A DNA stretch of 64,000 bases, from assembly GCA_017622295.1 (NCBI GenBank), contig JAGARK010000011.1:1-64000 (forward strand), in the 5' to 3' direction. Source of the stretch: Oscillospiraceae bacterium. GTDB taxonomy: Bacteria > Bacillota > Clostridia > Oscillospirales > Oscillospiraceae. Within the stretch, counting starts at the first letter, position 1. The number at the start of each line of letters is the position of its first letter. The notes under the pieces are model-generated. The model had not been told where the DNA came from. It saw nothing but the letters and a program-made list of their open reading frames with translations, and did not search any database. The translations under genes and the position numbers were made by a program. Shown one piece after another: positions 1 to 64,000 of the stretch.

Positions 1-2
1 TG

Positions 3-578
3 GCCACCGTCATCACCAAGGCCAAGGCCGCCAACATGCCCAACGACAACATCAAGCGCTGCCTGGAGAAGGCTGCCGGCGGTCAGGGCGGCGACAACTA
101 CGAGACCATCACCTACGAGGGCTACGGCCCCGGCGGCGTGGCCGTCATCGTCGAGACCATGACCGACAACCGCAACCGCACCGCAGGCAACATGCGCCAC
201 CACTTCGACAAGTTCGGCGGCAACCTGGGCGCCTCCGGCTGCGTCAGCTGGTCCTTCGACAAGAAGGGCGTGCTGGTCATCGACAACTCCGAAGAGGAGC
301 TGGACGAGGAAGAAGTCATGATGGACGCCATGGAAGCCGGCGCTGACGACTTTGAGGCCGACGGCGACGTCTTCACCATCTACACCCTGCCCGATGATTT
401 CAACAACGTGGTCGCAAACCTGGGCAAGTACACCTTCGTCTCCGCTCAGATCGAGATGGTTCCCCAGAACTATCAGAAGCTGGAGAGCGAAGAGCACGTC
501 AAGCTGATGGAAAAGCTCATCGACGCCATGGAAGATGACGACGATGTCCAGAACGTCTGGCACAACTGGGAAGAGTAA
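3..578 (+). CDS. YebC/TACO1 family protein, 5' end missing
   Basis: This is the 3' part of a YebC/PmpR/TACO1 family gene; the reading frame is open to the left edge of the window, so the N-terminal ~45-50 residues lie outside. Visible family features are the ANMPNDNIKRCLEKAAGG block, the YEGYGPGGVAVIVE block and the acidic C-terminal domain ending in VWHNWEE. Members are about 240-250 residues; about 191 codons are present here. The family was named for transcriptional regulation, and later work on bacterial and mitochondrial members points to a role in translation. The acidic stretch EEELDEEEV near the middle is normal for the family. A strong terminator follows 22 bases after the stop, so the gene ends its own transcript. 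Identification is secure; the start cannot be given. Confidence 0.93.
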   Translation, partial: ATVITKAKAANMPNDNIKRCLEKAAGGQGGDNYETITYEGYGPGGVAVIVETMTDNRNRTAGNMRHHFDKFGGNLGASGCVSWSFDKKGVLVIDNSEEELDEEEVMMDAMEAGADDFEADGDVFTIYTLPDDFNNVVANLGKYTFVSAQIEMVPQNYQKLESEEHVKLMEKLIDAMEDDDDVQNVWHNWEE

Positions 579-600
579 TTTCTCACTTATCAAGAGCAAC

Positions 601-634
601 CCCCGCTGTTTCGCAAGGAAACAGCGGGGTTTTT
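601..634 (+). terminator. Rho-independent terminator after the YebC-family gene
   Basis: A perfect 12-base inverted repeat (CCCCGCTGTTTC / GAAACAGCGGGG) with a 5-base loop is followed directly by TTTTT. It separates the YebC-family gene from the convergent leucine-rich-repeat gene. Confidence 0.93.
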
Positions 635-643
635 GTTGGTTTG

Positions 644-3490
644 TCAATTCAGAGGATAGGCATCGGGGAACAGGGTATGCCAGAGCAGGTAGGCTACATC
701 GGCATCGTCGATGACACGGTCGCCATTGAAGTCGGCATCACCGCTGATCTCATAGGCGTCGGGGAACAGGGTGTACCACAGCAGCTGGGCCACATCGTTG
801 TCATCCACAGTGCCGTCTCCGTTCAAATCGCCTGCCACAGACGCCGCATAGGGCATCCAGGTAATAAATCCGCCATAATCCTGCATCACATCCTCCGTCC
901 AGGTGGCGTTGTCTGCGGGATAGTAGGCAGTGGCGATCACGTTGAAGAAGGTCTCGCTCTCCATCGCAGGCGCATCGCCCTCAAACCAGACCTCACTCAG
1001 ATTCAGGCACTCATAGAAGACTCCGTCGTCAATGAGGGAAACACCGGCAGGAATCCGGATGCTCTCCAGAGCTGTACAATATCTGAATGCGTCGCCAAAG
1101 ATGCTGGAAACACTTTCAGGGATCGTAATTTCTTTCAGACTGGTACAATGCGCAAATGCGTCTGCTCCGATCATCTGCAGGCTGTTGGGAAGCACCACAT
1201 GCTCCAGCTTTTCACAATTGGCCAACGTGCTGTAAGGAAGACTGGTCAGACCATCTTCAATGGTCACAGACTCCAGATTATCACAATAGTTGAAGACCTG
1301 GGCACCCAGGCTGGTCACACTTCCCGGGATCGTAACCTCCGTCAGGCTATCGCAGTCAACAAATGCCGAGTTGCCCACGGCGGTCACGCTGTCAGGAATC
1401 ACAATGCTTTCCAGACTTCTGTTGAATCTGAAGGCATTGTCACCGATCCTGGTCACCGTTTCCGGAATGGATACACTTCGAATCTGATGCAAGCCTTCCA
1501 GGGCGCAATTGCCGATTACCGTGACGCCTTCTTCGAAAATAACAGCGTTAATCATCTTTTCGATATCGATCCAGGGGCTGCTGCTGTAATCCGGCAAGCC
1601 TCCCCTGCCGGAGATGATCAGAGTGCCGTCATCCGTCAGCTCCCAGGTCAGGCGGCTGCCGCATTCGCCCTTGAGCGTATCCCCCTCCACAAGCCAATAC
1701 TGCCTGCTGAAGCCTGACATAAACTCCTCCGTCCAGGTTTCGTTGCCGGCCGGATAATAGCAGATGGTAACACCGCCAAAAGCTTTCTCGTGAATACTGG
1801 GCGCGTCGCCTGTAAAGTGGATCTTTTCCAATGCGTCACATTCCCAAAAAACCGCGCTTCCTATGCTGGTGACGCCGGTTCCGAAAGTGATTTCCTTCAA
1901 ACTGCTGCACCCATAGAAGGCTTCCGTGCCGATCTCGGTCACGCTGTCCGGGATCACGAGCTCCGTCAGGCTTTCGCAGCTGTGGAATGCGCTTTCCCCA
2001 ATACTCGTGACGCCTTCGCCAATGGATACATCGGTCAGATTCACGCAGCGCGAAAAGGCATATTTGTCAATTGTACTGACGCTGCCCGGAATCGTGAGGC
2101 TGACCAGTGTATTGCTGCTAAATCTGCTGTCAACGTTCGTAATACCCTCGGGAATCACCAGATCGGTCAGCGGTTCTCCGTTGAGGCACAGCGTACCCAC
2201 GCTGGGTTTCGAATTTTTCCCTTCAAAGACCACATTGCCCCATGCTTTGAGGTCGGTAACATTTACCGTTTTGAGAGAAATACCATTAGAAAAAGCAGAT
2301 GATCCAATACTGGTTACGCTGCTTCCGATGGTAATATCGGTCAGCTTCCAACAGCCCCAGAATGTACCAGTCGGAATACTGGTCAGTCCATCTCCAAGGA
2401 CCGCATTGGTCAGGCCGCAGGTCTGAAATACGTCGGATCCCATTTCGGTGACGCTGTCCGGGATCACAATGCTCTGAAGACTGGTGCACTCACGGAAGGC
2501 GGCTTCTCCAATGCTGGTTACGCCCTCCGGGATCACAATACTGACCAGACTTTTACACTGTATAAACGTCCGGGGCTCGATCACCGTAATCCCGGTGGGA
2601 AGCGTGATATCCGTCAGACTCTGACAGCCACTGAACGCGCTTTGGGCAATGGCAGTAACACTGTCGGGTATGGCGACGCTGACAAGGCTGGTACAGCCGG
2701 AAAACGCACCGGCTTCAATGGTGGTCACGCTGTCCGGAATCACAACAGTGACCAAATCGGGACTGCGGTATCTGTTATCGATGGTGGTAACGCCATCGGG
2801 AATCACCAGGTCGGTCAAAACCTCGCCCTTCAGGTGCAACGTTGCTTTATAATACATGGGATTGGCCGTTCTATCCGCAAACTGCACCTGAGACCAGGCT
2901 TCCAGATCATTAATGTACACATCCGTTAATTTCACGAAATTAAATGCCCCACTGCCAAAGTATGTCACGCCGCTTCCGATCGTGACACTGGTCAGACTTT
3001 CGCAGCCGTAGAACGCCGCGCTTCCTACCTTGGTCACGCTGTCGGGAATCACGATTTCGGTCAGACTGGTGCACTCTTTAAATGCACTGCTGTCAATGAC
3101 GGTAATGCTCTTCGACATCACAACCTCAGTCAGAGCCTCGCATTTTGTAAAAGCTAGGGGTCCGATGGTAGTCACACTGTCCGCCATGGTGACACTGGTC
3201 AGATTGCTCAGCTGATAAAATGCATATTTATCAATGCTGGTTACACCGTCGCAGATCACAACAGACTTGATATCCTCTTTATATTTATACCAGTGGCTTT
3301 TGTCATAGGACTTCTGCGAATTGTCCATCGTACCCTCGCCGGAGATGGTCAGGGTACCCTCGCTGTCCAGCGTCCAGGCCAGATTCTCGCCGCAGGTGCC
3401 TGAGGCGGTGATTTCTGACGCTGATACAACGGCGGGCAGCAGGCAGCACGCCATCACCAGCGCCAGAAGAATTCCAAATAATCGTTTCAT
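644..3490 (-). CDS. Secreted BspA-like leucine-rich-repeat protein with C-terminal dockerin
   Basis: A 948-residue secreted protein. Residues 1-24 form a signal peptide (MKRLFGILLALVMACC, cleavage near VVSA-SE). Most of the rest consists of about two dozen LRR_5 (BspA/Treponema pallidum type) repeats with the pattern SLTSVxIPDSVTxIGxxAFxxC, interrupted by a few GTCGENLAWTLD-type stretches near residues 31 and 600. The last ~60 residues are a type I dockerin with two calcium loops, GDLNGDGTVDDNDVAQLL and GDADFNGDRVIDDADVAYLL, each followed by the unusual motif W(Y/H)TLFPDAY. LRR_5 proteins are commonly adhesins; the dockerin implies docking to a cohesin. A cohesin is encoded at 42.6-43.5 kb, but pairing is inference. 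AGGAGG lies just before the start. It is a single-gene unit with its own promoter. Confidence 0.92.
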   Translation of the reverse strand: MKRLFGILLALVMACCLLPAVVSASEITASGTCGENLAWTLDSEGTLTISGEGTMDNSQKSYDKSHWYKYKEDIKSVVICDGVTSIDKYAFYQLSNLTSVTMADSVTTIGPLAFTKCEALTEVVMSKSITVIDSSAFKECTSLTEIVIPDSVTKVGSAAFYGCESLTSVTIGSGVTYFGSGAFNFVKLTDVYINDLEAWSQVQFADRTANPMYYKATLHLKGEVLTDLVIPDGVTTIDNRYRSPDLVTVVIPDSVTTIEAGAFSGCTSLVSVAIPDSVTAIAQSAFSGCQSLTDITLPTGITVIEPRTFIQCKSLVSIVIPEGVTSIGEAAFRECTSLQSIVIPDSVTEMGSDVFQTCGLTNAVLGDGLTSIPTGTFWGCWKLTDITIGSSVTSIGSSAFSNGISLKTVNVTDLKAWGNVVFEGKNSKPSVGTLCLNGEPLTDLVIPEGITNVDSRFSSNTLVSLTIPGSVSTIDKYAFSRCVNLTDVSIGEGVTSIGESAFHSCESLTELVIPDSVTEIGTEAFYGCSSLKEITFGTGVTSIGSAVFWECDALEKIHFTGDAPSIHEKAFGGVTICYYPAGNETWTEEFMSGFSRQYWLVEGDTLKGECGSRLTWELTDDGTLIISGRGGLPDYSSSPWIDIEKMINAVIFEEGVTVIGNCALEGLHQIRSVSIPETVTRIGDNAFRFNRSLESIVIPDSVTAVGNSAFVDCDSLTEVTIPGSVTSLGAQVFNYCDNLESVTIEDGLTSLPYSTLANCEKLEHVVLPNSLQMIGADAFAHCTSLKEITIPESVSSIFGDAFRYCTALESIRIPAGVSLIDDGVFYECLNLSEVWFEGDAPAMESETFFNVIATAYYPADNATWTEDVMQDYGGFITWMPYAASVAGDLNGDGTVDDNDVAQLLWYTLFPDAYEISGDADFNGDRVIDDADVAYLLWHTLFPDAYPLN

Positions 3491-3521
3491 TACGGTTCCT
3501 CCTCAAAGATATTTCGATTTT

Positions 3522-3550
3522 ATTATACACCATTTCCCCCTGGATTTCCA
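3522..3550 (-). promoter_or_regulatory. Predicted promoter of the leucine-rich-repeat dockerin gene
   Basis: On the minus strand TGGAAA, 17 bases, TATAAT. The -10 is perfect and the -35 weak. The spacer contains GGGGGAAATGGTG, resembling the GGAAATRTGG element just upstream of the -10 at five other surface-gene promoters of this window. Confidence 0.6.
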
Positions 3551-3614
3551 TCCAAAATTTCCATAATCTGCATATAAGTATTGCTGTCATCTCTTTTTCG
3601 TGATGTTGGAATTT

Positions 3615-3704
3615 TTACGAAAAACGCATATTATCTCTTGTTCCGGTCATATGCCTGCTGACCATCTCCGGCACCAGAAGGATACTTAAAAAGCGTTTCA
3701 TCAT
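3615..3704 (-). pseudogene. Remnant start of a second LRR-type secreted protein gene
   Basis: A GAGGAGGAATC ribosome site is followed by an ATGATG start and MMKRFLSILLVPEMV, after which the frame ends at 29 codons. The opening resembles MKRLFGILLALVMACC of the neighbouring leucine-rich-repeat protein, and both are preceded by the same GAGGAGGAA context. The best reading is a deleted copy of that gene whose translation start survived. It could instead be a tiny real peptide gene, but nothing recognisable follows the signal-like start. It lies in the 346-base gap between the LRR gene and the XRE gene. Confidence 0.5.
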
Positions 3705-3755
3705 GATTCCTCCTCAATTATTTGTCGAGATTCCACTCTCTCATGTCTATCTTAA

Positions 3756-3792
3756 TAAAGATATTTACTAAAGTCAATAGTAAACATCTTTA
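3756..3792. promoter_or_regulatory. Palindromic operator upstream of the XRE regulator
   Basis: Two 15-base arms, TAAAGATATTTACTA and TAGTAAACATCTTTA, match as an inverted repeat at 14 of 15 positions around a 7-base centre. The palindrome ends 44 bases before the XRE start, just upstream of a TGC-TACACT extended -10. Size and place suit a dimeric helix-turn-helix protein, most simply autoregulation. Confidence 0.6.
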
Positions 3793-3836
3793 CTTTGCTA
3801 CACTATGGGCAAACTGGTAGCAAGGGGTGAGACACG

Positions 3837-4076
3837 ATGCGGACATTTATTGAAAAACTGCGGGGACTCCGTGAAGACAACGACCTGACCCAAACGCAGG
3901 TTGCGGAAATTCTGGGAACCTCCCAAACCATGTACGCCCGCTACGAACGGGGCGCCAACGAAATGCCGCTGCACCACCTGATCACGATTTGCAGATTCTA
4001 CAATGTCTCCGCTGACTATTTCCTCGATACCGTCCCCGATAAACGCAAGCCCTCCAAGCGCGCCCCCAAATTATGA
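3837..4076 (+). CDS. Small XRE-family helix-turn-helix regulator
   Basis: A 79-residue protein made almost entirely of one Cro/C1-type helix-turn-helix domain: IEKLRGLREDNDLTQTQVAE, then GTSQTMYARYERGANEMP and LITICRFYNVSADYFL, the usual five-helix layout, with a basic tail KRKPSKRAPK. It is a cytoplasmic DNA-binding protein, probably a repressor. AAGGGGTGAG precedes the ATG at good spacing. A near-perfect palindrome sits 44 bases upstream and may be its operator. It stands alone between the leucine-rich-repeat gene and the convergent AraC gene, so its targets cannot be told from context beyond likely autoregulation. Confidence 0.9.
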   Translation: MRTFIEKLRGLREDNDLTQTQVAEILGTSQTMYARYERGANEMPLHHLITICRFYNVSADYFLDTVPDKRKPSKRAPKL

Positions 4077-4258
4077 AGCCAGTATATACTCCAGAGCATC
4101 CGGCGCAACCAGGAAGAACAAAAACATGTTGCGCTGCAACGATTTTGCGATGTGATTGTGATATGGAGAAGGGGTTTTCAGTAATAAAATCTGGTAATTT
4201 CAATCACAGCATAGTATCATGTAAGCGATGGTTCCCGTTTTTTGAAGAGCCGGCGCCT

Positions 4259-5506
4259 TTACTGGTATTTTTCCGCAAAAGGCTTCTGGCTCCTGCGGTA
4301 TTGCAGCGGTGTTACGCCATAGAACCGCTTGAACTGCTTGCCGAAGTAGTTTGGATCGGCAAAGCCGCACAGCTGCGCAACGGATTGAACCTGAAGATGA
4401 GTGCTTTTTAATAGCTCCAGCGCAGTCTTCATTCTTGTATCATGGATATGCTCCGCCAGAGTATGTCCGACCTCCCGGTGAAACAGTGCGGAAAGATAAT
4501 TCGGCGTAACCTGCATCAATCGTGCAAGGGTGGTCAGGGACAGATCTCCGGAAATATTCGCTTCGATATAGAATATCGTTTTTTGCACGATCTCGCAATA
4601 CCGCCGCCCGGCGCCGTTCCTCACAAGATGGCAATAGGCGCGGATCATCTCACCGATCAGCGCAGCACATTTTTCCCGGGTGGATGTATTTTCAATCGTG
4701 TGGGCATACTGACCCGATATCTTATCCAGATGAAAGGGATGTACACCGCCCTGCTGGGCCGCTTTGCGAAGAAGGGTATTGCAGACAATGCAGTAATTCT
4801 TCATATTACGCAGCGGGTCCGTATGGCGGGGCTGGAAGTTCAGCAGCGATACATTTTTCATGATCACATCGGCGCGGCTTGTCTGTCCCCTTGATACGAT
4901 CTCCATCAGTTCGTTTTCATAGGCATAGCGTGCTTCCATCTGCTCCATCTGCCGCAGAATATTCCCCTGCTCGATCAGTGTGTTGGCAGCCGCAGTCCGG
5001 GGCAGTCTGATGCGCTGTTCATAGTTGACATCCACCACATCGAAATCGGCGTCTCCCCAAATGGTTTCTCCCAGGGTCGATATGATGGCCATCAGCGCAG
5101 CGGTATCCTGATACACCGGCAGGGACATATAATAAGAAATCAGCTGCGGAAGCATCTGCATGGGCAGCTTCATCGCCTCCGCCAGTTCCTGAATCTGTTC
5201 CTGCACCAGGTTACCGGCTAAATACGGGCCAATGACAACGGATGTGGCTCTGGACTCCACCGGCAGATGGAAATAAATATAGTGGCACAGAAACTGATCC
5301 ACGATCTTATATACTGTCCGCTGCTCTGACCAGTGGCTTCCGATATAATAGTCATCTTCATACGCTGTTTCCATACCAAGCACCTGTCTGAGACCATCAT
5401 CCAGGATCGACAGGGAATCTCCCGGGTGTATGAACCTGACTGACGTTCGCATTCTTTTCAAAAGAGAAACCGTAAATTCCACTTCTCTCCGGTAAAGTTG
5501 TGACAT
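4259..5506 (-). CDS. AraC-family transcriptional regulator of the adjacent glycoside operon
   Basis: A 415-residue regulator. The C-terminal ~100 residues form the paired helix-turn-helix DNA-binding domain of the AraC/XylS family: ISGDLSLTTLARLMQVTPNY, LSALFHREVGHTL, then VAQLCGFADPNYFGKQFKRF and GVTPLQYR. The first ~300 residues are a long sensor region without membrane segments or a cupin signature; this architecture is common in Firmicutes AraC proteins. It is transcribed divergently from the GPH symporter and GH2 genes, which is the classic arrangement of an activator that senses the sugar they handle. A GGGAG ribosome site lies before the ATG. The exact inducer is unknown. The 182 bases between this gene and the XRE gene hold nothing I can support. 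Confidence 0.9.
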   Translation of the reverse strand: MSQLYRREVEFTVSLLKRMRTSVRFIHPGDSLSILDDGLRQVLGMETAYEDDYYIGSHWSEQRTVYKIVDQFLCHYIYFHLPVESRATSVVIGPYLAGNLVQEQIQELAEAMKLPMQMLPQLISYYMSLPVYQDTAALMAIISTLGETIWGDADFDVVDVNYEQRIRLPRTAAANTLIEQGNILRQMEQMEARYAYENELMEIVSRGQTSRADVIMKNVSLLNFQPRHTDPLRNMKNYCIVCNTLLRKAAQQGGVHPFHLDKISGQYAHTIENTSTREKCAALIGEMIRAYCHLVRNGAGRRYCEIVQKTIFYIEANISGDLSLTTLARLMQVTPNYLSALFHREVGHTLAEHIHDTRMKTALELLKSTHLQVQSVAQLCGFADPNYFGKQFKRFYGVTPLQYRRSQKPFAEKYQ

Positions 5507-5607
5507 TTGCTACACTCCCATCTGATTTATAAAAATATTATCGTATATTTTGTGCAAAAAATCAATGGTCGATCGTAATAAAATACGAAAATACCATAAG
5601 ATATTCC

Positions 5608-5636
5608 TCACCGCAAATCAGGCAACATGGTATACT
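5608..5636 (+). promoter_or_regulatory. Likely promoter of the symporter-glycosidase operon
   Basis: TATACT preceded by ATGG gives an extended -10, but the hexamer 17 bases upstream (TCACCG) is not a good -35. A strong -10 with a poor -35 is typical of promoters needing an activator, which suits the divergent AraC gene. Confidence 0.45.
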
Positions 5637-5686
5637 AATCTCATCAACCATCTGCTGTGGCAGAAAAAGAAAGGTGAGGGTATTTT

Positions 5687-7108
5687 ATGGCAAGAAAACC
5701 TGTCCAATTGGACGCACACGGCTATCGTAAATTCGGTATCCGCGACAGCATCGCATATGCTGCCGGTGACTTTGGCTGCAACATGAGCTTTGCTCTGAAG
5801 AGCACCATGGCAATTTTCTGGACTCAGTTCATGCAGCTGGATCTGTACTACGCCGCACTGCTTGTGGTGGTGCAGGTCTGGGACGCAATCAACGATCCCC
5901 TGATCGGCTCCATCGTTGACGCCGACCGCCATCAGTACAGACGCAACAAGTTCCTGCAGTACATCTGGGTCGGCTCCATCGGCCTGATCGTTGGCGGCGC
6001 ATGCTGCTTCCTTCCCTTCCCCAACGCACCGGTTTGGGCAAAAATGCTGATTTTCATCGCCGGTTATGTGATTTGGGACGCATTTTACACCGTTGCCAAC
6101 GTTCCTTACGGCTCTCTGCTGTCCCTGATCTCCAATGAACCTGCTGACCGTGCCTCCCTGTCCGCCTGGCGTTCCATCGGTTCTCTGGTGGGCAATATGG
6201 TCCCCATGGTCATCCTGCCCTTCATCATTTATGATGAAAACCAGAACCTGATCGGCAACCGCGTCTTCCTCGCCGCTCTGCTGATGGGCTTCCTGGGCTT
6301 CCTGTGCTTCCAGTTTATGATCAAGAACACCGTAATCCGTGTTGACACCGAGATCACGCTGAAGGAGGATGCACCCAAGTTCAATGTCCTCCGTGCAATG
6401 GGCAACTTCATGAAAAACCGTCCTGCTGTGGGCGCCACTCTGGCCGCCGTCGGCATGTTCATCGGCATGCAGGGTGCTACTACCGCCGTCACTGTTCTGT
6501 TCCAGTCCTATTTTAAGAACGTTCAGATGTCCGGTCTGGTCTCCATGTTCGCCATGATCCCCATCATCGTCTTTACCCCCTTTGCCCGTAAGATGGTCAC
6601 CCGCTTCGGCAAAAAGGAAATGGCCCGCGTGGGTGCACTGATCTCTCTGGTTGCCTGCACCGCAATGCTGGTGCTGCCCATCACTCCCGATGGCACCGGT
6701 CTGATCATCTACATCGCCTGCCAGTTCGTCAACAGCATGGGCATGGGCATCTACACTCTGGTCTCCTGGGCTATGATGGGCGATGCCATCGACTACAACG
6801 AGTGGAAAACCGGCGAACGCGAGGAAGGTACCGTGTACGCACTGCACTCCTTCTTCCGTAAGCTGGCACAGGGTGTTGGCCCCGCCGTTGCTCTGGTCAT
6901 CATGGTCGCCCTGGGCTATGTCGGCGCCAATGAGGGCAATCAGACCGCTGAGGTTGCACTGAACATGCGCTATCTGGTCGCTGCTCTGTACTTTGTCAGC
7001 GCTGCCATGCAGTTCGTCGGTCTGGGTCTGGTCTACAACCTGGACAAGAAGACCACCATCCAGATTCAGGAAGAGCTGGATGCCCGCCATGCAGCATTGC
7101 AGAAGTAA
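5687..7108 (+). CDS. GPH-family (melibiose-type) sugar:cation symporter
   Basis: A 473-residue inner-membrane transporter of the glycoside-pentoside-hexuronide (MelB/XylP/UidB) branch of the major facilitator superfamily. Seen in sequence: the N-terminal block IAYAAGDFGCNMSFALKS, the D-x-x-N-DPLIGSIVD motif of the first half near residues 65-76, about twelve hydrophobic segments, and the second-half block SWAMMGDAIDYNEWKTGEREEG, a family signature. No IIA-like C-terminal extension is present, so it is not LacS. It imports a glycoside or hexuronide with a cation. It is followed, after a hairpin, by a GH2 glycosidase that probably cleaves the imported sugar in the cytoplasm. Ribosome site AAAGGTGAGG. 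Confidence 0.93.
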   Translation: MARKPVQLDAHGYRKFGIRDSIAYAAGDFGCNMSFALKSTMAIFWTQFMQLDLYYAALLVVVQVWDAINDPLIGSIVDADRHQYRRNKFLQYIWVGSIGLIVGGACCFLPFPNAPVWAKMLIFIAGYVIWDAFYTVANVPYGSLLSLISNEPADRASLSAWRSIGSLVGNMVPMVILPFIIYDENQNLIGNRVFLAALLMGFLGFLCFQFMIKNTVIRVDTEITLKEDAPKFNVLRAMGNFMKNRPAVGATLAAVGMFIGMQGATTAVTVLFQSYFKNVQMSGLVSMFAMIPIIVFTPFARKMVTRFGKKEMARVGALISLVACTAMLVLPITPDGTGLIIYIACQFVNSMGMGIYTLVSWAMMGDAIDYNEWKTGEREEGTVYALHSFFRKLAQGVGPAVALVIMVALGYVGANEGNQTAEVALNMRYLVAALYFVSAAMQFVGLGLVYNLDKKTTIQIQEELDARHAALQK

Positions 7109-7135
7109 CTCCCGGATATAAACATACCGTTCCTG

Positions 7136-7165
7136 ACGGCAGGCAGTTTTCCTGCCTGCCGTTTT
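7136..7165 (+). terminator. Hairpin between symporter and glycosidase genes
   Basis: Perfect 11-base stem ACGGCAGGCAG / CTGCCTGCCGT with a 5-base loop, followed by only a few T. It lies within the two-gene operon and is more likely an attenuating or mRNA-stabilising hairpin than a full stop. Confidence 0.6.
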
Positions 7166-7195
7166 CCATATTCAAACCGTTAGGAGGAATACTCA

Positions 7196-9454
7196 TTGAG
7201 AACAATTGTTAATTTCAACGCCAAGTGGGCCTTTACCAAGCAGGCAAATGCCGTCCCCACTGCCCTGCCCATGGACTGGAACTGGGTCAATCTGCCCCAC
7301 TCCTGGAATGCCATCGACGGTCAGGATGGTGACAACGACTATTACCGCGGCACTGCCTACTACGCAAAATCCCTGAACAAGGCTGACCTGCCCGCCGCTG
7401 ACCGGTACTACCTGGAACTGAAGGGTGCAAACTCCTCTGCCGACGTTTACGTCAACGGCAAGCATCTGGCTCATCACGACGGCGGCTATTCCACCTGGCG
7501 TGTGGATATGACTGATGCACTGGAGATGTACAATCTGGTCTGTGTCGCAGTGGACAACAGCGCCAATGAAACCGTCTACCCTCAGATGGCCGACTTCACC
7601 TTCTATGGCGGCCTGTACCGCAATGTCAGCATCATCTGCGTCAACAAAAGCCATTTTGATCTGGACTACTATGGCGGCCCCGGCCTGGCTGTGACCCCCC
7701 AGATCACCGGCAAGGATGCATCCGTCACCGTCAACGCCTACGTCACCAACCAGAAGCCCGGCCAGACTCTGCGCTACACCCTGTGCTCCCAGTGCGGCTG
7801 CACTGTCGCCAGCATTGAGACCGTAGAAACCACTGCCATTCTGCAGATTGAGAATGTGCATCTGTGGCATGGCCGCAAGGATCCCTACCTGTACACCGCG
7901 AAGGTGGAGCTGGTGGAAAATGGCGAGATCATCGACAATGTGAGCACCCGTTTCGGCTGCCGCACCTTCAAGATCGATCCCGACAACGGCTTCATCCTCA
8001 ACGGCGAGGAGTACCCCCTGCGTGGTGTTTCCCGCCATCAGGACCGCTGGGGCTACGGCAACGCCCTGCTGCCCGAGCACCACGAAGAGGACATCGACCT
8101 GATCTGCGAGGTGGGCTGCACCACCATCCGTCTGGCTCACTATCAGCACGACCAGTATTTCTACGATCTGTGCGACGAGCGGGGTCTGGTGATCTGGGCG
8201 GAGATTCCCTATATCTCCAAGCACATGCCCACCGGACGCGCAAACACCATCTCCCAGATGAAGGAACTGATCATCCAGAACTACAATCACCCCTCCATCG
8301 TGGTCTGGGGCCTGAGCAATGAGATCAGCATCGGCGGCTCCGACGAGGATCTGCTGGACAACCACCGTATTCTGAACGATTTGTGCCACGAGCTGGACAA
8401 GACCCGTCTGACCACCATTGCGGCTGTCTCCATGTGTAAGATGGATGATCCCTACCTGCAGATCCCCGATGTGGTTTCCTACAACCATTACTTCGGCTGG
8501 TACGGCGGTGAGACCAATATGAACGGTCCCTGGTTTGACAAGTTCCATGCCATGCATCCCAATATCCCCATCGGCTGCTCCGAGTACGGCTGCGAGGCTC
8601 TGAACTGGCACACCTCCTCCCCCATGCAGGGTGACTACACCGAGGAATACCAGGCATACTACCACGAAGAGCTGATTAAGCAGTTCTTCAGCCGTAAGTA
8701 CCTGTGGGCAACCCATGTCTGGAATATGTTCGACTTCGGAGCCGACGCCAGAAATGAAGGCGGCGAGAATGGCCAGAACCACAAGGGTCTGGTGACCTTC
8801 GACCGTAAGTATAAGAAGGACTCCTTCTACGCCTACAAGGCATGGCTGTCTGATGAGCCCTTCGTGCACCTGTGCAGCAAGCGCTACATCGACCGTGTGG
8901 AAGATGTGACCAGGATCACCGTCTACTCCAACCAGCCCGAGGTGGAGCTCTTCGCCAATGGCGTCAGCCTGGGCAAGAAGACTGCCGAAAACCACTTCTT
9001 CTATTTCGATGTCCCCAACATCGGGGAAACCAAGCTGGAAGCCGTTGCCGGCGAGCAGCGGGATGAAAGCCTGATCCGTAAGGTCGATACCTTCAACGAG
9101 GCCTACCGGCTGGTAGAGAAGGGCGCGATCCTGAACTGGTTCGACATCGAGGCACCCGAAGGCTACTTCTCCCTCAACGACAAGATGGGCGATGTGATCT
9201 CCACTGTCCGCGGCAAGATGATCTTTATGGGGCTCATGGGTAAGATGCTGGGCGGCAAGAAGGGCGAAAAGGGCGATGCCCCCAAGAAGATGATGGGCTT
9301 CGACGTCACTGCCGACATGATGAGCATGATGAACGGCTTCACCGTTCTGCGGCTTCTGACTCTGGCCGGCGGCATGATGGACACCAAGTTCACCAAGGAA
9401 GATCTGCTGGATCTCAACGCACAGCTGAACAAGATCGCCAAGCCCAAGAAATAA
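7196..9454 (+). CDS. Glycoside hydrolase family 2 enzyme (beta-galactosidase/beta-glucuronidase type)
   Basis: A 752-residue cytoplasmic glycosidase with the GH2 order: sugar-binding jelly roll (about 10-165, with YGGLYRNVSII), Ig-like domain (about 170-265), TIM barrel (about 270-570), then an Ig-like domain. The barrel has GVSRHQDRWGYGNAL, the acid/base Glu in WGLSNEI (residue 376) and the nucleophile in GCSEYGCEA (residue 463). No signal peptide is present. The start is TTG, chosen because TTAGGAGGAA lies 8 bases upstream and no ATG is in place. The last ~90 residues after the Ig-like domain are odd: methionine-, glycine- and lysine-rich (KMIFMGLMGKMLGGKKGEKG) and outside the usual GH2 fold. 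Substrate cannot be fixed; the GPH symporter partner suits a beta-galactoside or beta-glucuronide. Confidence 0.92.
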   Translation: MRTIVNFNAKWAFTKQANAVPTALPMDWNWVNLPHSWNAIDGQDGDNDYYRGTAYYAKSLNKADLPAADRYYLELKGANSSADVYVNGKHLAHHDGGYSTWRVDMTDALEMYNLVCVAVDNSANETVYPQMADFTFYGGLYRNVSIICVNKSHFDLDYYGGPGLAVTPQITGKDASVTVNAYVTNQKPGQTLRYTLCSQCGCTVASIETVETTAILQIENVHLWHGRKDPYLYTAKVELVENGEIIDNVSTRFGCRTFKIDPDNGFILNGEEYPLRGVSRHQDRWGYGNALLPEHHEEDIDLICEVGCTTIRLAHYQHDQYFYDLCDERGLVIWAEIPYISKHMPTGRANTISQMKELIIQNYNHPSIVVWGLSNEISIGGSDEDLLDNHRILNDLCHELDKTRLTTIAAVSMCKMDDPYLQIPDVVSYNHYFGWYGGETNMNGPWFDKFHAMHPNIPIGCSEYGCEALNWHTSSPMQGDYTEEYQAYYHEELIKQFFSRKYLWATHVWNMFDFGADARNEGGENGQNHKGLVTFDRKYKKDSFYAYKAWLSDEPFVHLCSKRYIDRVEDVTRITVYSNQPEVELFANGVSLGKKTAENHFFYFDVPNIGETKLEAVAGEQRDESLIRKVDTFNEAYRLVEKGAILNWFDIEAPEGYFSLNDKMGDVISTVRGKMIFMGLMGKMLGGKKGEKGDAPKKMMGFDVTADMMSMMNGFTVLRLLTLAGGMMDTKFTKEDLLDLNAQLNKIAKPKK

Positions 9455-9521
9455 CACTTCCGGCGAAAGAGGGCGGTAACCGACGGATGCTTCCGCCCCC
9501 AATGTAAAAGCCAATCATTCA

Positions 9522-9558
9522 TCACCCTTTTGCGGTCAACCGCGAAAGGGTGATTTTT
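9522..9558 (+). terminator. Terminator of the symporter-glycosidase operon
   Basis: A 14-base inverted repeat, TCACCCTTTTGCGG / CCGCGAAAGGGTGA, with one mismatch and a 4-base loop, followed by TTTTT. It ends the GH2 transcript 67 bases after the stop. Confidence 0.85.
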
Positions 9559-10029
9559 ATTCCGTCAATGCTGCTGTTACTGATTCAGGCACTGAGCTTC
9601 TGCGTCAGCTCTGCGGAATCCGGCCCCGCTGTGCTGGAACTGGAGCTGCCGGTTTACGGCAGCGTTTATATGTGTGACGACTACAATTTCATGGTGGTCG
9701 GCCAGAACAACACCGAAGAGGGCAAAACCAAGGAAGTCTTCCGCATCATCCGTTACTCCAAGGACCGGGAGTGCCCGATCAACGCCAGTCTTCACGGTAC
9801 CAATACCATCAGTCTCCGCGCCCTGGATGGCGACCGGATCGTCTGGAATGTCACGAATGACTCTGCCCCGGTTCTCTACGAGGTCTCGACCAGCACCACC
9901 CATATCCACAGCTACACCGTCACCGATCCCACCTGCACCGCAGAGGGTACCACCGTCTACACCTGCGGATACATTTCCGGGAACATGCTCAGAGCCTTTC
10001 ACGCAGGGCCTGCGCCCCTAAAATTATGA
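9550..10029 (+). pseudogene. Decayed fragment of a Cys-rich surface protein
   Basis: A 159-codon open frame whose only early start (GTG) sits inside the terminator of the upstream operon and has no ribosome site. It encodes a signal-like start (MLLLLIQALSFCVSS), a beta-rich stretch, then HSYTVTDPTCTAEGTTVYTC, the same Cys/Thr repeat unit found in the large surface protein at 11.6-17.1 kb. The second Cys pair expected from the repeat is lost and the frame ends abruptly. It therefore looks like the middle of a former secreted repeat protein. I infer it is not expressed as a working gene. Confidence 0.55.
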
Positions 10030-10102
10030 GCGCCGGGAAAGGTCGTTTTAACCCCGACAATCGATTCTGTGCCCACTGGGCGGCTCCAAGCTTCCTTAAC
10101 AG

Positions 10103-10138
10103 AAAAAGCCCAGTTCAGCGTTGCGCCGAACTGGGCTT
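10103..10138 (-). terminator. Terminator after the HPr-kinase-like gene
   Basis: Inverted repeat AAGCCCAGTTC / GAACTGGGCTT plus a few more pairs, followed on the minus strand by TTTTTCTG. It closes the minus-strand operon that contains the 41-residue peptide gene. Confidence 0.85.
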
Positions 10139-10167
10139 CATGCAGTTGTGCGAATTTTGATCGTGCC

Positions 10168-10905
10168 TCACGGTTTGCTCATCATCTCATACGCAATTTT
10201 TGCCGCTTCAGGCTCCATGTTGCACTGAAGACGATAAAAGGAGACTCCTTCGGACAGTCGATCCAGCAGTTCCAGGTATTTGGGCATTTTCCGGGGATCC
10301 ATCGGCCGGTTGCTTTGCTGGAGCAGCATGAAAACCGCCTCTTTTGCCGGAATCTGACAAATACGGTTTTCTTCTCCCCGCTCCAGGATGCAGATGGCCT
10401 TCAGGGGAACCGTAATGTTGGCCCCCAGGCCATGCTTACCGTTCCAGGGAGAGCCGCAAGCGAGGACTCCATCCTTCGTGATCCGCAGGAAGGGCTTATC
10501 GTCGTTGACCATCACAGCCCGGTCGCCAAAGACCTCACGCCAGAGGCGGGTATGGGTGGACTTTCCGGTGCAGCTTTTGGCGGTGAAGAGGTAACCTACA
10601 CCATCTACGGCCACGACCGAGCCGTGGAACAGCAGCGTATCATAGGCGAAAAGCTCTTCGGTGATTTTCCGCTGGACGGCGAGAGTTTCGAGGTAGGCAT
10701 CGGAGAAGTTCCGGACGGGGATTCCCTCCAGCGCATCCTCCCGGGCACTCTTGGTACGCTCGAAGGCGATATCCTCGGGGGTGATGGTTATGGAGAAGTC
10801 TGGTGACGCTTCGGTGTAGAAATGTGAACAATATTCGCTCGTACTTCTATATGTGGCGGATACGTTAATTATGTGGCTACTCAGCTGTATGGTAAATTTT
10901 GTCAT
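10168..10905 (-). CDS. HPr-kinase-like P-loop protein, likely peptide-modifying kinase
   Basis: A 245-residue cytoplasmic protein. The middle matches the catalytic core of HPr kinase relatives: FHGSVVAVDGVGYLF, P-loop AKSCTGKSTHT (G114, K115, S116), an Asp pair in VMVNDDKPFLRI (D135-D136) and GSPWNGKHGLGAN. It lacks the N-terminal domain of true HprK and is not near ptsH. Known relatives outside sugar control include lasso-peptide kinases (ThcoK, PadeK), which phosphorylate a C-terminal residue of a precursor peptide. Here the gene starts 2 bases after the lipoprotein stop and lies downstream of the 41-residue peptide gene, and both products end in GGAGxED. I infer that this enzyme phosphorylates, or otherwise uses ATP on, one or both of them. 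The family is clear, the substrate is not. Confidence 0.8.
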   Translation of the reverse strand: MTKFTIQLSSHIINVSATYRSTSEYCSHFYTEASPDFSITITPEDIAFERTKSAREDALEGIPVRNFSDAYLETLAVQRKITEELFAYDTLLFHGSVVAVDGVGYLFTAKSCTGKSTHTRLWREVFGDRAVMVNDDKPFLRITKDGVLACGSPWNGKHGLGANITVPLKAICILERGEENRICQIPAKEAVFMLLQQSNRPMDPRKMPKYLELLDRLSEGVSFYRLQCNMEPEAAKIAYEMMSKP

Positions 10906-10907
10906 AC

Positions 10908-11396
10908 TTAATCTTCTGTACCAGCACCGCCTACCGATCCAGTAGAATCACCGCCATTGATAACAGGAGGCTCTGTAGCCGGAGGATCCGTAGAAATCGG
11001 CTCAGTAGGCTTTGCTTCGGTTGCGGGCGGTTCAGTTCCCACAGGTTTCGAAGGTTCCGGCTCTTTGTTTGTAGGTTCAGTAGGTACAGGCTCTGTTGGC
11101 GACGGCTTTTCCGTGATAGGCTTCTGCACACCGTTGCCATGGTTTGAAGAATCTGTAGTTTTCTCTGGTGTAACAGTTTTCTCTGGTGTAACAGTTTCCT
11201 CAGTATCGAGTTCCTCTTCAACAGTTTCCTCAATAGCCTCTGTTTCTGTACCGGAATGTATATTCTCTATTGTAGCCTGTTCCGTCTGATATTCGGTTTG
11301 AGAGTTTTCAACTTCCTGCTGTTTCTTATTGCCTCCGCATCCGTTAGTCATGCACAGGATCAAAACCAGGAGAAATATCAATACATATTTACGCAT
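10908..11396 (-). CDS. Pro/Thr/Glu-rich lipoprotein ending in a GGAGTED motif
   Basis: A 162-residue protein with a hydrophobic start (MRKYVLIFLLVLILCMTNGC) whose Cys20 fits a lipobox, then a low-complexity region of TEPxPTEP / PEKTVTPEKT type that probably spans the cell wall. No folded domain is recognisable. The last 17 residues, INGGDSTGSVGGAGTED, match the end of the 41-residue peptide encoded just upstream (ITGGGADGNTGGAGNED) at 10 of 17 positions, including GGAG-x-ED at the very end. The gene sits between the peptide gene and the HPr-kinase-like gene, with a 2-base gap to the latter. A role as a carrier, receptor or self-protection protein for the peptide is inference. Ribosome site AAAGGATTG. 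Confidence 0.8.
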   Translation of the reverse strand: MRKYVLIFLLVLILCMTNGCGGNKKQQEVENSQTEYQTEQATIENIHSGTETEAIEETVEEELDTEETVTPEKTVTPEKTTDSSNHGNGVQKPITEKPSPTEPVPTEPTNKEPEPSKPVGTEPPATEAKPTEPISTDPPATEPPVINGGDSTGSVGGAGTED

Positions 11397-11453
11397 AACA
11401 ATCCTTTCTTTATGAGTAAATATAAAATAAATTACTTACCTTAAACTATGAAG

Positions 11454-11487
11454 CATTTCCCCGGACGGATATCCGTCCGGGGAAATG
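11454..11487 (-). terminator. Perfect hairpin after the peptide gene
   Basis: A 17-base perfect inverted repeat with no spare loop bases (CATTTCCCCGGACGGAT / ATCCGTCCGGGGAAATG) begins 5 bases after the peptide stop. No T-run follows, so it may be a partial terminator or a 3' stabilising hairpin that raises peptide output over the downstream lipoprotein and kinase genes. Confidence 0.6.
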
Positions 11488-11491
11488 TCAT

Positions 11492-11617
11492 TTAGTCTTC
11501 GTTACCAGCACCACCAGTATTACCGTCGGCACCGCCACCAGTAATGCCGCTGGTAGTAATGACATCTTCAACGGAGAACTTGACAACATTCATCTCGGGT
11601 TCCATGAAATTCTTCAT
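11492..11617 (-). CDS. 41-residue Gly-rich peptide, candidate RiPP-like precursor
   Basis: A small gene with a perfect GAGAGGAGG ribosome site 7 bases before the ATG, starting 17 bases after the stop of the large surface protein. The product has a leader-like first half (contains EPEMNVVKFSVEDVITTS, residues 6-23) and a Gly/Asp/Asn-rich end, GITGGGADGNTGGAGNED. There is no signal peptide, membrane segment or Cys, so lanthionine- or sactionine-type crosslinks are excluded. Acidic short leaders with a (V/E)DVITTS-type motif recall small Clostridia peptides that I remember near PqqD/HPr-kinase-like gene sets, but I could not check this. The next genes encode a lipoprotein with the same C-terminal motif and an HPr-kinase-like protein. 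That the peptide is modified and exported is inference; that the gene is real is well supported by its ribosome site, context and hairpin. Confidence 0.75.
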   Translation of the reverse strand: MKNFMEPEMNVVKFSVEDVITTSGITGGGADGNTGGAGNED

Positions 11618-11634
11618 ACGTATTTCCTCCTCTC

Positions 11635-14600
11635 TCAAGTATTATTGCTAAAGTAATCTTCGCGATATTTTGTAATGGCATCGTACTCGTTTACCATTGC
11701 TGCGTAAACTGCACGTTCCAGTGCATTGGGGAAACCTGTAGTATCATCTTTACGAGCATTGGCCAGTTCATAAACATTTCTGGTCTTTACATCACCGTAA
11801 TGGAAGCCATCGCCGTCCTTAACATAGAACATAACATAGGCATTGCTATTCAGCATGTAAGTGTAGATCTCCTTATTGTAAATTGCAGAAATGTAACTGC
11901 CATCCACAAAGGCATCACCGCTCTTGCTGCTGAATACATATGCATTTTCACAGGTCATCAGCTGTTCTGCTGTCATTCCGGAGTTTGCATAGACGCCCTC
12001 CGTGTCATAGAATACGATAGCACCATACTCCTCCAGCTGTGCATAATTAATACTGGTCGAATTAGCATCGTTATAAACGCGGGCATTTACCTTCAGGCCC
12101 CAGGGCTCAATCAGGACAATCTGTGCAGTATTGCCAAACTTGTAGGATACAACTTCTTCGCTGGTAAATGCACCATTTTCCGCTACATATGCAGCCAGCG
12201 TAGGAGCATCCTGTTCGGGCAAAGCCTCAATCTTTCCATTCTTGGCAAGATAATCTGCACGGTATGTGGTAATAGCATCCTCCAATTCATACATGGATGC
12301 ATAAACATTACGTTCCAGTACATTGGGGAAACCTGTGGTATCATCCTTACGAGCGAGCAGCAGACTCTTGATATTACGTTCTCTGATAGGAGCATAGTAG
12401 GTTACACCATCCTCCACAATGTAGAACTGAACAAATACAGAGTCAGAGATCTCGTATGTATACAGACCTTCAGCATAGCTTGCGGTCAGGAAGCTACCAT
12501 CAATGGTCGCTGTACCCTGGCTCAAAGAGCAATGGACCACATTTTCGTTGTTCAGGAAGTCCTCTGTGGTCAGAGTATCCTGCGTTGCTTCAGCATTGTC
12601 CAAGTCACTGGCTCGAACAAAATATGCACCATAATCTGTGAGCTTGCTGTAGTCAATGTTGGTCGGATGATCTGTATCATATACGCGGCAGTTCACCTTC
12701 AGGAACCAGGGCTCGATCAAACCAATCTGAGCAGTCTGTCCATACTTATAAGAGCGAGTCACAATTACTTTTTCAGTCACCACATATGTGCTCTCGGTTT
12801 CGGCCAGTTCGTAGCCCTCACCGGCAACGACATTTGCGGTAAATCCATTCTTTACGATGGAGACAACCTTCGTAACTACGACTTCCTCAGTGACATTTGC
12901 CAGCAGGGTTACTTCGTCACCGGCTGCAATAGCATCTACCAGAGAACCATAGTAGGTCTCACCGACCTGGGCAACTGCACCAACGACGGTATCGCAGACA
13001 TCACACTTATAATTGCTATCGTTATCTGCATGGTTGCCGGTTGCAGCAATTTCTTCGGTGTAAGTATCACCGCAAGTAGCGCAGGTGAAGGTCTTGACGC
13101 CAGCTGTAGTACAAGTAGGTGCGGTAGTCTCGACACCATCATCATAGCTGTGGCCGGTAGCCGGAATTGCCTCGGTGTAGGAATCACCACAAGCGGAGCA
13201 AGTGTAGGTCTTGACACCAGCATTCGCACAAGTTGCTGCCGTAGTCACAACACCCGCATCGTAGCTATGGCCGGAAGCGGCAACCGTCTCAGTCTTGCGG
13301 CTCACTTCTGCATTACAGACGGAGCAGTAGACCGCAGTGTCGTAGCTGCCATCAGAAGTACAGGTTGCTGCGACTTCGTTCTCCCTCACTGCTTCGCCTT
13401 CGGTGTGGCCGGAAGCTGCAACAGTGGTAGTCTCGCGGCTGACTTCTGCGTTACAGACGGAGCAGTACACAACAGTGTCATAGCTGCCGGTTTCGGTACA
13501 AGTTGCTGCCTGCTCGTTTTCAGTAACAGGATCAGCCTTGGTGTGACCCAGGGCTTCAACAGTCTCAACCGTGCGGCTGATTTCTGTATTACAGACAGCG
13601 CAGTAGACAACGGATTCATAGCTACCTGTAGTGGTGCAAGTTGCAGGGGTCTCCTTCTCCTTCACTGCATCCGCGCTGGTATGGTTGCCGGTGGCGGGAA
13701 CAGGAACGCTATTACGGCTGAGTTCCACATTACAGACAGAGCAGTAAACAACGGATTCATAGCTGCCGGCTGCGCCGCAGGTTTCGGGCTTTGCGTTCTC
13801 AGTGACGGGAGCCGCATTGGTATGACCCTTGGAATCGGTGTAGTCATCCTTGTAAGTGTCGCCGCAGGTGGAGCAGGTATAGGTGGTGTAGCCCTGTTCC
13901 GTACAGGTAGGTGCAGTAACAGCAGCTACATGATTATGGCCATTGGCTTCACCCTCGGTTGCGCCACAGGTGCCACAGGTCTTGGGGTCGGTACAGGTTG
14001 CATCCTTCCAGGCATGGCCCAGAGCATCCTGATACTCACCGACGCTGGTAACACCGCAGATGGTACAAGTGGTAGTGGTGTAGCCCTGTTCCGTACAGGT
14101 AGGATCAGTTACGACCATCTCATTCTGGTGTTCGCAGTTCATGCCGCAGATGCCGCAAACGCCTGCGTTCCAGGAATGAGCACAGACCTCATTACAGTTG
14201 CCGCAAACACCTGCGTTCCAGGCGTGACCCTTTGCGGGAATTTCAGTCTGTTCAAGAGTGACCGTGCCGCAAGTAGAGCACTTGGTGCCGTCGGTCAGAC
14301 CGGTCTCGGTACAGGTTGCTGCCTTGCCGGCAACAGTCTCTTCGGTGTGGCCCAGGGCGGCGATCTCTTCCTGCTCAACAGTGGTCTCGCCACAGACGGA
14401 ACACTTCGCACCGTCAGTCAGGCCGGTTTCGGTACAGGTTGCTGCCTTGCCGGCAACAGTCTCTTCGGTATGGCCCAGGGCGGCGATCTCTTCCTGTGCA
14501 ACAGTGGTCTCACCACAGACGGAACACTTCGCACCGTCAGTCAGGCCGGTTTCGGTACAGGTTGCTGCCTTACCGGCAACAGTCTCTTCGGTGTGACCCA

Positions 14601-17145
14601 GGGCAGGAATCTCTTCCTGAGCGGTAATGGTCTCACCGCAGACAGAGCACTTCACACCCTCGGTCAGGCCGGTTTCGGTACAGGTTGCGTCCTTAGCGGG
14701 AATGGTCTCTTCGGTGTGGTTATCACACTTAACGGTCCATTTGTTATTGATATACTGATAGGTAGTTGCAACACTGGCACCGCTGGTTTCAGTAAAGGTG
14801 CCATCGGCATTCTTCAGCTTTGCGGGAGTAATGCCAATTGCGGTATTGTATTCAATAACCTGAGAACTGTTTTCTTCGTACTGATTGCTGATCTGAGCAG
14901 TAGTGGTTTCACTGCCGGCGCGAAGAATCGCTGTTCCAGCACCGGTGCTGCAGATATTGGCACCATTGGTGGTGGTATAAATGTAGCCCTCAGAAGAATC
15001 AGCAGTGCCATTGATCACAATGGATGCATCCTCGGTCAGTGCGGTACGGGTGCCTGTTCTGCCGGGAGCATACGCCAGAGCAATAAATGTCTTCTCAGCA
15101 GTACCGCAGTATCCGCCCCAATCATCCAGATCGTATACAATCACTTTGGCATCATTGGTCAGCTTGCAGGTTGCGCCTTCATCAATGACAATGGAGGCAC
15201 CGGGCAGCAAGCCAAGATCCTGAGATACATCCATCGTACCACTCTTGACGTTAATGGTAATATTCTGGTTTATCGGCAGGACATAATTGGCAGAGTTCAA
15301 AGTCACGCTGCCAAGCGAAACTTGAATTTTAAAGGAATAGGAAGCAAGCTTACCCTCACCTGCAACGTTCAGGTTCAGACGGTCGGTGCTTTCAATGTAA
15401 TCCTTTGTCAGAGCGCCGGAGGTCATATTGAACATGCCGCTGGAGCCAACAAAGGGAACCAGCGCCGTCTTGATGCCTATCATCGTAATAGTAACAGCAA
15501 AATGACAATACTCAGTGGCGCCAGCCTCCAGGGTCATGGGAACTTCCACATTCTGAACATAGTACTGGCTCAGCGGGAATACTCTGTTCGCATTATCCTG
15601 CAGCTGATTGGTCGCATCACCGCCGCGGTAGTCCATAACCTGGAAGCATTCATAAACTGTGCCTCCGCTCTTTACCGTCACAGAACCGGAACCGGTAATG
15701 TAGCCCCATGCATACAAATTGGCGCCACTGTTCACAGTAATGGTACTGCCGCTGTTCATGGCGATAAAACCAACAGGACCATGGGGGCGACCATTGGCAC
15801 CCATCTTTGCACTCTGGGTACCGGAAATGCTGATGGCGCCATTCACGGTGATGTTTGCACCGGAGGCCATGGTCAGGGTGCGGAAAGCAGTGGGTTTGAC
15901 AATTGCTGCATCTGTAAGCGCAGGCGCAGTCGTGCACACTGTATTCGCGGAATCATAGGGAATCAGCAATGTGACACCGGCAGGGATGGTGTAATCACCA
16001 GCGCCCAGAGTACCATCATTGGCAACCACTACCACCTTAGAAGTAGAAAGCGTCGCTGCCTTCTGCGCTGCCGTGTTCAAGTCATCGAACAAATACATAT
16101 TGCCCGCAATGAACCATGCCTTTGCAGAACCTGCGAAGACTGCAGTCAGAGTCGTATCCTCAGTGGGCTGGAATGTAAAGGCGGATTCTGTGCTTTTGAT
16201 CAAGCCGTTTCCATCGACCCAGCCCAGGAAGGTATAACCGGTGTTTGCGGTTGCGACCAGCGCCGCACCGTCGGTAAGGCTCACGTCCATTGTGGTGTTA
16301 TCATCAACCGCTGTGCCGCCGACAGTCACAGTACCGCCGGCAGTATCGTAACAGAAGGTCACCGCAGAGCTGTCCTTTGCTTCCACAAGCACGAAATTGC
16401 TTAACGTCAGCGTATCGGTCTGACTGGTCCAACATGTACTTTTGGCTGTCAACGTTACTGCCGCATTCGCATCCAAATCTACAGGCCCGTATGTACCGGT
16501 GCGGCTGGACGGTGTCGTCCCCTCAATGTAATATTCATCAAAGTTATTAAAATTATAATCAAATGTAAGCGTCGCTTTTTTGCCGCAGGTATTTTTGATG
16601 GTAAAGGTATAATTCGTACCAAGAGTAAAACCCGTGTTATAAACGACTTTTACAGTTGCATCGTCTGTAACCGTCATCGTGCCGAGGTTAGAGGTAACGG
16701 TCACCTTGCCGGAAAGCACGGTGTTCTCGGCAATGGGCATGGGATTATACAGCTGTTCCCATACAGAGCAGAATCTGCCATAAGCCTCGCCATCGAGCGC
16801 TTCAAATTCTTCCTCAGTCAGATTCTGACCATCCGCCGCGATGGCATCCATTTCTTCCCTGGTTGCCATCAGAGTATCGCCATCGGCATTGATGATGGCC
16901 GCAGCGATGTCGTTATCAGTCATATCGGCAGTGATGCCGTACTGTGCTACAATGGAATCCATACGCTCCTGAATGGATTCAGCGAGCGTATGCTCGGAAA
17001 GAGGTGCCGCTGCCGCTTCTTCCGCAACAACAACAGCTTCGTCAGCCTCCGCTTCCTCCGCCCAGACCGTAGCGGGCGTCAGAGAAAAGACCATTGCCAA
17101 TGCCATCAGGAACGAAAGGCACCTCTTCAGGTGTTTTCTGAACAT
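11635..17145 (-). CDS. Very large secreted Cys-rich repeat surface protein
   Basis: About 1836 residues from the ATG that follows GAGGAGG (an upstream in-frame ATG at 17166 lacks this spacing). A signal peptide (FLMALAMVFSLTPATVWA) opens the protein. The N-terminal half has beta-rich domains and an InlB B-repeat-like unit near residues 265-340 (GYTFLGWVDGNG). From about residue 810 there are many units of CxxxGxxxxxxCxxCG type: four near-identical 41-residue copies (HTEETVAGKAATCTETGL), single variants, and four 44-45-residue SYDTVVYCSVCNAEVSR copies. The end carries two related ~120-residue domains, each starting YK(Y/F)G(N/Q)TAQI and containing LIEPW.LKVN.RVY. There is no sorting signal, transmembrane anchor or dockerin. 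Probably an adhesin or wall-associated structural protein. It lies between a prepilin gene and the peptide gene in one operon-like series. Confidence 0.88.
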   Translation of the reverse strand: MFRKHLKRCLSFLMALAMVFSLTPATVWAEEAEADEAVVVAEEAAAAPLSEHTLAESIQERMDSIVAQYGITADMTDNDIAAAIINADGDTLMATREEMDAIAADGQNLTEEEFEALDGEAYGRFCSVWEQLYNPMPIAENTVLSGKVTVTSNLGTMTVTDDATVKVVYNTGFTLGTNYTFTIKNTCGKKATLTFDYNFNNFDEYYIEGTTPSSRTGTYGPVDLDANAAVTLTAKSTCWTSQTDTLTLSNFVLVEAKDSSAVTFCYDTAGGTVTVGGTAVDDNTTMDVSLTDGAALVATANTGYTFLGWVDGNGLIKSTESAFTFQPTEDTTLTAVFAGSAKAWFIAGNMYLFDDLNTAAQKAATLSTSKVVVVANDGTLGAGDYTIPAGVTLLIPYDSANTVCTTAPALTDAAIVKPTAFRTLTMASGANITVNGAISISGTQSAKMGANGRPHGPVGFIAMNSGSTITVNSGANLYAWGYITGSGSVTVKSGGTVYECFQVMDYRGGDATNQLQDNANRVFPLSQYYVQNVEVPMTLEAGATEYCHFAVTITMIGIKTALVPFVGSSGMFNMTSGALTKDYIESTDRLNLNVAGEGKLASYSFKIQVSLGSVTLNSANYVLPINQNITINVKSGTMDVSQDLGLLPGASIVIDEGATCKLTNDAKVIVYDLDDWGGYCGTAEKTFIALAYAPGRTGTRTALTEDASIVINGTADSSEGYIYTTTNGANICSTGAGTAILRAGSETTTAQISNQYEENSSQVIEYNTAIGITPAKLKNADGTFTETSGASVATTYQYINNKWTVKCDNHTEETIPAKDATCTETGLTEGVKCSVCGETITAQEEIPALGHTEETVAGKAATCTETGLTDGAKCSVCGETTVAQEEIAALGHTEETVAGKAATCTETGLTDGAKCSVCGETTVEQEEIAALGHTEETVAGKAATCTETGLTDGTKCSTCGTVTLEQTEIPAKGHAWNAGVCGNCNEVCAHSWNAGVCGICGMNCEHQNEMVVTDPTCTEQGYTTTTCTICGVTSVGEYQDALGHAWKDATCTDPKTCGTCGATEGEANGHNHVAAVTAPTCTEQGYTTYTCSTCGDTYKDDYTDSKGHTNAAPVTENAKPETCGAAGSYESVVYCSVCNVELSRNSVPVPATGNHTSADAVKEKETPATCTTTGSYESVVYCAVCNTEISRTVETVEALGHTKADPVTENEQAATCTETGSYDTVVYCSVCNAEVSRETTTVAASGHTEGEAVRENEVAATCTSDGSYDTAVYCSVCNAEVSRKTETVAASGHSYDAGVVTTAATCANAGVKTYTCSACGDSYTEAIPATGHSYDDGVETTAPTCTTAGVKTFTCATCGDTYTEEIAATGNHADNDSNYKCDVCDTVVGAVAQVGETYYGSLVDAIAAGDEVTLLANVTEEVVVTKVVSIVKNGFTANVVAGEGYELAETESTYVVTEKVIVTRSYKYGQTAQIGLIEPWFLKVNCRVYDTDHPTNIDYSKLTDYGAYFVRASDLDNAEATQDTLTTEDFLNNENVVHCSLSQGTATIDGSFLTASYAEGLYTYEISDSVFVQFYIVEDGVTYYAPIRERNIKSLLLARKDDTTGFPNVLERNVYASMYELEDAITTYRADYLAKNGKIEALPEQDAPTLAAYVAENGAFTSEEVVSYKFGNTAQIVLIEPWGLKVNARVYNDANSTSINYAQLEEYGAIVFYDTEGVYANSGMTAEQLMTCENAYVFSSKSGDAFVDGSYISAIYNKEIYTYMLNSNAYVMFYVKDGDGFHYGDVKTRNVYELANARKDDTTGFPNALERAVYAAMVNEYDAITKYREDYFSNNT
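14227..14718 (-). repeat. Four tandem 123-bp coding repeats
   Basis: Four consecutive 123-base units within the large surface gene, each coding a 41-residue HTEETxxxKxATCTETGL(T)-type unit with two CxxC-like Cys groups. The two middle copies are almost identical in DNA, so copy number could vary by recombination. Confidence 0.85.
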
Positions 17146-17187
17146 TGCGTAAACCTCCTCGTACATAATTGATCATAAAATGCGGAT

Positions 17188-17220
17188 TTCACCACAAAGG
17201 GCTATGCCCTTTGTGGTGAA
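17188..17220 (-). terminator. Perfect 15-bp hairpin between prepilin and surface-protein genes
   Basis: TTCACCACAAAGGGC / GCCCTTTGTGGTGAA with a 3-base loop, 20 bases after the prepilin stop and lacking a T-run. It resembles the hairpin after the peptide gene and probably tunes rather than ends transcription. Confidence 0.55.
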
Positions 17221-17240
17221 TATCGCAAATTACGCCGGAA

Positions 17241-18431
17241 TCATTCGCTCTTCATCAGGTCGCCCAGCAGCGTATTCAGTTCGCTGCTGTTGAAGCCATT
17301 GGTCAGGATATCCTGAGCCGCACCGCTGGAAGAGCTGTTGCTGATGATCTCCATGGAAGACATATAAGCATTCAGGTCTGCCTGGCCCTCGGAACTACCC
17401 AGATAATTTCTGAACTCCTCGGATTCCAGGGTTGCCAGCACATTGGTCATGCCGGAGAAGTTGCCGGAAGCAATAATATCGGAAGACTGATCAGTCGCAC
17501 CTGCGTTCTTGCCTGCCTCAGAGTTGACGTAAGCGGTGTACATACCGTATGTCAGAGCCAGCTTGGCCATAGCATCCTGTGCAGTGTCGGGATCGTTCAG
17601 TTCATTGCGCAGAGAAGCTGCGGAACCCTCCTGGCCCAGGAAGCTGGTGTCCATACCCTGGCTCTGCTGGGCGGCGGACAGGACCAGGCTGTTTGCCAGA
17701 ACAGAGCTGTTCAAAACGGGGTTGTCATTTTCATCAGCGGTATAAACGAGTTTGTAGAATTCCTCGTCCATTTCCATGCCCAGGCTTGCAGCCAGATTTG
17801 CCAGATAGGTGGCACCCTCGTCATCGCCGTAAATCAGCTGTTCAAAGACAGAGTTGGGATTCGCTGCATTATTAGGATCCAGCAGACCGGCAGCAATATC
17901 GGAAATATTGCCCACCTTGCCCAGCAGGACGTCAGCACCCAGATCACTCAGGTTGTTGTTCTTCAGAGCATCGGCCTGGGACTGGCTGACAGAGATGTTG
18001 TACTCGTTGCCATTGGCGTCCTTGTAGGTCAGGGTCACCATATCGTCGGTAATGAACATACCGCCCTTGAAAGTCAGACCGGTAAACACGTCAAACTTCT
18101 GAGTATTACCGGCAAAGTAAATTGCAAACTTCTCCTGATGCTTGCTGGGCAGCATAGCATCCACGTCAAAAGTAACAGAGCCGTCAGCATAGCTGGTGGA
18201 AGCAACGCCGTCATCCAGGCAAGCTGCTGCGAATGCAGTATTGACTGCGCTCAGCAGAGTGTAGTCGCCGGCTTCCTTAGCCTTGTTGATGTAGCCGCTG
18301 TAAGCGGGAATTGCGATACCGGCCAGGATTGCCAGAATGGCAATGACCACGATCAGCTCCACCAGAGTGAAGCCGCCGGCATGGTGGCGGTTCAGTGTCC
18401 AGAACCGCTTCCAGGTCTTGGTAAATTTCAT
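17241..18431 (-). CDS. Oversized type IV prepilin-like protein
   Basis: A 396-residue protein with a class III signal: a basic leader of about 19 residues (MKFTKTWKRFWTLNRHHAG), then G|FTLVELIVVIAILAILAG, with Glu at mature position 5 and the helix ending AIPAYSGYINKAKEAGD. The globular part of about 340 residues is more than twice that of a usual pilin, contains many Ala/Asn/Ser-rich helices and has no Cys. It would be processed by the PilD peptidase encoded at 54.4 kb and joined to the pilus made by the operon at 48-59 kb. The gene heads the series that continues with the large Cys-rich surface protein and the peptide genes. A minor or tip pilin is more likely than a bulk subunit because of its size. 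It has its own strong promoter. Confidence 0.88.
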   Translation of the reverse strand: MKFTKTWKRFWTLNRHHAGGFTLVELIVVIAILAILAGIAIPAYSGYINKAKEAGDYTLLSAVNTAFAAACLDDGVASTSYADGSVTFDVDAMLPSKHQEKFAIYFAGNTQKFDVFTGLTFKGGMFITDDMVTLTYKDANGNEYNISVSQSQADALKNNNLSDLGADVLLGKVGNISDIAAGLLDPNNAANPNSVFEQLIYGDDEGATYLANLAASLGMEMDEEFYKLVYTADENDNPVLNSSVLANSLVLSAAQQSQGMDTSFLGQEGSAASLRNELNDPDTAQDAMAKLALTYGMYTAYVNSEAGKNAGATDQSSDIIASGNFSGMTNVLATLESEEFRNYLGSSEGQADLNAYMSSMEIISNSSSSGAAQDILTNGFNSSELNTLLGDLMKSE

Positions 18432-18614
18432 AATAATCCTCCTGTTTCTCGGGCCTCTCGGCCCAGTTTGAATTCCGCCCTCCCACGCAATGATTCCATC
18501 ACAGTTTCAGGCAGATTGTGTTTTTACCGCATAAATTCTCATTTATCCGGCGCGGTCGGCTCCGGAGGGGCAAAATGGCCAGACTCCCCCCAAAACCGAA
18601 ATTTTTCCATGTTC

Positions 18615-18643
18615 ATGGTACCACTTTCCATGGTTAAAGTCAA
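18615..18643 (-). promoter_or_regulatory. Predicted promoter of the prepilin/surface-protein/peptide series
   Basis: TTGACT, 17 bases, TACCAT on the minus strand; the spacer ends GGAAAGTGG, one of six similar extended -10 elements in this window. Together with the divergent promoter it explains the 323-base gap at 18432-18754. Confidence 0.7.
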
Positions 18644-18693
18644 GGACATTTCCACTTTTTACAGGGTTTACCATATTTCTTAAGATCTTCTTC

Positions 18694-18722
18694 GTGACTT
18701 TTTTTGACTCGTATGGTATCAT
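18694..18722 (+). promoter_or_regulatory. Predicted promoter of the PqqD-S26-ABC operon
   Basis: GTGACT, 17 bases, TATCAT, with TATGG directly before the -10 (extended -10). It lies 33 bases before the PqqD-like start and is divergent from the prepilin promoter. A TTGACT also lies inside the spacer but gives no good -10. Confidence 0.5.
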
Positions 18723-18754
18723 ATAGAATTATATCCCACGAAAGGTTGATTTGT

Positions 18755-19015
18755 ATGAAAATTAAAGACGGTTTCCTCCTGCGCCAGGTCGCGGGGCAGT
18801 GCGTCGTGCTGCCCGTGGGCGGCGATCTGGACCTGAATATGATGATCACCCTCAATGACTCCGCCGCCTTCCTCTGGGCGCAGCTCCAGTCCGACACCAC
18901 CCCGGAGGCTCTGGTGGAAGCCGTGCTGGGGGAATACGACGTTGATAAGGCTACCGCTGAGCGCAGCGTCGACGACTTTGTAAAGATGCTCAATGACAAT
19001 GGATTCCTTGTCTGA
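18755..19015 (+). CDS. PqqD-like peptide-binding protein (RiPP recognition element fold)
   Basis: An 86-residue protein from the ATG that follows GAAAGG; an upstream in-frame ATG at 18704 overlaps the promoter and is rejected. The pattern DGFLLRQVAGQCVVLPVG, then MMITLNDSAAFLWAQL, then a helical part ending FVKMLNDNGFL is that of the PqqD family. Family members are winged-helix peptide chaperones that bind the leader of ribosomally made peptides and hand them to modifying enzymes. It overlaps the S26-like gene by 23 bases. No modifying enzyme follows directly; the nearest candidate peptide and kinase genes are at 10.2-11.6 kb. The role in that pathway is inference. Confidence 0.85.
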   Translation: MKIKDGFLLRQVAGQCVVLPVGGDLDLNMMITLNDSAAFLWAQLQSDTTPEALVEAVLGEYDVDKATAERSVDDFVKMLNDNGFLV

Positions 19016-19463
19016 ACACCTGATCCTTGAAGATGAGCTGCTGCCCCTGATCCGGGAACGGCTGGGTGCCAGTCAGAAGGTGCGGTATCTTCCCTTCCGG
19101 GGCGTCAGTATGCTGCCCATGCTGCGCCAGGGTAAGGATTCCGTGGAACTGGCTCCCCTGCCCCCGCAGCTGAAAAAATACGATCTTCCCGTCTATCAAT
19201 ACCCCAGCGGAAAGATCGTCATGCACCGGGTAGTGGCTGTCACCGAAACAGGGTATGTCTGCCTCGGCGATAACACCTACGAACATGAGCAGATCGCGCC
19301 GGAACAGCTGATTGGTCTGGTCAGCGCTTTCAAACGCGGCGATCGACGCATCAGCGTCGATGACCCCGTTTATCGGTGCTACTGCCGCCTGTGGGTGGCA
19401 GTTTTCCCTCTGCGTAAGCTCCTGAAGCGGCTCAAAGGCAGACTGCGGAGGTTGCTGAAATGA
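18993..19463 (+). CDS. Soluble S24/S26-like peptidase
   Basis: A 156-residue protein with the signal-peptidase-like core: RGVSMLPMLRQGKDSVEL (Ser39 in SMxPML), then IVMHRVVAV (His78) and YVCLGDN. The Ser plus His arrangement resembles SipW/ER-type S26 enzymes rather than the Ser-Lys bacterial type. There is no transmembrane anchor; the C-terminus is strongly basic (RKLLKRLKGRLRRLLK) and could bind membrane peripherally. It overlaps the PqqD-like gene by 23 bases and the ABC gene by 4 (ATGA), so the three are translationally coupled. A cytoplasmic peptidase that trims a leader before export is the natural inference; no substrate is shown. Confidence 0.82.
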   Translation: MTMDSLSEHLILEDELLPLIRERLGASQKVRYLPFRGVSMLPMLRQGKDSVELAPLPPQLKKYDLPVYQYPSGKIVMHRVVAVTETGYVCLGDNTYEHEQIAPEQLIGLVSAFKRGDRRISVDDPVYRCYCRLWVAVFPLRKLLKRLKGRLRRLLK

Positions 19464-21124
19464 AGAATCATTCCCTAATTTGGATTTTACGCCGCGTCCG
19501 GCGCCGGATTCCAGCGCTTCTGGTCATGACCGCCGCCCAGGTGGGACATGCCCTGTTCAGCGTTATCTTTGCCCTGGGTACCCAGGGCGTCATTGACAGC
19601 GCAGTATCTGCGGACTCCCAGCTATTTCTGCAAGCCTGCATCCGTCAGGGCTGCATCATCGCGGGAATCCTCATCTGCGTAACGGTGCTGCGGCACCTGC
19701 GGGACAGACTCCGGGCCGATCTGGAATGGGACTGGAAGCAGACGCTGCTCCACGGTCTGCTCCACGGCGATTATGCCGATGTATCGGCCTATCACAGTGC
19801 CGAACTGATGAACCGGCTTAATAACGACGTAAACAAGGTCAATGACGGCGTGCTGTCCATCATCCCCAACGCTGCCGCCATGCTCACCCGGCTCATCGCC
19901 GCGGTGGTGGTACTCGGAACGCTGGACGGCAGGTTTACCCTTCTGATCCTGACCCTCGGCATCATCGTCATCGTCGCCACCGGCCTGATGCGGCAGCGGC
20001 TGAAGGAGCTGAACAAGCGCGTCAGTGAGCAGGACGGTAAGGTTTCCGGCTTCCTGCAGGAGACCATGGAGAAGCTGCTGATGGTACAGACCATGGACGT
20101 CTCCCGGGAGGTGGAACGCCGGGCGGATATTCTGCTGGAAGAGCGATACATCACCCAGCGCAAGCGGAAAAACATCGCCCTTGTCACCAACACCGGCATC
20201 AGCCTCATGTTCTATGGCGCAGGCTTTCTGGCCCTGGTCTGGTGCTCCTGGCGGCTGCTGCACGGCCGGATGACCTTCGGCGCTCTGATGGCCATTACCC
20301 ATCTGGTCAGCCAGCTGCAGACCCCCTTCGTCAATCTCTCCGGCGTCATGCCCCAGTATGTGGCCATGATCGCCTCCGGCGAGCGCCTCATGGAGCTGGA
20401 GCAGATCCAGGGCGAGCCCGCCCCCGCCAAGGAAGCTCCCGAGGATATGTACCGCCGGATGGAAGCCCTCCGGGCCCGGGATCTGAGCTTCTCCTACGAC
20501 CGGGACGAGATCCTGACAGGCGCCGATTTTTCCCTGCCCAAGGGCGCCTTCGCCGTCATCACCGGCCCCTCCGGCATCGGCAAAAGCACCCTTCTGAAGC
20601 TGCTGTTGGGCGTATTTCGCCCGGATCGGGGGCAGCTGTATCTGGATTGTTCCGGCAGCAAAATCCCCCTGGATCGCAGCACCCGGCGTCTGTTTGCCTA
20701 TGTTCCCCAGGGAAATCTTCTGCTCAGCGGTACCCTGCGGGACAATCTGACCATCGTCAAGCCCCAGGCGACGGAGGAGGAAATCCGGCAGGCGGTATAC
20801 GTCAGCGCCATGGATGAATATCTCCCCCAGCTTCCCCTGGGACTGGATACGCCTCTGGGCGAAAGCGGCGCCGGCCTCTCCGAAGGCCAGGCCCAGCGGC
20901 TGGCCATTGGCCGGGCCATTCTGGGCGGCGCGCCCATTATCCTGCTGGACGAATGCACCTCCGCGCTGGATGCGGACACGGAGCAAAAGGTCCTGCGGCG
21001 CATCAAGGCCCTGCCGGGCAGGACCTGTATCGCCGTGACCCACCGCCCGGCGGCCCTGGCCCTGTGCGACTGGCGGCTGGAGGTCTCCGGCGGCAAAATC
21101 AACGCGGTGGCCGCAGAAACATAA
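19460..21124 (+). CDS. ABC exporter, fused permease and ATPase
   Basis: A 554-residue half-transporter with an N-terminal exporter-type membrane domain (about six helices, residues 15-310) and a C-terminal ATPase. Walker A GPSGIGKST lies near 370, the Q-loop in YVPQGN, the signature LSEGQ near 474 and Walker B IILLDECTSALD near 495, followed by the H-loop in VTHRP. No C39 peptidase domain is present, so leader removal would need a separate enzyme, which the overlapping S26-like gene could supply. It probably works as a homodimer exporting a peptide or other small product. A clear terminator follows. Confidence 0.93.
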   Translation: MKNHSLIWILRRVRRRIPALLVMTAAQVGHALFSVIFALGTQGVIDSAVSADSQLFLQACIRQGCIIAGILICVTVLRHLRDRLRADLEWDWKQTLLHGLLHGDYADVSAYHSAELMNRLNNDVNKVNDGVLSIIPNAAAMLTRLIAAVVVLGTLDGRFTLLILTLGIIVIVATGLMRQRLKELNKRVSEQDGKVSGFLQETMEKLLMVQTMDVSREVERRADILLEERYITQRKRKNIALVTNTGISLMFYGAGFLALVWCSWRLLHGRMTFGALMAITHLVSQLQTPFVNLSGVMPQYVAMIASGERLMELEQIQGEPAPAKEAPEDMYRRMEALRARDLSFSYDRDEILTGADFSLPKGAFAVITGPSGIGKSTLLKLLLGVFRPDRGQLYLDCSGSKIPLDRSTRRLFAYVPQGNLLLSGTLRDNLTIVKPQATEEEIRQAVYVSAMDEYLPQLPLGLDTPLGESGAGLSEGQAQRLAIGRAILGGAPIILLDECTSALDADTEQKVLRRIKALPGRTCIAVTHRPAALALCDWRLEVSGGKINAVAAET

Positions 21125-21130
21125 GAAACG

Positions 21131-21163
21131 AAAAAGAGACAGGCAGAGCCTGTCTCTTTTTTT
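21131..21163 (+). terminator. Terminator of the PqqD-S26-ABC operon
   Basis: AGAGACAGGC / GCCTGTCTCT stem with a 3-base loop, flanked by A5 and T7, starting 6 bases after the ABC stop. The A and T flanks make it usable in both directions. Confidence 0.93.
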
Positions 21164-21235
21164 GCGCCCGGTTGCACCGGGGCGGGCAACATCCCCTTTT
21201 TCGGCATTTACGGATGAAAGGGGGTAACGCAATCA

Positions 21236-21919
21236 ATGATTGTATCAAGCAAAGTCACCATGGATTTCCAGCAGCCGGGAAGTCCTCAGATCATCAACGC
21301 GGTACAAAACGACCAGTATTCCCGGAATCTGGAAATCACGCTGTATGACAGCGGCACACCCTGGACCATCCCGGAGGATGTGGACGTGCTGATTCGCTAC
21401 TGCAAGTCCGATGGGACGGGGGGCGAATACAATATGCTGCCGGACAAATCCGCAGCCTGGAACGCCGAGGGCAATGTGCTGACCGTGGCCCTGGCGCCGC
21501 AGGTACTGACAGCACCGGGCTCCGTGACGCTGTCCGTGCTGCTGTTTTCCGAAGAGCAGGTACTCAGCACCTTCCGGATCATGATCCGCGTCAGCCGCAG
21601 CGTGGAGCCCGTGGCAGCGGATTCGGAAAACTACTATCACATAGCCGGAGAGAGCATCATCGCCGCTCTGGGATACACCCCGGCGTCAACGCTGTCCGTG
21701 CAGATGTTGACCACGCAGAAGGTATCCAAAAGCGGCATCAGGCTGGGCATCGGCACGGACGGGCTGCTGTATCTGTATGTCGACAACCGGCCCGTGGGGA
21801 CGGGGATCTATCTCTCCGGCGGCGTTGTGGGAGACGGCGGCGCTACAGATGACAAAACCGATACCGAAACCACCGCAGTACTGGATTCGGCTGTGCTGGA
21901 TTCAGCGGTGCTGGCATAA
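21236..21919 (+). CDS. Phage baseplate upper protein (BppU-like) domain protein
   Basis: A 227-residue protein whose first ~130 residues resemble the N-terminal domain of lactococcal-phage-type BppU proteins: VTMDFQQPGSPQIINAVQND, NLEITLYDSGTPW, DVDVLIRYCKSDG and VTLSVLLFSEEQVLSTF. A linker GESIIAALGYTPAS, common in phage tail fibres, leads to a short beta region and a low-complexity end of repeated AVLDS. There is no signal peptide. It is followed 12 bases later by an SGNH hydrolase gene with a tail-fibre-like start, so the pair looks like a baseplate/tail-fibre module. No capsid, terminase, lysis or integrase genes are near. It could be a stranded phage remnant or reused in another contractile or adhesive particle. 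Ribosome site GAAAGGGGG. Confidence 0.75.
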   Translation: MIVSSKVTMDFQQPGSPQIINAVQNDQYSRNLEITLYDSGTPWTIPEDVDVLIRYCKSDGTGGEYNMLPDKSAAWNAEGNVLTVALAPQVLTAPGSVTLSVLLFSEEQVLSTFRIMIRVSRSVEPVAADSENYYHIAGESIIAALGYTPASTLSVQMLTTQKVSKSGIRLGIGTDGLLYLYVDNRPVGTGIYLSGGVVGDGGATDDKTDTETTAVLDSAVLDSAVLA

Positions 21920-21931
21920 AGGAGGAACTGC

Positions 21932-23467
21932 ATGAGTTATGAATTACATGAATTCGCAACGGGCGATACCCTGTACGCTGCGGAATTAAACGAGATGGAT
22001 GCCCAGATCCGGGCAAATACCAACGCCATCGCCCTGCTCAACGGCGAGATCGTTGAAAGAGATCCCATCACCTTTGAGACGCAGGCCGGCGGCTATTGGG
22101 ACAAGACAAACAGCTGGGTAGAGGATTCAGCTGCCTATGCCAAACGCACCTGCCTCATTCCTGTTGAGGGCGGCGATCACTTTGCTTACGCTGCAAACAG
22201 CCGCTGGAATGTGCCCAGTGTGATCTGGTTTGATTCGGATGAAAACCTGCTTTCCTGGGAGCAGTGGACCAACCCTGAGGGCGGCATGATCCTCTATACC
22301 GCGCCCCAGAACAGTGCCTATGCCAGATTCTACGCCCTGGGATACGCCGAGCCGGTCAATCTGGAGGTGCACTACCTCTACGGCGGGTCGAACCGTCAGA
22401 TAACCATCGAATCCGGAGACGACGGCTACTGGTCCTGGCAGAACGTCTGGGTCTCCGAAAGCGGCTGCGGCAGCAAGAGAACCAACCCCATCATCGTCGA
22501 AGCCGGGGACACCTTCTATTACACAGGTGCGGATCTTGCCAATGTTTACGGCTCAGTTTTTTACGGCTCCGACGGCTCCATTGTTCAAAGAACCATCCAC
22601 TCCGACAACGGCGCGGTGGCTACTCACGTCATTACGCCGCCGGATGACGCCGTGCTGGTCCGGTTTTATTCCCTGTCCTCCGAAACCGGCGCCGAAGGAT
22701 GTACGCTGGGGGTTTCCTATGTAAACGAGGGCACCGACGAGCCGGGCGAGGTCAGCAGCAGCATCATCAAGCTGCGGGCCATGAACTGCCTGTGGGGCAA
22801 GAAGTATGTGGCCTGCGGCGATTCCTTCACCGAGGGCGACTTTACAAACTACACCGACGAAAACGGAAACTCCGCCAAGGATTCCGACGCCTATGACCCC
22901 GCCCTGGGGCTGTACAAGACCTATCCCTGGTGGATCGCGGAGCGCAACCGGATGATCCTGGTGAATGAGGCCAAGTGCGGTACCACCATGTACAACAACG
23001 GCAGCGCCAGCGCCTTCAGCGTTACGAGGTATACGGAGGTCCCCGCCGACGCAGACTATGTGACCATCTGCTTCGGCCTGAACGAGACCTCCGCCACCAT
23101 CGGCACCCTGGCGGACACCACCAACGATACCGTGATGGGCGCGTGGAATATCGTGTTGGAATACCTGATCACCAATCTGCCCTACGCGAAGATCGGCATC
23201 ATCATCCCCGACGCCTGGTGCTCCGAAGCCATGCGGGAGGCGCTGATCGCCGTAGCGGAATACTGGGGCATTCCCTATCTGGATCTGACGGGCGATGCGA
23301 AGGTTCCCCTGCTGATCGGCGGCAAGCGGGGCGGAGATACGATCAACTCCAAGGCCATTGCCCTGCGCAACGCCGCGTTCCAGGTGACGGATGCAGATTC
23401 CCATCCCAATCTCAAGGCCCACGAATACCGCTCCACCGTGATTGAGAACTTTATGAGAAGCCTGTAA
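21932..23467 (+). CDS. Tail-fibre-like SGNH/GDSL hydrolase
   Basis: A 511-residue protein in three parts. Residues 1-40 (ELHEFATGDTLYAAELNEMD) form a start typical of phage tail proteins. Two similar beta modules follow, each beginning near the shared GGYW / DGYW motif and containing a SYA/CGSKRT(N)-type stretch. An SGNH/GDSL esterase domain runs from about residue 285 to the end, with the catalytic Ser in ACGDSFTEGDF (near 297), FGLNET as the Asn block and DSHPN as the Asp-His pair near 489-491. Such domains deacetylate polysaccharides on phage tails. No signal peptide is present. It shares an operon with the BppU-like gene. The target might be an acetylated surface polysaccharide. Strong AAAGGAGG ribosome site. 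Confidence 0.85.
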   Translation: MSYELHEFATGDTLYAAELNEMDAQIRANTNAIALLNGEIVERDPITFETQAGGYWDKTNSWVEDSAAYAKRTCLIPVEGGDHFAYAANSRWNVPSVIWFDSDENLLSWEQWTNPEGGMILYTAPQNSAYARFYALGYAEPVNLEVHYLYGGSNRQITIESGDDGYWSWQNVWVSESGCGSKRTNPIIVEAGDTFYYTGADLANVYGSVFYGSDGSIVQRTIHSDNGAVATHVITPPDDAVLVRFYSLSSETGAEGCTLGVSYVNEGTDEPGEVSSSIIKLRAMNCLWGKKYVACGDSFTEGDFTNYTDENGNSAKDSDAYDPALGLYKTYPWWIAERNRMILVNEAKCGTTMYNNGSASAFSVTRYTEVPADADYVTICFGLNETSATIGTLADTTNDTVMGAWNIVLEYLITNLPYAKIGIIIPDAWCSEAMREALIAVAEYWGIPYLDLTGDAKVPLLIGGKRGGDTINSKAIALRNAAFQVTDADSHPNLKAHEYRSTVIENFMRSL

Positions 23468-23501
23468 GGCGATTTGATTCCGGTTGCAGCGCGCACACAA
23501 A

Positions 23502-23648
23502 GCCCTCCCCTTTGGGGAGGGTGCCCCCGAAGGGGGCGGGAGAGGTGCGGCACAAAGTCACGTATATTGCCGCGCTTCAGTGGTTCGTACTGCGATAACA
23601 CCTCTTCCGTCACGGCTTCGCCGTGCCACCTTCCCCAAAGGGGAAGGC
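23502..23648. repeat. MITE-like palindromic element
   Basis: A 147-base non-coding unit bounded by 22-base terminal inverted repeats (GCCCTCCCCTTTGGGGAGGG.. and its counterpart, 20 of 22 matching), each itself a small palindrome around CCCCTTTGGGG. Inner short palindromes (GGTGCCCCCGAAGGGGGC, CACGGCTTCGCCGTG) add structure. This CTCCCCTTTGGGGAG style is familiar from dispersed elements of gut Clostridia. No duplicated target site was identified. Confidence 0.75.
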
Positions 23649-23701
23649 ATGGGCTGTATGACAAATTGTACTTTCCGGGGCAGGCGCTTTGGGAAGGTAT
23701 G

Positions 23702-23735
23702 AAAAAATCCCCGTTCGCATAGCGAACGGGGATTT
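23702..23735 (-). terminator. Terminator of the prepilin gene
   Basis: A perfect 13-base stem (AATCCCCGTTCGC / GCGAACGGGGATT) with a 3-base loop, followed on the minus strand by TTTT. It sits 23 bases after the prepilin stop. Confidence 0.88.
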
Positions 23736-23757
23736 CATTGTTTATGGGGTATGGAAA

Positions 23758-24174
23758 TTAGTTAGCCTTAGGAATGGTCCAGCCAGCATCGTTAGCACCC
23801 TCAGCAGACTCAGTAGCCCGCCAGCTAGCAGTGTTGCCGGTCTCCAGATTCAGCTTAGTCAGGTCACCGCCATAGTATTCACCAATCTTAACGTTGTCAG
23901 TGACTGCAGTGCCAGTAGCATCAGCGGCCAGAGTAACACCAGTGACACCCTTGCCGTCTTCATAGGAGATGGCGATAACAGTGCCTTCGGTAGCGTTAGC
24001 AGCCATAACAGCGGTCTTGATAGCGCTCAGAGCGGTCTGGTCGCCAGCTTCCTTGGCCTTGTCAATGTAGCCAGCGTATGCGGGGATAGCGATACCTGCC
24101 AGGCTGGCCAGGATTGCGATGACGACAATCAGCTCAACCAGAGTGAAGCCGCCGTTGGACTTGAACATGTTCAT
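23758..24174 (-). CDS. Type IV major-type prepilin
   Basis: About 138 residues. The chosen ATG (MNMFKSNGG) lies 8 bases after GAAAGGA; an earlier ATG at 24183 overlaps that ribosome site and is less likely, and the next ATG at 24168 is also possible. A short leader is followed by G|FTLVELIVVIAILASLAGIAI with Glu at mature position 5, then AYAGYIDKAKEAGDQTALSA and a small beta domain of about 90 residues without Cys. Size, strong ribosome site, private promoter and terminator suit the main pilus subunit. The assembly machinery is in the operon at 48-59 kb. Helix and start closely resemble the oversized prepilin at 17.2-18.4 kb, which suggests a common origin. Confidence 0.92.
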   Translation of the reverse strand: MNMFKSNGGFTLVELIVVIAILASLAGIAIPAYAGYIDKAKEAGDQTALSAIKTAVMAANATEGTVIAISYEDGKGVTGVTLAADATGTAVTDNVKIGEYYGGDLTKLNLETGNTASWRATESAEGANDAGWTIPKAN

Positions 24175-24280
24175 TGGAATCATTTCCTTTCAATATTTTA
24201 ATTTTGTATCCCGGGGACCGGGAGTGTTGTCGGCATCGCGGCGCCCAGAGGGCATCCTCCGACACCTTACTTTCGGATAC

Positions 24281-24309
24281 ATGATATCACATTCCGAAGC
24301 TGGAAACAA
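24281..24309 (-). promoter_or_regulatory. Predicted promoter of the prepilin gene
   Basis: TTGTTT, 17 bases, TATCAT on the minus strand; the spacer ends CGGAATGTGA, again close to the shared GGAAATRTGG element. It gives a leader of about 100 bases before the ATG. Confidence 0.6.
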
Positions 24310-24390
24310 CATGACATTTTATACAAATACTTCCCGGCAAATTGTGACATTTTCATGGCATCATGGGTATATTTCCATTAATTTACAGCC

Positions 24391-25560
24391 TCAGAAAAAG
24401 TAGTCCAGACCCACATAGCCCAGGGCATCCTGCCGGGAACGGAGATTCTCCGGGCTGAGGGCATCCAGGTTCCGCTCCTGCCTGCGAAGGCTCCTCCTCT
24501 CGAAAAGGAGCTTGTAAAATGGCCGGATCAGCCAGACCACGGGCAGCAGCCAGGGAGCTTTCTTCAAAATCCGATACTTCCCCCGGAGGGTCTGCACCGG
24601 CGGAAAGGCCGTCTGCCACAGATACACCATCCGGCCGCTGATACCCGGCAGGGTATGCTTCGTATCCCGGACCGCCCGGGACAGGGTCCGACTCTCGCCG
24701 GAGCCGAAGCTGCCGCTGCCGAACACATAATCCGTGATGAAATCCGTCATTTCCGTTTCCGGGGCGGCTTCAAACCACACGGCAAGCAGTTCCCGCAGAT
24801 TGGTATAAAACTCCAGAAGCTGCAGCTTTTCCAGCTTCCGTCTCACCTGGACCTCATCCAGCTGAGGAAAGCTTCGTAAAAACACCCACAGGTCCGTCAC
24901 ATGGCGGCAGCCGATGCCGCCATCCCGGTAGTGCTTGGCAAAATGGGTGAATATGAAAACAAATTCATCCTCCGGCGTCATGGCGAAGCGATGGCCCTCC
25001 CGATGCTGCGCCAGAGGCCAGCCGTCGCCGAAGTAGGCGTGGAAGTCCTTGTTATACGATGGCATCAGCCGCTTGTGCAGCTCAACATACACAGCCGGGG
25101 TTTCCCACACCAGCTCGTGGTCTGTTTCCTCCTTGGGGGAAAAGCCCAGGGAAGCCATAATGGGGGCGATCTTCTCATACTGCTCCAGCCGGATCAGAAT
25201 GTCCGCATCGCCCATCATCCGAAGCTCCGGTTTGGGATAGCGGCGCTTCATATTGCAGCCCTTCAGGGGCATGTAGTCGATGCCGTTTTCGTCGAAGGCC
25301 CGGAACATCCGCTCCAACGCCCGCTGCTGCCCCTCGCTGACCTGCATGGCCTTACAGAAGCTCTGAAACAGCTTCTGCATCACAGGCGTCGTCTGAGGAA
25401 TGCCGCAGATACAGGCTCCCTCAAAGGCCAGGGGCGCAATATGGTGGCGCTTGATGTCAGGATAGGCCTGCTCCAGGTCAAAGCCCTCCGGAAGTACCCG
25501 GGGCTGCTGGACAACGGCACTTGCGATCAGGGCGGCAATGCCCTTGTGAATGATGTCCAT
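24391..25560 (-). CDS. Nucleotidyltransferase-fold protein of unknown substrate
   Basis: A 389-residue cytoplasmic protein resembling the uncharacterised nucleotidyltransferase family found with peptide-modification gene sets (Pfam NTP_transf_5, by recall). The core is YMPLKGCNMKRRYPKPELRM followed by MGDADILI, which provides the Asp pair of the fold, then an alpha-helical remainder with YLWQTAFPP. It starts 2 bases after the LCP gene and is the last gene of the exopolysaccharide series. Such proteins often occur with PqqD-like and HPr-kinase-like genes, both present within 15 kb here, so it may belong to that pathway rather than to polysaccharide synthesis. It could transfer a nucleotide or sugar to a peptide or protein; that is inference. 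Confidence 0.75.
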   Translation of the reverse strand: MDIIHKGIAALIASAVVQQPRVLPEGFDLEQAYPDIKRHHIAPLAFEGACICGIPQTTPVMQKLFQSFCKAMQVSEGQQRALERMFRAFDENGIDYMPLKGCNMKRRYPKPELRMMGDADILIRLEQYEKIAPIMASLGFSPKEETDHELVWETPAVYVELHKRLMPSYNKDFHAYFGDGWPLAQHREGHRFAMTPEDEFVFIFTHFAKHYRDGGIGCRHVTDLWVFLRSFPQLDEVQVRRKLEKLQLLEFYTNLRELLAVWFEAAPETEMTDFITDYVFGSGSFGSGESRTLSRAVRDTKHTLPGISGRMVYLWQTAFPPVQTLRGKYRILKKAPWLLPVVWLIRPFYKLLFERRSLRRQERNLDALSPENLRSRQDALGYVGLDYFF

Positions 25561-25562
25561 GG

Positions 25563-26540
25563 TTATCCTTTCGGGGCGTAGAGAAGCCGCAGGATCAGCG
25601 CATCCAGCGCTTCTTCGTCCGCATAGAACTCATAATATTCCTCGCCCAGGACATTTTCGCCCGGGGGCGTCACCACCTCGCCGATGGCGTAATCACCGTA
25701 GCGGCTGACCATGCTGTTGATGACGGTCATGGAGCAATCGGTGACGATATAGGGAGCCACTTCCTCATAGACGGAGAGGATGAACTGTTCGTCCGCCTGC
25801 TTCGCCCGGAAGGCTTCGGTGAAGCCGTCAATATAGTCCTGCTGGCGCTGGATGCGGGACAGGTTCAGCTGGTCGCCCACGTCCTTACGGGTGCGGACGA
25901 AATGGATGGCCTGCTCGCCCTTCAGCGTCACGGCGCCCATGCCGATGGTGGGGTCCACCCGGGAGAAATCCTCGGTGACGTTCACATTTACGCCGCCCAC
26001 GGCGTCATTTAAGACTGCGATGGCATCCATGTTCATGGCCACATAGTAGTCGATGGTGATGCCGTAGAGAAAGGCGGAAATGGTATTTCTGGTGTTTTCG
26101 CAGCTGTCTTCCAGACCGGAGCCATAGGTATGGGACAGGGCCAGCTGGCCGTAAAAGGTGCCGGCCTCCTTGCCGCCAATGCCCAGCACCGGCATTTCCA
26201 GCATGGTGTCCCGGTTGAGATGCAGCACATTGCAAACTTCATTGACCTCGTCAAAGATCAGCAGCATGTTCATATCCGACGCACCCCGGTTCTGGTAGCT
26301 TTCGCTGCTTTCCACCGGGCCAAACCGGTCAATGCCCATCACCAGCACCGTGGTGATATCCTGCCGCGGGAAATAGTCCACGCCGTCTCTGGTGATGGTC
26401 TTGGAGACGAATTCCTCCGGCTCCCCGGAATACAAAACAGTGGACTCCACGATCCGGAGCCCACTGTAAAGCATCACAAGCACCAGGATCAGCATGAGCG
26501 CAGCAAACGCAATATCTTTTGCGCGTAATCGCTTTTTCAT
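25563..26540 (-). CDS. LytR-CpsA-Psr (LCP) family glycopolymer ligase
   Basis: A 325-residue protein with a short cytoplasmic basic start, one transmembrane helix (about residues 10-28) and an extracellular LCP domain: ITTVLVMGIDRFG, NMLLIFDEVNEVCNVLHLNR-DTML, YVAMNMDAIAVLNDAVGGVN and IHFVRTRKDVGDQLNLSRIQRQQDYI with the conserved Arg residues. LCP enzymes transfer finished polysaccharide from undecaprenyl-phosphate carrier to peptidoglycan or protein. Its position behind the exopolysaccharide genes suits attachment of that polymer to the wall. Ribosome site AGGAAGG. Confidence 0.9.
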   Translation of the reverse strand: MKKRLRAKDIAFAALMLILVLVMLYSGLRIVESTVLYSGEPEEFVSKTITRDGVDYFPRQDITTVLVMGIDRFGPVESSESYQNRGASDMNMLLIFDEVNEVCNVLHLNRDTMLEMPVLGIGGKEAGTFYGQLALSHTYGSGLEDSCENTRNTISAFLYGITIDYYVAMNMDAIAVLNDAVGGVNVNVTEDFSRVDPTIGMGAVTLKGEQAIHFVRTRKDVGDQLNLSRIQRQQDYIDGFTEAFRAKQADEQFILSVYEEVAPYIVTDCSMTVINSMVSRYGDYAIGEVVTPPGENVLGEEYYEFYADEEALDALILRLLYAPKG

Positions 26541-26567
26541 AAGATCCTTCCTATTCGCTGTGGTTTC

Positions 26568-27236
26568 TTACTTTTTGTTCTCTTTACGGCGCAGAACCAG
26601 CAGCACAACAACAGCTGCAGCAGCCATGACCAGAATGACCACCCAAAGCAGGAAGCCAGCGTCGCCGGTCTGAGGCGCATCGGAAATATCCTCAACGCAG
26701 AAAGCGATGGTGCCGATGTCCTCCAGCGTACAGGTGATGGTACCGTCACCGTTGTTGGTCACGTCCTCCGCGGCAGTCCACTGGCCGTCCTTATAGACAA
26801 GCACGGTAACATGCGTGTGCTTGTCTACACCAAGGTTGAAGGAAACGGTGATGCAGTTGCCCTCTTCCTCCAGCCATTCCTCATGACCATGGCTGGGATC
26901 GATGCAGCCCAGCTGGTCAAAGGTCACGCTCACCAGCTCCCGGATCACGTAATCGCCGGACAGGGGCAGCTTCATGGTGCCGTTGTCCAGCTGTGCGTAC
27001 ACGTCCAGCAGTTCCTTTTCGGCCTCAGTGGCATTGGCAGCATTCTTCCGGGCGGTTTCAATGGAGGTAACCACCAGACAGCCGGAGGTATTCTGATCGT
27101 TCATCTCGGAGTCTTCAATGGTGGGGGCATCCTTATAGGTAATGCTGGGAACGAAAGTATTCGCCGCAGCAAAGGCCGGGGATGCCAGGGACAGGCACAT
27201 GATCACAGCGCAAAGCAGGCAAATGGTTTTTCTCAT
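26568..27236 (-). CDS. Small surface protein with LPXTG-like sorting signal
   Basis: A 222-residue exported protein from the ATG after GGAGTGG (an earlier in-frame ATG at 27290 lies inside the preceding gene). Signal peptide LLCAVIMCLSLASPAFAA; a mature domain of about 140 residues with a beta pattern and no recognised family; then APQTGD, a hydrophobic segment of about 20 residues and RRKENKK. This is the layout of a sortase substrate with APQTG in place of LPQTG. No class A sortase is in the window; the sortase at 41.7 kb looks class B-like. The gene is placed between the PHP phosphatase and LCP genes of the polysaccharide series, suggesting that it carries or organises the polymer at the wall. 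Confidence 0.82.
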   Translation of the reverse strand: MRKTICLLCAVIMCLSLASPAFAAANTFVPSITYKDAPTIEDSEMNDQNTSGCLVVTSIETARKNAANATEAEKELLDVYAQLDNGTMKLPLSGDYVIRELVSVTFDQLGCIDPSHGHEEWLEEEGNCITVSFNLGVDKHTHVTVLVYKDGQWTAAEDVTNNGDGTITCTLEDIGTIAFCVEDISDAPQTGDAGFLLWVVILVMAAAAVVVLLVLRRKENKK

Positions 27237-27264
27237 ACTACCACTCCATTCTTGTAAGGGCATT

Positions 27265-27963
27265 TTAAAGGCCCAAAATCTGACGTTCATATTCGCCGAT
27301 CCGAATCAATGCAGCAGAGGCAGATTTTTCGATCCGCTTCACCGCATCGCCCAGATTGGGCTTCCGGGAAGACAGATTGTGACAATCGGAGCCCAGCAGC
27401 TGAATCTGATCGGCTTTCAGAAGTTTCATGGCCATCGGGGCGGTCCGCTTTTCCAGGAAAAAGGACGCGTTGGCCTGGACCAGTACCGGCATCCGTGCCA
27501 GACGGTCGGGAAGGCCAAAGGTCCGGAAGGAGCTGATATACCGGTCAATATGGGCGATCACAGGCAGGATTCCGTGGTTTTTCCAAATATCTTCCAGCTC
27601 CCGGAAGTATTCCTCCGGCCAGGGAGCCGGGGGCATTTCCACCAGGATGTGGTTTCCGCCCTGTAATGTCAGCTGAGGCAAGAAATCCGAACCGCTCATG
27701 CCGCGGAAAAAGGCAACCTCTGCTCCGGTGAAAAAACCGGGAAGGTTCGGATGCTTCTCCATCTCCCGCCGCAGCAGCCGCTCCGATTCGGCTCTTCTTT
27801 TCAGAAAAGCCTCCGGCGTATCGTGCCGGGCGTAGAAATGGGGCGTTGCCGCCACAAGGGTGATTCCCTGCTCCCTTTCCATCCGGAGCATGGCGATGGA
27901 TTCTTCGACGCAGGTACTGCCATCGTCAATCCCCGGCAGAATATGGCTGTGAAAATCAATCAT
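27265..27963 (-). CDS. CpsB/YwqE-type PHP tyrosine-protein phosphatase
   Basis: A 232-residue cytoplasmic manganese-dependent phosphatase of the polymerase-and-histidinol-phosphatase fold. Visible metal ligands: MIDFHSHILPGIDDG at the start, ATPHFYARH, the Glu in TGAEVAFF, PVIAHIDRY and LLGSDCHNL near the end. These enzymes dephosphorylate the Tyr-rich tail of the partner BY-kinase and so set polysaccharide chain length and export. It overlaps the kinase gene by 4 bases (ATGA), as expected for a coupled pair. Confidence 0.93.
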   Translation of the reverse strand: MIDFHSHILPGIDDGSTCVEESIAMLRMEREQGITLVAATPHFYARHDTPEAFLKRRAESERLLRREMEKHPNLPGFFTGAEVAFFRGMSGSDFLPQLTLQGGNHILVEMPPAPWPEEYFRELEDIWKNHGILPVIAHIDRYISSFRTFGLPDRLARMPVLVQANASFFLEKRTAPMAMKLLKADQIQLLGSDCHNLSSRKPNLGDAVKRIEKSASAALIRIGEYERQILGL

Positions 27964-29465
27964 GATCTTCTGGTCCGCTTGGCGGCGGACTGGTAACCGT
28001 AGTATTTCTTATAATACTTGGTATAGTAGCGGCTGCGGTAACCGCTGCCCTCCTCGCTGGTGCAGTTGAAGACGATGCCCAGCATCTTTGCATCCACGAA
28101 CTCGAACTGCCGTGCGGCGGAATTCAGGACGATGCGGTTGCAGTAGTGCTGGCGAACCACCAGCAGCATGCCGTCGGTCAGCTTGGCAGCAGCCAGAGCG
28201 TCGCCCACCTCACCGACGGGAGGCAGGTCCAGAATGATGTAATCATACTTATCCCGCAGCAGCGTCAGCATCTTCTCCATTCTGGCAGAGCTGAGCAGCT
28301 CCATGGGATTTGGGGGAACGCGGCCGGAGGCGATGGCATGGAAAGCCTTCTCGTCGCCCTTGATACCGCAGCGCTGGATCAGATTGTCGGAGGAGTTCTG
28401 ACCCGTCAGAAAATCGGAAAGGCCGACCTCCTTGTTCAGGGGCATCTTTTCTGCCAGAGAGGGCCGGCGCATATCGCAGTCGATCAGCAGGACCCGCTTG
28501 CCCAGCTGGGACATGGAGTATGCCAGATTGACGGCGGTCAGGCTCTTGCCTTCGCCATGCAGGGCACTGGAAACGCCGATGATGCGGCAGTTGCCTTCAT
28601 CCGCGAAGGAGAACTGGAGCTTGGTACGCAGCATCTTGTAACTTTCAGCAGCGGCAAAGCTGATGGTGCCGCCAACCAGTTCGGTCTGCTTGCCGCCGGT
28701 TTTGACAGTGGGATTTTTCCGCTGGCCGTAGCCGTAGTAGTGCTCGCCCTTGGTATGGATCTCCATATCCGGCACGGAGGTCAGCACAGGTGGCTTGCAG
28801 CAGCGGGTGATATCCTCCTCGGTACGGATGGTCACATCCATCAGTTCCCGAATTACGACATACATCACCATCAGCGCAAAGCCCAGGACAAGGCCGATCA
28901 TGGCGTTTTTGGTATAGCTGGGAGAGCTGGGACTGGCAGGCAGCACAGCGGAGTCAACCACCTTGGCAGAAGTACCCTCGATGATGCTGGAAATCCGCTT
29001 GGGCAGCACATAAGCAATGGCGTCTGCGATTTTTTCCGCTTCCACTGGGTCCTCACTGGTGACGACAACCCGGAAAACCTGGGTGGAATCTACAGCCTCC
29101 GCAGAGATCATTCCCTTCAGCTGGGCGTATGTACGGTCCACACCGGCATAGTCGATGACATCGGTCAGGGACTCTCTGGTATTGAGGATGACGATGTAGG
29201 TATTGACCAGACTCTTGGATGCGGAAATATCCGAAGAGGTGATGCTCAAGGAGGTCTCTCCGAGAGACAGGGAGTTGTTATTAACATAGAACATAGCGGT
29301 AGACTCATACTGGGGCGCCACGAAAAAGACCGTTCCCAGGAAAACCGCCACAGCACAGACCACCGACACGATGCCGATCAGCCACGCCTTCTTCATCAGC
29401 GCCCCCAAAAGGCGCTGCAGGTCTACCTCTATTTCTTCATTTTTATCTGTAATGTTGTCGTACAT
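27960..29465 (-). CDS. Fused polysaccharide co-polymerase and BY-kinase
   Basis: About 501 residues from the ATG after GGAGGAAG (MYDNITDKNEE); a longer frame to 29531 lacks a ribosome site. Order: Wzz-type chain-length domain between two membrane helices (about 27-50 and 200-220, with the PxxPxxP-like LPASPSSPSY just before the second), then a tyrosine autokinase with Walker A SALHGEGKSLTAVNL, A' VLLIDCDMRRPS and B YIILDLPP. The tail GYRSRYYTKYYKKYYGYQ holds seven or more Tyr for autophosphorylation. In most Firmicutes the two halves are separate proteins (CpsC/CpsD); here they are fused. It controls polymer length and export with the PHP phosphatase encoded next, and has its own promoter. 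Confidence 0.93.
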   Translation of the reverse strand: MYDNITDKNEEIEVDLQRLLGALMKKAWLIGIVSVVCAVAVFLGTVFFVAPQYESTAMFYVNNNSLSLGETSLSITSSDISASKSLVNTYIVILNTRESLTDVIDYAGVDRTYAQLKGMISAEAVDSTQVFRVVVTSEDPVEAEKIADAIAYVLPKRISSIIEGTSAKVVDSAVLPASPSSPSYTKNAMIGLVLGFALMVMYVVIRELMDVTIRTEEDITRCCKPPVLTSVPDMEIHTKGEHYYGYGQRKNPTVKTGGKQTELVGGTISFAAAESYKMLRTKLQFSFADEGNCRIIGVSSALHGEGKSLTAVNLAYSMSQLGKRVLLIDCDMRRPSLAEKMPLNKEVGLSDFLTGQNSSDNLIQRCGIKGDEKAFHAIASGRVPPNPMELLSSARMEKMLTLLRDKYDYIILDLPPVGEVGDALAAAKLTDGMLLVVRQHYCNRIVLNSAARQFEFVDAKMLGIVFNCTSEEGSGYRSRYYTKYYKKYYGYQSAAKRTRRS

Positions 29466-29545
29466 AGACTTCCTCCAACAGACACGATCCATCATTTCCT
29501 GCCGCAACTGTCCGACAAGCAATAATTTCACTTATAATTTTTTTC

Positions 29546-29574
29546 ATTATATCAGGGTATTCATCTCAAGTCAA
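29546..29574 (-). promoter_or_regulatory. Internal promoter before the BY-kinase/phosphatase/LCP genes
   Basis: TTGACT, 17 bases, TATAAT on the minus strand, close to consensus and lying in the 128-base gap between flippase and kinase genes. Unlike other promoters here its spacer has no GGAAATRTGG element. It lets the regulatory end of the locus be made separately. Confidence 0.8.
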
Positions 29575-29593
29575 CAAATAACCTGCTGACCAT

Positions 29594-30883
29594 TCACCGC
29601 AATGCTTTCAGGGCGCTCCACAAGCATCGGGGGTGCAGGCCACGCATCAAAAGCCGGTTGTTGGGTCTTATGGACTTGATAAAGAAGCCCACCACAAAAT
29701 TGGTAATAAACTGCGTCAGCATCGACGCAAAGGCAGCACCGCAGGCACCCCAAATGGGGATCAGCAGCGCATTGAGCACAATATTTACCGCGACTCCGCA
29801 AAGATTGATGATCCACAGCACATTGTGCTTTTCTTCTCCCAGGATCCAGACATTGCGAACCAGACCCATATAGGAAAACGGTTCCTGCCATACCAGAATT
29901 GTCAGAACCTGCACCGCCGGAGCATAATTCTGACCATACAAGATCCCAACTATCTGCTTCGCCAAAACCGTAAAGCATGCACTCTGCAGCAGGATTGCAT
30001 AGATGATAATCGAATACAGTTCTGAAATCTTTTGTTCAAAGGCTTCCCGGGACTGTTGGCGTTTCTCCAGAATAACTGGTCTTACAGAATCAACAACCGC
30101 CAAAAAAACAAATTGCGTTACCGTCGAACATGTAATCGCCGTTGTGTAGTAACCATTCTCAGCATTGCCCGCAATCATTTTCAGCATTACATGATCAGTA
30201 TTCTGAAAAACCGTCACCATAAGGCCCGCGAGGATATAGAATTTGCTTTTTCGAAACATGGCTTTCGCAAGATTCCAGGAAAATGTCATTCTTTGTCCGC
30301 CTGCATGACGATAAGCGGCAAAAAACAGAATACCTGTGCATGCATATTCAATCGCATGGGACAGCGCAAACCAGTACACACTTTTCCCGCTGACCAGCAG
30401 AAAAACCTTGTATGCCGAGACCACCACATATGCCCCCAGCATGGCCATCGAAGAAAACTTGGATAACAGCTTTGCCTGGAACCAGTATTGCAACAGCTCC
30501 GTAACCCGGCAAAGAATGCTGAAGCTGTACAGCACACAAACGATAATCGTAGTTTTTTCTCCAAAATTGGCAGCAAAGGCGAAGCAGGTTACTCCGATGA
30601 CACAGGCAAGGCTGGAGATGGTACTCATCACAAGGCTGGTGCCTGCAACGGCTCCTTCTTCCTCCGGTCTGGTCACATATTCCTGCACCAGCGTGGAAGA
30701 CATACCCATCTGCATAATCGGCACAGCAAAAGCCACCACCGATGCAGCATAATTGATCAGACCGTAATCGGAAGGCCCCAGATATCTGGCTGTGATCATG
30801 CCGATGATCATCTGCACCACGGACTGCACGATTTTGCAAGCCACAATCCATTTGGCATTTTGGAACACTTTGTTCTGGGACAT
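29594..30883 (-). CDS. Wzx-type polysaccharide flippase
   Basis: A 429-residue polytopic membrane protein of the MATE/MOP (polysaccharide synthesis) superfamily. The opening NAKWIVACKIVQSVVQMIIG followed by ARYLGPSDYGLINYA is the family signature, and about twelve hydrophobic segments follow. It would flip undecaprenyl-linked repeat units across the membrane for polymerisation. It lies 39 bases after the acyltransferase and just ahead of the co-polymerase/kinase. Ribosome site GAGG. Confidence 0.92.
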   Translation of the reverse strand: MSQNKVFQNAKWIVACKIVQSVVQMIIGMITARYLGPSDYGLINYAASVVAFAVPIMQMGMSSTLVQEYVTRPEEEGAVAGTSLVMSTISSLACVIGVTCFAFAANFGEKTTIIVCVLYSFSILCRVTELLQYWFQAKLLSKFSSMAMLGAYVVVSAYKVFLLVSGKSVYWFALSHAIEYACTGILFFAAYRHAGGQRMTFSWNLAKAMFRKSKFYILAGLMVTVFQNTDHVMLKMIAGNAENGYYTTAITCSTVTQFVFLAVVDSVRPVILEKRQQSREAFEQKISELYSIIIYAILLQSACFTVLAKQIVGILYGQNYAPAVQVLTILVWQEPFSYMGLVRNVWILGEEKHNVLWIINLCGVAVNIVLNALLIPIWGACGAAFASMLTQFITNFVVGFFIKSIRPNNRLLMRGLHPRCLWSALKALR

Positions 30884-30922
30884 ATACTTAGACCTCAGTT
30901 ATAATTCTGAATTAATTGCATA

Positions 30923-31639
30923 TTAATCCGCAAAGCACGCCTCCAAGAAAGCCTCATAGCTTTCAAACATGGGCTGATGCTCCCGCATGAACAGCTCACT
31001 TTTATCGAAGCATGCGCCTGTTTCCATCTGTGCGCGGAATTTAGGCACCTGCTTCGCTTCATCCGCATCGCAAAACAGCATGAAATACTCGCCGAATACC
31101 TCCCGGGGCGGCGTGGTGCCGAATCTTTCACGATAGATGCATGCCATCTTTTTGGCATCTTCAAACTGCGCCGTTTCTCTTTTATGGAGGTACTCTTCAA
31201 TAGTCATGATCTTCCTTGCGGGAGAACCGGCGTAGACGCTGTTTGCTTCGCAGTCCTTCGTCACGACGCTTCCCGCGCCGATCACCACATTGTCACCAAT
31301 GGTCACACCGCGGGTGATAATCGCGTTCATGCCGATGAAAACATTGTTTCCGATCGTAACCGGACTCTGGGCGCCAAGGATTCTGCCCTTATTCTCAGGG
31401 AGCTGCTTGAGCACGGACCAGGAATAATCATGGGTCAGAATGATGACGCCGTGGGTGATCCGCACATGATCGCCGATGGTCAGAAGCCACGGGCATGTGG
31501 TATCGATCATTGTATGTACAGGAGAATAGATGGTTACGTCCTCACCGATCTGCACACCCTGCTTTTTCAGAAATGCAACATATTTAGCGGAGGACGCCTT
31601 TTCCCTGTAAAGAATGCTCCGCAGCAGATTTTTCAGCAT
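30923..31639 (-). CDS. Left-handed beta-helix (hexapeptide) acyltransferase
   Basis: About 238 residues from the ATG preceded by GGGAGAG; it overlaps the end of the polymerase gene by 56 bases. Hexapeptide repeats run from about residue 28 to 145 (IGEDVTIYSP, IGNNVFIGMNAIITRGVTIG, VVIGAGSVVT), ending in the signature NSVYAGSPARKI. Members usually transfer acetyl from acetyl-CoA to a sugar hydroxyl. The C-terminal ~85 residues are an uncommon helical extension rich in charged residues. It probably O-acetylates the repeat unit before export. Confidence 0.87.
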   Translation of the reverse strand: MLKNLLRSILYREKASSAKYVAFLKKQGVQIGEDVTIYSPVHTMIDTTCPWLLTIGDHVRITHGVIILTHDYSWSVLKQLPENKGRILGAQSPVTIGNNVFIGMNAIITRGVTIGDNVVIGAGSVVTKDCEANSVYAGSPARKIMTIEEYLHKRETAQFEDAKKMACIYRERFGTTPPREVFGEYFMLFCDADEAKQVPKFRAQMETGACFDKSELFMREHQPMFESYEAFLEACFAD

Positions 31640-32930
31640 AGCGAACTCTCTCCCTATTGGCATTTTTCTCTCTATCGAACACAAACGGAATGGCAAGCAC
31701 AAAATAAGCCATATAAGCAGCCTCGGTTCGCAGAGACGGATTATAAATTGCAATCATCATACAACACACCGACATGATCCTGGTCAGGCAGCAGTACGTT
31801 TTGGCAATACCCTCGCTGTGTTTACAGGTCCTAAGTGCCCTCAGATACACCAGAACAAAGAAGCCAAAATAGAAAACCAATCCGATCCAGCCACATTCCA
31901 GATACATAAAGGCATAGGACATCCATGTATAGTGCATATCGCCATTTGCCTCAAAAAAAGGCGTGTTAACGATGACAAAGGACGACGTATCACAGTTTCC
32001 CAAGCCCAATCCGAACAGGCGCTGTCCCCAGTTCGTAAGCCAGAGTTCGTTGATCTGTGAAATGGCATTCAGTCGGTTCAGGTCACCCGACGAAGTATAG
32101 CCGCTGTCCGACACCGCATGCTCATACAGCCATCCAACGGTGAAGAACCCCTGAAAACTGGGAAAAACCACAACCAGCAGCGCAGCGCAGCCCACAACTG
32201 CCGCAAGTCCTCCCACAATTACCCAGAATTTTCTCCAGGAAAAATTAGTGAAGAGCACTGCAAGCATGAGAATCAGCACAAATTCTGCAAAGAAAAACTT
32301 TAGCTCCGCCAAGGCAGCCACAACCAATGCCGTTCCGCATTTCGATACGCAGGCCCAAGCATTTTCCTTCTTATCCAGATAGAACAGAAGCGACTTTGCA
32401 ACCACAATCACAAAAAAGATGTTTGTATATGCATTGCCGCCTTTTTCCGTTCCGAAGATGCCTCCCAAATAGTCTCCCTCAAATCCCAGCACAAAAAACT
32501 GGACCAGGGATACAAACACATTTACCCAGAACAATTTGTCGAACAGCTTCAGATAATCCTCGACATCCCGGGGCGTCAAAAACAGTGCGAAAGCCAAAAA
32601 AGCGATAAAAAAGCGGAAATTATTCCGGGCGCCCCACAGATAGTACAGTGGCGATTGGAATTCGACCACATAGACGGCAGCAGTATACAGCAAAAACAGG
32701 GATATCCACCCCAAAAGCCCTTTTACCGCTTTCAGATCAAGCAGCCGCTGAAAACACAGCATCAGCAAAAGTAGCGCAAACCACGCAGCATCCAGAAGAT
32801 AGCGCAGCGCCCAAGGAAGTCCCAGCAGCTCATTCAATACAGGCAACAAAAAGGGCAACACAATAATCAGCCACACGAGCCACCCGGGCTGGGTACGTTT
32901 TTTAATTGTAATTGTCAATTTGCTTTTCAT
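31584..32930 (-). CDS. O-antigen ligase/polymerase-like membrane protein (Wzy role)
   Basis: About 448 residues from the ATG preceded by AAGGAATGAG (an in-frame ATG at 32954 lacks this). Ten or more membrane helices with a long extracellular loop near residues 270-340 that contains LNRLNAISQINELW and RLFGLGLGNCD, a pattern seen in Wzy-type polymerases (GxGLGN). Sequence conservation in this family is low, so the call rests on topology, that loop and its place in a complete polysaccharide set that otherwise lacks a polymerase. Confidence 0.78.
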   Translation of the reverse strand: MKSKLTITIKKRTQPGWLVWLIIVLPFLLPVLNELLGLPWALRYLLDAAWFALLLLMLCFQRLLDLKAVKGLLGWISLFLLYTAAVYVVEFQSPLYYLWGARNNFRFFIAFLAFALFLTPRDVEDYLKLFDKLFWVNVFVSLVQFFVLGFEGDYLGGIFGTEKGGNAYTNIFFVIVVAKSLLFYLDKKENAWACVSKCGTALVVAALAELKFFFAEFVLILMLAVLFTNFSWRKFWVIVGGLAAVVGCAALLVVVFPSFQGFFTVGWLYEHAVSDSGYTSSGDLNRLNAISQINELWLTNWGQRLFGLGLGNCDTSSFVIVNTPFFEANGDMHYTWMSYAFMYLECGWIGLVFYFGFFVLVYLRALRTCKHSEGIAKTYCCLTRIMSVCCMMIAIYNPSLRTEAAYMAYFVLAIPFVFDREKNANRERVRYAEKSAAEHSLQGKGVLR

Positions 32931-32954
32931 CCGCTCATTCCTTATCAACAACAA

Positions 32955-34001
32955 TCATCTGCACTTTACAGCACTTTGGGCTACCAGCATTGTGTAACAC
33001 AATGCATAGCATTTGTTTCTCATAGACCAGTACAGGAGTTTCTTTTTCGTTCCCATTCTATCACTCTTTACGCTTCTCAAAACCTGCTGAAGCAGTTCAT
33101 CATCCACAATCTTTCTGATCAATTTCCTCTTTTGAGACAGCGGACGTTCAGAGCGAACTTCCTGTTTCAACGCCGTGATCACGAAGGAGAGGAACGGGCC
33201 GGTAAAGCGGTGGGATACTTCCTCGCTGTACCCCAGCCGGCGACACAGTTCCACAGTTTCTGTGTAAAAAAAACATATCTTTTTATATCGATCTGGTCGG
33301 TAGGTATGTGTGAGAGATGTGCTGTTTTCACAATAGTAATAAAATGCCTCCTGAAGCACGCATACTGTATTCACATGTCGGTACAGACTCAGCTGCGAAT
33401 AAAAATCTTCGGAGATAATATCCCGTTCGGACACAAAGCGCCAGCCACACTTTTGGATCGTCGTCATTGAAAACAGTCTGCAGCATGCACTCATGGTAAG
33501 ATTGATTCCCTCTCCCGTTTTCGGATCCGGTCCCACCAGCTTCGGAAGAAATTCTTCCTGCACTTCCGTTCCGTGGTACACCGTCTTCTCTACGGTAGGA
33601 ACAATACGTTTTACGATCTTTCCTCCAGAATCCACCGTGAGCATTCCAAAGCAGACAACATCTGCATTTTCCGCATTCGCTGCAGCGTAAGCCTTTTCAA
33701 TCGTATCCAGCTCAACATAATCGTCACTGTCAAAAAAGCAGATATATTCTCCGGAGGCGTGTTCGATTCCGGTATTCCGGGCCATTCCCAAACCCTGATT
33801 CTGTTTGTGGATCACATTAATCCTGGCATCCCGTTTGGCCCAGTTCTCACAGATCTCCGGGCAGCGGTCAGGAGACCCATCGTCAACCAGAATGATTTCC
33901 AGATTCTGATATGTCTGGCTCACCACACTGGTGATACATCTGTCCAAGTATTTCTCTACATTGTAAATCGGCAAAACAACCGACACCACTCCTTTTTCCA
34001 T
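32955..34001 (-). CDS. GT2 family glycosyltransferase
   Basis: About 348 residues, start fixed by GGGAGG before MEKGVVSVV. GT-A fold: VSVVLPIYNVEKYLDRCITS, IILVDDGSPDRCPEIC, GLGMARNTGIEHASGEYICF and the DXD-type FDSDDYVE. Inverting transferases of this family add a sugar to an undecaprenyl-linked acceptor at the cytoplasmic face. The acceptor and donor cannot be told. Gap of 24 bases to the polymerase gene. Confidence 0.93.
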   Translation of the reverse strand: MEKGVVSVVLPIYNVEKYLDRCITSVVSQTYQNLEIILVDDGSPDRCPEICENWAKRDARINVIHKQNQGLGMARNTGIEHASGEYICFFDSDDYVELDTIEKAYAAANAENADVVCFGMLTVDSGGKIVKRIVPTVEKTVYHGTEVQEEFLPKLVGPDPKTGEGINLTMSACCRLFSMTTIQKCGWRFVSERDIISEDFYSQLSLYRHVNTVCVLQEAFYYYCENSTSLTHTYRPDRYKKICFFYTETVELCRRLGYSEEVSHRFTGPFLSFVITALKQEVRSERPLSQKRKLIRKIVDDELLQQVLRSVKSDRMGTKKKLLYWSMRNKCYALCYTMLVAQSAVKCR

Positions 34002-34034
34002 GCTCCGCCTCCCTTCCTGTCTGACTACTTGCAC

Positions 34035-35189
34035 TCAGCTTTCATTCAGTCTTGCTTCGTACTGCTCAATAAATCTTACGGACAACGCATCCCAAGTGAA
34101 ACTATCAGACATAGCAGCAGCCGCAGTCCGAATTCTCCGCATTCCAGTCCGATCCTGATGCATCCGCAGAATGCACTCTGCCCATGGCTGTGCATGATCT
34201 TCATCAAGGATGAAGCCATTCTCACCATTCTGAATCAACGTGGCAGAACCGCCGTTTTTTGTAGTCAGAACAACTGCTCCGTAATACATTGCTTCCGGCA
34301 GTACCATGCCGAAGATCTCATATTTGGTAGGCAAGAGGAAAAAATCGGCCTGTGCGTAGATTTCCGCAAGGTATCTTTGTTCCACCTGCTCCTGCCAGAT
34401 CACCCGGTCTCTAACGGACAGCTTGTCCATGTAGGAGAACACCATTTCCATGTATTCCCGGTCACCCGACCCAATCATATACAGTCTGGCATCTTTGTTT
34501 TGCTGCAATACTTTTTCGAATATATCAAGCAGAAATGGTATATTCCGCCGTTCCTCAAATCTTCCAATATAAAGTAGCTTCAATCTGCCTTGATCTTTTT
34601 CCATTGTCTGATAAAGCGGCTCGCTGCATGTTCCCTTTGGGCTTGTGAGCATTTGTATATCAACACCCACACCCACAGTAGCAATATTTCGGGGATCGAT
34701 TCCCTTATCAGCCAGAAACGTTTCCGCCAGCTCGCTTTTTACAAGGAATTTCGTTCCCTTCACGATGTACCGTTTCAGAAAAAGCTTATCAAATATGCTG
34801 CACATCAGATTATACCGTCTGTTGAAATCACAGTAATAAGGACCATGATAGATTACGGTCTTATCCGGATACTTTCCAGCAAGCAGCCAGGACTGCATCT
34901 GGTTATATTCGCAGGGCTGAAGAATATCATAATCCGCAAACAGTGTTTCACAGCCGGTGTAGATCGTATTTTTCAGCAGTGTTTTTCCGTGGCGGTAAAA
35001 CACACGAACTTCGCCTATGCCATCCACTGGAACTATAACGTTTTTTTCCTCCCGGTCCGTCCAGAAAAGAATGTCGCACACATGCCCCTTACGGACCAGT
35101 GCTTTTGCTAGACCCAGCTCCTGGATATTATACGTAGCATTGATCACAGCCATATAGGAGGGAAAGTTCCTGATGATCAGAATTTTCAT
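34035..35189 (-). CDS. GT4 family glycosyltransferase
   Basis: A 384-residue GT-B enzyme with an N-terminal acceptor domain (MKILIIRNFPSYMAV) and a donor domain with LLYIGRFEERRNIPFLLDIF, FLLPTKYEIFGMVLPEAMYY and GAVVLTTKNGG, which carry the retaining E-x7-E motif. It overlaps the acyltransferase-radical SAM gene by 4 bases (ATGA). It adds one sugar of the repeat unit; specificity unknown. Confidence 0.92.
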   Translation of the reverse strand: MKILIIRNFPSYMAVINATYNIQELGLAKALVRKGHVCDILFWTDREEKNVIVPVDGIGEVRVFYRHGKTLLKNTIYTGCETLFADYDILQPCEYNQMQSWLLAGKYPDKTVIYHGPYYCDFNRRYNLMCSIFDKLFLKRYIVKGTKFLVKSELAETFLADKGIDPRNIATVGVGVDIQMLTSPKGTCSEPLYQTMEKDQGRLKLLYIGRFEERRNIPFLLDIFEKVLQQNKDARLYMIGSGDREYMEMVFSYMDKLSVRDRVIWQEQVEQRYLAEIYAQADFFLLPTKYEIFGMVLPEAMYYGAVVLTTKNGGSATLIQNGENGFILDEDHAQPWAECILRMHQDRTGMRRIRTAAAAMSDSFTWDALSVRFIEQYEARLNES

Positions 35190-37321
35190 CTGTTACTAAC
35201 CTCTTCCACGAAGTCTTCCCGGAGTTTCTCTCCGAAGGCCTTGGATAGGTCATCGTTGACCGGACTGCACATTTCGCAGGTCGAGCACCAGTCCAGTTCT
35301 TCCTTGCTGACCTTACCGTCCCGGTAATCCCGGACGATTTTGTTTTCGTACATGGAATAAGGCTTCTTCATAAACAGCGCCTTGAACTTATGCCAGGCCA
35401 CCCAGAAGCCAGGCACCCAGATATACTTGTGCATCGCCGGCGACACGGAGCCGATCATCCAGCAATTCCGGTCGCAGCAGCGCACCTTCTTGCGCACCTG
35501 CTCCGCCGCTTCGCTGTTCCACAACTCGTCCCAGCTCTGCTCGTTCAGATTGCCCATGACTTCCTTGTCCTTCGTTCCGTTGCAGGGCATCACATCGCCG
35601 TAAGGGTCGATGAAGAAGGTGTCGAAGCTCATGTCGCAGGGCAGCAGCCGCTTCTGGCCATAGATGTAATTGATCAGGCCGTGATTGAAATAGGCACGGA
35701 ACCACTTCTTGGGGTTCCAGGACTTCAGCAGTTCATTGACCAGCGCCTCAAAATTCTGTGCCACCATGGGCCGGTCATGGATGATGTTCTTTGACTCCAC
35801 AAAGTAAAAACTGTTGTGTAAGGAGGCGGTGGCAAATTCCATGCCCATCTCATCGGACAGCTTGTACAGCGGCACCAGGTCAGGTGCGTTTCGGTCCTGC
35901 ACCGTCATGCCAAACCCCACGTCCTTCATACCCATTTCACGGAGCTTTTTCAGGGTTGTATAGCCCCGGTTGTAGCCGTCCTCCAGACCCCGGATCTCAT
36001 TGTTGGTCCGCTCCAGGCCCTCGATGGAAATTCGGATGCCGATCTCAGGGAACTCTTTGCACAGATCGATGATCCGGTCGGTAAAGAAACCGTTGGTGGA
36101 AATGACGATTCGGTCACTCTTTTTATACAGCTCCCGGACAATATCCTTCAGATCCTCCCGGATGAAGGGCTCGCCGCCAGTGATGTTGGTAAAATACATC
36201 TGGGGCAGCTTGCGGATGGTCTCGACGGAAATCTCCTCCTCCGGTCTGGAAGGAACTTTATATCGGTTGCACATATTGCACCGGGCATTGCAACGGTAGG
36301 TCACAATGACGGTGCCGTTCAGTTTTTTTGACATGATATTCACCCCATTACTTTTTCTCCGCAGATATTTATTGGGATAAAGGAAGAAATCCAGCTTGGT
36401 ACGTTTCATAATCTCCGCAGCAATCACTGGACAAATAAAGCTTGCCAATAGGCCCAGTACAATATGAACGACACTATTGGTGATGCCTAACTTCAGAAGC
36501 ACCACACGAACTCCTGCCGCAAACATAGTGTGCATCAGGAATACCGGCATAGTATACACAGCCAGACCATTCCTTTTTTCACATGGCCGACAGAAAAGAA
36601 GCATCACTGCTGTACAAGCCAACAGCCCCATCAGGAAGGAAATCAACTCAGAGTACACTCCACGATACCACGCAATGATGCTCAGCACGCCAAAAACACC
36701 TGCCAATTTTACACCATGATGTTTCCACTTTTCTGCAATAACAGGAAAGTCAAACATACATGCCGACATTCCCGCAACAAACCAAACCTGATTGCCCGCA
36801 ATAATGGTCACTGCATAGTAATCAACCAGCCCTGCAACAATCTTCAACAGTACAGAAAACGCAAGGACCACCACGCAAACCTTTCTGTTGAAAAATGTCG
36901 GTGTAATCAGAAAAATGAAATACAGCGCAAATAAGTACCAGTACGGCGACATAGGATGAACAAATAGGTCATATCCAAGGCCATGTGCTTCTGTATTAAC
37001 CATTCCAGAGAAACCGCTTTTCAATACCCAGGTAAGCAGCGAGAATACCATATAGGGTATACCCAAAACCAACAGCTTCTTTATCGCATGATTCTTCCAT
37101 TTTTCGAGAGAATTGATGACAGTGTACTTCTGGTATAGATATCCGCTACAAATAAAAAACAGCGGTACATGGAAATAATAAATTGTCTGATTAAACCATT
37201 GATATACAGGCCCGTCATTCAAAATTCCCGATGTACACATACTCTGAGAAAAATGTCCCAGTGCAACCAAAATACAGGCAAATACCTTTATATTATCTAG
37301 CCAATTCTCTCTCGCCTTCAT
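35186..37321 (-). CDS. Acyltransferase-3 / radical SAM fusion (possible one-base fusion)
   Basis: A 711-codon frame joining two whole proteins. Residues 1-329 are an acyltransferase-3 family integral membrane protein (start RENWLDNIKVFACILVALGH, about ten helices) as used for O-acetylation of polysaccharides. Residues 330-711 are a radical SAM enzyme with TYRCNARCNMC (C344, C348, C351), GGEPFIREDL and later Cys groups (PCNGTKD, CC..NC, CSTCEMC) of SPASM type. At the joint (36334-36360) a five-A run precedes GTAATGGGGTGA and then ATG: one more A would stop the first protein as LRRKK and leave a ribosome site GGGGTGA before the radical SAM ATG at 36334. So this may be two genes fused by a single-base change, a sequencing error, or a switchable joint. 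The radical SAM target is unknown. Confidence 0.85.
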   Translation of the reverse strand: MKARENWLDNIKVFACILVALGHFSQSMCTSGILNDGPVYQWFNQTIYYFHVPLFFICSGYLYQKYTVINSLEKWKNHAIKKLLVLGIPYMVFSLLTWVLKSGFSGMVNTEAHGLGYDLFVHPMSPYWYLFALYFIFLITPTFFNRKVCVVVLAFSVLLKIVAGLVDYYAVTIIAGNQVWFVAGMSACMFDFPVIAEKWKHHGVKLAGVFGVLSIIAWYRGVYSELISFLMGLLACTAVMLLFCRPCEKRNGLAVYTMPVFLMHTMFAAGVRVVLLKLGITNSVVHIVLGLLASFICPVIAAEIMKRTKLDFFLYPNKYLRRKSNGVNIMSKKLNGTVIVTYRCNARCNMCNRYKVPSRPEEEISVETIRKLPQMYFTNITGGEPFIREDLKDIVRELYKKSDRIVISTNGFFTDRIIDLCKEFPEIGIRISIEGLERTNNEIRGLEDGYNRGYTTLKKLREMGMKDVGFGMTVQDRNAPDLVPLYKLSDEMGMEFATASLHNSFYFVESKNIIHDRPMVAQNFEALVNELLKSWNPKKWFRAYFNHGLINYIYGQKRLLPCDMSFDTFFIDPYGDVMPCNGTKDKEVMGNLNEQSWDELWNSEAAEQVRKKVRCCDRNCWMIGSVSPAMHKYIWVPGFWVAWHKFKALFMKKPYSMYENKIVRDYRDGKVSKEELDWCSTCEMCSPVNDDLSKAFGEKLREDFVEEVSNR

Positions 37322-38511
37322 GATTGATTCTCCCAGCTATGCAGATAATTCTCTGCAATTGCGTCCCAGCTATGGTTGTTTACCGCGTTATTTCTGGCAG
37401 CTGCACACAGCTTTACGTATTCATCCGGGTCAACACCGAGGATGGTATCCTCCACCAGCGCCGCAAATCCTGCTTCGTCATAACGTACACAGCCCTCGCC
37501 CATATAAAAAAGCGCCAGCTGATCCAGCAGCACCGGAACACCCGCCGAAAGGGACTCTATTACTACCAATCCAAAACTTTCGTATCTGGACGGCAGGATG
37601 GTAGCCAGTGCTGTATTATACAGCTCATTCAGTTCCCCACCCGGAGAAACCATTCCCAGATACTGAACTTGTTCCTGCAGGTTGTGATCTCTGATATAAT
37701 CAACCAACTGCTGATGATAGTCTTCATCCACAATACCGCCGGCATAGGCGTAGCACAGATCCGGATTTGATTTCAACAGGGTCTCCAGATATGCAAGGGC
37801 GCGAAGCTGTCCCTTGTTCTCATATACAGAACCAACCTGCAAAATGACATCACGGCCCTTCATGCCGAGCTTTTCTTTTACACGGAGCTTTTCTTCCTCC
37901 GCCAGGGGATGGTAGAGATCCGTATTGACGCCGTTTCCAATAACCACGAGCCGCTCCCGTGGTACTTTCAGATGCTCTATCGCCTGATCTTTCGTCTCCT
38001 GATTCAGGACGAATACCAGATCTGCCCGCTTCATGCACTCCGCTTCCTGGAAATACCGTTTTTTGATCACATCTTCGACCTCATTCCAGGGAAGACGCCA
38101 GATACCGCTGTGATTGGTATAGGCGATCAGGCATTTTTTCCGCAATGCGGATGTGGTCAGCTTCAGAAAGAAAAATAGATTGTACTGATTATGAAAATGC
38201 AGCACAATTTTCTCCTCTGCTGCTTTCAGAATTTTACGCAGTTCCCCCGCCAAAGCAATGGAATATACCACACGCTTGAGCTTGTGCATCAATCCCAGCT
38301 TCACATCCGTTCCCGTGAAGCAGGCGGGCACCTTCACTTCCCGAATCGGGAGATCGTTGGGCAGTCTGTTTGCAGACGCAATATCGACGATTTCCACCGC
38401 CTGCCCCTGCTTTATAAATGCCTTGGTCAGCTCCTCCACTACGATTTCCGTAGCGGCGCCCATCCGGGCCGGGATCGGCGTATATCCGGTGCCTATCTCA
38501 TAAATCTTCAT
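37318..38511 (-). CDS. GT4 family glycosyltransferase
   Basis: About 397 residues from the ATG that follows GGAGCATAAG, one base after the preceding gene's stop; an ATG at 38523 inside that gene is less likely. GT-B fold with N-terminal MKIYEIGTGYTPIPARMGAA and donor-site blocks VILQVGSVYENKGQLRALAY and LPSRYESFGLVVIESLSAGVP. It overlaps the next gene by 4 bases. Adds a sugar to the lipid-linked repeat unit; specificity unknown. Confidence 0.92.
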   Translation of the reverse strand: MKIYEIGTGYTPIPARMGAATEIVVEELTKAFIKQGQAVEIVDIASANRLPNDLPIREVKVPACFTGTDVKLGLMHKLKRVVYSIALAGELRKILKAAEEKIVLHFHNQYNLFFFLKLTTSALRKKCLIAYTNHSGIWRLPWNEVEDVIKKRYFQEAECMKRADLVFVLNQETKDQAIEHLKVPRERLVVIGNGVNTDLYHPLAEEEKLRVKEKLGMKGRDVILQVGSVYENKGQLRALAYLETLLKSNPDLCYAYAGGIVDEDYHQQLVDYIRDHNLQEQVQYLGMVSPGGELNELYNTALATILPSRYESFGLVVIESLSAGVPVLLDQLALFYMGEGCVRYDEAGFAALVEDTILGVDPDEYVKLCAAARNNAVNNHSWDAIAENYLHSWENQS

Positions 38512-38512
38512 C

Positions 38513-39709
38513 TTATGCTCCATAAATGCCCATCAGCTTTTCATAATAGCTTTCGGGCGTTTCAAATTTCTTGCTCTTACAGTTGGCAGAATACTCCTCC
38601 AAAAGTCCCGGTGTCAGCAGCAGCTGCCGGAGCTTGGCTTCCAAATCCGATACATTGCCAGCTTCGAAAAGCAGTCCCGTTTTATTTTCCTCAATCAATT
38701 CCGGAATTCCGCCCATCCGGGATCCAATAACGGGAGTGCCGTACATCTGGGACTCGATCACAGAGAAAGGACAATTCTCGTACCACTCGGAAGGATACAC
38801 GCTGACTGCCGCTTTGCGGATCAGCATTTCCAGGTCATTTCCTGACTTGAAGCCCACATATTCCGCATTGGGTACCTGGGCAATAGCTTTCTCCGCCGCA
38901 CCATATCCGGCGAAGATGAACCGGGTCTGCGGCATCCGCTTCGCAGCTTCCAGAAGCGTATTGGTTCCCTTATCTCTGGACAAATGCCCAAACTCAAGAA
39001 CATAGTCCTCTTTCTGAACGTCTATCTGCGGAACCGCGTCCGCAAAGTTGTGCAGTGCCACAGTTTTTTCCCGAAATCTTTTCTGAATGTCCAGCTTGGT
39101 TTTTAGAAAGCCACTGGGACAAATGATGGTGTCAATATACGAATACGCTCTGCTCCACTTCCAGAAATAGGCATCAGCCATGCCAAGAATGCTTTTCACC
39201 CTGGAGTTCTTTACGCATTTGGTATGTACACAGTGGATATAATTTCCACCCAGGCATTTCTCACAGATCTGGATATTACTGTCAAACAAACCATGGCTGG
39301 GACAGATCAGCTGGTAATCGTGGGCAGTGTAAATAATCCTGACACTGCGCCCGGTCTGCCGCTGATACTTGTGAACTTCCAGAATCATGGAAGGTGTCAG
39401 ATGAAACTGGATGTTATTCAGATGAACCACATCCGGTTGAAAATCCTCCAAAACCTTCCGAATCTTTCTGCGCGCCTCCGCGGAATAGATAATGCGGAAG
39501 GGTGCCTTCAGGTTCTTCCGGATTCCTGCGCTGAAATCCATATCAGTCACATAAGCTTGCGCATGATTGCCAACCACATTTTTCTCATTATCCAGGCCAA
39601 AGTACTGCACCTTATGACCATGGGCATGGAGGATCTCCCCCAATTTCAGCATATAGGTTTCAGCACCGCCCTTGGGGTACAAAAACTTATTGACCATCAA
39701 TATCTTCAT
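38513..39709 (-). CDS. GT4 family glycosyltransferase
   Basis: A 398-residue GT-B enzyme: MKILMVNKFLYPKGGAETYM (the Gly-Gly-Ala-Glu nucleotide-sugar entry motif), VHLNNIQFHLTPS, IICPSGFLKTKL and donor-site VYPSEWYENCPFSVIESQMY. A Cys-rich stretch near residues 150-172 (CPSHGLFDS...CEKCLGGNYIHC) is typical of a GT4 subgroup in capsule loci. Overlaps both neighbours closely (4 bases upstream, 1-base gap downstream). Confidence 0.92.
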   Translation of the reverse strand: MKILMVNKFLYPKGGAETYMLKLGEILHAHGHKVQYFGLDNEKNVVGNHAQAYVTDMDFSAGIRKNLKAPFRIIYSAEARRKIRKVLEDFQPDVVHLNNIQFHLTPSMILEVHKYQRQTGRSVRIIYTAHDYQLICPSHGLFDSNIQICEKCLGGNYIHCVHTKCVKNSRVKSILGMADAYFWKWSRAYSYIDTIICPSGFLKTKLDIQKRFREKTVALHNFADAVPQIDVQKEDYVLEFGHLSRDKGTNTLLEAAKRMPQTRFIFAGYGAAEKAIAQVPNAEYVGFKSGNDLEMLIRKAAVSVYPSEWYENCPFSVIESQMYGTPVIGSRMGGIPELIEENKTGLLFEAGNVSDLEAKLRQLLLTPGLLEEYSANCKSKKFETPESYYEKLMGIYGA

Positions 39710-40821
39710 CTGTACAGCTCCAGTGTTTTTTCTGTCACATCATCCCAGTTATACTTCTCGCAGATAAAAGACTGGGCTTCCTTTTTATAGGTTTCCGCCT
39801 GCACCGGATCATCGCACAGCCTTTGCAGGCAGCTTTTAAGCGCAGAAATATCTCCTCTGGGAAACACAACAGCCTTGTCCTCCACCACTTCCGTACATTC
39901 CGGAATATCGGACACCACACAGCAATTTCCGTAGCTCATGGCTTCCAGCAAGGTCAGGGGCATTCCCTCCACATCGGAGGGCTGAACATACACATAAGCA
40001 TTGCTGTACAGCTCTGCCAGTGTCTGCCCCTGGATAAATCCGGTCATGATCACACGGTCATCCTTCTGCGCCTGCTCATTCAGCATCCGGGCGTAGTCAT
40101 CCGAATCCGACACTCCGCCGGCAATGACCAGCTTTTTATCTGTCTTCACATGGCGAAAGGCATCCAGCAGATAGTGGACGCCCTTTTCCGGCACAAGACG
40201 ACCGAGAAACAGAATATACTCATCCTTTTTCAGTCCATAGTCCTCCGTAATATGGCGGGCATCCTCAATTTCCGGCTTCCTTACACCGTTGGGAATCCAC
40301 TTCGTTTCCCTTCCATAGGTCTCGCGAAAATACAGCTGTACATTTCGGCTCAGCACGATGATCTCATCCGCAAAACGCACTGCCATTTTCTCGCCCGCGT
40401 GAATGTATTTGGAGCCGAAGCCCTTTTGCCATTTCTGCCGCTGCCAATCAAGACCGTGGACAGTAACCACGACCTTCTTTCCCAGAAGCTTCGGCAGCCA
40501 GCACATAAAGGCAGGGCCCTCTGCATGAATGTGAACCACATCTACCCCGCTGAAGGCAGCATAGATTGCTCCAAAAAAGCTGGAGCTCACCGCGGCAAGG
40601 CCCTTTTTATCCAAAGTCGGAACTCTCTTCAGCAGAACGCCCCGATATTCCCTCAGCGCATCTGTGTCAAATTCTCGTCCGCTGACGTGATGTCCGTCCC
40701 GGTTCAAGCATAGAACCTTGTGACCAAGCTGCACCATGCGGGTACTCAGTTCCTCAACAACGATCTCTACGCCGCCCTCCCGGGAGGGAATCCGCTTGTG
40801 ACCAAACATGATAATCTTCAC
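39706..40821 (-). CDS. GT4 family glycosyltransferase, GTG start
   Basis: About 371 residues. The start is GTG at 40821: AAGGAGCGGGCT lies right before it and it opens VKIIMFGHKRIPSREGGVEI, whereas the ATG at 40842 lies inside the preceding gene with no ribosome site. GT-B fold with VVTVHGLDWQRQKWQKGFGS, ILFLGRLVPEKGVHYLLDAF and VQPSDVEGMPLTLLEAMSYG. As the gene directly after the priming transferase it is a candidate for adding the second sugar. Confidence 0.92.
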   Translation of the reverse strand: MKIIMFGHKRIPSREGGVEIVVEELSTRMVQLGHKVLCLNRDGHHVSGREFDTDALREYRGVLLKRVPTLDKKGLAAVSSSFFGAIYAAFSGVDVVHIHAEGPAFMCWLPKLLGKKVVVTVHGLDWQRQKWQKGFGSKYIHAGEKMAVRFADEIIVLSRNVQLYFRETYGRETKWIPNGVRKPEIEDARHITEDYGLKKDEYILFLGRLVPEKGVHYLLDAFRHVKTDKKLVIAGGVSDSDDYARMLNEQAQKDDRVIMTGFIQGQTLAELYSNAYVYVQPSDVEGMPLTLLEAMSYGNCCVVSDIPECTEVVEDKAVVFPRGDISALKSCLQRLCDDPVQAETYKKEAQSFICEKYNWDDVTEKTLELYR

Positions 40822-40831
40822 AGCCCGCTCC

Positions 40832-41515
40832 TTATTCACCATTCATGCCGAAAACGGCGCCAAAGGTGGCAAAAATGATCTTCCAGTCGGTTTTAAAGCT
40901 ACGATCATTGATGTACTGAACATCCAGCTCAACCCACTCATCGAAGCTCAGTTCATTGCGATTGGGCTGAATCTGCCAATAACAGGTCAGGCCCGGGGTG
41001 ATCAGCAGACGCTGCCGGGCATAATCGTCATACTGCTCCACTTCTCTGGGAAGGCCCGGGCGGGGTCCAACGATACTCATTTCACCCCTCAGAATGTTGA
41101 TCAGCTGAGGCAGCTCGTCAATACTGGTCATTCGGATAAAACGGCCAAACCGGGTGATGCGGGGATCTCTTTTGATCTTAAATACGGGACCCTGCATTTC
41201 ATTCTGATCCAACAGCGAATCAAGCTCTGCCTCAGCGCCGGGTTTCATGGAGCGGAATTTATAAAATACAAATTCCTTGCCGTCACGTCCTGCTCTGACC
41301 TGGGAAAAAATGGGGCTTGCGCCGGGGCTGTCGATAACGATCACCAGCGCCACGATCAGCATCAGAGGCCAAAGTACAATGAGGGCGACGATCGATAAAA
41401 CAATATCCTGAAAGCGTCTCAGACACCAGTATTTTTTTGCTCTATTCAGTACTTCCTCTCTGTCCAGCAGCTGTCGCTGACGAACATCGGAGGTTTCTTT
41501 TGCAACTGCTTGCAT
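40832..41515 (-). CDS. Priming polyprenol-phosphate sugar phosphotransferase
   Basis: About 227 residues, start fixed by AAAGGAGAG. One membrane helix (about 35-58) and the bacterial sugar transferase domain: FSQVRAGRDGKEFVFYKFRS, FIRMTSIDELPQLINILRGE, MSIVGPRPGLPREVEQY and ITPGLTCYWQ. It lacks the long N-terminal membrane part of WbaP and is of the short PglC-like kind. It starts synthesis by moving a sugar-1-phosphate to undecaprenyl phosphate. It is the first gene of the exopolysaccharide operon. Confidence 0.95.
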   Translation of the reverse strand: MQAVAKETSDVRQRQLLDREEVLNRAKKYWCLRRFQDIVLSIVALIVLWPLMLIVALVIVIDSPGASPIFSQVRAGRDGKEFVFYKFRSMKPGAEAELDSLLDQNEMQGPVFKIKRDPRITRFGRFIRMTSIDELPQLINILRGEMSIVGPRPGLPREVEQYDDYARQRLLITPGLTCYWQIQPNRNELSFDEWVELDVQYINDRSFKTDWKIIFATFGAVFGMNGE

Positions 41516-41592
41516 GAAAACTCTCTCCTTTATTCCAGAACCTTCATCCAATTATTGCGAAACGAATCGCATACTTCCACATATATTATATT

Positions 41593-41621
41593 ATTCTACC
41601 ATATTTCCCTGTTTCTCGCAA
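41593..41621 (-). promoter_or_regulatory. Predicted promoter of the exopolysaccharide operon
   Basis: TTGCGA, 17 bases, TAGAAT on the minus strand. The spacer ends CAGGGAAATATGG, a clear copy of the shared GGAAATRTGG element. It lies about 80 bases before the priming transferase start. Confidence 0.72.
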
Positions 41622-41648
41622 CCTTAATTCAATTCTAGCAATGAAAAT

Positions 41649-41682
41649 AAAAAACCCGTCCGTGCTTTTGGCGCGGACGGGT
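41649..41682 (-). terminator. Terminator of the dockerin-cohesin-sortase operon
   Basis: ACCCGTCCGCG / C(A)CGGACGGGT stem with a 6-7-base loop and a T-run on the minus strand, 28 bases after the sortase stop. Confidence 0.9.
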
Positions 41683-41710
41683 CATCCATTATGGTTCAGT
41701 ACATCAAAAA

Positions 41711-42553
41711 TCAGCCATTCTGCTGCGACTCGGCATCATCAGCTATCATTCTGCCGACAACGACCAGACGGCCGTAGTCGGTATGGTAAGAGCAGGTGAT
41801 CAGCATCAGGAATCTGTCGCCGTACTCCACTTCGATTTCAGTGTCATAAATGGAGTTGTCCAGGAAATACTGGACGCCTTCATCGAATTCCTCTTCCGTC
41901 TCAGGATCTACAAAGTGGTAGTACTTAAAGCGGGTATCAGCAGCATCATAGATCTTATCATAGAAGACCGCGAAGATCTCGTATTCTCTCTCCTCGTAGA
42001 GGGTGGAGAATTCGATGATGGGATTTTCCTCCCAGAATTCCTTATCTGCGTAGCTGTGCAGCGTGCGGAAGGCAGTACCGTTTCGCATATTATGACCATA
42101 GACGATCAGGTTGGTGCTTTCCGGATCAGTATTACACCGGGCAGCCATGAAGGGCAGGCCGGACTTATCGTATTGCCCATCGAAGTCGAGTCGGTTGTAC
42201 TTCTGAGGATCATCGGGGGTATGCATGACGGGATAATCCAGCTTGGTATCGGCAATGCGGATCCAGCCGAAGGTATCGGGATTCTGCTCATAGAGCTCAG
42301 CCATCTTTTCCAGCATTTCGGGCTGGGTTTCTTCCGGCTCGGTAGGTGCCTCAGTGGGAGCTTCCGTTACCACAACAGGAGGCTCGGTTGCGGGTACCTC
42401 GGGGACCTCAGGTTCTCTGAGCAGAAGCATAACCATCATCACAATGACCACAATCATCAAAAATGCAGCAATGCAGCAAAGTGCAATCGTGGTCTTGCTC
42501 AGACCGGACTTTCTGCCCCTTCCGGAACCGGAATTGTACATATTCTTTTCCAT
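41711..42553 (-). CDS. Class B-like sortase
   Basis: About 280 residues, start at the ATG after AAGGAGATG. A basic cytoplasmic start and one membrane helix (about 21-44), a Glu/Pro/Thr linker, then the sortase fold: TFGWIRIADTKLDYPVMHTP, NLIVYGHNMRNGTAF (His154), the catalytic Cys254 in LITCSYHTDYGRLVVVGR, with Arg following. The YPVM and the helix between strands 6 and 7 suggest class B. It sits last in an operon behind a cohesin and a dockerin protein, so its job may be to fix one of them to peptidoglycan. No NPQTN-like sorting signal is evident in either, which is a puzzle. Confidence 0.9.
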   Translation of the reverse strand: MEKNMYNSGSGRGRKSGLSKTTIALCCIAAFLMIVVIVMMVMLLLREPEVPEVPATEPPVVVTEAPTEAPTEPEETQPEMLEKMAELYEQNPDTFGWIRIADTKLDYPVMHTPDDPQKYNRLDFDGQYDKSGLPFMAARCNTDPESTNLIVYGHNMRNGTAFRTLHSYADKEFWEENPIIEFSTLYEEREYEIFAVFYDKIYDAADTRFKYYHFVDPETEEEFDEGVQYFLDNSIYDTEIEVEYGDRFLMLITCSYHTDYGRLVVVGRMIADDAESQQNG

Positions 42554-42625
42554 TTGCGAACATCTCCTTATGGAAAGTAAGCGGTGGATGAAACCACCCA
42601 CCGCTTACACAGAACAGTTTAGAAA

Positions 42626-43513
42626 TTACTTGACGAACTTACGCTTGAAGGCAAATGCAGCGCCGCAAGCAACAGCGATCAGAGCAACCAGGCCGAAGTT
42701 GAACTGGCTCTCGACATTGCTGTCGATGTCGCCCAGGACGGGCTCTTCAGGATCGGGGCTGGTGGGATTTTCGGGCTTAGCCTTTTCCCAACCACAGGTT
42801 TCACACCACCAGTGATCATCATCTTCGAATTGTCCGGGATACCGAATGTGATCATGATTCTCATCGAAGGTCTTGTCACAATTCTTACAGTCGTAGGTGT
42901 GGTACTCATCGTTCTTGATGTTAATGATGTAGTCGTGACCAGCCAGCTTCAGGTCGACTCTCTTGGTCTCGCCGCACTTGGAGCAGGTGTAGATCTCGTA
43001 ACCAGCCTCAGTACAGCTGGACTCCACGCGTTCGGTCAGCTGCCAGTCATGCTCGCAGGCAACCTCGGGGATCACAACAGCGCCGCCAGAAGCCTTGTAA
43101 GTCAGCGACTCGCCGTTAACATTCAGTCTGGTTACAGACAGGCTGACGGGATAAGTACCGGGCTGTGCATCCTCAGCGACCTTGATGGAAACGCTGAACA
43201 GAGTGCCGTCAGCAGTAACAGGGGCGCCACTTGCGTGGTTGATAATGTTATTGAAGACATCACCGCCACTCATCAGACCACGAGTGATTTCGCCGACGGT
43301 CAGAGGAGCTGCGGCAGAGACACTCATCTTAGTGGAGTCAAAGCCAGTGTTGTTGCTGATCATGAAGGAAATGGTAACGGTCTCTCCGGGCTGAGCCGTA
43401 GCGGTGGTACCATAAACCTTGGTGACAACATCCGTCTCATCGGCGAAGGCACCGACAGTCAGCATGGAAGCAACAAGCAGCACTGCAACAAAAAAGCTAA
43501 TAATCTTTTTCAT
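42626..43513 (-). CDS. Membrane-anchored cohesin-domain protein
   Basis: A 295-residue exported protein. Signal peptide FFVAVLLVASMLTVGAFA; a cohesin-like domain at about 25-150 (ATAQPGETVTISFMISNNTG, GTLFSVSIKVAEDAQPGTYP, VSLSVTRLNVNGE); then two Cys-pair modules (CEHDWQ..CTEAGYEIYTCSKCG and CKNCD..CETCGW); then a Pro-rich linker and a C-terminal helix with KRKFVK. The helix and basic end anchor it to the membrane or serve a sortase, though no LPXTG-type motif is seen. The gene immediately upstream encodes a dockerin protein and the one downstream a sortase, so it is most likely the receptor for that dockerin. Cohesin identity is from pattern only. Confidence 0.8.
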   Translation of the reverse strand: MKKIISFFVAVLLVASMLTVGAFADETDVVTKVYGTTATAQPGETVTISFMISNNTGFDSTKMSVSAAAPLTVGEITRGLMSGGDVFNNIINHASGAPVTADGTLFSVSIKVAEDAQPGTYPVSLSVTRLNVNGESLTYKASGGAVVIPEVACEHDWQLTERVESSCTEAGYEIYTCSKCGETKRVDLKLAGHDYIINIKNDEYHTYDCKNCDKTFDENHDHIRYPGQFEDDDHWWCETCGWEKAKPENPTSPDPEEPVLGDIDSNVESQFNFGLVALIAVACGAAFAFKRKFVK

Positions 43514-43535
43514 AGTTTAGTTCTCCTTGTATTGG

Positions 43536-46500
43536 TTAGGGGTTGACAGCGGGGAAATCTTCATAGACGATTCTGCCGGTATCATACTTACAAATCAGTG
43601 CTGCATCATCGGTGTCGATGGCACCGTCAGCATTGACGTCAGCCACACACATATGCAGACCAGTCTCATCAATTCTACCAGTATCGTACTTGCAAATCAG
43701 AGCTGCATCGTCGGTATCGATCACGCCGTCCCAGTTAACATCACCGATCAGTCTGGTGCACTTGGGAGCCAGCTTGATGGTCATGCTGCCCTTGATGTAA
43801 TCGACATCAAAGACACCGGTGTAGCCCTTGACGGTAGCATCACCGTAAGCGGAAACATCTGCGCTGTAGGTATAGGTGTGGCTGTTGGTCTGGTAGCAGC
43901 TGAGGACATTCTCGTTATTGGTGATGTTCAGCTTGTCGCCGATCTTACCCAGGGCGTACTCGAGAATATTACGGACGTCTGCCAGAGTAGAGTGCTCGGT
44001 AACACCGAACTCATAGCCAATGGCGTCAGCCATTTCCTTGACAGTAACACGGGAAACGATGGTCTTCAGGCTGTTGAGAACGCCTTCCAGAACATTCTTA
44101 TCCTCGGAAGAGATCTCGAGGCCGATAGCATCTGCCATCTTTGCAATGGTAACATTGGAATCGATGACCTTCAGAGCATCGAAGAAGTCCTGAACATCCA
44201 TCTGAGCAATGATGTTCTTCACAACAACTGCGGCATCCTTACCGTTAGCCAGATCGTCAGACCACTCTTCCTTGCCGTAGGCCAGCAGGATAGCCAGAGC
44301 TTCCTTATAAGCGGAGAAGTTCTTGACATAGGAGGTCACAGGCTCAGAATCTGCGTTGTCTTCCAGGATCTCATAGACCTTGCCAATGCCGCACAGGAGC
44401 ACGTGGTAAATCTCTTCCAGCTCCTCAATTTCTTCAGCAGAGTACTTGTAGCCGATCGCATCAGCCATCTCGGTCATGGAGGTGTTGCGGTCCATTACCT
44501 TCAGAGCAGTGAAGACATCTTCAACGGTCATCTGCTCAATGATCTTGTTCAGAACCAGGACGCAGTTCTTGGCGTTGGCGATTTCCTCGGTCCACTCGGG
44601 GTTGCCGTAGGCCAGGATGATGGCCAGGCCCTTGTTGTAGTCGCTGTTAGCGGACAGATCCAGGACGAAGTCAGCGTATGCATTGCCGCCGACGGACAGG
44701 GTGTTGGTGTTCTCAGCGTAGGTGGGCTGGTACAGCTCAACCTGAGCGTCGATCGTCAGAATCTCAGACATAGCTGCGATCAGGTCCTTGGTGTACTCGT
44801 AGTACTTGTTCTCGCCCTCGAAGGACAGAGCGATGCCAAAGGACTTGCTGACGTTCTTGCTGTAGCCCAGACCGAAGTCCAGGTAGTCCTCGCCCTCAAT
44901 GTAGTTCAGGTCGATGGCGTAGGGATTGACGGTGAACTTGTAGGAACCGATAACATCGCCGTTCTCCAGAGCTGCGGAGACAGCCTTCAGATCGGTCATG
45001 TCGTCGATGATGTCGTTGGCCAGAGCATTGATGCCCTTGACATCGAGGTAGTTGCACATGTCGGTGATGGCGGAATCAATGGGATTGCCATCGATGTAGG
45101 AGCCCAGGATGTTGTCGATCTCAGCGGCGTAGATGTTATCGGAGCCGTAGGACAGAGCAGCATCGGGGTAGGAGTTCATAGCCAGATCGGCAGTGATCTC
45201 GGTAGCCAGAGCTGCAACGCTGGGCAGGTAGCCATTGTAGGTGTTGTAGAAGTCAGCATTCAGGACGAAGTTGAATGCGCCGTCCTCCAGAACAACATAG
45301 AACATGCCGTTCTTGACAGCACCGTTATCCTGGGTGTAGCCGTCTCTCAGGAACTTGGAGACGTCGCCGCCGTAGGTACCGCCGGTGATGGCGCCGCGGA
45401 CTGCGGAAACGCTGCCGGTGACAGCACCGCCGTTGTAGGTAACCAGAGCGGAGTCAACGATCACGACGGAGCCGTTAACATTGATGTTGCCGTGGACGGT
45501 CTTGCCGTTCAGGTCGATGACAGCAGCGCCGGGGAAGTTCAGGTCGCCATAGATGTCATCCAGCAGGATAACCATGGACTTGCCGTTCATGTTGTTGACG
45601 GTCTCAACCAGGTTGGAGGTATAGTCAACAGCGTTGATCTTGTTCTTTGCGCCAGTCTCGGTGACCTTAGCGGGGTTGATGACCAGAGCCTCGAAATCGC
45701 CGGCATTGTTGGTCAGGGTAACAGTGGAGCGAACCTTCAGAGTCTCATCCTTGATGGCGGAAGTGCCGAAGCGGATGGTTGCGGAGTTCAGGCCCAGCAG
45801 GTTCAGAACCTTCTCGATGTTGTCGCTGCCAGCAGGAACAGTGACGTCGATCATGCTGTCATTGATGGTGCATTTGAAGTCATCGCCGGTGGCGACTGCC
45901 TTAACAGTCTGCCAGTAGCCCTCGTAGTCGGACAGGTCGCGCTCGATGCCGACAGTTGCCAGGGTGTTTTCAAAGGTGGTGGTGGTAACATCGGAGTTCA
46001 TCAGCAGATCGAAGTAGTCTTTGACGAACTGAACGGTAGCAGTGTTCTTGAAGCTATCCAGGTCACTGCCCTCAGCGTAACCGGCACCGATGGCTGCGGT
46101 CAGGTAGCCTTCATAAACCTTCTCGGGCAGGGTCATGGTGACATCCAGGTAACCCTCGCCGCCCTTGAAGCTCATGTAATCCTTGACTGCATTCAGAGCC
46201 TTGGAGACCTTGGTCATCTCAGCGGGAACGGAGGTCAGATACAGGACGAAGTCCAGACTGTTGTTCTCTTCGTAGCCCTTCAGCTGCATGGTGGTGTGCA
46301 GGAACTCGCCCTCGCCGTTCTGGCCCAGAGCGATCAGATTCTCGCTCTTGAAGTCCCCATCATTCAGCAGGGCGTCGATCAGAGCCTGAACACTGACGTA
46401 TTCGCCGTCATAGAAGACCTGATTGTTCAGCTTGATCTCATTATAGTAGTCGTTCGTGATGAGGGCTTCACCGAAAGCAGCCAGGTCGCCCATCTCGATC

Positions 46501-48107
46501 TTAGCATACAGGCCAGTGTAGTCACCTTCCTCACCCTTGACCAGCTCGAAAGCGTTCTCCTTGCCGATCTTCTCGTTGACGAAAGCAATCAGGCCTTCCA
46601 GGTCGCCACTGTAGCGGTTGTAGTCCACGCGGTCAATGGTCAGAACACCATCAACAAACAGGGTATCCAGATCGGCAACTGCAAACTTATGCTCAACATC
46701 CTCATCTGCCTCGATCACCTTTTCACCGATGGTGTAGTGATACTCGTGACCATCCTCGGGATGGCCGGGCAGGGTAATAGTCAGGTCGTTGATTGTGACG
46801 ATCTGATCCTCGCCGCCGATCTTGGCGGTGTACTGAGTCTCATCCCAGCTGCAGGTAACCTTGATGTTCTCGGTGATCACGGTATCAGCCAGAGCATCGA
46901 TCTCAGCAGCGTTCAGGGTGTAGTAGGGAGCCTTAGCGCCCAGCATGGAATCTGCGGTAGCAGCGACATCAGCGATGATCTGCTCAGCAGAAATCTTGCC
47001 GCCATTCTCGAACTTGACGGGAATGGTCATGTAGCCCTCGGGACCGTTGACGGTCACGATGACGTAAGCATAGGTGGAGTCCAGGACATACAGGTTGGTG
47101 GACTTCAGGATCAGGTCAGAGGTCTCGTACTCCTGAACGCCGATAGCCAGGTCCAGAGCGGAAACCAGAGCCTTGTTGCTCAGGTCGATCTTTTCGCTGG
47201 GAGCGGTCAGGGTGTTGGTAGCCTCAACCAGTGCGTCAGCCAGAACGACGAACTTGTCGCCGTAGCCTGCGTAGCCAATGTTGTCGCACAGGACGTTCAG
47301 GACTTCCAGCTTCTCCTCGGTCTCGACCAGGCTGTTCATGTAGTCGCGCAGCTGAGTCATCTCAGCAACGACCTGCTGCCAGTTGGCATAGTAGTATGCC
47401 AGGCCTTCAGTCTGGTAGGATTCCAGAGTGTGGTAGAAGTTCAGGTAACCGGTGTCGTTGTTGATCAGGCCCTTCAGGGAGTCGATAACACCGACAAAGT
47501 CAGCCTTGACTTCGGGAGTAGCAGGAGTGTACTCAACTTCGTCCTTCAGGCCGTTCAGCACGCCCTTACGCATAGCCTTCAGGTTATCCTGATAGGTGTC
47601 GTAGAAGTTGCGCAGAATGGCATTCTGGACGCCGGCCTCGTCGGCCAGCTGCTTAGCCAGGGCCAGAGGCTCTGCAACGATCTCGGAGCCCAGGTTCAGG
47701 GCGTAGATCACGTTGACATTGTCGCCGGTCCACTCAGCGGAGTTGCCGCTGAACAGGTTCTCGTTGCCCACAGTGCCGTAGCTGTAGGGAACCCAGGTGT
47801 TGCCCTCGGCGTCCTTATATGCTGCAGCAGTCAGAACACCGTTCTTCAGGACCAGCAGGTCGTCTGCATTGTCCTCGGTGGGCATAGCGTACTTGATAGT
47901 CTGGTCACCGGTCAGACCGCCGGCAGCCAGGACAGCTCTCAGAGCAGGAGTGCCAACGTCACTCTTACCGATGAGGGCATACAGGCTCTCGCCGTTATCA
48001 GCGGCCAGAGCGGGCAGAGCCAGGCCGAGGTTTGCACAGGACACAATCATAACCAGTGCCAGAACCATGGCGAGGCCGCGGGTCAGAAACGTATGGTTTC
48101 GACTCAT
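43536..48107 (-). CDS. Giant secreted protein with C-terminal dockerin
   Basis: A 1523-residue exported protein with a signal peptide (RGLAMVLALVMIVSCANLGL). Most of it is of no family I recognise: long helical and beta stretches, with a repeated module seen at about residues 1160, 1225 and 1300 (AxALKVxDxNxTxxxMADAI, with GYxxSxEExxxLE following). A short right-handed-helix-like stretch lies near 870-910 (INVNGSVVIVDSALVTYNGG). The end is a dockerin with two nearly identical calcium loops, GDVNWDGVIDTDDAALICKY and ADVNADGAIDTDDAALICKY, each followed by DTGRI. It starts an operon with the cohesin (22 bases away) and sortase genes. Probably a surface adhesin or matrix protein held by that cohesin. 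GAGGAAT ribosome site; own promoter with a leader of about 165 bases. Confidence 0.88.
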   Translation of the reverse strand: MSRNHTFLTRGLAMVLALVMIVSCANLGLALPALAADNGESLYALIGKSDVGTPALRAVLAAGGLTGDQTIKYAMPTEDNADDLLVLKNGVLTAAAYKDAEGNTWVPYSYGTVGNENLFSGNSAEWTGDNVNVIYALNLGSEIVAEPLALAKQLADEAGVQNAILRNFYDTYQDNLKAMRKGVLNGLKDEVEYTPATPEVKADFVGVIDSLKGLINNDTGYLNFYHTLESYQTEGLAYYYANWQQVVAEMTQLRDYMNSLVETEEKLEVLNVLCDNIGYAGYGDKFVVLADALVEATNTLTAPSEKIDLSNKALVSALDLAIGVQEYETSDLILKSTNLYVLDSTYAYVIVTVNGPEGYMTIPVKFENGGKISAEQIIADVAATADSMLGAKAPYYTLNAAEIDALADTVITENIKVTCSWDETQYTAKIGGEDQIVTINDLTITLPGHPEDGHEYHYTIGEKVIEADEDVEHKFAVADLDTLFVDGVLTIDRVDYNRYSGDLEGLIAFVNEKIGKENAFELVKGEEGDYTGLYAKIEMGDLAAFGEALITNDYYNEIKLNNQVFYDGEYVSVQALIDALLNDGDFKSENLIALGQNGEGEFLHTTMQLKGYEENNSLDFVLYLTSVPAEMTKVSKALNAVKDYMSFKGGEGYLDVTMTLPEKVYEGYLTAAIGAGYAEGSDLDSFKNTATVQFVKDYFDLLMNSDVTTTTFENTLATVGIERDLSDYEGYWQTVKAVATGDDFKCTINDSMIDVTVPAGSDNIEKVLNLLGLNSATIRFGTSAIKDETLKVRSTVTLTNNAGDFEALVINPAKVTETGAKNKINAVDYTSNLVETVNNMNGKSMVILLDDIYGDLNFPGAAVIDLNGKTVHGNINVNGSVVIVDSALVTYNGGAVTGSVSAVRGAITGGTYGGDVSKFLRDGYTQDNGAVKNGMFYVVLEDGAFNFVLNADFYNTYNGYLPSVAALATEITADLAMNSYPDAALSYGSDNIYAAEIDNILGSYIDGNPIDSAITDMCNYLDVKGINALANDIIDDMTDLKAVSAALENGDVIGSYKFTVNPYAIDLNYIEGEDYLDFGLGYSKNVSKSFGIALSFEGENKYYEYTKDLIAAMSEILTIDAQVELYQPTYAENTNTLSVGGNAYADFVLDLSANSDYNKGLAIILAYGNPEWTEEIANAKNCVLVLNKIIEQMTVEDVFTALKVMDRNTSMTEMADAIGYKYSAEEIEELEEIYHVLLCGIGKVYEILEDNADSEPVTSYVKNFSAYKEALAILLAYGKEEWSDDLANGKDAAVVVKNIIAQMDVQDFFDALKVIDSNVTIAKMADAIGLEISSEDKNVLEGVLNSLKTIVSRVTVKEMADAIGYEFGVTEHSTLADVRNILEYALGKIGDKLNITNNENVLSCYQTNSHTYTYSADVSAYGDATVKGYTGVFDVDYIKGSMTIKLAPKCTRLIGDVNWDGVIDTDDAALICKYDTGRIDETGLHMCVADVNADGAIDTDDAALICKYDTGRIVYEDFPAVNP

Positions 48108-48275
48108 CTAATATTCCTCCAGTTCACTTGCACGCAAGATACGTGCATTATTTGCTAACTCGCCGCCGCAGAACGTAACCGCTCCTTTAAGGGAAATCAT
48201 GCTCAGGAGTGACCAGATACATAGCTACCCCGTCGAAACGGCATAGTTATACTTAGGCGATAGAGTTTCATAGTT

Positions 48276-48304
48276 AGGATACCACATTTCATTTGGTAAT
48301 GCAA
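48276..48304 (-). promoter_or_regulatory. Predicted promoter of the dockerin-cohesin-sortase operon
   Basis: TTGCAT, 17 bases, TATCCT on the minus strand, with AATGAAATGTGG at the end of the spacer, a copy of the shared element. The leader to the ATG is about 160 bases and shows no recognised riboswitch. Confidence 0.68.
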
Positions 48305-48372
48305 CCCTTTTTCTTCGGTATTATTCCAAATTTTCCAACTTATTTTTTATGGATTATTGACAAAATTACCAC

Positions 48373-48441
48373 ACAAAAAAGGCCTTTTTTGCGGCCTGAA
48401 AATAAGAATCACAGGGAGTATTTAAAAGGATACTCCCTGTG
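48373..48441 (-). terminator. Double hairpin ending the type IV pilus operon
   Basis: Reading the minus strand, a 12-base perfect stem CACAGGGAGTAT / ATACTCCCTGTG starts 15 bases after the last pilus gene, then AGGCC-loop-GGCCT followed by TTTTT. On the plus strand the first hairpin is followed by T7, so it can also stop plus-strand transcripts. Together with the dockerin promoter this fills the 349-base gap at 48108-48456. Confidence 0.8.
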
Positions 48442-48456
48442 GTTTTTTTGGCTAAT

Positions 48457-49470
48457 TTATGTCCAATTCAGGATCCCGTAGCCCATAATCCGGGCATCAT
48501 TTTCAGCATATCTGCAAACCGCCACGCGGCCGTTGCTGTTGCCTTCGATGGTATGGATCCAGCCGTCTTCCACGGCCAGGACCACGCCGGTATGCTGGGC
48601 ATTTTTTTCGTCATCGACGATCCAGTCGAAGAACACGATGTCGCCGGGTTCGGGGCCTTCGGTCTTCCAGCTGTCGGTGGTCACGAAGTCCACCCAGAAA
48701 CTGTCTACGTTGGCAAATCTGGGTATCTGACCGGCCAGATACCCGCCGCATTCCTCCAGCGCCCAGGAGACGAAGCAGGCACACCAGGGCGTCTCCTCGC
48801 TCCAGCCGGGATTATCTTCATAGCTGCCGATATACCACTGGGAGTACCACTCCCCTTCTCCCCCGTCATTCAGGATCCGGCCGGTGCTTCCCATCTGGGA
48901 GGCCAGGGTGTTCAGGAAGGTCCGTACGTTCGGGGAGTTGTCCCGATTCGTAATGGCTGCAGCAAGGAGTTCTTCCGTGGTCGGTTCGTCCAGGGACATT
49001 GCCGTCACGGCATCACCTTCGGACAATGCATTCTGTGTTCCCTCCGGCATCGTTACCGGGCAGCGGATCACGGAGGTGTATTCCTCATCGGAGTCCTCCA
49101 GCTTTACGGTCAGGGTCAGAAGCCCATTTTCCCAATCTGCCTCGAAGGTATCAACGTTTTCCATGACCTGACCACCTGTGCCGGTGAGGATTTTGCCGTT
49201 TTCCAGGTAGAGCAGTTCCTCGCCATCCGTGGTCATTACCTTCCCGTCTGCGGCGTTGGTAATGGGGTTCTGAACCGCAAGTTCTTCCATGACGGTCATA
49301 CCGATCCGGATCTGATTCTGGCGGGTGACCGTGTCGTTGGACTGCCTGAAGATCCGCAGGCCGAGAAGCAAAATCGAAGTGGCCGCCAAAGTAATGATGG
49401 AACCAATGGCAATGGCGGTGAGCAGCTCAATCAGAGTCAGGCCCCGGTTGTCGCGAATGAAATGTTTCAT
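48457..49470 (-). CDS. Minor prepilin fused to a CHAP peptidoglycan-hydrolase domain
   Basis: A 337-residue protein of unusual design. Residues 1-150 are a PilW-like minor prepilin: short leader MKHFIRDNRG|LTLIELLTAIAIGSII with Glu at mature position 5, and a beta domain. Residues ~175-337 are a CHAP (NlpC/P60-related amidase or endopeptidase) domain: ETPWCACFVSWALEECGGYL with nucleophile Cys230, GDIVFFDW, and QHTGVVLAVEDGWIHTIEGN with His293. CHAP enzymes cut peptidoglycan. It overlaps the preceding minor pilin gene by 4 bases and is the last pilus gene. It could open a path through the thick wall for the pilus, or sit at the tip as a lytic head; both are inference. Both halves are read in one frame without a stop. 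Confidence 0.9.
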   Translation of the reverse strand: MKHFIRDNRGLTLIELLTAIAIGSIITLAATSILLLGLRIFRQSNDTVTRQNQIRIGMTVMEELAVQNPITNAADGKVMTTDGEELLYLENGKILTGTGGQVMENVDTFEADWENGLLTLTVKLEDSDEEYTSVIRCPVTMPEGTQNALSEGDAVTAMSLDEPTTEELLAAAITNRDNSPNVRTFLNTLASQMGSTGRILNDGGEGEWYSQWYIGSYEDNPGWSEETPWCACFVSWALEECGGYLAGQIPRFANVDSFWVDFVTTDSWKTEGPEPGDIVFFDWIVDDEKNAQHTGVVLAVEDGWIHTIEGNSNGRVAVCRYAENDARIMGYGILNWT

Positions 49471-49901
49471 TCCGCCACCTCCCCGTCATTCTCAATTGTA
49501 GAAATCTGGTAGGATATGCATTTCACACCTGTCCATCCGGAAATGAAGTATTTCTCTTCTCCCAGAACTGGCTCCATCATTTCGGCTTCCAAAAGGAGTG
49601 TACACTCGATGCGGACTGTGCCAGACTGCTTCACGTATTTGACGGTCATTTTTTCATGGTCTACTTCAGCATCCTTCAGCTCGATCGTTTGCGAAACAGG
49701 ATCAACTTTTTTCTCAAGTTCAGCCACGATCTTTTCGATCTCACCAGCTACTGCATACCGATCCTGCATCCGTTCCACCGAGGCCTGCTGATTTTTCAGG
49801 TTGCTCAGGGAGAAGGACAGAATAAAGGTCGCCACCAGGCAGATCACGACCAGGACCACCAGGACCAGCACCAGGGAGTAGCCTTCGTTATGCTTTCTCA
49901 T
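49467..49901 (-). CDS. PilX/GspK-like minor pilin
   Basis: A 144-residue protein with a short polar start and a hydrophobic helix, MRKHNEGYSLVLVLVVLVVI, in which the usual Glu at mature position 5 is Leu. Absence of that Glu is typical of minor pilins that sit at the tip (GspK/PilX type). The rest is a helix (NLKNQQASVERMQDRYAVAG) and a small beta domain with one Cys pair candidate (C97 and C130 region). It overlaps both neighbours by 4 bases and is part of the minor-pilin set. Confidence 0.82.
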   Translation of the reverse strand: MRKHNEGYSLVLVLVVLVVICLVATFILSFSLSNLKNQQASVERMQDRYAVAGEIEKIVAELEKKVDPVSQTIELKDAEVDHEKMTVKYVKQSGTVRIECTLLLEAEMMEPVLGEEKYFISGWTGVKCISYQISTIENDGEVAE

Positions 49902-50305
49902 TCGGCCCCCTCCTCTTCTGCCGCGAGGTCCGCGGCACGGATGGCAGTGGTTACAGCGACCAGCCCATCGTTGTCAGTTACTTCCACGATATAATGCGTG
50001 GGTTCTTCACCATTCACCGAATAAGCAGCTTCTGCGTCCAGTTTTGTAACGACGGCAACCGCAGGGAACCTGTCCGAACCGTCAACCACATCGTATTCCG
50101 TGGAGGCGCCGGTAATGCCTTCAGCCATCAGTGTTTCCACGGCGGAGGAGACGGCAAGCCGGGCCTGAAGCACCTGTTCAGCCTTGGCGTTCATCCGCAG
50201 GGAAAGCAGCAGGCTGCTGCAAACAGGAATCACAATGCCCGCCAGAATCGCGATGGCCACCAGAACCTCGATCATGGTAAAGCCGCCGTTGTTTTCTCGT
50301 CTCAT
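49898..50305 (-). CDS. PilV/GspI-like minor prepilin
   Basis: About 135 residues from the ATG after AAAGGAGGAG (a longer frame to 50383 has no ribosome site). Leader MRRENNGG|FTMIEVLVAIAILAGIVI with Glu at mature position 5, then a helix and a small beta domain. Processed by PilD. Minor pilins of this kind start pilus assembly. Confidence 0.88.
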   Translation of the reverse strand: MRRENNGGFTMIEVLVAIAILAGIVIPVCSSLLLSLRMNAKAEQVLQARLAVSSAVETLMAEGITGASTEYDVVDGSDRFPAVAVVTKLDAEAAYSVNGEEPTHYIVEVTDNDGLVAVTTAIRAADLAAEEEGAE

Positions 50306-50339
50306 GTTCGTCTCCTCCTTTCCGCGTTCTCGTAACTGC

Positions 50340-50966
50340 TTAATCAAAGATGTTTTCCTTACCGGTCTCGGGAATTGCCACATCGGGAGCGGTGTACTCC
50401 AGAGCTTCGGTATTCATCGTGTACAGGATCAGGGTCAGCGCGCCGGCTGCGATATCCTTATCGGCATCATAGGCGATGGTCGCATTGTAAACAGATGCGA
50501 TCCGGTTATCCGTTGCCAGATAATCGATCATTTCCTTGAAGCCTTCATAGGTAGTCTCGTAGTTGACAGTGATCAGCAGGCCTTCCAGGGTGGAGCCGTC
50601 CTGCAGCGCAGCCAGGGGAATGGCCTCGCCGAAGGCGAACTGGATCTCCGTGTCAAAGAGGGTCTCCAGATACAGAACGTACATGATCTGGTCCTCTTCC
50701 TTCAGCTCCACGGGGAACTTGCGGTACAGGTCCAGGCGGCTGGCCTCAATTTCCTTGACGGCATCCTCCAGCTCATCCTGAATGTCCTTGTACTTCAGGT
50801 TCTCTGCGATCTTTTCCTGCATGCTCGTGATCATCATCTCGAGCTGCTGCTGGCGAAGCTCATACACGAGCTTCTGGGACTGATACTTGTCAATGAAGAC
50901 GAACACTGCCAGTGCCAGAAGAATGACAGCAATGATCACTTTCCAGTATTTACCCAGGAATCTCAT
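50340..50966 (-). CDS. PilO-like pilus alignment protein
   Basis: About 208 residues. The ATG at 50966 shares its A with the stop TGA of the PilM-PilN gene (TGATG); GGAGGTGGATGAG lies before it. A short cytoplasmic start, one membrane helix (about 10-27), a coiled coil (KLVYELRQQQLEMMITSMQE) and a ferredoxin-like domain with LLITVNYETTYEGFKEMIDY, the PilO pattern. With PilM and PilN it links the cytoplasmic ATPases to the pilus across the membrane. Confidence 0.85.
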   Translation of the reverse strand: MRFLGKYWKVIIAVILLALAVFVFIDKYQSQKLVYELRQQQLEMMITSMQEKIAENLKYKDIQDELEDAVKEIEASRLDLYRKFPVELKEEDQIMYVLYLETLFDTEIQFAFGEAIPLAALQDGSTLEGLLITVNYETTYEGFKEMIDYLATDNRIASVYNATIAYDADKDIAAGALTLILYTMNTEALEYTAPDVAIPETGKENIFD

Positions 50967-53900
50967 CACTCATCCACCTCCAGACGCTCGATCTTGTCAT
51001 CGTAGTACAGGCCCTTACGGTTCAGCTCTTCGTTCTTCAGGTCTTCGTTGTAGTTCAGGACCACAGCAAAGAAGATACGCTTGTCTGCAGGAGCGGCCTG
51101 CTGACCGCCGCCACCGCCACCGTCGCCGTTGGCGTTATTGAGAGCCGCATTTAGAGCATCCACTGCAATTTCCTTGTTGAGTTCAAAAAGTCTTTCATCC
51201 AGAGCCTTATTATTGGTAGTCTTAGTTCCCGTATCCTTATAACCATTGTAGTAGTTATCAAACATCGTCATAATGGGTACATTTTTAATTGCGCTTTTAT
51301 TGAGGAGATAAGCTACAAGCAGATTTTTTAACTCAGCATCAACGTTTCCTTCTCGCACAAAATCGTCAAGAATCTTCTGAGTTGAAGCATCCTTTACAGT
51401 ACCTTCCATGAGATAGTGAGCAATCAACTCATCACCATCACTAACACCATTCCCATCACTATCAGCTTGATCACTAGTAGTGCCATTATTCAAATACAAC
51501 AACAGCCACAGTGCTGCTTCCTCAATACCTTCTCCGGGCTCTTCGGAATCCGAAGGCTTACTGGGTTCGGTAGCATCGGTGGGGTCAGAAGGATTGGTGG
51601 GATCGGCAGGCTTGGTGGGAGTCGTAGGCTCAGTGGGGAAGAGTTCTTCCAGCGCGTTCTTGCATCTTTCAATCCAGTCATCCAGAACCTCATTTCCAGT
51701 AGTTCCGTTTTCCAGATAGTTTTCGATCAGCTTGCGCATGGTTTCATTCTCGATGGCATCGGGATTCTCCTCATACAGTTCCAGCAAGGCCTTCATAATC
51801 TCATCGGACTTGCCGCTGTTAATGAAGCTGTCAAGAATCGGATCCAGCTCCGTACCGCTGGAGCCCGTTTCAAAATACAGGACGATGTTGTCGATGTATT
51901 CTTCGCTGCCCGGAACCAGGTGGCCATACTGCATATACGTCTTGAGCACCATTTCGAGGAACAGATCAGTGGTAGCATCATCGCCCCCGGGCCCGGTGGG
52001 ATCAACAGGAACCGTGGGCTGCGTGACGTCACCGGGTTCGGTGGGAGGCTCAGTGGTGCCGGGCTCCGTGGGATTCAGCTCGTTATTCACCCGCTTGATC
52101 ACACTCTTGGTCTGAGCGGAGAGCAGAGAATTCAGAACACCGTTCAGGCCGGAGAAATTGGAGTTGAATGCACCGTCCAGCACATCGGAGATCACGGAAT
52201 TCATATCCAGGTAAGGCAGCTCCACAGCGGATTCCAGTTCCTTGAGCTCCGCCTCCAGATAGTAGACATACCAGTCTTCCATCTCCTCATTGCCGCAGAT
52301 AACCTTTTCCGCAGCGCTCAGCGCGTCATAGGAGCTGTCGTAGGTGGTCATGATGTCCACCAGCAGTTCGATATCGCCCTGCAGGTCGGCAACAGATCTG
52401 TGTCTGTAAACGGAGATGATGGAAGAATCCCTGAGTTCCAGCTGCCGCTCGATGTAGGGTCCCAGAGAACCGCCGGTCAGGTAATCCCGATACAGCATGG
52501 ACTCGGCAGCGTTCATGGCGAAGGGGTTGGTGGTACACATGGCAGTGAAGGCGTTGCTGCGGACCTCGTAGGTCAGCTCGGCGCCGACCGCCTTCTGAAG
52601 GTCAGCCAGCGTGTCATACTGATTGGTCAGCTGCAGGGGGTAAGCCTGCTCCAGCTCGCCTATCCGGTCGGTGACGTTGGTGCCCATGCCCAAATGGTAG
52701 GCCACGGCATAGGCGTTCAGGTCGGCAGTCAAGGCCTCGTTCATGGCGTCCCACTGCTCGGCGGTCAGCTCCTGACTGGAGCTGCCTTCGGCAGGCGCCT
52801 GCTCAGCAGCTGCGGAGCCGTAGCTCTCGGCAGGGCCGTTGCCGCCACCCTGGAGGGGAGAGATTGCCATCACATCAGCGTACTTCATATCACGCAGAGC
52901 CATGATCAGGTAGGCTGCCTCTTCCTTCGTCTCGGTGGCGAAGGTCACATTCAGGCCGCTGGCGCCGATCTCCATACCCACGACGCTGGCGTTGTCGGGC
53001 AGGAGGTCCTCCAGCTCTTCCATAGCCAGAACCAGATTGTTGTTGTAGGTCTGCAGATTGGTGAAGATGGTCTCCCAGTCATTGCTGTACGCGTTGTACA
53101 GCTGATCGTAGTTATCGTAGTTCTTGGAGTATTCGGAAACCTGCGCATACTGGATGGTCAGGGTCTGGCTTTCGTTTTCCAGGCCGCTGATGCGGGTGTT
53201 CCAGGTCAACTGGGCCGACAGGGTGAACAGAATCACGCCCACCAGCACAACGCCGCAGCCCAGCAGCAGCAGATACTGCCACAGCTGGCTCTTGACTTCC
53301 TTCCGGGCCTTGCCGGCAACGTTCAGCGTGGCAATGCCGAAGTCCAGCTCCGTCCGGGCGGCGCCGACGCACAGCACCAGACCCATATCATAGCCCGCAT
53401 CCATCACGGCAACGGGAATGCCCAGCATGTCTGCCAGCTCCGCAACCAGCTGTCTGTCTCTGGCGTGACAGCCGGAGGCAATGCCGGTGATGGTGTTGTC
53501 CCAGCCGCCTTCCATGGAGCGGTAGTACTCAAGCATCATGGCCAGCTCGCTGAACTGATAAGTCGGGTCGCTGCCGCAGCGGATGATGCGCTGCATCACC
53601 ACCTGGTTTCCCTTTACGAAGGTCATGCCCAGCAGGTCCTGCTCCAGCAGCAGGTGCAGCTTGGTCTCACCATCCCGGGCACGGGCCAAAGCAGCGGCAT
53701 CTTCGACGTGCTGCTTGCCTTTCTTGCCGGTCTTTACCGCTGCGGAAAAGGACGCGCCGGCAGCGGTTGCAATGCCGTGACCGCAGTAGTCGATGGCTGC
53801 CACAGACAGACCACAGGCATTGGCTACGCTATAGTAGGGCTGCAGCATCGCATTGGGAACTGCCCACAGCTGAACCGACAGCTCCTTCAGGCCGCCTTCG

Positions 53901-54283
53901 CCCTGCTTGGGTCCGATGACCTGCCAGACCAGATTGTATTCCTGGGTATCCACCGGGAAATACATATCCGCGTTGGAGCGCAGCAGCTTCTCCAGCTTGG
54001 AAGCGGGCAGGTCCGGGGTGGTGACGGTCTCCGTGATGATCTGAGAGGTGCACAGGGTGAACACTGCCTGGCGCACTCTCTTGAATTCAGGTTCTTCCAG
54101 GGCTTTTTTCAGCATGGCCCGGACGGCTTCAGGGTTTCGTATGACGCCGTCATCCACCGCGCCGGCCGTGGTGGGCATTGCCACCGCGTGCAGGATCTCA
54201 GACCCATTGCCCAACAGGACAATCCGGGTTTCTTCCCTGCCCAGCTGAATCGCCAGAACCTTTCCTGTAATTATATTGCTCAT
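50966..54283 (-). CDS. PilM-PilN fusion with a very long extracellular insertion
   Basis: About 1105 residues, start at the ATG after AGAGGAGGAA. Residues ~1-330 are PilM, the cytoplasmic actin-like ATPase (GKVLAIQLGREETRIVLL, TPDLPASKLEKLLRSNADMY, AAIDYCGHGIA). Then a membrane helix (WQYLLLLGCGVVLVGVILF) and a PilN domain with coiled coil and a ferredoxin-like part (SVVGMEIGASGLNVTFATET). PilM and PilN are normally separate. From about 490 to 1060 comes a stretch with no family match: helices, two PTEP/DPTNPSDPT linkers near 735 and 900 and a calcium-loop-like DSDGNGVSDGDEL near 950. The final ~35 residues (FFAVVLNYNEDLKNEELNRK) look like the missing last strand of PilN, so the block is an insertion. 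It may contact the wall. Confidence 0.87.
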   Translation of the reverse strand: MSNIITGKVLAIQLGREETRIVLLGNGSEILHAVAMPTTAGAVDDGVIRNPEAVRAMLKKALEEPEFKRVRQAVFTLCTSQIITETVTTPDLPASKLEKLLRSNADMYFPVDTQEYNLVWQVIGPKQGEGGLKELSVQLWAVPNAMLQPYYSVANACGLSVAAIDYCGHGIATAAGASFSAAVKTGKKGKQHVEDAAALARARDGETKLHLLLEQDLLGMTFVKGNQVVMQRIIRCGSDPTYQFSELAMMLEYYRSMEGGWDNTITGIASGCHARDRQLVAELADMLGIPVAVMDAGYDMGLVLCVGAARTELDFGIATLNVAGKARKEVKSQLWQYLLLLGCGVVLVGVILFTLSAQLTWNTRISGLENESQTLTIQYAQVSEYSKNYDNYDQLYNAYSNDWETIFTNLQTYNNNLVLAMEELEDLLPDNASVVGMEIGASGLNVTFATETKEEAAYLIMALRDMKYADVMAISPLQGGGNGPAESYGSAAAEQAPAEGSSSQELTAEQWDAMNEALTADLNAYAVAYHLGMGTNVTDRIGELEQAYPLQLTNQYDTLADLQKAVGAELTYEVRSNAFTAMCTTNPFAMNAAESMLYRDYLTGGSLGPYIERQLELRDSSIISVYRHRSVADLQGDIELLVDIMTTYDSSYDALSAAEKVICGNEEMEDWYVYYLEAELKELESAVELPYLDMNSVISDVLDGAFNSNFSGLNGVLNSLLSAQTKSVIKRVNNELNPTEPGTTEPPTEPGDVTQPTVPVDPTGPGGDDATTDLFLEMVLKTYMQYGHLVPGSEEYIDNIVLYFETGSSGTELDPILDSFINSGKSDEIMKALLELYEENPDAIENETMRKLIENYLENGTTGNEVLDDWIERCKNALEELFPTEPTTPTKPADPTNPSDPTDATEPSKPSDSEEPGEGIEEAALWLLLYLNNGTTSDQADSDGNGVSDGDELIAHYLMEGTVKDASTQKILDDFVREGNVDAELKNLLVAYLLNKSAIKNVPIMTMFDNYYNGYKDTGTKTTNNKALDERLFELNKEIAVDALNAALNNANGDGGGGGGQQAAPADKRIFFAVVLNYNEDLKNEELNRKGLYYDDKIERLEVDE

Positions 54284-54358
54284 ATTATTCCTCCTCTGGA
54301 CCGTACGAAACAATCCAGTTGTCAGTTGGCAGCCTTACCAATCCGAGGCACCTGTAAA

Positions 54359-55108
54359 TTACAGCCCAAAGAGGCTGAGATATGCGTTAATCAGAGGTTC
54401 ACCCAGCAGTGCGGAGAACCAGATTCCGGCGGCGAGATATGGGCCGAAGGCCAGCTTGCTCCCGGCCCCCCGCTTCATGCGGGCCGAATGGATCAGGGCT
54501 CCCGCCAGACTGCCCGCCAGAACAGCCAGAATCATTTTCGGCCAGCCCAGCAGCAGGCCTGCGGCGCCCACCAGCTTCACATCGCCCATACCCAGGCCAT
54601 TGCCTCCGGTGAGGATGTGCAGCAGCAGGAACACCAGGCTCACCGCCAGCATGCCGATCAGATAGAAAAGCCACTGCTCCAGATCCGTCACCAGCCGGAT
54701 TACACCCAGGATGAGGATCACCAGATTGATGACATTGGGGATGATGTACTCCCGCCAGTCGATGACCGAGGCCACCAGCAGCGCCGAAAACAGCAGGCAG
54801 TACAGTGCCACCGTCAGCCACTGGCCCCGGAAGAGGATGCCGGTCAGCAGCCACATCAGGCCGTTGAGCGCCTCCACCATCGGGTACCGGGCGGAGATCT
54901 TCGCGCCGCAGCTGCGGCACCTGCCGCCCAGGGCCAGCCAGCCTAGAACGGGAACGGTCCGCAGCCCTTTCAGCTCTGCACCGCAGGCGCTGCACCCGGC
55001 AGGCCGCCGGGAATATTCCTCCCTGGGCAGGCAGTAGATCAGGTCATTGCAGACACTGCCCACGCCGATGCCCAGCAGGAAGAGAATCAGAAGAATCAAA
55101 AGGTCCAT
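54359..55108 (-). CDS. pilD: Type IV prepilin peptidase / N-methyltransferase
   Basis: A 249-residue polytopic membrane aspartyl protease (A24 family). N-terminal zinc-type Cys pairs CSACGAELKG and CRSCGAKISARYP point to the methyltransferase-bearing form; catalytic Asp residues lie in SVIDWREYIIPN and GMGDVKLVGAAGLLLG. It cuts the leaders of the prepilins at 17.2, 23.8, 48.5 and 49.9 kb after Gly. Gap of 42 bases behind PilC; strong AAAGGAGGG. Confidence 0.93.
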   Translation of the reverse strand: MDLLILLILFLLGIGVGSVCNDLIYCLPREEYSRRPAGCSACGAELKGLRTVPVLGWLALGGRCRSCGAKISARYPMVEALNGLMWLLTGILFRGQWLTVALYCLLFSALLVASVIDWREYIIPNVINLVILILGVIRLVTDLEQWLFYLIGMLAVSLVFLLLHILTGGNGLGMGDVKLVGAAGLLLGWPKMILAVLAGSLAGALIHSARMKRGAGSKLAFGPYLAAGIWFSALLGEPLINAYLSLFGL

Positions 55109-55150
55109 TGCACCCTCCTTTGTAAATCCTGCTCTGCCATTCCCGACCGC

Positions 55151-56368
55151 TTACAGATACTGGTCGTAAGCCTTGGTCATATTCATCATAGGCAGGAAGA
55201 TGGACAGCACAATGATCAGAACGAATACCGCCAGGACCAGCATGATACAGGGCTCCATCAGAGACAGCAGGCTCTGGGTGGCGTCCTGGACCTCGTCGTC
55301 GTAGTAATCGGCGGTCTTGGTCAGCATACCCTGCAGGTCACCGGTCTCTTCGCCGATGGCCACCAGGTTATAGACCATGGGAGGGAACAATCCCGTATCC
55401 TGCAGCGCGGCGTTGAGGGGCCAACCCTCGGACACCATGGTGCGGCAGGTCTGAACCGCCTCCCGGAAGTAGATGTTGTTCATGTTGATGGCCACCAGCT
55501 CCAGGCTGTCCGTCAGGGAAAGGCCGGAGCCCAGCAGCAGAGAAAGGGTGCGGCAGAAGGTGGCGCATTCGGAGCGGACGGTCAGCAGCTTCACCACCGG
55601 GATCTTCCGGGCGAACCAGCCGAAGAAGTGCTGGCCCTTGTTGGTGCGCTTGAACAACAGGCCGCCAATGACCAGCACCAGCAGGATGATGACAAGCAGC
55701 CACCACCAGGCAACGAACCAGTCGCTGACTGCCATGACGCACTTGGTCAGGTAAGGCAGCTCCATGTTCATTTCCGCAAAGGTCTGCAGGAAGGTGGGGA
55801 TGATCTTGACCATCATGACGATCAGCACCACGACCATGACCACGATCAGAACGCAGGGATAGACCATCGCCTTGCCGACGGCGGCTTTGGTCCGCTTGGC
55901 CTTGTCAAACCAGTCTTCCATCTGTCGGAAGGATTCTTCCAGATTACCGGATTCCTCACCGGCGGCGATCATGTTGCAGAGCATGCCGGAGAAGATCTTC
56001 GGGTGTCTGCGCATGGAGCCTGCCAGGGTCTCACCCTTTTCAATGGCGGCCTGCATCTCGCGGATGGCCGCGGCCAGCTTTTTATTTTCGGTCTGCTGGC
56101 CCAGCATGGCCAGAACCGCAGAAACCGGGACACCGGCTCTCAGAATGGACTGAAACTGGCGGCAGAAAATTGCCATATCCTTGGCGGTGGGGTTGCCCAG
56201 GAAGGGCAGCTCAATGTCCCTGTTCAGGACGTTGAGCTCCTTGATCTCAAGGATGCTGTAGCCGATGGCGCGCAGGGAGTTCTTGGCGGTCTCCACGGAG
56301 GAGGCATCCAGAGTATCCTTCACGCGCTTGCCGGCGCGATTGATCGCTATGTAGCTGTAAGAGGGCAT
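55151..56368 (-). CDS. pilC: PilC inner-membrane platform protein
   Basis: A 405-residue GspF/PilC-family protein: N-terminal linker (YSYIAINRAGKRVKDTLDAS), two repeated GspF domains (FCRQFQSILRAGVPVSAVLA and FCRTLSLLLGSGLSLTDSLE) and three membrane helices, ending near the last (CIMLVLAVFVLIIVLSIFLP). It anchors the assembly and retraction ATPases. It starts 3 bases after PilT with its GGGGAGG site inside PilT's end. Confidence 0.95.
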   Translation of the reverse strand: MPSYSYIAINRAGKRVKDTLDASSVETAKNSLRAIGYSILEIKELNVLNRDIELPFLGNPTAKDMAIFCRQFQSILRAGVPVSAVLAMLGQQTENKKLAAAIREMQAAIEKGETLAGSMRRHPKIFSGMLCNMIAAGEESGNLEESFRQMEDWFDKAKRTKAAVGKAMVYPCVLIVVMVVVLIVMMVKIIPTFLQTFAEMNMELPYLTKCVMAVSDWFVAWWWLLVIILLVLVIGGLLFKRTNKGQHFFGWFARKIPVVKLLTVRSECATFCRTLSLLLGSGLSLTDSLELVAINMNNIYFREAVQTCRTMVSEGWPLNAALQDTGLFPPMVYNLVAIGEETGDLQGMLTKTADYYDDEVQDATQSLLSLMEPCIMLVLAVFVLIIVLSIFLPMMNMTKAYDQYL

Positions 56369-56371
56369 AAT

Positions 56372-57430
56372 TTAGAACCTCCCCAGTTGATTTCGCAGTG
56401 CCGCGGGATCATTCGCGACCTCCATGGCAGTATCCAGCGTAACCTGATGGCTGCGGACCAGATCTGCCAGGGCATCATCCAGCAGCTGCATGCCCTGGCG
56501 TTTGCCGGTCTGCATGGCGCTGGTGATCTGGAAGCTCTTGTTCTGACGGATCAGGCTGCGGACAGCGGGTGTGGCCACCAGGATTTCGTAAGCCGCCACA
56601 CGGCCGCCGCCGATCTTGGGCAGCAGAGCCTTGGCGATTGCGCATTCCAGAACGTCCGCCAGCTGGATGCGGATCTGCTCCTGCTGCTCCGGCGGGAATA
56701 CGTCGATGATACGGTCGATGGTGTTGGCCGCACCCTTGGTATGCAGGGTGCCGAAGACCAGATGTCCGGTCTCCGCGGCGGTGATGGCGGTGGAGATGGT
56801 TTCCAGGTCGCGCATCTCGCCCACCAGGATGACGTCCGGGTCCTGACGCAGCGCAGCCCGGAGGCCGGCGGCAAAGCTGCCGGTATCGTCACCGACTTCG
56901 CGCTGATTGATGATGCACTTGTCGGGGGTATAGACAAATTCGATGGGGTTTTCCAGCGTGATGATATGACGGCGGCGGGTGTGGTTGATATGGTCCAGCA
57001 TAGCCGCCAGGGTAGAGCTCTTACCGGAGCCCGTAGGGCCGGTAAGAAGCACCAGGCCGCGGGGCTTTTCCGCCATATCTACGAAAATCTGGCTCAGTCC
57101 CAGACTTTCCATGGTAGGGATTTCCAGCGGCAGCATACGCAGCGCCAGCGCGGTGCGGCCCTGCTGATAGAAGGCGTTGCAGCGCATACGGATGGTGCCG
57201 TCAAAGGTCACGGCGAAGTCGATCTCGCCGGTGGTCTTCAGCTCCTCCAGCTGCTTGTCGTTGGCCAACTGGCGGACCGCAGCGGCAACATCCGCTTCGA
57301 CCAGCGGCTCATCCGCCGCATTCACCAGATCGCCGTCGATGCGGTAGATCGGAGGCAGGCCTACAGTCAGATGCAGGTCGGAAGCCTCCCGTTCCACCGC
57401 GGTATGTACGATTTCTTTAAAATTATTCAT
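56372..57430 (-). CDS. pilT: PilT pilus retraction ATPase
   Basis: A 352-residue secretion-superfamily ATPase: ASDLHLTVGLPPIYRIDGDL, Walker A LLTGPTGSGKSSTLAAMLDH, the Asp box region ITLENPIEFVY, Walker B RQDPDVILVGEMRDLETI and the His box TGHLVFGTLHTKGAANTIDR. The AIRNLIR-type motif appears as PAVRSLIRQNKSFQI. It depolymerises pili to give twitching or DNA uptake. Gap of 24 bases behind PilB. Confidence 0.95.
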   Translation of the reverse strand: MNNFKEIVHTAVEREASDLHLTVGLPPIYRIDGDLVNAADEPLVEADVAAAVRQLANDKQLEELKTTGEIDFAVTFDGTIRMRCNAFYQQGRTALALRMLPLEIPTMESLGLSQIFVDMAEKPRGLVLLTGPTGSGKSSTLAAMLDHINHTRRRHIITLENPIEFVYTPDKCIINQREVGDDTGSFAAGLRAALRQDPDVILVGEMRDLETISTAITAAETGHLVFGTLHTKGAANTIDRIIDVFPPEQQEQIRIQLADVLECAIAKALLPKIGGGRVAAYEILVATPAVRSLIRQNKSFQITSAMQTGKRQGMQLLDDALADLVRSHQVTLDTAMEVANDPAALRNQLGRF

Positions 57431-57454
57431 GAATGCTCCTTGCCAGGTGAGCTT

Positions 57455-59155
57455 TTACTTCACCAATTCGTAATCCTCCACGGAAATGGCGTGCAGTTCC
57501 GTGATCGCGGTGGTGCCGTCCAGCACCAGGCGGCGGGCGCTCTGCTTCAGGGTGAGCATACCCTCGTCAATGGCAGCCTGACGCAGCATGTCGGTATGGG
57601 CCCGCCGAGCGATCATACCACGCAGATTGGGGGTAATCTCCATGATCTCGTAGACGCCGATCCGGCCGTAATAGCCGGTGCCGTTGCAGCGCTGGCAGCC
57701 CACGGGCTCACAGATGGTTTTTCCCTTGCGCTCCTCAGCGGACAGTTCCAGATAGTCCGCCTCATGGTCCAGCAGCAATCGCTGGCGCTTGCAGTTGGGA
57801 CACAGCCGGCGCACCAGACGCTGAGCAATGATGCCCACGGTGGAGTCGGCGATCAGATAGCTTTCGACGCCCATGTCCAGCAGACGGGTGACGGAGCTTG
57901 CGGTGTCGTTGGTATGCAGGGTACTGACCACCAGGTGGCCGGTGATGGAAGCCTGGACGGCGATGGACGCGGTCTCGCCGTCTCGGATCTCACCGATCAT
58001 GATGATGTCCGGGTCCTGACGCAGGATGGAACGCAGGGCGTTGGCAAAAGTCAGCTCCGCCTTGACATTGACCTGCACCTGGTTGATGCCCTCGATGTTG
58101 GCTTCCACGGGATCCTCGACGGTGATGATGTTCACCATATCGCTGTTCAGCTCGCTCAGAGCGGTGTACAGCGTGGTGGACTTGCCGGAACCGGTGGGGC
58201 CGGTGACCAGCACGATGCCATTTGGATGGCTGAGGATCTTGTCAAACTTGACCATATCCTCGTCGGACAGGCCCAGGGTCCGCTTGTTATGGGACAGGGT
58301 CTTTTTCTGGTTCAGTCGCAGAACGCATTTCTCGCCGTAAACGGTGGGCAGTGTGGAGACACGGACGTCATACTCCCGACGGTCCACAGTGTAGCTGAAA
58401 CGGCCGTCCTGAGGCTTTCTTTTTTCGGAAATATCCAAACCGCTGATAATCTTAATTCTCGCAACAATTGCCGAAAGAAGGCGTAAACTATAGGTTGCAG
58501 TGGTATATAATACACCATCTACGCGGCAGCGAACCCGGACGCGGTCCGGCTCTGCTTCCACGTGAATATCGGATGCGCGCTGGCGGACAGCCTGTTCCAC
58601 CAGGGAGTTCACCAGCATGACCACAGGAGAAGAGTTGACGTCCTCGCGGATGATCTCCTCTTCGATGGTGGTGGTAACCTCATTGTCACGGGTATAGAGC
58701 TCCGCCGCCTCCCGCATCTCATCGGTGCCGTAGTAACGGTCGATGGTCACCAGAATGTCGCTGGTGGTGGCAAGGTAGGGACGGATCCGGCACTTGCTGG
58801 AAATCGCCACCAGATCCCGGCCGCGCATGTTCATGGGGTCATTCAGAGCCACCAGAATCGTGCCGGGATCATCGGGGTCAAAGGCAAAGGGAATGACAAC
58901 ATGGTTGCGCAGCAGATCCGCCCGCACCAGCTGGCGAACCTCAATGGGGATCTGCTCCTCATAAAGACGGACGGTGGGCAGCTTGAAAACCGCAGCCATG
59001 GCCTCCATCAGATGTTCCTCGGACACAGTGCCGTTTTCGCCCAGCAGCTCACGGATGCTTTTGCCGGTTTCATGATGCTTATCCCGCAGCTGGTCCGCCT
59101 GCTCCCGGGTGAGCAGGCCATGCTCGACCAGATAATTCAGCAATTTCTCGCTCAA
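57455..59155 (-). CDS. pilB: PilB pilus assembly ATPase
   Basis: About 566 residues. The start is TTG at 59155: AAAGGAG lies 7 bases before it and the product opens MSEKLLNYLVEHGLL; a GTG at 59173 would overlap that site. N-terminal MshEN-type domain (about 1-140), then the ATPase with Walker A VLVTGPTGSGKSTTLYTALS, Walker B RQDPDIIMIGEIRDGETA, His box TGHLVVSTLHTNDTASSVTR and the tetra-Cys zinc motif CPNCKRQ...CQRCNGTGYYGR of PilB/GspE. It powers pilus extension and is the first gene of the pilus operon. Confidence 0.95.
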   Translation of the reverse strand: MSEKLLNYLVEHGLLTREQADQLRDKHHETGKSIRELLGENGTVSEEHLMEAMAAVFKLPTVRLYEEQIPIEVRQLVRADLLRNHVVIPFAFDPDDPGTILVALNDPMNMRGRDLVAISSKCRIRPYLATTSDILVTIDRYYGTDEMREAAELYTRDNEVTTTIEEEIIREDVNSSPVVMLVNSLVEQAVRQRASDIHVEAEPDRVRVRCRVDGVLYTTATYSLRLLSAIVARIKIISGLDISEKRKPQDGRFSYTVDRREYDVRVSTLPTVYGEKCVLRLNQKKTLSHNKRTLGLSDEDMVKFDKILSHPNGIVLVTGPTGSGKSTTLYTALSELNSDMVNIITVEDPVEANIEGINQVQVNVKAELTFANALRSILRQDPDIIMIGEIRDGETASIAVQASITGHLVVSTLHTNDTASSVTRLLDMGVESYLIADSTVGIIAQRLVRRLCPNCKRQRLLLDHEADYLELSAEERKGKTICEPVGCQRCNGTGYYGRIGVYEIMEITPNLRGMIARRAHTDMLRQAAIDEGMLTLKQSARRLVLDGTTAITELHAISVEDYELVK

Positions 59156-59310
59156 AACGTTTTCTCCTTTCACATTTCCCGCAGCTCTTCAAACCAGAGT
59201 GCCAGGAAACAGGACAGGCGCCTCCGCATCACGCGGGCGGCTCCAATATACACACATGCGGCAAATCCCTTTTTTCGAATCTGCCGGATTTACATACTTT
59301 TACGTATTAT

Positions 59311-59339
59311 ATTTTACCACATTTCCCCTCTAATAGCAA
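59311..59339 (-). promoter_or_regulatory. Predicted promoter of the type IV pilus operon
   Basis: TTGCTA, 17 bases, TAAAAT on the minus strand, spacer ending GAGGGGAAATGTGG, the clearest copy of the shared element. The leader to the TTG start is about 150 bases. Confidence 0.72.
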
Positions 59340-59417
59340 GTATTTTTTTGTATTTTTTGACTTTAAACCATGGAAAAAACCGCAATTTCAGAATAATGTG
59401 AAAATTATTTTTTAAAT

Positions 59418-59461
59418 AAAAAAATCTCCCTCTGTGCAGCGGTTTTTTCCGCACAGAGGGA
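59418..59461 (-). terminator. Terminator of the BY-kinase operon
   Basis: TCCCTCTGTG / CACAGAGGGA stem, with three more pairs above a small bulge, then T7 on the minus strand. It lies about 130 bases after the last kinase stop; the stretch between (59462-59589) is A/T-rich and shows nothing else. Confidence 0.85.
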
Positions 59462-59589
59462 ATCTTTTCCATTGATTTTATCCACAGGGGATTGCGAAGA
59501 TCTCACGAAGCTGTGGATAACTTTTTGTCAAATTCGAGTATTTTTCCAGCCGATTCTCACATCCGCCGAAAAAGCCGAAAACGAAACAA

Positions 59590-61002
59590 TTATTCTCTCT
59601 TTTCGCCGTAGCCGTAGCCGTAACCATAGCCATACCCATATCCATAGCCGTAACCATAGCCGTAGCCACTGGAAATGGAGCGGTGAACGCCATTGAGCAC
59701 ACAGCCCTCAATGGGCAGACCGCCGTCGCCGAGGCGATGGATGCCATCCAGAATCTGCTCACGGGAGGAAAAGTCATGCCGGATGACCAGCAGACCGCAA
59801 TCCGCCAGATCCGCCACTTCCGACGCATCCGCCAGCAGAGAGCAGGGCGGCGTATCCACGATCACATAGTCATAGAGATTGCGGGCTGCCTGAATCAGCC
59901 GGGCCGCCCGGTCCTGGGACAGCAGCTCCGACATGTTTTTACCGCCCGAGCCGCCGGATACGATGGACAGATTCGCCACTTCCGTGGGAACGATCATATC
60001 CCGCACCGTGACCCCGCCCCGGAGATACTCCACCAGAGAATGCTCCGCATCGACCTGAAGGGCCTTTGCAACAGAAGGATTGCGCAGGTCGCAGTCGATC
60101 AGCAGCACGCTCTTGCCCTTACGGGCCAGGGAGACACCCAGATTGACGGTGACTGTGGTCTTACCCTCGCCGGGGATGGCGCTGGAAACCAGCAGTACCT
60201 TCTGATTCTTTTCACCCATGGTCTTCTCCAGATGAAGACGCAGAAGCCGGATGGATTCGGCAAAGCCGGGCTGATTTCTGCTTTTATGGACCAGGGGGCA
60301 GGACATCTTCCGGGGAACCTTGACATTGGGCACCTGACCGATGCAGGGCGTATTCAGCAAGCGCTTCAGCTCCGCCTCACTGTGGATGGTGCTCTTGGTC
60401 AGCGCCAGCAGGGCAATGATCGCGGCCCAGAGTGCGCCGCCCATCAGTACGCCATTCTTGGCGACATTCTTATAATTCGGAGCATTGCTCGGCCGGGTGG
60501 GAACGCCGCTTTCATCCAGCAGCACCAACACCGTGGAGCCCACGACAAATTCCGCGATCTCCGGGTAATACTCCATCACAGCACACAGCACATCATAGGC
60601 CCGCTGGGGATCCGAGTCCGTGACCTTCATGGTGATGATGCTGGTGTTGGAATTGGCCGAAACACTGACGCCGGGCATATAGGAAATACCCAGATGCTCC
60701 TTCACCCGCTGCTGCAGCACGCCACTGGTCAGGATGGAAGGGAAGGTCGCCGCCATCTGCTCGGCGGTTTTGGTATTGTAGCTGCTGATGCCGGAATAGA
60801 CGGGGTTGGCGATCTTGACCGTAAAGGACGCAGTCGCAGTATAAGACGGACTGTGGCCAAAATAACTCACCGCCACCGTACCCACTCCGCCCAGCAGCAC
60901 CAGCACCAGCGCCAGGGCGATTTTTCGCCGGGCTTCCTTCACAAAGTCGTCGATGAATACGAACAGGTCCAGTTTCTGTTCTTTATTTTCTACATATTCC
61001 AT
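59590..61002 (-). CDS. Fused co-polymerase/BY-kinase with Gly-Tyr repeat tail
   Basis: A 470-residue protein. Wzz-type domain between two membrane helices (about 24-46 and 190-210), then BY-kinase: Walker A VSSAIPGEGKTTVTVNLGVS, A' VLLIDCDLRNPS and B YVIVDTPPCSLLADASEVAD. The tail is (Gly-Tyr) repeated ten times followed by GEKRE, an extreme form of the Tyr cluster that such kinases phosphorylate. The Wzz half lacks a clear Pro-rich block other than GVPTRPSNAPNY. It follows a second kinase by 15 bases. Probably controls another surface polymer, whose synthesis genes are outside the window. Confidence 0.9.
   Translation of the reverse strand: MEYVENKEQKLDLFVFIDDFVKEARRKIALALVLVLLGGVGTVAVSYFGHSPSYTATASFTVKIANPVYSGISSYNTKTAEQMAATFPSILTSGVLQQRVKEHLGISYMPGVSVSANSNTSIITMKVTDSDPQRAYDVLCAVMEYYPEIAEFVVGSTVLVLLDESGVPTRPSNAPNYKNVAKNGVLMGGALWAAIIALLALTKSTIHSEAELKRLLNTPCIGQVPNVKVPRKMSCPLVHKSRNQPGFAESIRLLRLHLEKTMGEKNQKVLLVSSAIPGEGKTTVTVNLGVSLARKGKSVLLIDCDLRNPSVAKALQVDAEHSLVEYLRGGVTVRDMIVPTEVANLSIVSGGSGGKNMSELLSQDRAARLIQAARNLYDYVIVDTPPCSLLADASEVADLADCGLLVIRHDFSSREQILDGIHRLGDGGLPIEGCVLNGVHRSISSGYGYGYGYGYGYGYGYGYGYGEKRE
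59605..59667 (-). repeat. Gly-Tyr codon repeat in kinase tail
   Basis: Twenty-one codons, Gly and ten Tyr-Gly pairs. All four Gly codons and both Tyr codons are used, so the DNA is not a pure 6-base repeat and the protein pattern appears selected. Confidence 0.85.
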
Positions 61003-61017
61003 AACAGTAACCTTTCC

Positions 61018-62463
61018 TTATTTGCCGGACCCATAGGCACCGTAGTGACCATAGTGACCGTAATGACCGTATCTGCCGTAGCCACGGCCATATCCCTGTC
61101 CGGAAGAAAGGACAGTGGAGTGGACATTGTTGAGAATGCAGCCCAAAAGTCTGGCCTTGCCCTTTTCCAAAGAGGCCACCGCCTTATTCAGGCCAGGGGC
61201 CGGCGCGGTATTCTGGCGAACCACCAGCAGGCTGGCATCCGCAAGTTCCATAACGCCCTCGGCATCGGAAACCTCGCCCATAGGAGGCAGGTCCATCACG
61301 ACATAATCAAATTCTCTGCGGGCCCACTTCAGCAGGGCATCCATCTTCTCAGAGGAAACCAGGTCGCCGGAATTCTTGGTACCCTTGGTCTCCAGCAGAA
61401 GATACAGATTACTCTTCTTGTCCCGGATCATAACGTCGGAAAGCTCCGCCTTGCCCGTCAGAATATCCCGCAGGCCCACGGCCACATTCTTCTGCTCCAG
61501 AACGGCATGGCAGGCAGGCTTACGCAGGTCGCAGTCGATCAGCAGCACTTTCTCATGCTTCTGCGCAAGAGACAATGCCAGATTGACCGCAACCGTGGAT
61601 TTGCCTTCGTTTTCCATCAGGCTCGTAATCATCAGAACCTTGGTGCCATGCATGGCATGCTCCACCCGGCGGCGGAGCTTACGGATGGTCTCGACAAAGC
61701 GGAAACTGGTGGCAGGATTGGTAATGAGAATACTGGTCTTCTTATGGCGGATCCGGGAGAACAGGGTCTTATACTTCTGCTCATGAGGGATCTCACCCAA
61801 ATAGGCACAATCCAGCTTGGCTCTTGCCTCCTTGCCGCTGCGGACGGTATTCCGGGACCAGGACATGACAGCCAGCAGGAAGCTGACGATCACCGCTGCC
61901 AGGAATCCCATCTTCTTCATTTCGCCCCAGGCGTCAGCGGAATTGGTGGGTGCCATGGGAACCGTCGGATTCTGAAGGACCTCCAGGGAAATACCGTCCA
62001 CCACCCGATAGGTGACAGTCTCATGATGATCCACAATGGCCCGGGCCACCTGGAAAGCGGTTCTGGGGTCGGAGGCCGACACGGTCACATTGATCAGATT
62101 GGTATCGGCAATGACCGAGGCAGAAATGGAGCCGTTAAAAGAAGATGTTCCAATCTCCTGCAGGATGCTTTTACGCATCACAGAGCTGTTCAGCAGATCC
62201 GAGAATACCGTGGCAAGCGTGGTGGTGGAAGTCAGATTGCTGTAAACCGTGGAAGAGCTGCTGCGGGTGGTGACCACATAGGTGGTGGTCGTCTTGTAGA
62301 CCGGGCTGTAGGACATATCCGTCATGATGTAGCTGCCGACACCCACCACCAGTGCCGCCATGACGATCAGAAGCCACCGCTTGAGCACATCATAGACCAG
62401 CACGATCGGATCGTAGGAGAAAAGATCCGTATCGGGTGCATGATTTTCATTTCTGTGTTCCAT
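61018..62463 (-). CDS. Fused co-polymerase/BY-kinase with Gly-Tyr-His tail
   Basis: A 481-residue protein with the same layout: cytoplasmic start, Wzz-type domain between helices (about 30-50 and 185-200), kinase with Walker A ITSLMENEGKSTVAVNLALS, A' VLLIDCDLRKPA and B YVVMDLPPMGEVSDAEGVME. The tail GYGRGYGRYGHYGHYGHY has about ten Tyr with interspersed His and Arg. It stands just ahead of the Gly-Tyr-tailed paralogue and behind an Ig-like protein and a PHP phosphatase. Tandem kinases might form mixed oligomers; inference. Ribosome site GGAAGGATAAGG. Confidence 0.9.
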   Translation of the reverse strand: MEHRNENHAPDTDLFSYDPIVLVYDVLKRWLLIVMAALVVGVGSYIMTDMSYSPVYKTTTTYVVTTRSSSSTVYSNLTSTTTLATVFSDLLNSSVMRKSILQEIGTSSFNGSISASVIADTNLINVTVSASDPRTAFQVARAIVDHHETVTYRVVDGISLEVLQNPTVPMAPTNSADAWGEMKKMGFLAAVIVSFLLAVMSWSRNTVRSGKEARAKLDCAYLGEIPHEQKYKTLFSRIRHKKTSILITNPATSFRFVETIRKLRRRVEHAMHGTKVLMITSLMENEGKSTVAVNLALSLAQKHEKVLLIDCDLRKPACHAVLEQKNVAVGLRDILTGKAELSDVMIRDKKSNLYLLLETKGTKNSGDLVSSEKMDALLKWARREFDYVVMDLPPMGEVSDAEGVMELADASLLVVRQNTAPAPGLNKAVASLEKGKARLLGCILNNVHSTVLSSGQGYGRGYGRYGHYGHYGHYGAYGSGK

Positions 62464-62468
62464 AGACC

Positions 62469-63329
62469 TTATCCTTCCACTACAACGATCAGACGGGAAT
62501 AACCGGAATAGGACACTGCATTGACGCCCTCCCGGGTATAGGTGACCTTATAGGACACGGTATACACGCCTGGGGTATTGGTATCCACCACGCCGGTGGT
62601 ACGAAGAGAATAGTTTTCGGGCATGCCGTTTTTCAGAGAAACATCGCTGCCGCCGAAAACATAGCAGTCCAGATAGCTCTGGGCATTGAAGGCAGAGCCC
62701 TGAGGCAGATACACCAGATAATCCGTCAGCTCCAGCTTGGCCTGGTAGGAACCGGCCAGATATACCTCCATCGGTACCACCAGCTCAGCGGTATCGCCCA
62801 AACTGTTGGTCACCCGGAACTCGATATCATGCTCGCCCAGGGAGGTGGTGCTCACCTCGCTCAGGGTGGTGGCACGGACCCGGTGGGTAATGTCGCCGTC
62901 AACCATGTCCACGGCGCCGATATTGCTCAGCACATCATAAGCAACACCCTGGGTGGTCATCAGCGGTGCATCGAGGGTAAAGCGGGGGCTTTCGTAGTCG
63001 GAATAGCGAACCTGGCGCTCCAGCTTTGCCACATTGCCTGCCCGGTCAAAGGCGGCGCAGATGACGCTGGCAGTGCCGTCGCTGTCCAGCAGGCGGACAC
63101 TTTCCACCACCAGAGAAGATGTCACATCGCCGTCGCGCTTATCTCTGGCCGTCAACCCCTGAAGCAGAGCAGACCGGGGCTCCAGAATGGAAACCTCCAG
63201 CAGCTCCTGACTGTCACTGATCTGAGGGGGCGCAGAATCCTCCGCCAGCCGGGTAACCACCTGATAGCCGCAAAATACCGCAATGCTCACCGCGATCAGC
63301 AAAAGACATATCAAATTCCGTTTTTTCAT
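62469..63329 (-). CDS. Membrane-anchored Ig-like (DUF5011-type) protein
   Basis: A 286-residue protein with one N-terminal membrane helix (LICLLLIAVSIAVFCGY) and an extracellular part made of bacterial Ig-like/HYR domains: LTARDKRDGDVTSSLVVESV, VDMVDGDITHRVRATTLSEV and a third unit ending PGVYTVSYKVTYTREG. The D-K-x-DGD(V/I)T motif recurs. It lies between a PHP phosphatase and the two BY-kinases, 5 bases before the kinase gene. It may act with the co-polymerases at the outer face or bind the polymer; the function is not known. Confidence 0.78.
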   Translation of the reverse strand: MKKRNLICLLLIAVSIAVFCGYQVVTRLAEDSAPPQISDSQELLEVSILEPRSALLQGLTARDKRDGDVTSSLVVESVRLLDSDGTASVICAAFDRAGNVAKLERQVRYSDYESPRFTLDAPLMTTQGVAYDVLSNIGAVDMVDGDITHRVRATTLSEVSTTSLGEHDIEFRVTNSLGDTAELVVPMEVYLAGSYQAKLELTDYLVYLPQGSAFNAQSYLDCYVFGGSDVSLKNGMPENYSLRTTGVVDTNTPGVYTVSYKVTYTREGVNAVSYSGYSRLIVVVEG

Positions 63330-63347
63330 CTGTTTTTCGCCTCTTTA

Positions 63348-64000
63348 TCAAAACCACTCCGGCTCAACCGGAGGTAAATCTTCGTTTTTAATAATGCTGA
63401 CGGGATTGCGCAGCAGCAGAAACTCCGCCGCAGTTGGGGAAATCCGCTCCGCGATCAGCTCCAGCACGTCCCCCATCCAGGGGGTACGCATTCTGGCGGA
63501 ATGGGCGTCGCTGGCCACCACCGTGGCAAACCCCCGCTCCACCAGCGCCCCGGCCATCTGCCGGGGGCCGTTTCCGAAGCGGCCCATGAGACTGCCCCGG
63601 TTCACCTGAAACAGACAGCCCATCCGCTTCCATTCATTGATCAGCTCCGGATCCTCCCGGACATAGTCATAACGCTCCGGATGGGCAACCAGCGGCCTGT
63701 ATCCCGCCCGGATCACATCCCGGAGGATGTCTGTTTCCGCATCGCCGCTGGAGCGGAAGGAAAACTCAATCAGAGGATACCGGGAATTGTTCAGAGTGAA
63801 CAGCTTCCCTTCCCGCAGCAGCCGCACCGTGTCATCGGTGCCGAAGATCTCCATGCCCATAAACAGCCGCAGCGGAATATTCATTTCCTCCAGGGCGTTG
63901 CGCAGCAGCTGCACCGCCGACCAGACCTCTATGGCCCGGTCTTCCATGCAATGAGGCGTTGCAACCATCGCTCTGACACCGCTGTCCACTGCGATCCGGG
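63348..64000 (-). CDS. CpsB/YwqE-type PHP phosphatase, 5' end outside the window
   Basis: The open frame runs to the right edge, so about 30 N-terminal residues with the first metal-binding motif (HxHxLPGxDDG) are missing. What remains is typical: GVRAMVATPHCMEDRAIEVW, MGMEIFGTDD, PLVAHPERYDYVREDPELIN and VVASDAHSARMRTPW. It would dephosphorylate the Tyr tails of the two kinases encoded after it. It differs in sequence from the phosphatase at 27.3 kb, consistent with a separate circuit. Confidence 0.9.
   Translation of the reverse strand, partial: RIAVDSGVRAMVATPHCMEDRAIEVWSAVQLLRNALEEMNIPLRLFMGMEIFGTDDTVRLLREGKLFTLNNSRYPLIEFSFRSSGDAETDILRDVIRAGYRPLVAHPERYDYVREDPELINEWKRMGCLFQVNRGSLMGRFGNGPRQMAGALVERGFATVVASDAHSARMRTPWMGDVLELIAERISPTAAEFLLLRNPVSIIKNEDLPPVEPEWF

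Follow-up and report, generated by a model that had tools for sequence, protein, structure and literature searches.

Lasso peptide pathways with a phosphorylated product, i.e., bsf of Bradymonas, paeninodin and pseudomycoidin, are the closest described relatives of the locus analysed here. The kinase BsfK is reported to phosphorylate Ser3 of the precursor BsfA with the aid of an RRE protein, the YxxPxL motif of BsfA spans positions -17 to -12, and a rare Ile or Val occupies position -2 in some phosphorylated lasso precursors (PMC10368454). Lasso clusters of rumen Clostridia also carry a kinase, a PqqD protein and a nucleotidyltransferase alongside the lasso genes, but differ from the present locus in a transglutaminase-type LasB, a cyclase LasC and other precursors (PMC7533575). 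SynChlorMet (ScmC and ScmD of NCBIfam) pairs an HPr-kinase-like with a PqqD-like protein, as here. Membership in SynChlorMet was rejected, as the ScmC match is far below the cut-off (20 vs. 125 bits); the radical SAM gene is absent from the part of the window studied, although present in one related locus, L100.

Here, we describe a peptide-kinase locus in a stretch of 64,000 nucleotides from an Oscillospiraceae bacterium (contig JAGARK010000011.1), hereafter the window. In the papers drawn on for comparison (PMC10368454, PMC8498205 and PMC7533575), phosphorylated lasso pathways share with this locus the YxxPxL-type leader, the PqqD-like B1, the HPr-kinase-like K, the nucleotidyltransferase N, the ABC exporter and the spacing to Ser3 of BsfA. 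In contrast to these pathways, a Sec11-like peptidase is in place here and neither a B2 protease nor a cyclase was found with the cassette, the border of leader and tail reads V/I-I-T/x-T-S, a C-terminal Ser is not the rule, and a stalk protein carries a copy of the tail. Among the papers listed in literature searches that covered little of the subscription literature, which were lasso papers and unrelated ones, none described this gene set, so that novelty is not proven.

Results

The Peptide, Lipoprotein and Kinase Genes of the Window

A previous inspection of the DNA without database searches (the sequence-only reading) had proposed a peptide, a lipoprotein and an HPr-kinase-like enzyme in one operon. 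All three genes were recovered at the positions it had given, on the minus strand. The precursor-like peptide (11492..11617, 41 aa) consists, from its translation and leader family, of the leader MKNFMEPEMNVVKFSVEDVITTS and the tail GITGGGADGNTGGAGNED, and an AGGAGG ribosome site can be read 8 nt 5' of its ATG. The lipoprotein (10908..11396, 162 aa) has a signal peptide, a weak lipobox (TNGC) and a T/E/P-rich stalk, and the gene for the HPr-kinase-like P-loop protein (10168..10905, 245 aa) starts 2 bases past the lipoprotein stop codon.

The genes stand in a row on the same strand. A strong hairpin (11453..11488, minus strand; z -6.5 against 200 shuffles) lies directly 3' of the peptide gene, between it and the lipoprotein gene, and the proposed operon may thus be attenuated there. 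This hairpin is terminator-like on the plus strand and is not followed by a T run after the stem on the minus strand; it is possibly an attenuator or a transcript stabiliser. Another terminator-like stem (10105..10139, minus strand) was listed 3' of the kinase gene, although terminator-like sites taken together are no more frequent there than chance predicts (7 found vs. 8.2 expected). Known RNA families and tRNAs were not found within the window. A gene for a secreted surface protein of 1843 aa with an InlB-type repeat (11635..17166, minus strand) ends 17 bp before the peptide gene, and a frame of at least 400 aa precedes 43 of the 63 peptides with enough upstream sequence.

The Wider Cassette

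The partners that make the system RiPP-like sit outside 10168..11617, beyond the extent proposed earlier. A PqqD-family, RRE-like protein (18755..19015, plus strand) matched PF05402 over the cut-off (E 3.4e-18). The next gene encodes a Sec11-like S26 peptidase (18993..19463, plus strand), recognised by its catalytic boxes and by profile matches to signal peptidase I and SEC11 at E 0.0022 to 0.067 (signal peptidase I at 0.0022, SEC11A at 0.013); the score against the NCBIfam model was below the cut-off (22.4 vs. 51.85 bits). The residues S39, M40, P42, H78, R79, G92 and D93 are invariant in 31/31 family members, and the resulting SMxP, HR and GD boxes, which also occur in Sec11 and archaeal signal peptidases and in the Ni-SOD maturation protease, predict a signal-peptidase-like enzyme. 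The protein differs from Sec11-type peptidases in its length of about 155 aa, in having no N-terminal membrane segment (by eye), and in the position of its gene between those for PqqD and the exporter. The ABC exporter (19460..21124, plus strand) was assigned by ABC_tran and ABC_membrane matches, and an NTP_transf_5 protein (24391..25560, minus strand; PF14907, E 5.1e-43), with an LCP neighbour, heads an exopolysaccharide-type gene run. The two halves of the cassette lie on opposite strands, with the surface-protein gene and a prepilin-like gene between them. Two prepilin-like genes (17241-18431 and 23758-24183) share a 144-nt repeat, 80% identical, and flank the PqqD-S26-exporter segment, while phage-type BppU_N and GDSL/tail-fibre-like genes (21236-23467) stand between the exporter and NTP_transf_5 genes.

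We found that the genes for the kinase, PqqD, S26 peptidase, exporter and NTP_transf_5 protein recur together in gut Clostridia. Among the 80 best named kinase loci, from a scan with at least 593 candidate stretches, 59 have an S26 relative, 46 have PqqD, 37 the exporter (>200 bits) and 35 NTP_transf_5; the peptide (15 bits) lies in 33, leaving 47 without one nearby at that score. These counts are lowered because no locus extends beyond 8 kb from the kinase and contig ends cut many of them short. Named and unnamed loci overlap, and some, judged by length and content, are the same contigs (e.g., L066/L153 and L111/L138). A kinase always paired with genes of another kind, which the sequence-only reading had listed as evidence against itself, was not observed, though 15 of the 80 loci contain none of S26, PqqD, exporter and NTP_transf_5.

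Some loci contain additional genes. A radical SAM/SPASM gene between the peptide and PqqD genes of L100 (12795-13946) suggests that an additional modification takes place in some cassettes. L088 (7345-8361), L089 (6113-7114), L091 (8835-9902) and L119 (6190-6981) encode a secreted protein in the interval from PqqD to S26, and its C-terminus resembles VIEIGxDGxVDLG in each. Five tandem peptide genes with the common ending NPNCENEGPAGDAFL occupy L097 (7004-8113), a 9.7-kb contig on which cassette genes were not found.

The Leader Family and Its Conserved Serine

The leader follows the pattern [YF]xxPxMxVxxFxxEDVITTS. Of 101 genus genomes, 35 had a match (E<=1) in a search with the single sequence, in several cases a weak one, and a leader profile detected the leader in 30 of 300 family genomes (E<=1e-4). 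The peptide is thus conserved in relatives, whose lack of it had been named beforehand as a refutation. Several genomes encode multiple copies, and at E<=1e-3 the profile detected a peptide in 31 of 35 kinase-bearing genomes without one beside the kinase (35 searched out of the 47 loci without an adjacent peptide). The register cut removed one of 75 distinct peptides; in the remaining 74, Asp stands at Pro+11 in 72, Phe at Pro+7 in 67 and Ile at Pro+13 in 65, and the positions of the lasso-type YxxPxL motif hold Y/F in 72, P/A in 66 and M/L/I/V in 73. A YxxPxL-type leader motif thus accompanies a PqqD-type B1, as in lasso pathways, and binding between them is predicted. Two other traits ascribed to the peptide did not hold for the family: the ending GGAGxED was rejected as a family mark, since peptide endings differ and the window ending is common to the neighbouring lipoprotein (GGAGTED), and the supposed freedom from Cys fails in 22 of 103 tails.

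At the end of the leader, a Ser occurs at Pro+16 in 70 of the 74 register-passing peptides. When the profile was stopped before this Ser, it was retained in 70/72 leaders at 20 bits, 97/100 at 15 bits and 103/110 at 12 bits, statistics that are partly selected because many loci were fetched via full-leader searches. Five of the seven leaders missing it at 12 bits (L089, L090, L210 twice and L213) adjoin kinases distant from the window kinase. In the window peptide this residue is Ser23 (codon 11549..11551, minus strand), 16 residues past Pro7, and the distance from Pro -14 to Ser3 of BsfA is likewise 16 residues (PMC10368454); with the two aligned in this way, position -2 of the window leader is Val. 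The sequence-only reading had left the target as any Ser/Thr or the C-terminus; conservation and, by analogy, spacing make Ser23 at the leader end the likely site of phosphorylation.

Co-Occurrence of Peptide and Kinase

Scoring the co-occurrence of peptide and kinase had been suggested with the original proposal. In the genus, a kinase above 200 bits, a line set after the scores were known, was found in 22 of 25 genomes with a peptide match, as compared with 9 of 25 without (Fisher p 3.3e-4); the comparison covers 25 of the 35 peptide-positive genomes, ten weak or odd matches being omitted, and 25 of the 66 negatives. One of the nine peptide-negative kinase genomes has a 20-bit peptide beside the kinase, and two have candidates of 10-14 bits. 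In the family sample, the kinase was present in 19 of 22 peptide-bearing genomes and 27 of 200 overall (p 1.7e-17), with the line of E<1e-30 chosen after the kinase scan, genome lists compiled by hand, and the 200 kinase-scanned genomes assumed to sit within the 300 peptide-scanned ones, which is suggested but unproven. These data support the pairing of a RiPP-like precursor with a kinase outside the lasso class.

The HPr-Kinase-Like Protein

The window kinase was assigned from below-cut-off domain matches and the family alignments A1 and A2. It matched Hpr_kinase_C at E 0.033 (14.2 bits vs. the Pfam cut-off of 33.3), and an HPr(Ser) kinase/phosphatase proper was rejected on the curated hpr-ser model (19.5 bits vs. 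a cut-off of 240). Against the PDB, the kinase profile gave weak matches, with PEP carboxykinase first (E 0.037) and HPr kinase 1ko7 second (E 0.099). Among 54 aligned relatives, H94, K115 and D136 are invariant and S116 and D135 occur in at least 90%; the His, the P-loop Lys-Ser and the Asp pair are those of RiPP precursor kinases, and kinase activity is predicted. His94, Lys115, Ser116, Asp135 and Asp136 are thus kept in the window protein (P0003), but the P-loop, claimed earlier to be intact, is not fully canonical: Cys112 of P0003 stands at a position that is Gly in at least 90% of the 54 relatives, and Ala109 of the family takes the place of the first Gly of the lasso kinases, a correspondence drawn from our own spacing. 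The BsfK residues matched by spacing are G166 for Cys112, whose change to Ala was tolerated without loss, and G163 for Ala109, whose change to Ala damaged solubility (PMC10368454).

Relatives of the kinase are abundant (at least 593 confirmed candidate stretches in one scan) and were found in rumen and gut Clostridia, including the isolates Ruminococcus flavefaciens Y1, Faecalibacterium prausnitzii APC923/51-1 and Coprococcus catus VPIC661. The genome of the window has a second copy, 51% identical (L002/L067, C70:15973-16701), near which no peptide, PqqD, S26 or NTP_transf_5 relative was found. A third, more distant HPr-kinase-like gene (L003, C1:1-2232) adjoins a radical-SAM-like gene and a gene for a peptide that contains Cys and begins similarly (MRKVYVKPEIEFEDFSLSTNIAGGC), and L003 is perhaps a second RiPP-like cluster.

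Peptide-Tail Copies at the C-Termini of Many Stalk Proteins

Judged by its sequence, the window lipoprotein is no bystander, as its C-terminus (NGGDSTGSVGGAGTED; 10911..10958, minus strand) copies the peptide tail. Many loci encode near the peptide a signal-peptide or membrane-anchored protein, often with a lipobox, whose low-complexity stalk ends in a C-terminus resembling the peptide tail. The stalk and peptide tails read GGAGTED and GGAGNED in the window, DDDELPPVPVG and DEDELPPVVIG in L117, IELPFVPAF and GELPFVPAE in L140, and DDGLEWSPLTPIN and DDGLNWSPLTPI in L225; poor pairs also occur, e.g., L148 and L187.

Stalks were defined by a rule fixed after the first ones were known: proteins of up to 420 aa that have an early K/R in a hydrophobic N-terminus, a TSPEDKQNG content of 60% or more and no hydrophobic end, and are encoded within 1.5 kb downstream. 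This rule excluded L125, although its tails match (EEDELPWIPA and DEDELPWVPANE). Pairing each peptide with the nearest downstream stalk gave 26 pairs, or 23 once the near-duplicate stalks L132, L178 and L246 were dropped. The mean local score of the 23 pairs was 22.5, as compared with 15.3 for mismatched pairs, and 0 of 100,000 shuffles scored as high (1 of 100,000 in an earlier set of 17 pairs, with L132 and L178 dropped). With the control stalk segments -56..-40 and -36..-20, 4226 and 5545 of 20,000 shuffles, respectively, did so. A repeat in which three stalks were re-paired to a better neighbouring peptide was discarded as a biased choice. The own stalk was the single best match for 5 of the 23 peptides, because a general ELPFVP-like motif is common to loci as well. 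In one R. flavefaciens genome, tails differ among loci and match the own stalk in 2 of the 3 loci read, which speaks for a locus-specific partner. The new observation is that the C-terminus of the lipoprotein or membrane stalk beside a peptide tends to be a copy of that peptide's own tail.

A sortase- or exosortase-type signal was rejected for the stalks, which have no hydrophobic C-terminal segment by eye. In L241, from the genome of L147, the reading frame of a large surface protein (1048 aa) continues past the C-terminus into a peptide leader and tail, either a natural fusion or an assembly error.

Search for Lasso Cyclase and B2 Protease

The absence of a lasso cyclase and B2 protease from the system, as asserted in the sequence-only reading, agrees with our searches of the genomes examined, in which neither was found with the cassette. 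The B2 domain PF13471 was over the cut-off in 0 of 23 genomes, with weaker matches in 5, and in a second set 2 of 36 genomes were marginally over it (26.6 and 26.4 vs. 26), wherever in the genome. Of the 23 genomes, 22 had Asn_synthase matches, which, where strong, were full-length asnB-like frames; no match lay on the contig of the window, and in 22 of 23 genomes none was on a contig with a known kinase. Only G243 had such a match 40 kb from the kinase, with a weak 25-bit match 7 kb away. Lasso-ready cores, with Gly1 and Asp/Glu at 7-9 after a cut behind the Ser, were counted in 24 of 103 tails, including that of the window. Lasso pathway membership was thus not supported by the B2 search, the cyclase search or the tail composition.

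Discussion

The sequence data show the gene set, the conserved leader with its Ser, the co-occurrence of peptide and kinase, and the locus-specific tail copy. We consider it somewhat probable that the system is a relative of the phosphorylated-lasso pathways that works without a cyclase and keeps a copy of its product tethered to the membrane. The peptide, we infer, is phosphorylated, cleaved and exported, and the tethered copy acts as its mimic. The PqqD (RRE) protein would bind the leader through the YxxPxM-type motif and present it, and the HPr-kinase-like enzyme would phosphorylate Ser23 at the border of leader and tail. The Sec11-like S26 peptidase may cut off the leader near the end of VITTS; the TTS before the tail suits the small -1/-3 residues accepted by signal peptidases. 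The ABC protein would export the short acidic, Gly- and Pro-rich tail, and the NTP_transf_5 protein may attach a sugar to the phosphate, like its relative in pseudomycoidin. The lipoprotein or membrane-anchored stalk would show an unmodified tail copy on the cell surface, where one partner could encounter both the modified peptide in free form and its plain, tethered counterpart. Weighing against this reading are the kinase scores under all curated cut-offs, the P-loop departures Cys112 and Ala109, the seven of 110 leaders that have no Ser at Pro+16, the kinase loci with no peptide or no partner genes close by, the low number of peptides (5 of 23) whose own stalk is the best match, the partial selection behind the Ser counts, and the position of the two cassette halves on opposite strands.

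The shared tail could instead be a recognition tag that makes peptide and stalk substrates of one processing, modification or export step, with no ligand mimicry. That two proteins of unrelated context both end in the motif would suit a tag, as would the general ELPFVP-like form in many loci and the score of mismatched pairs (15.3), which exceeds that of mid-stalk controls (11.3); yet a genome-wide enzyme needs no match within a locus of the kind seen in R. flavefaciens, where tails differ between loci, and the stalk has no leader. We regard this explanation as unlikely, though worth keeping in sight. It is improbable, to a greater degree, that the kinase regulates surface or exopolysaccharide genes and that the peptides act unmodified, either as secreted signals or as small partners of the surface proteins. 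This reading would account for the large gene before 43 of 63 peptides, the exopolysaccharide genes close to the cassettes of the window, L066, L088 and L119, and the solitary kinase copy in the same genome, but fits poorly with the RRE-type leader, with PqqD and the peptidase beside the kinase, and with a nearly invariant Ser at the BsfK spacing.

Least credible of all is a true lasso pathway with its cyclase and B2 encoded elsewhere, in which a cut after Ser23 gives a core with Gly1 and Asp8. The lasso-like leader motif, PqqD, kinase, NTP_transf_5 and exporter are those of such pathways, and the window peptide has Gly1 with Asp/Glu at 7-9; however, few of the tails across the family share this arrangement, B2 was at best marginal in the genomes searched, and the strong Asn_synthase matches are asnB-like and reach a kinase contig in G243 only.

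If the cyclase-free, phosphorylated-lasso-like reading is carried further, the peptides may, tentatively, represent phosphopeptides, or perhaps phosphoglycopeptides, of a new class that is widespread in gut bacteria. Lasso-type leader reading, the kinase and the nucleotidyltransferase would here be reused without closing a ring, and each exported peptide would have a membrane-tethered copy of its own core, the free and the tethered ligand acting as a pair on a locus-specific surface partner. If true, phosphorylation would be the main modification of a peptide class, so that the roles of lasso K and N could be tested on simple linear peptides, and the tethered copy would offer a direct handle for finding the target of the peptide.
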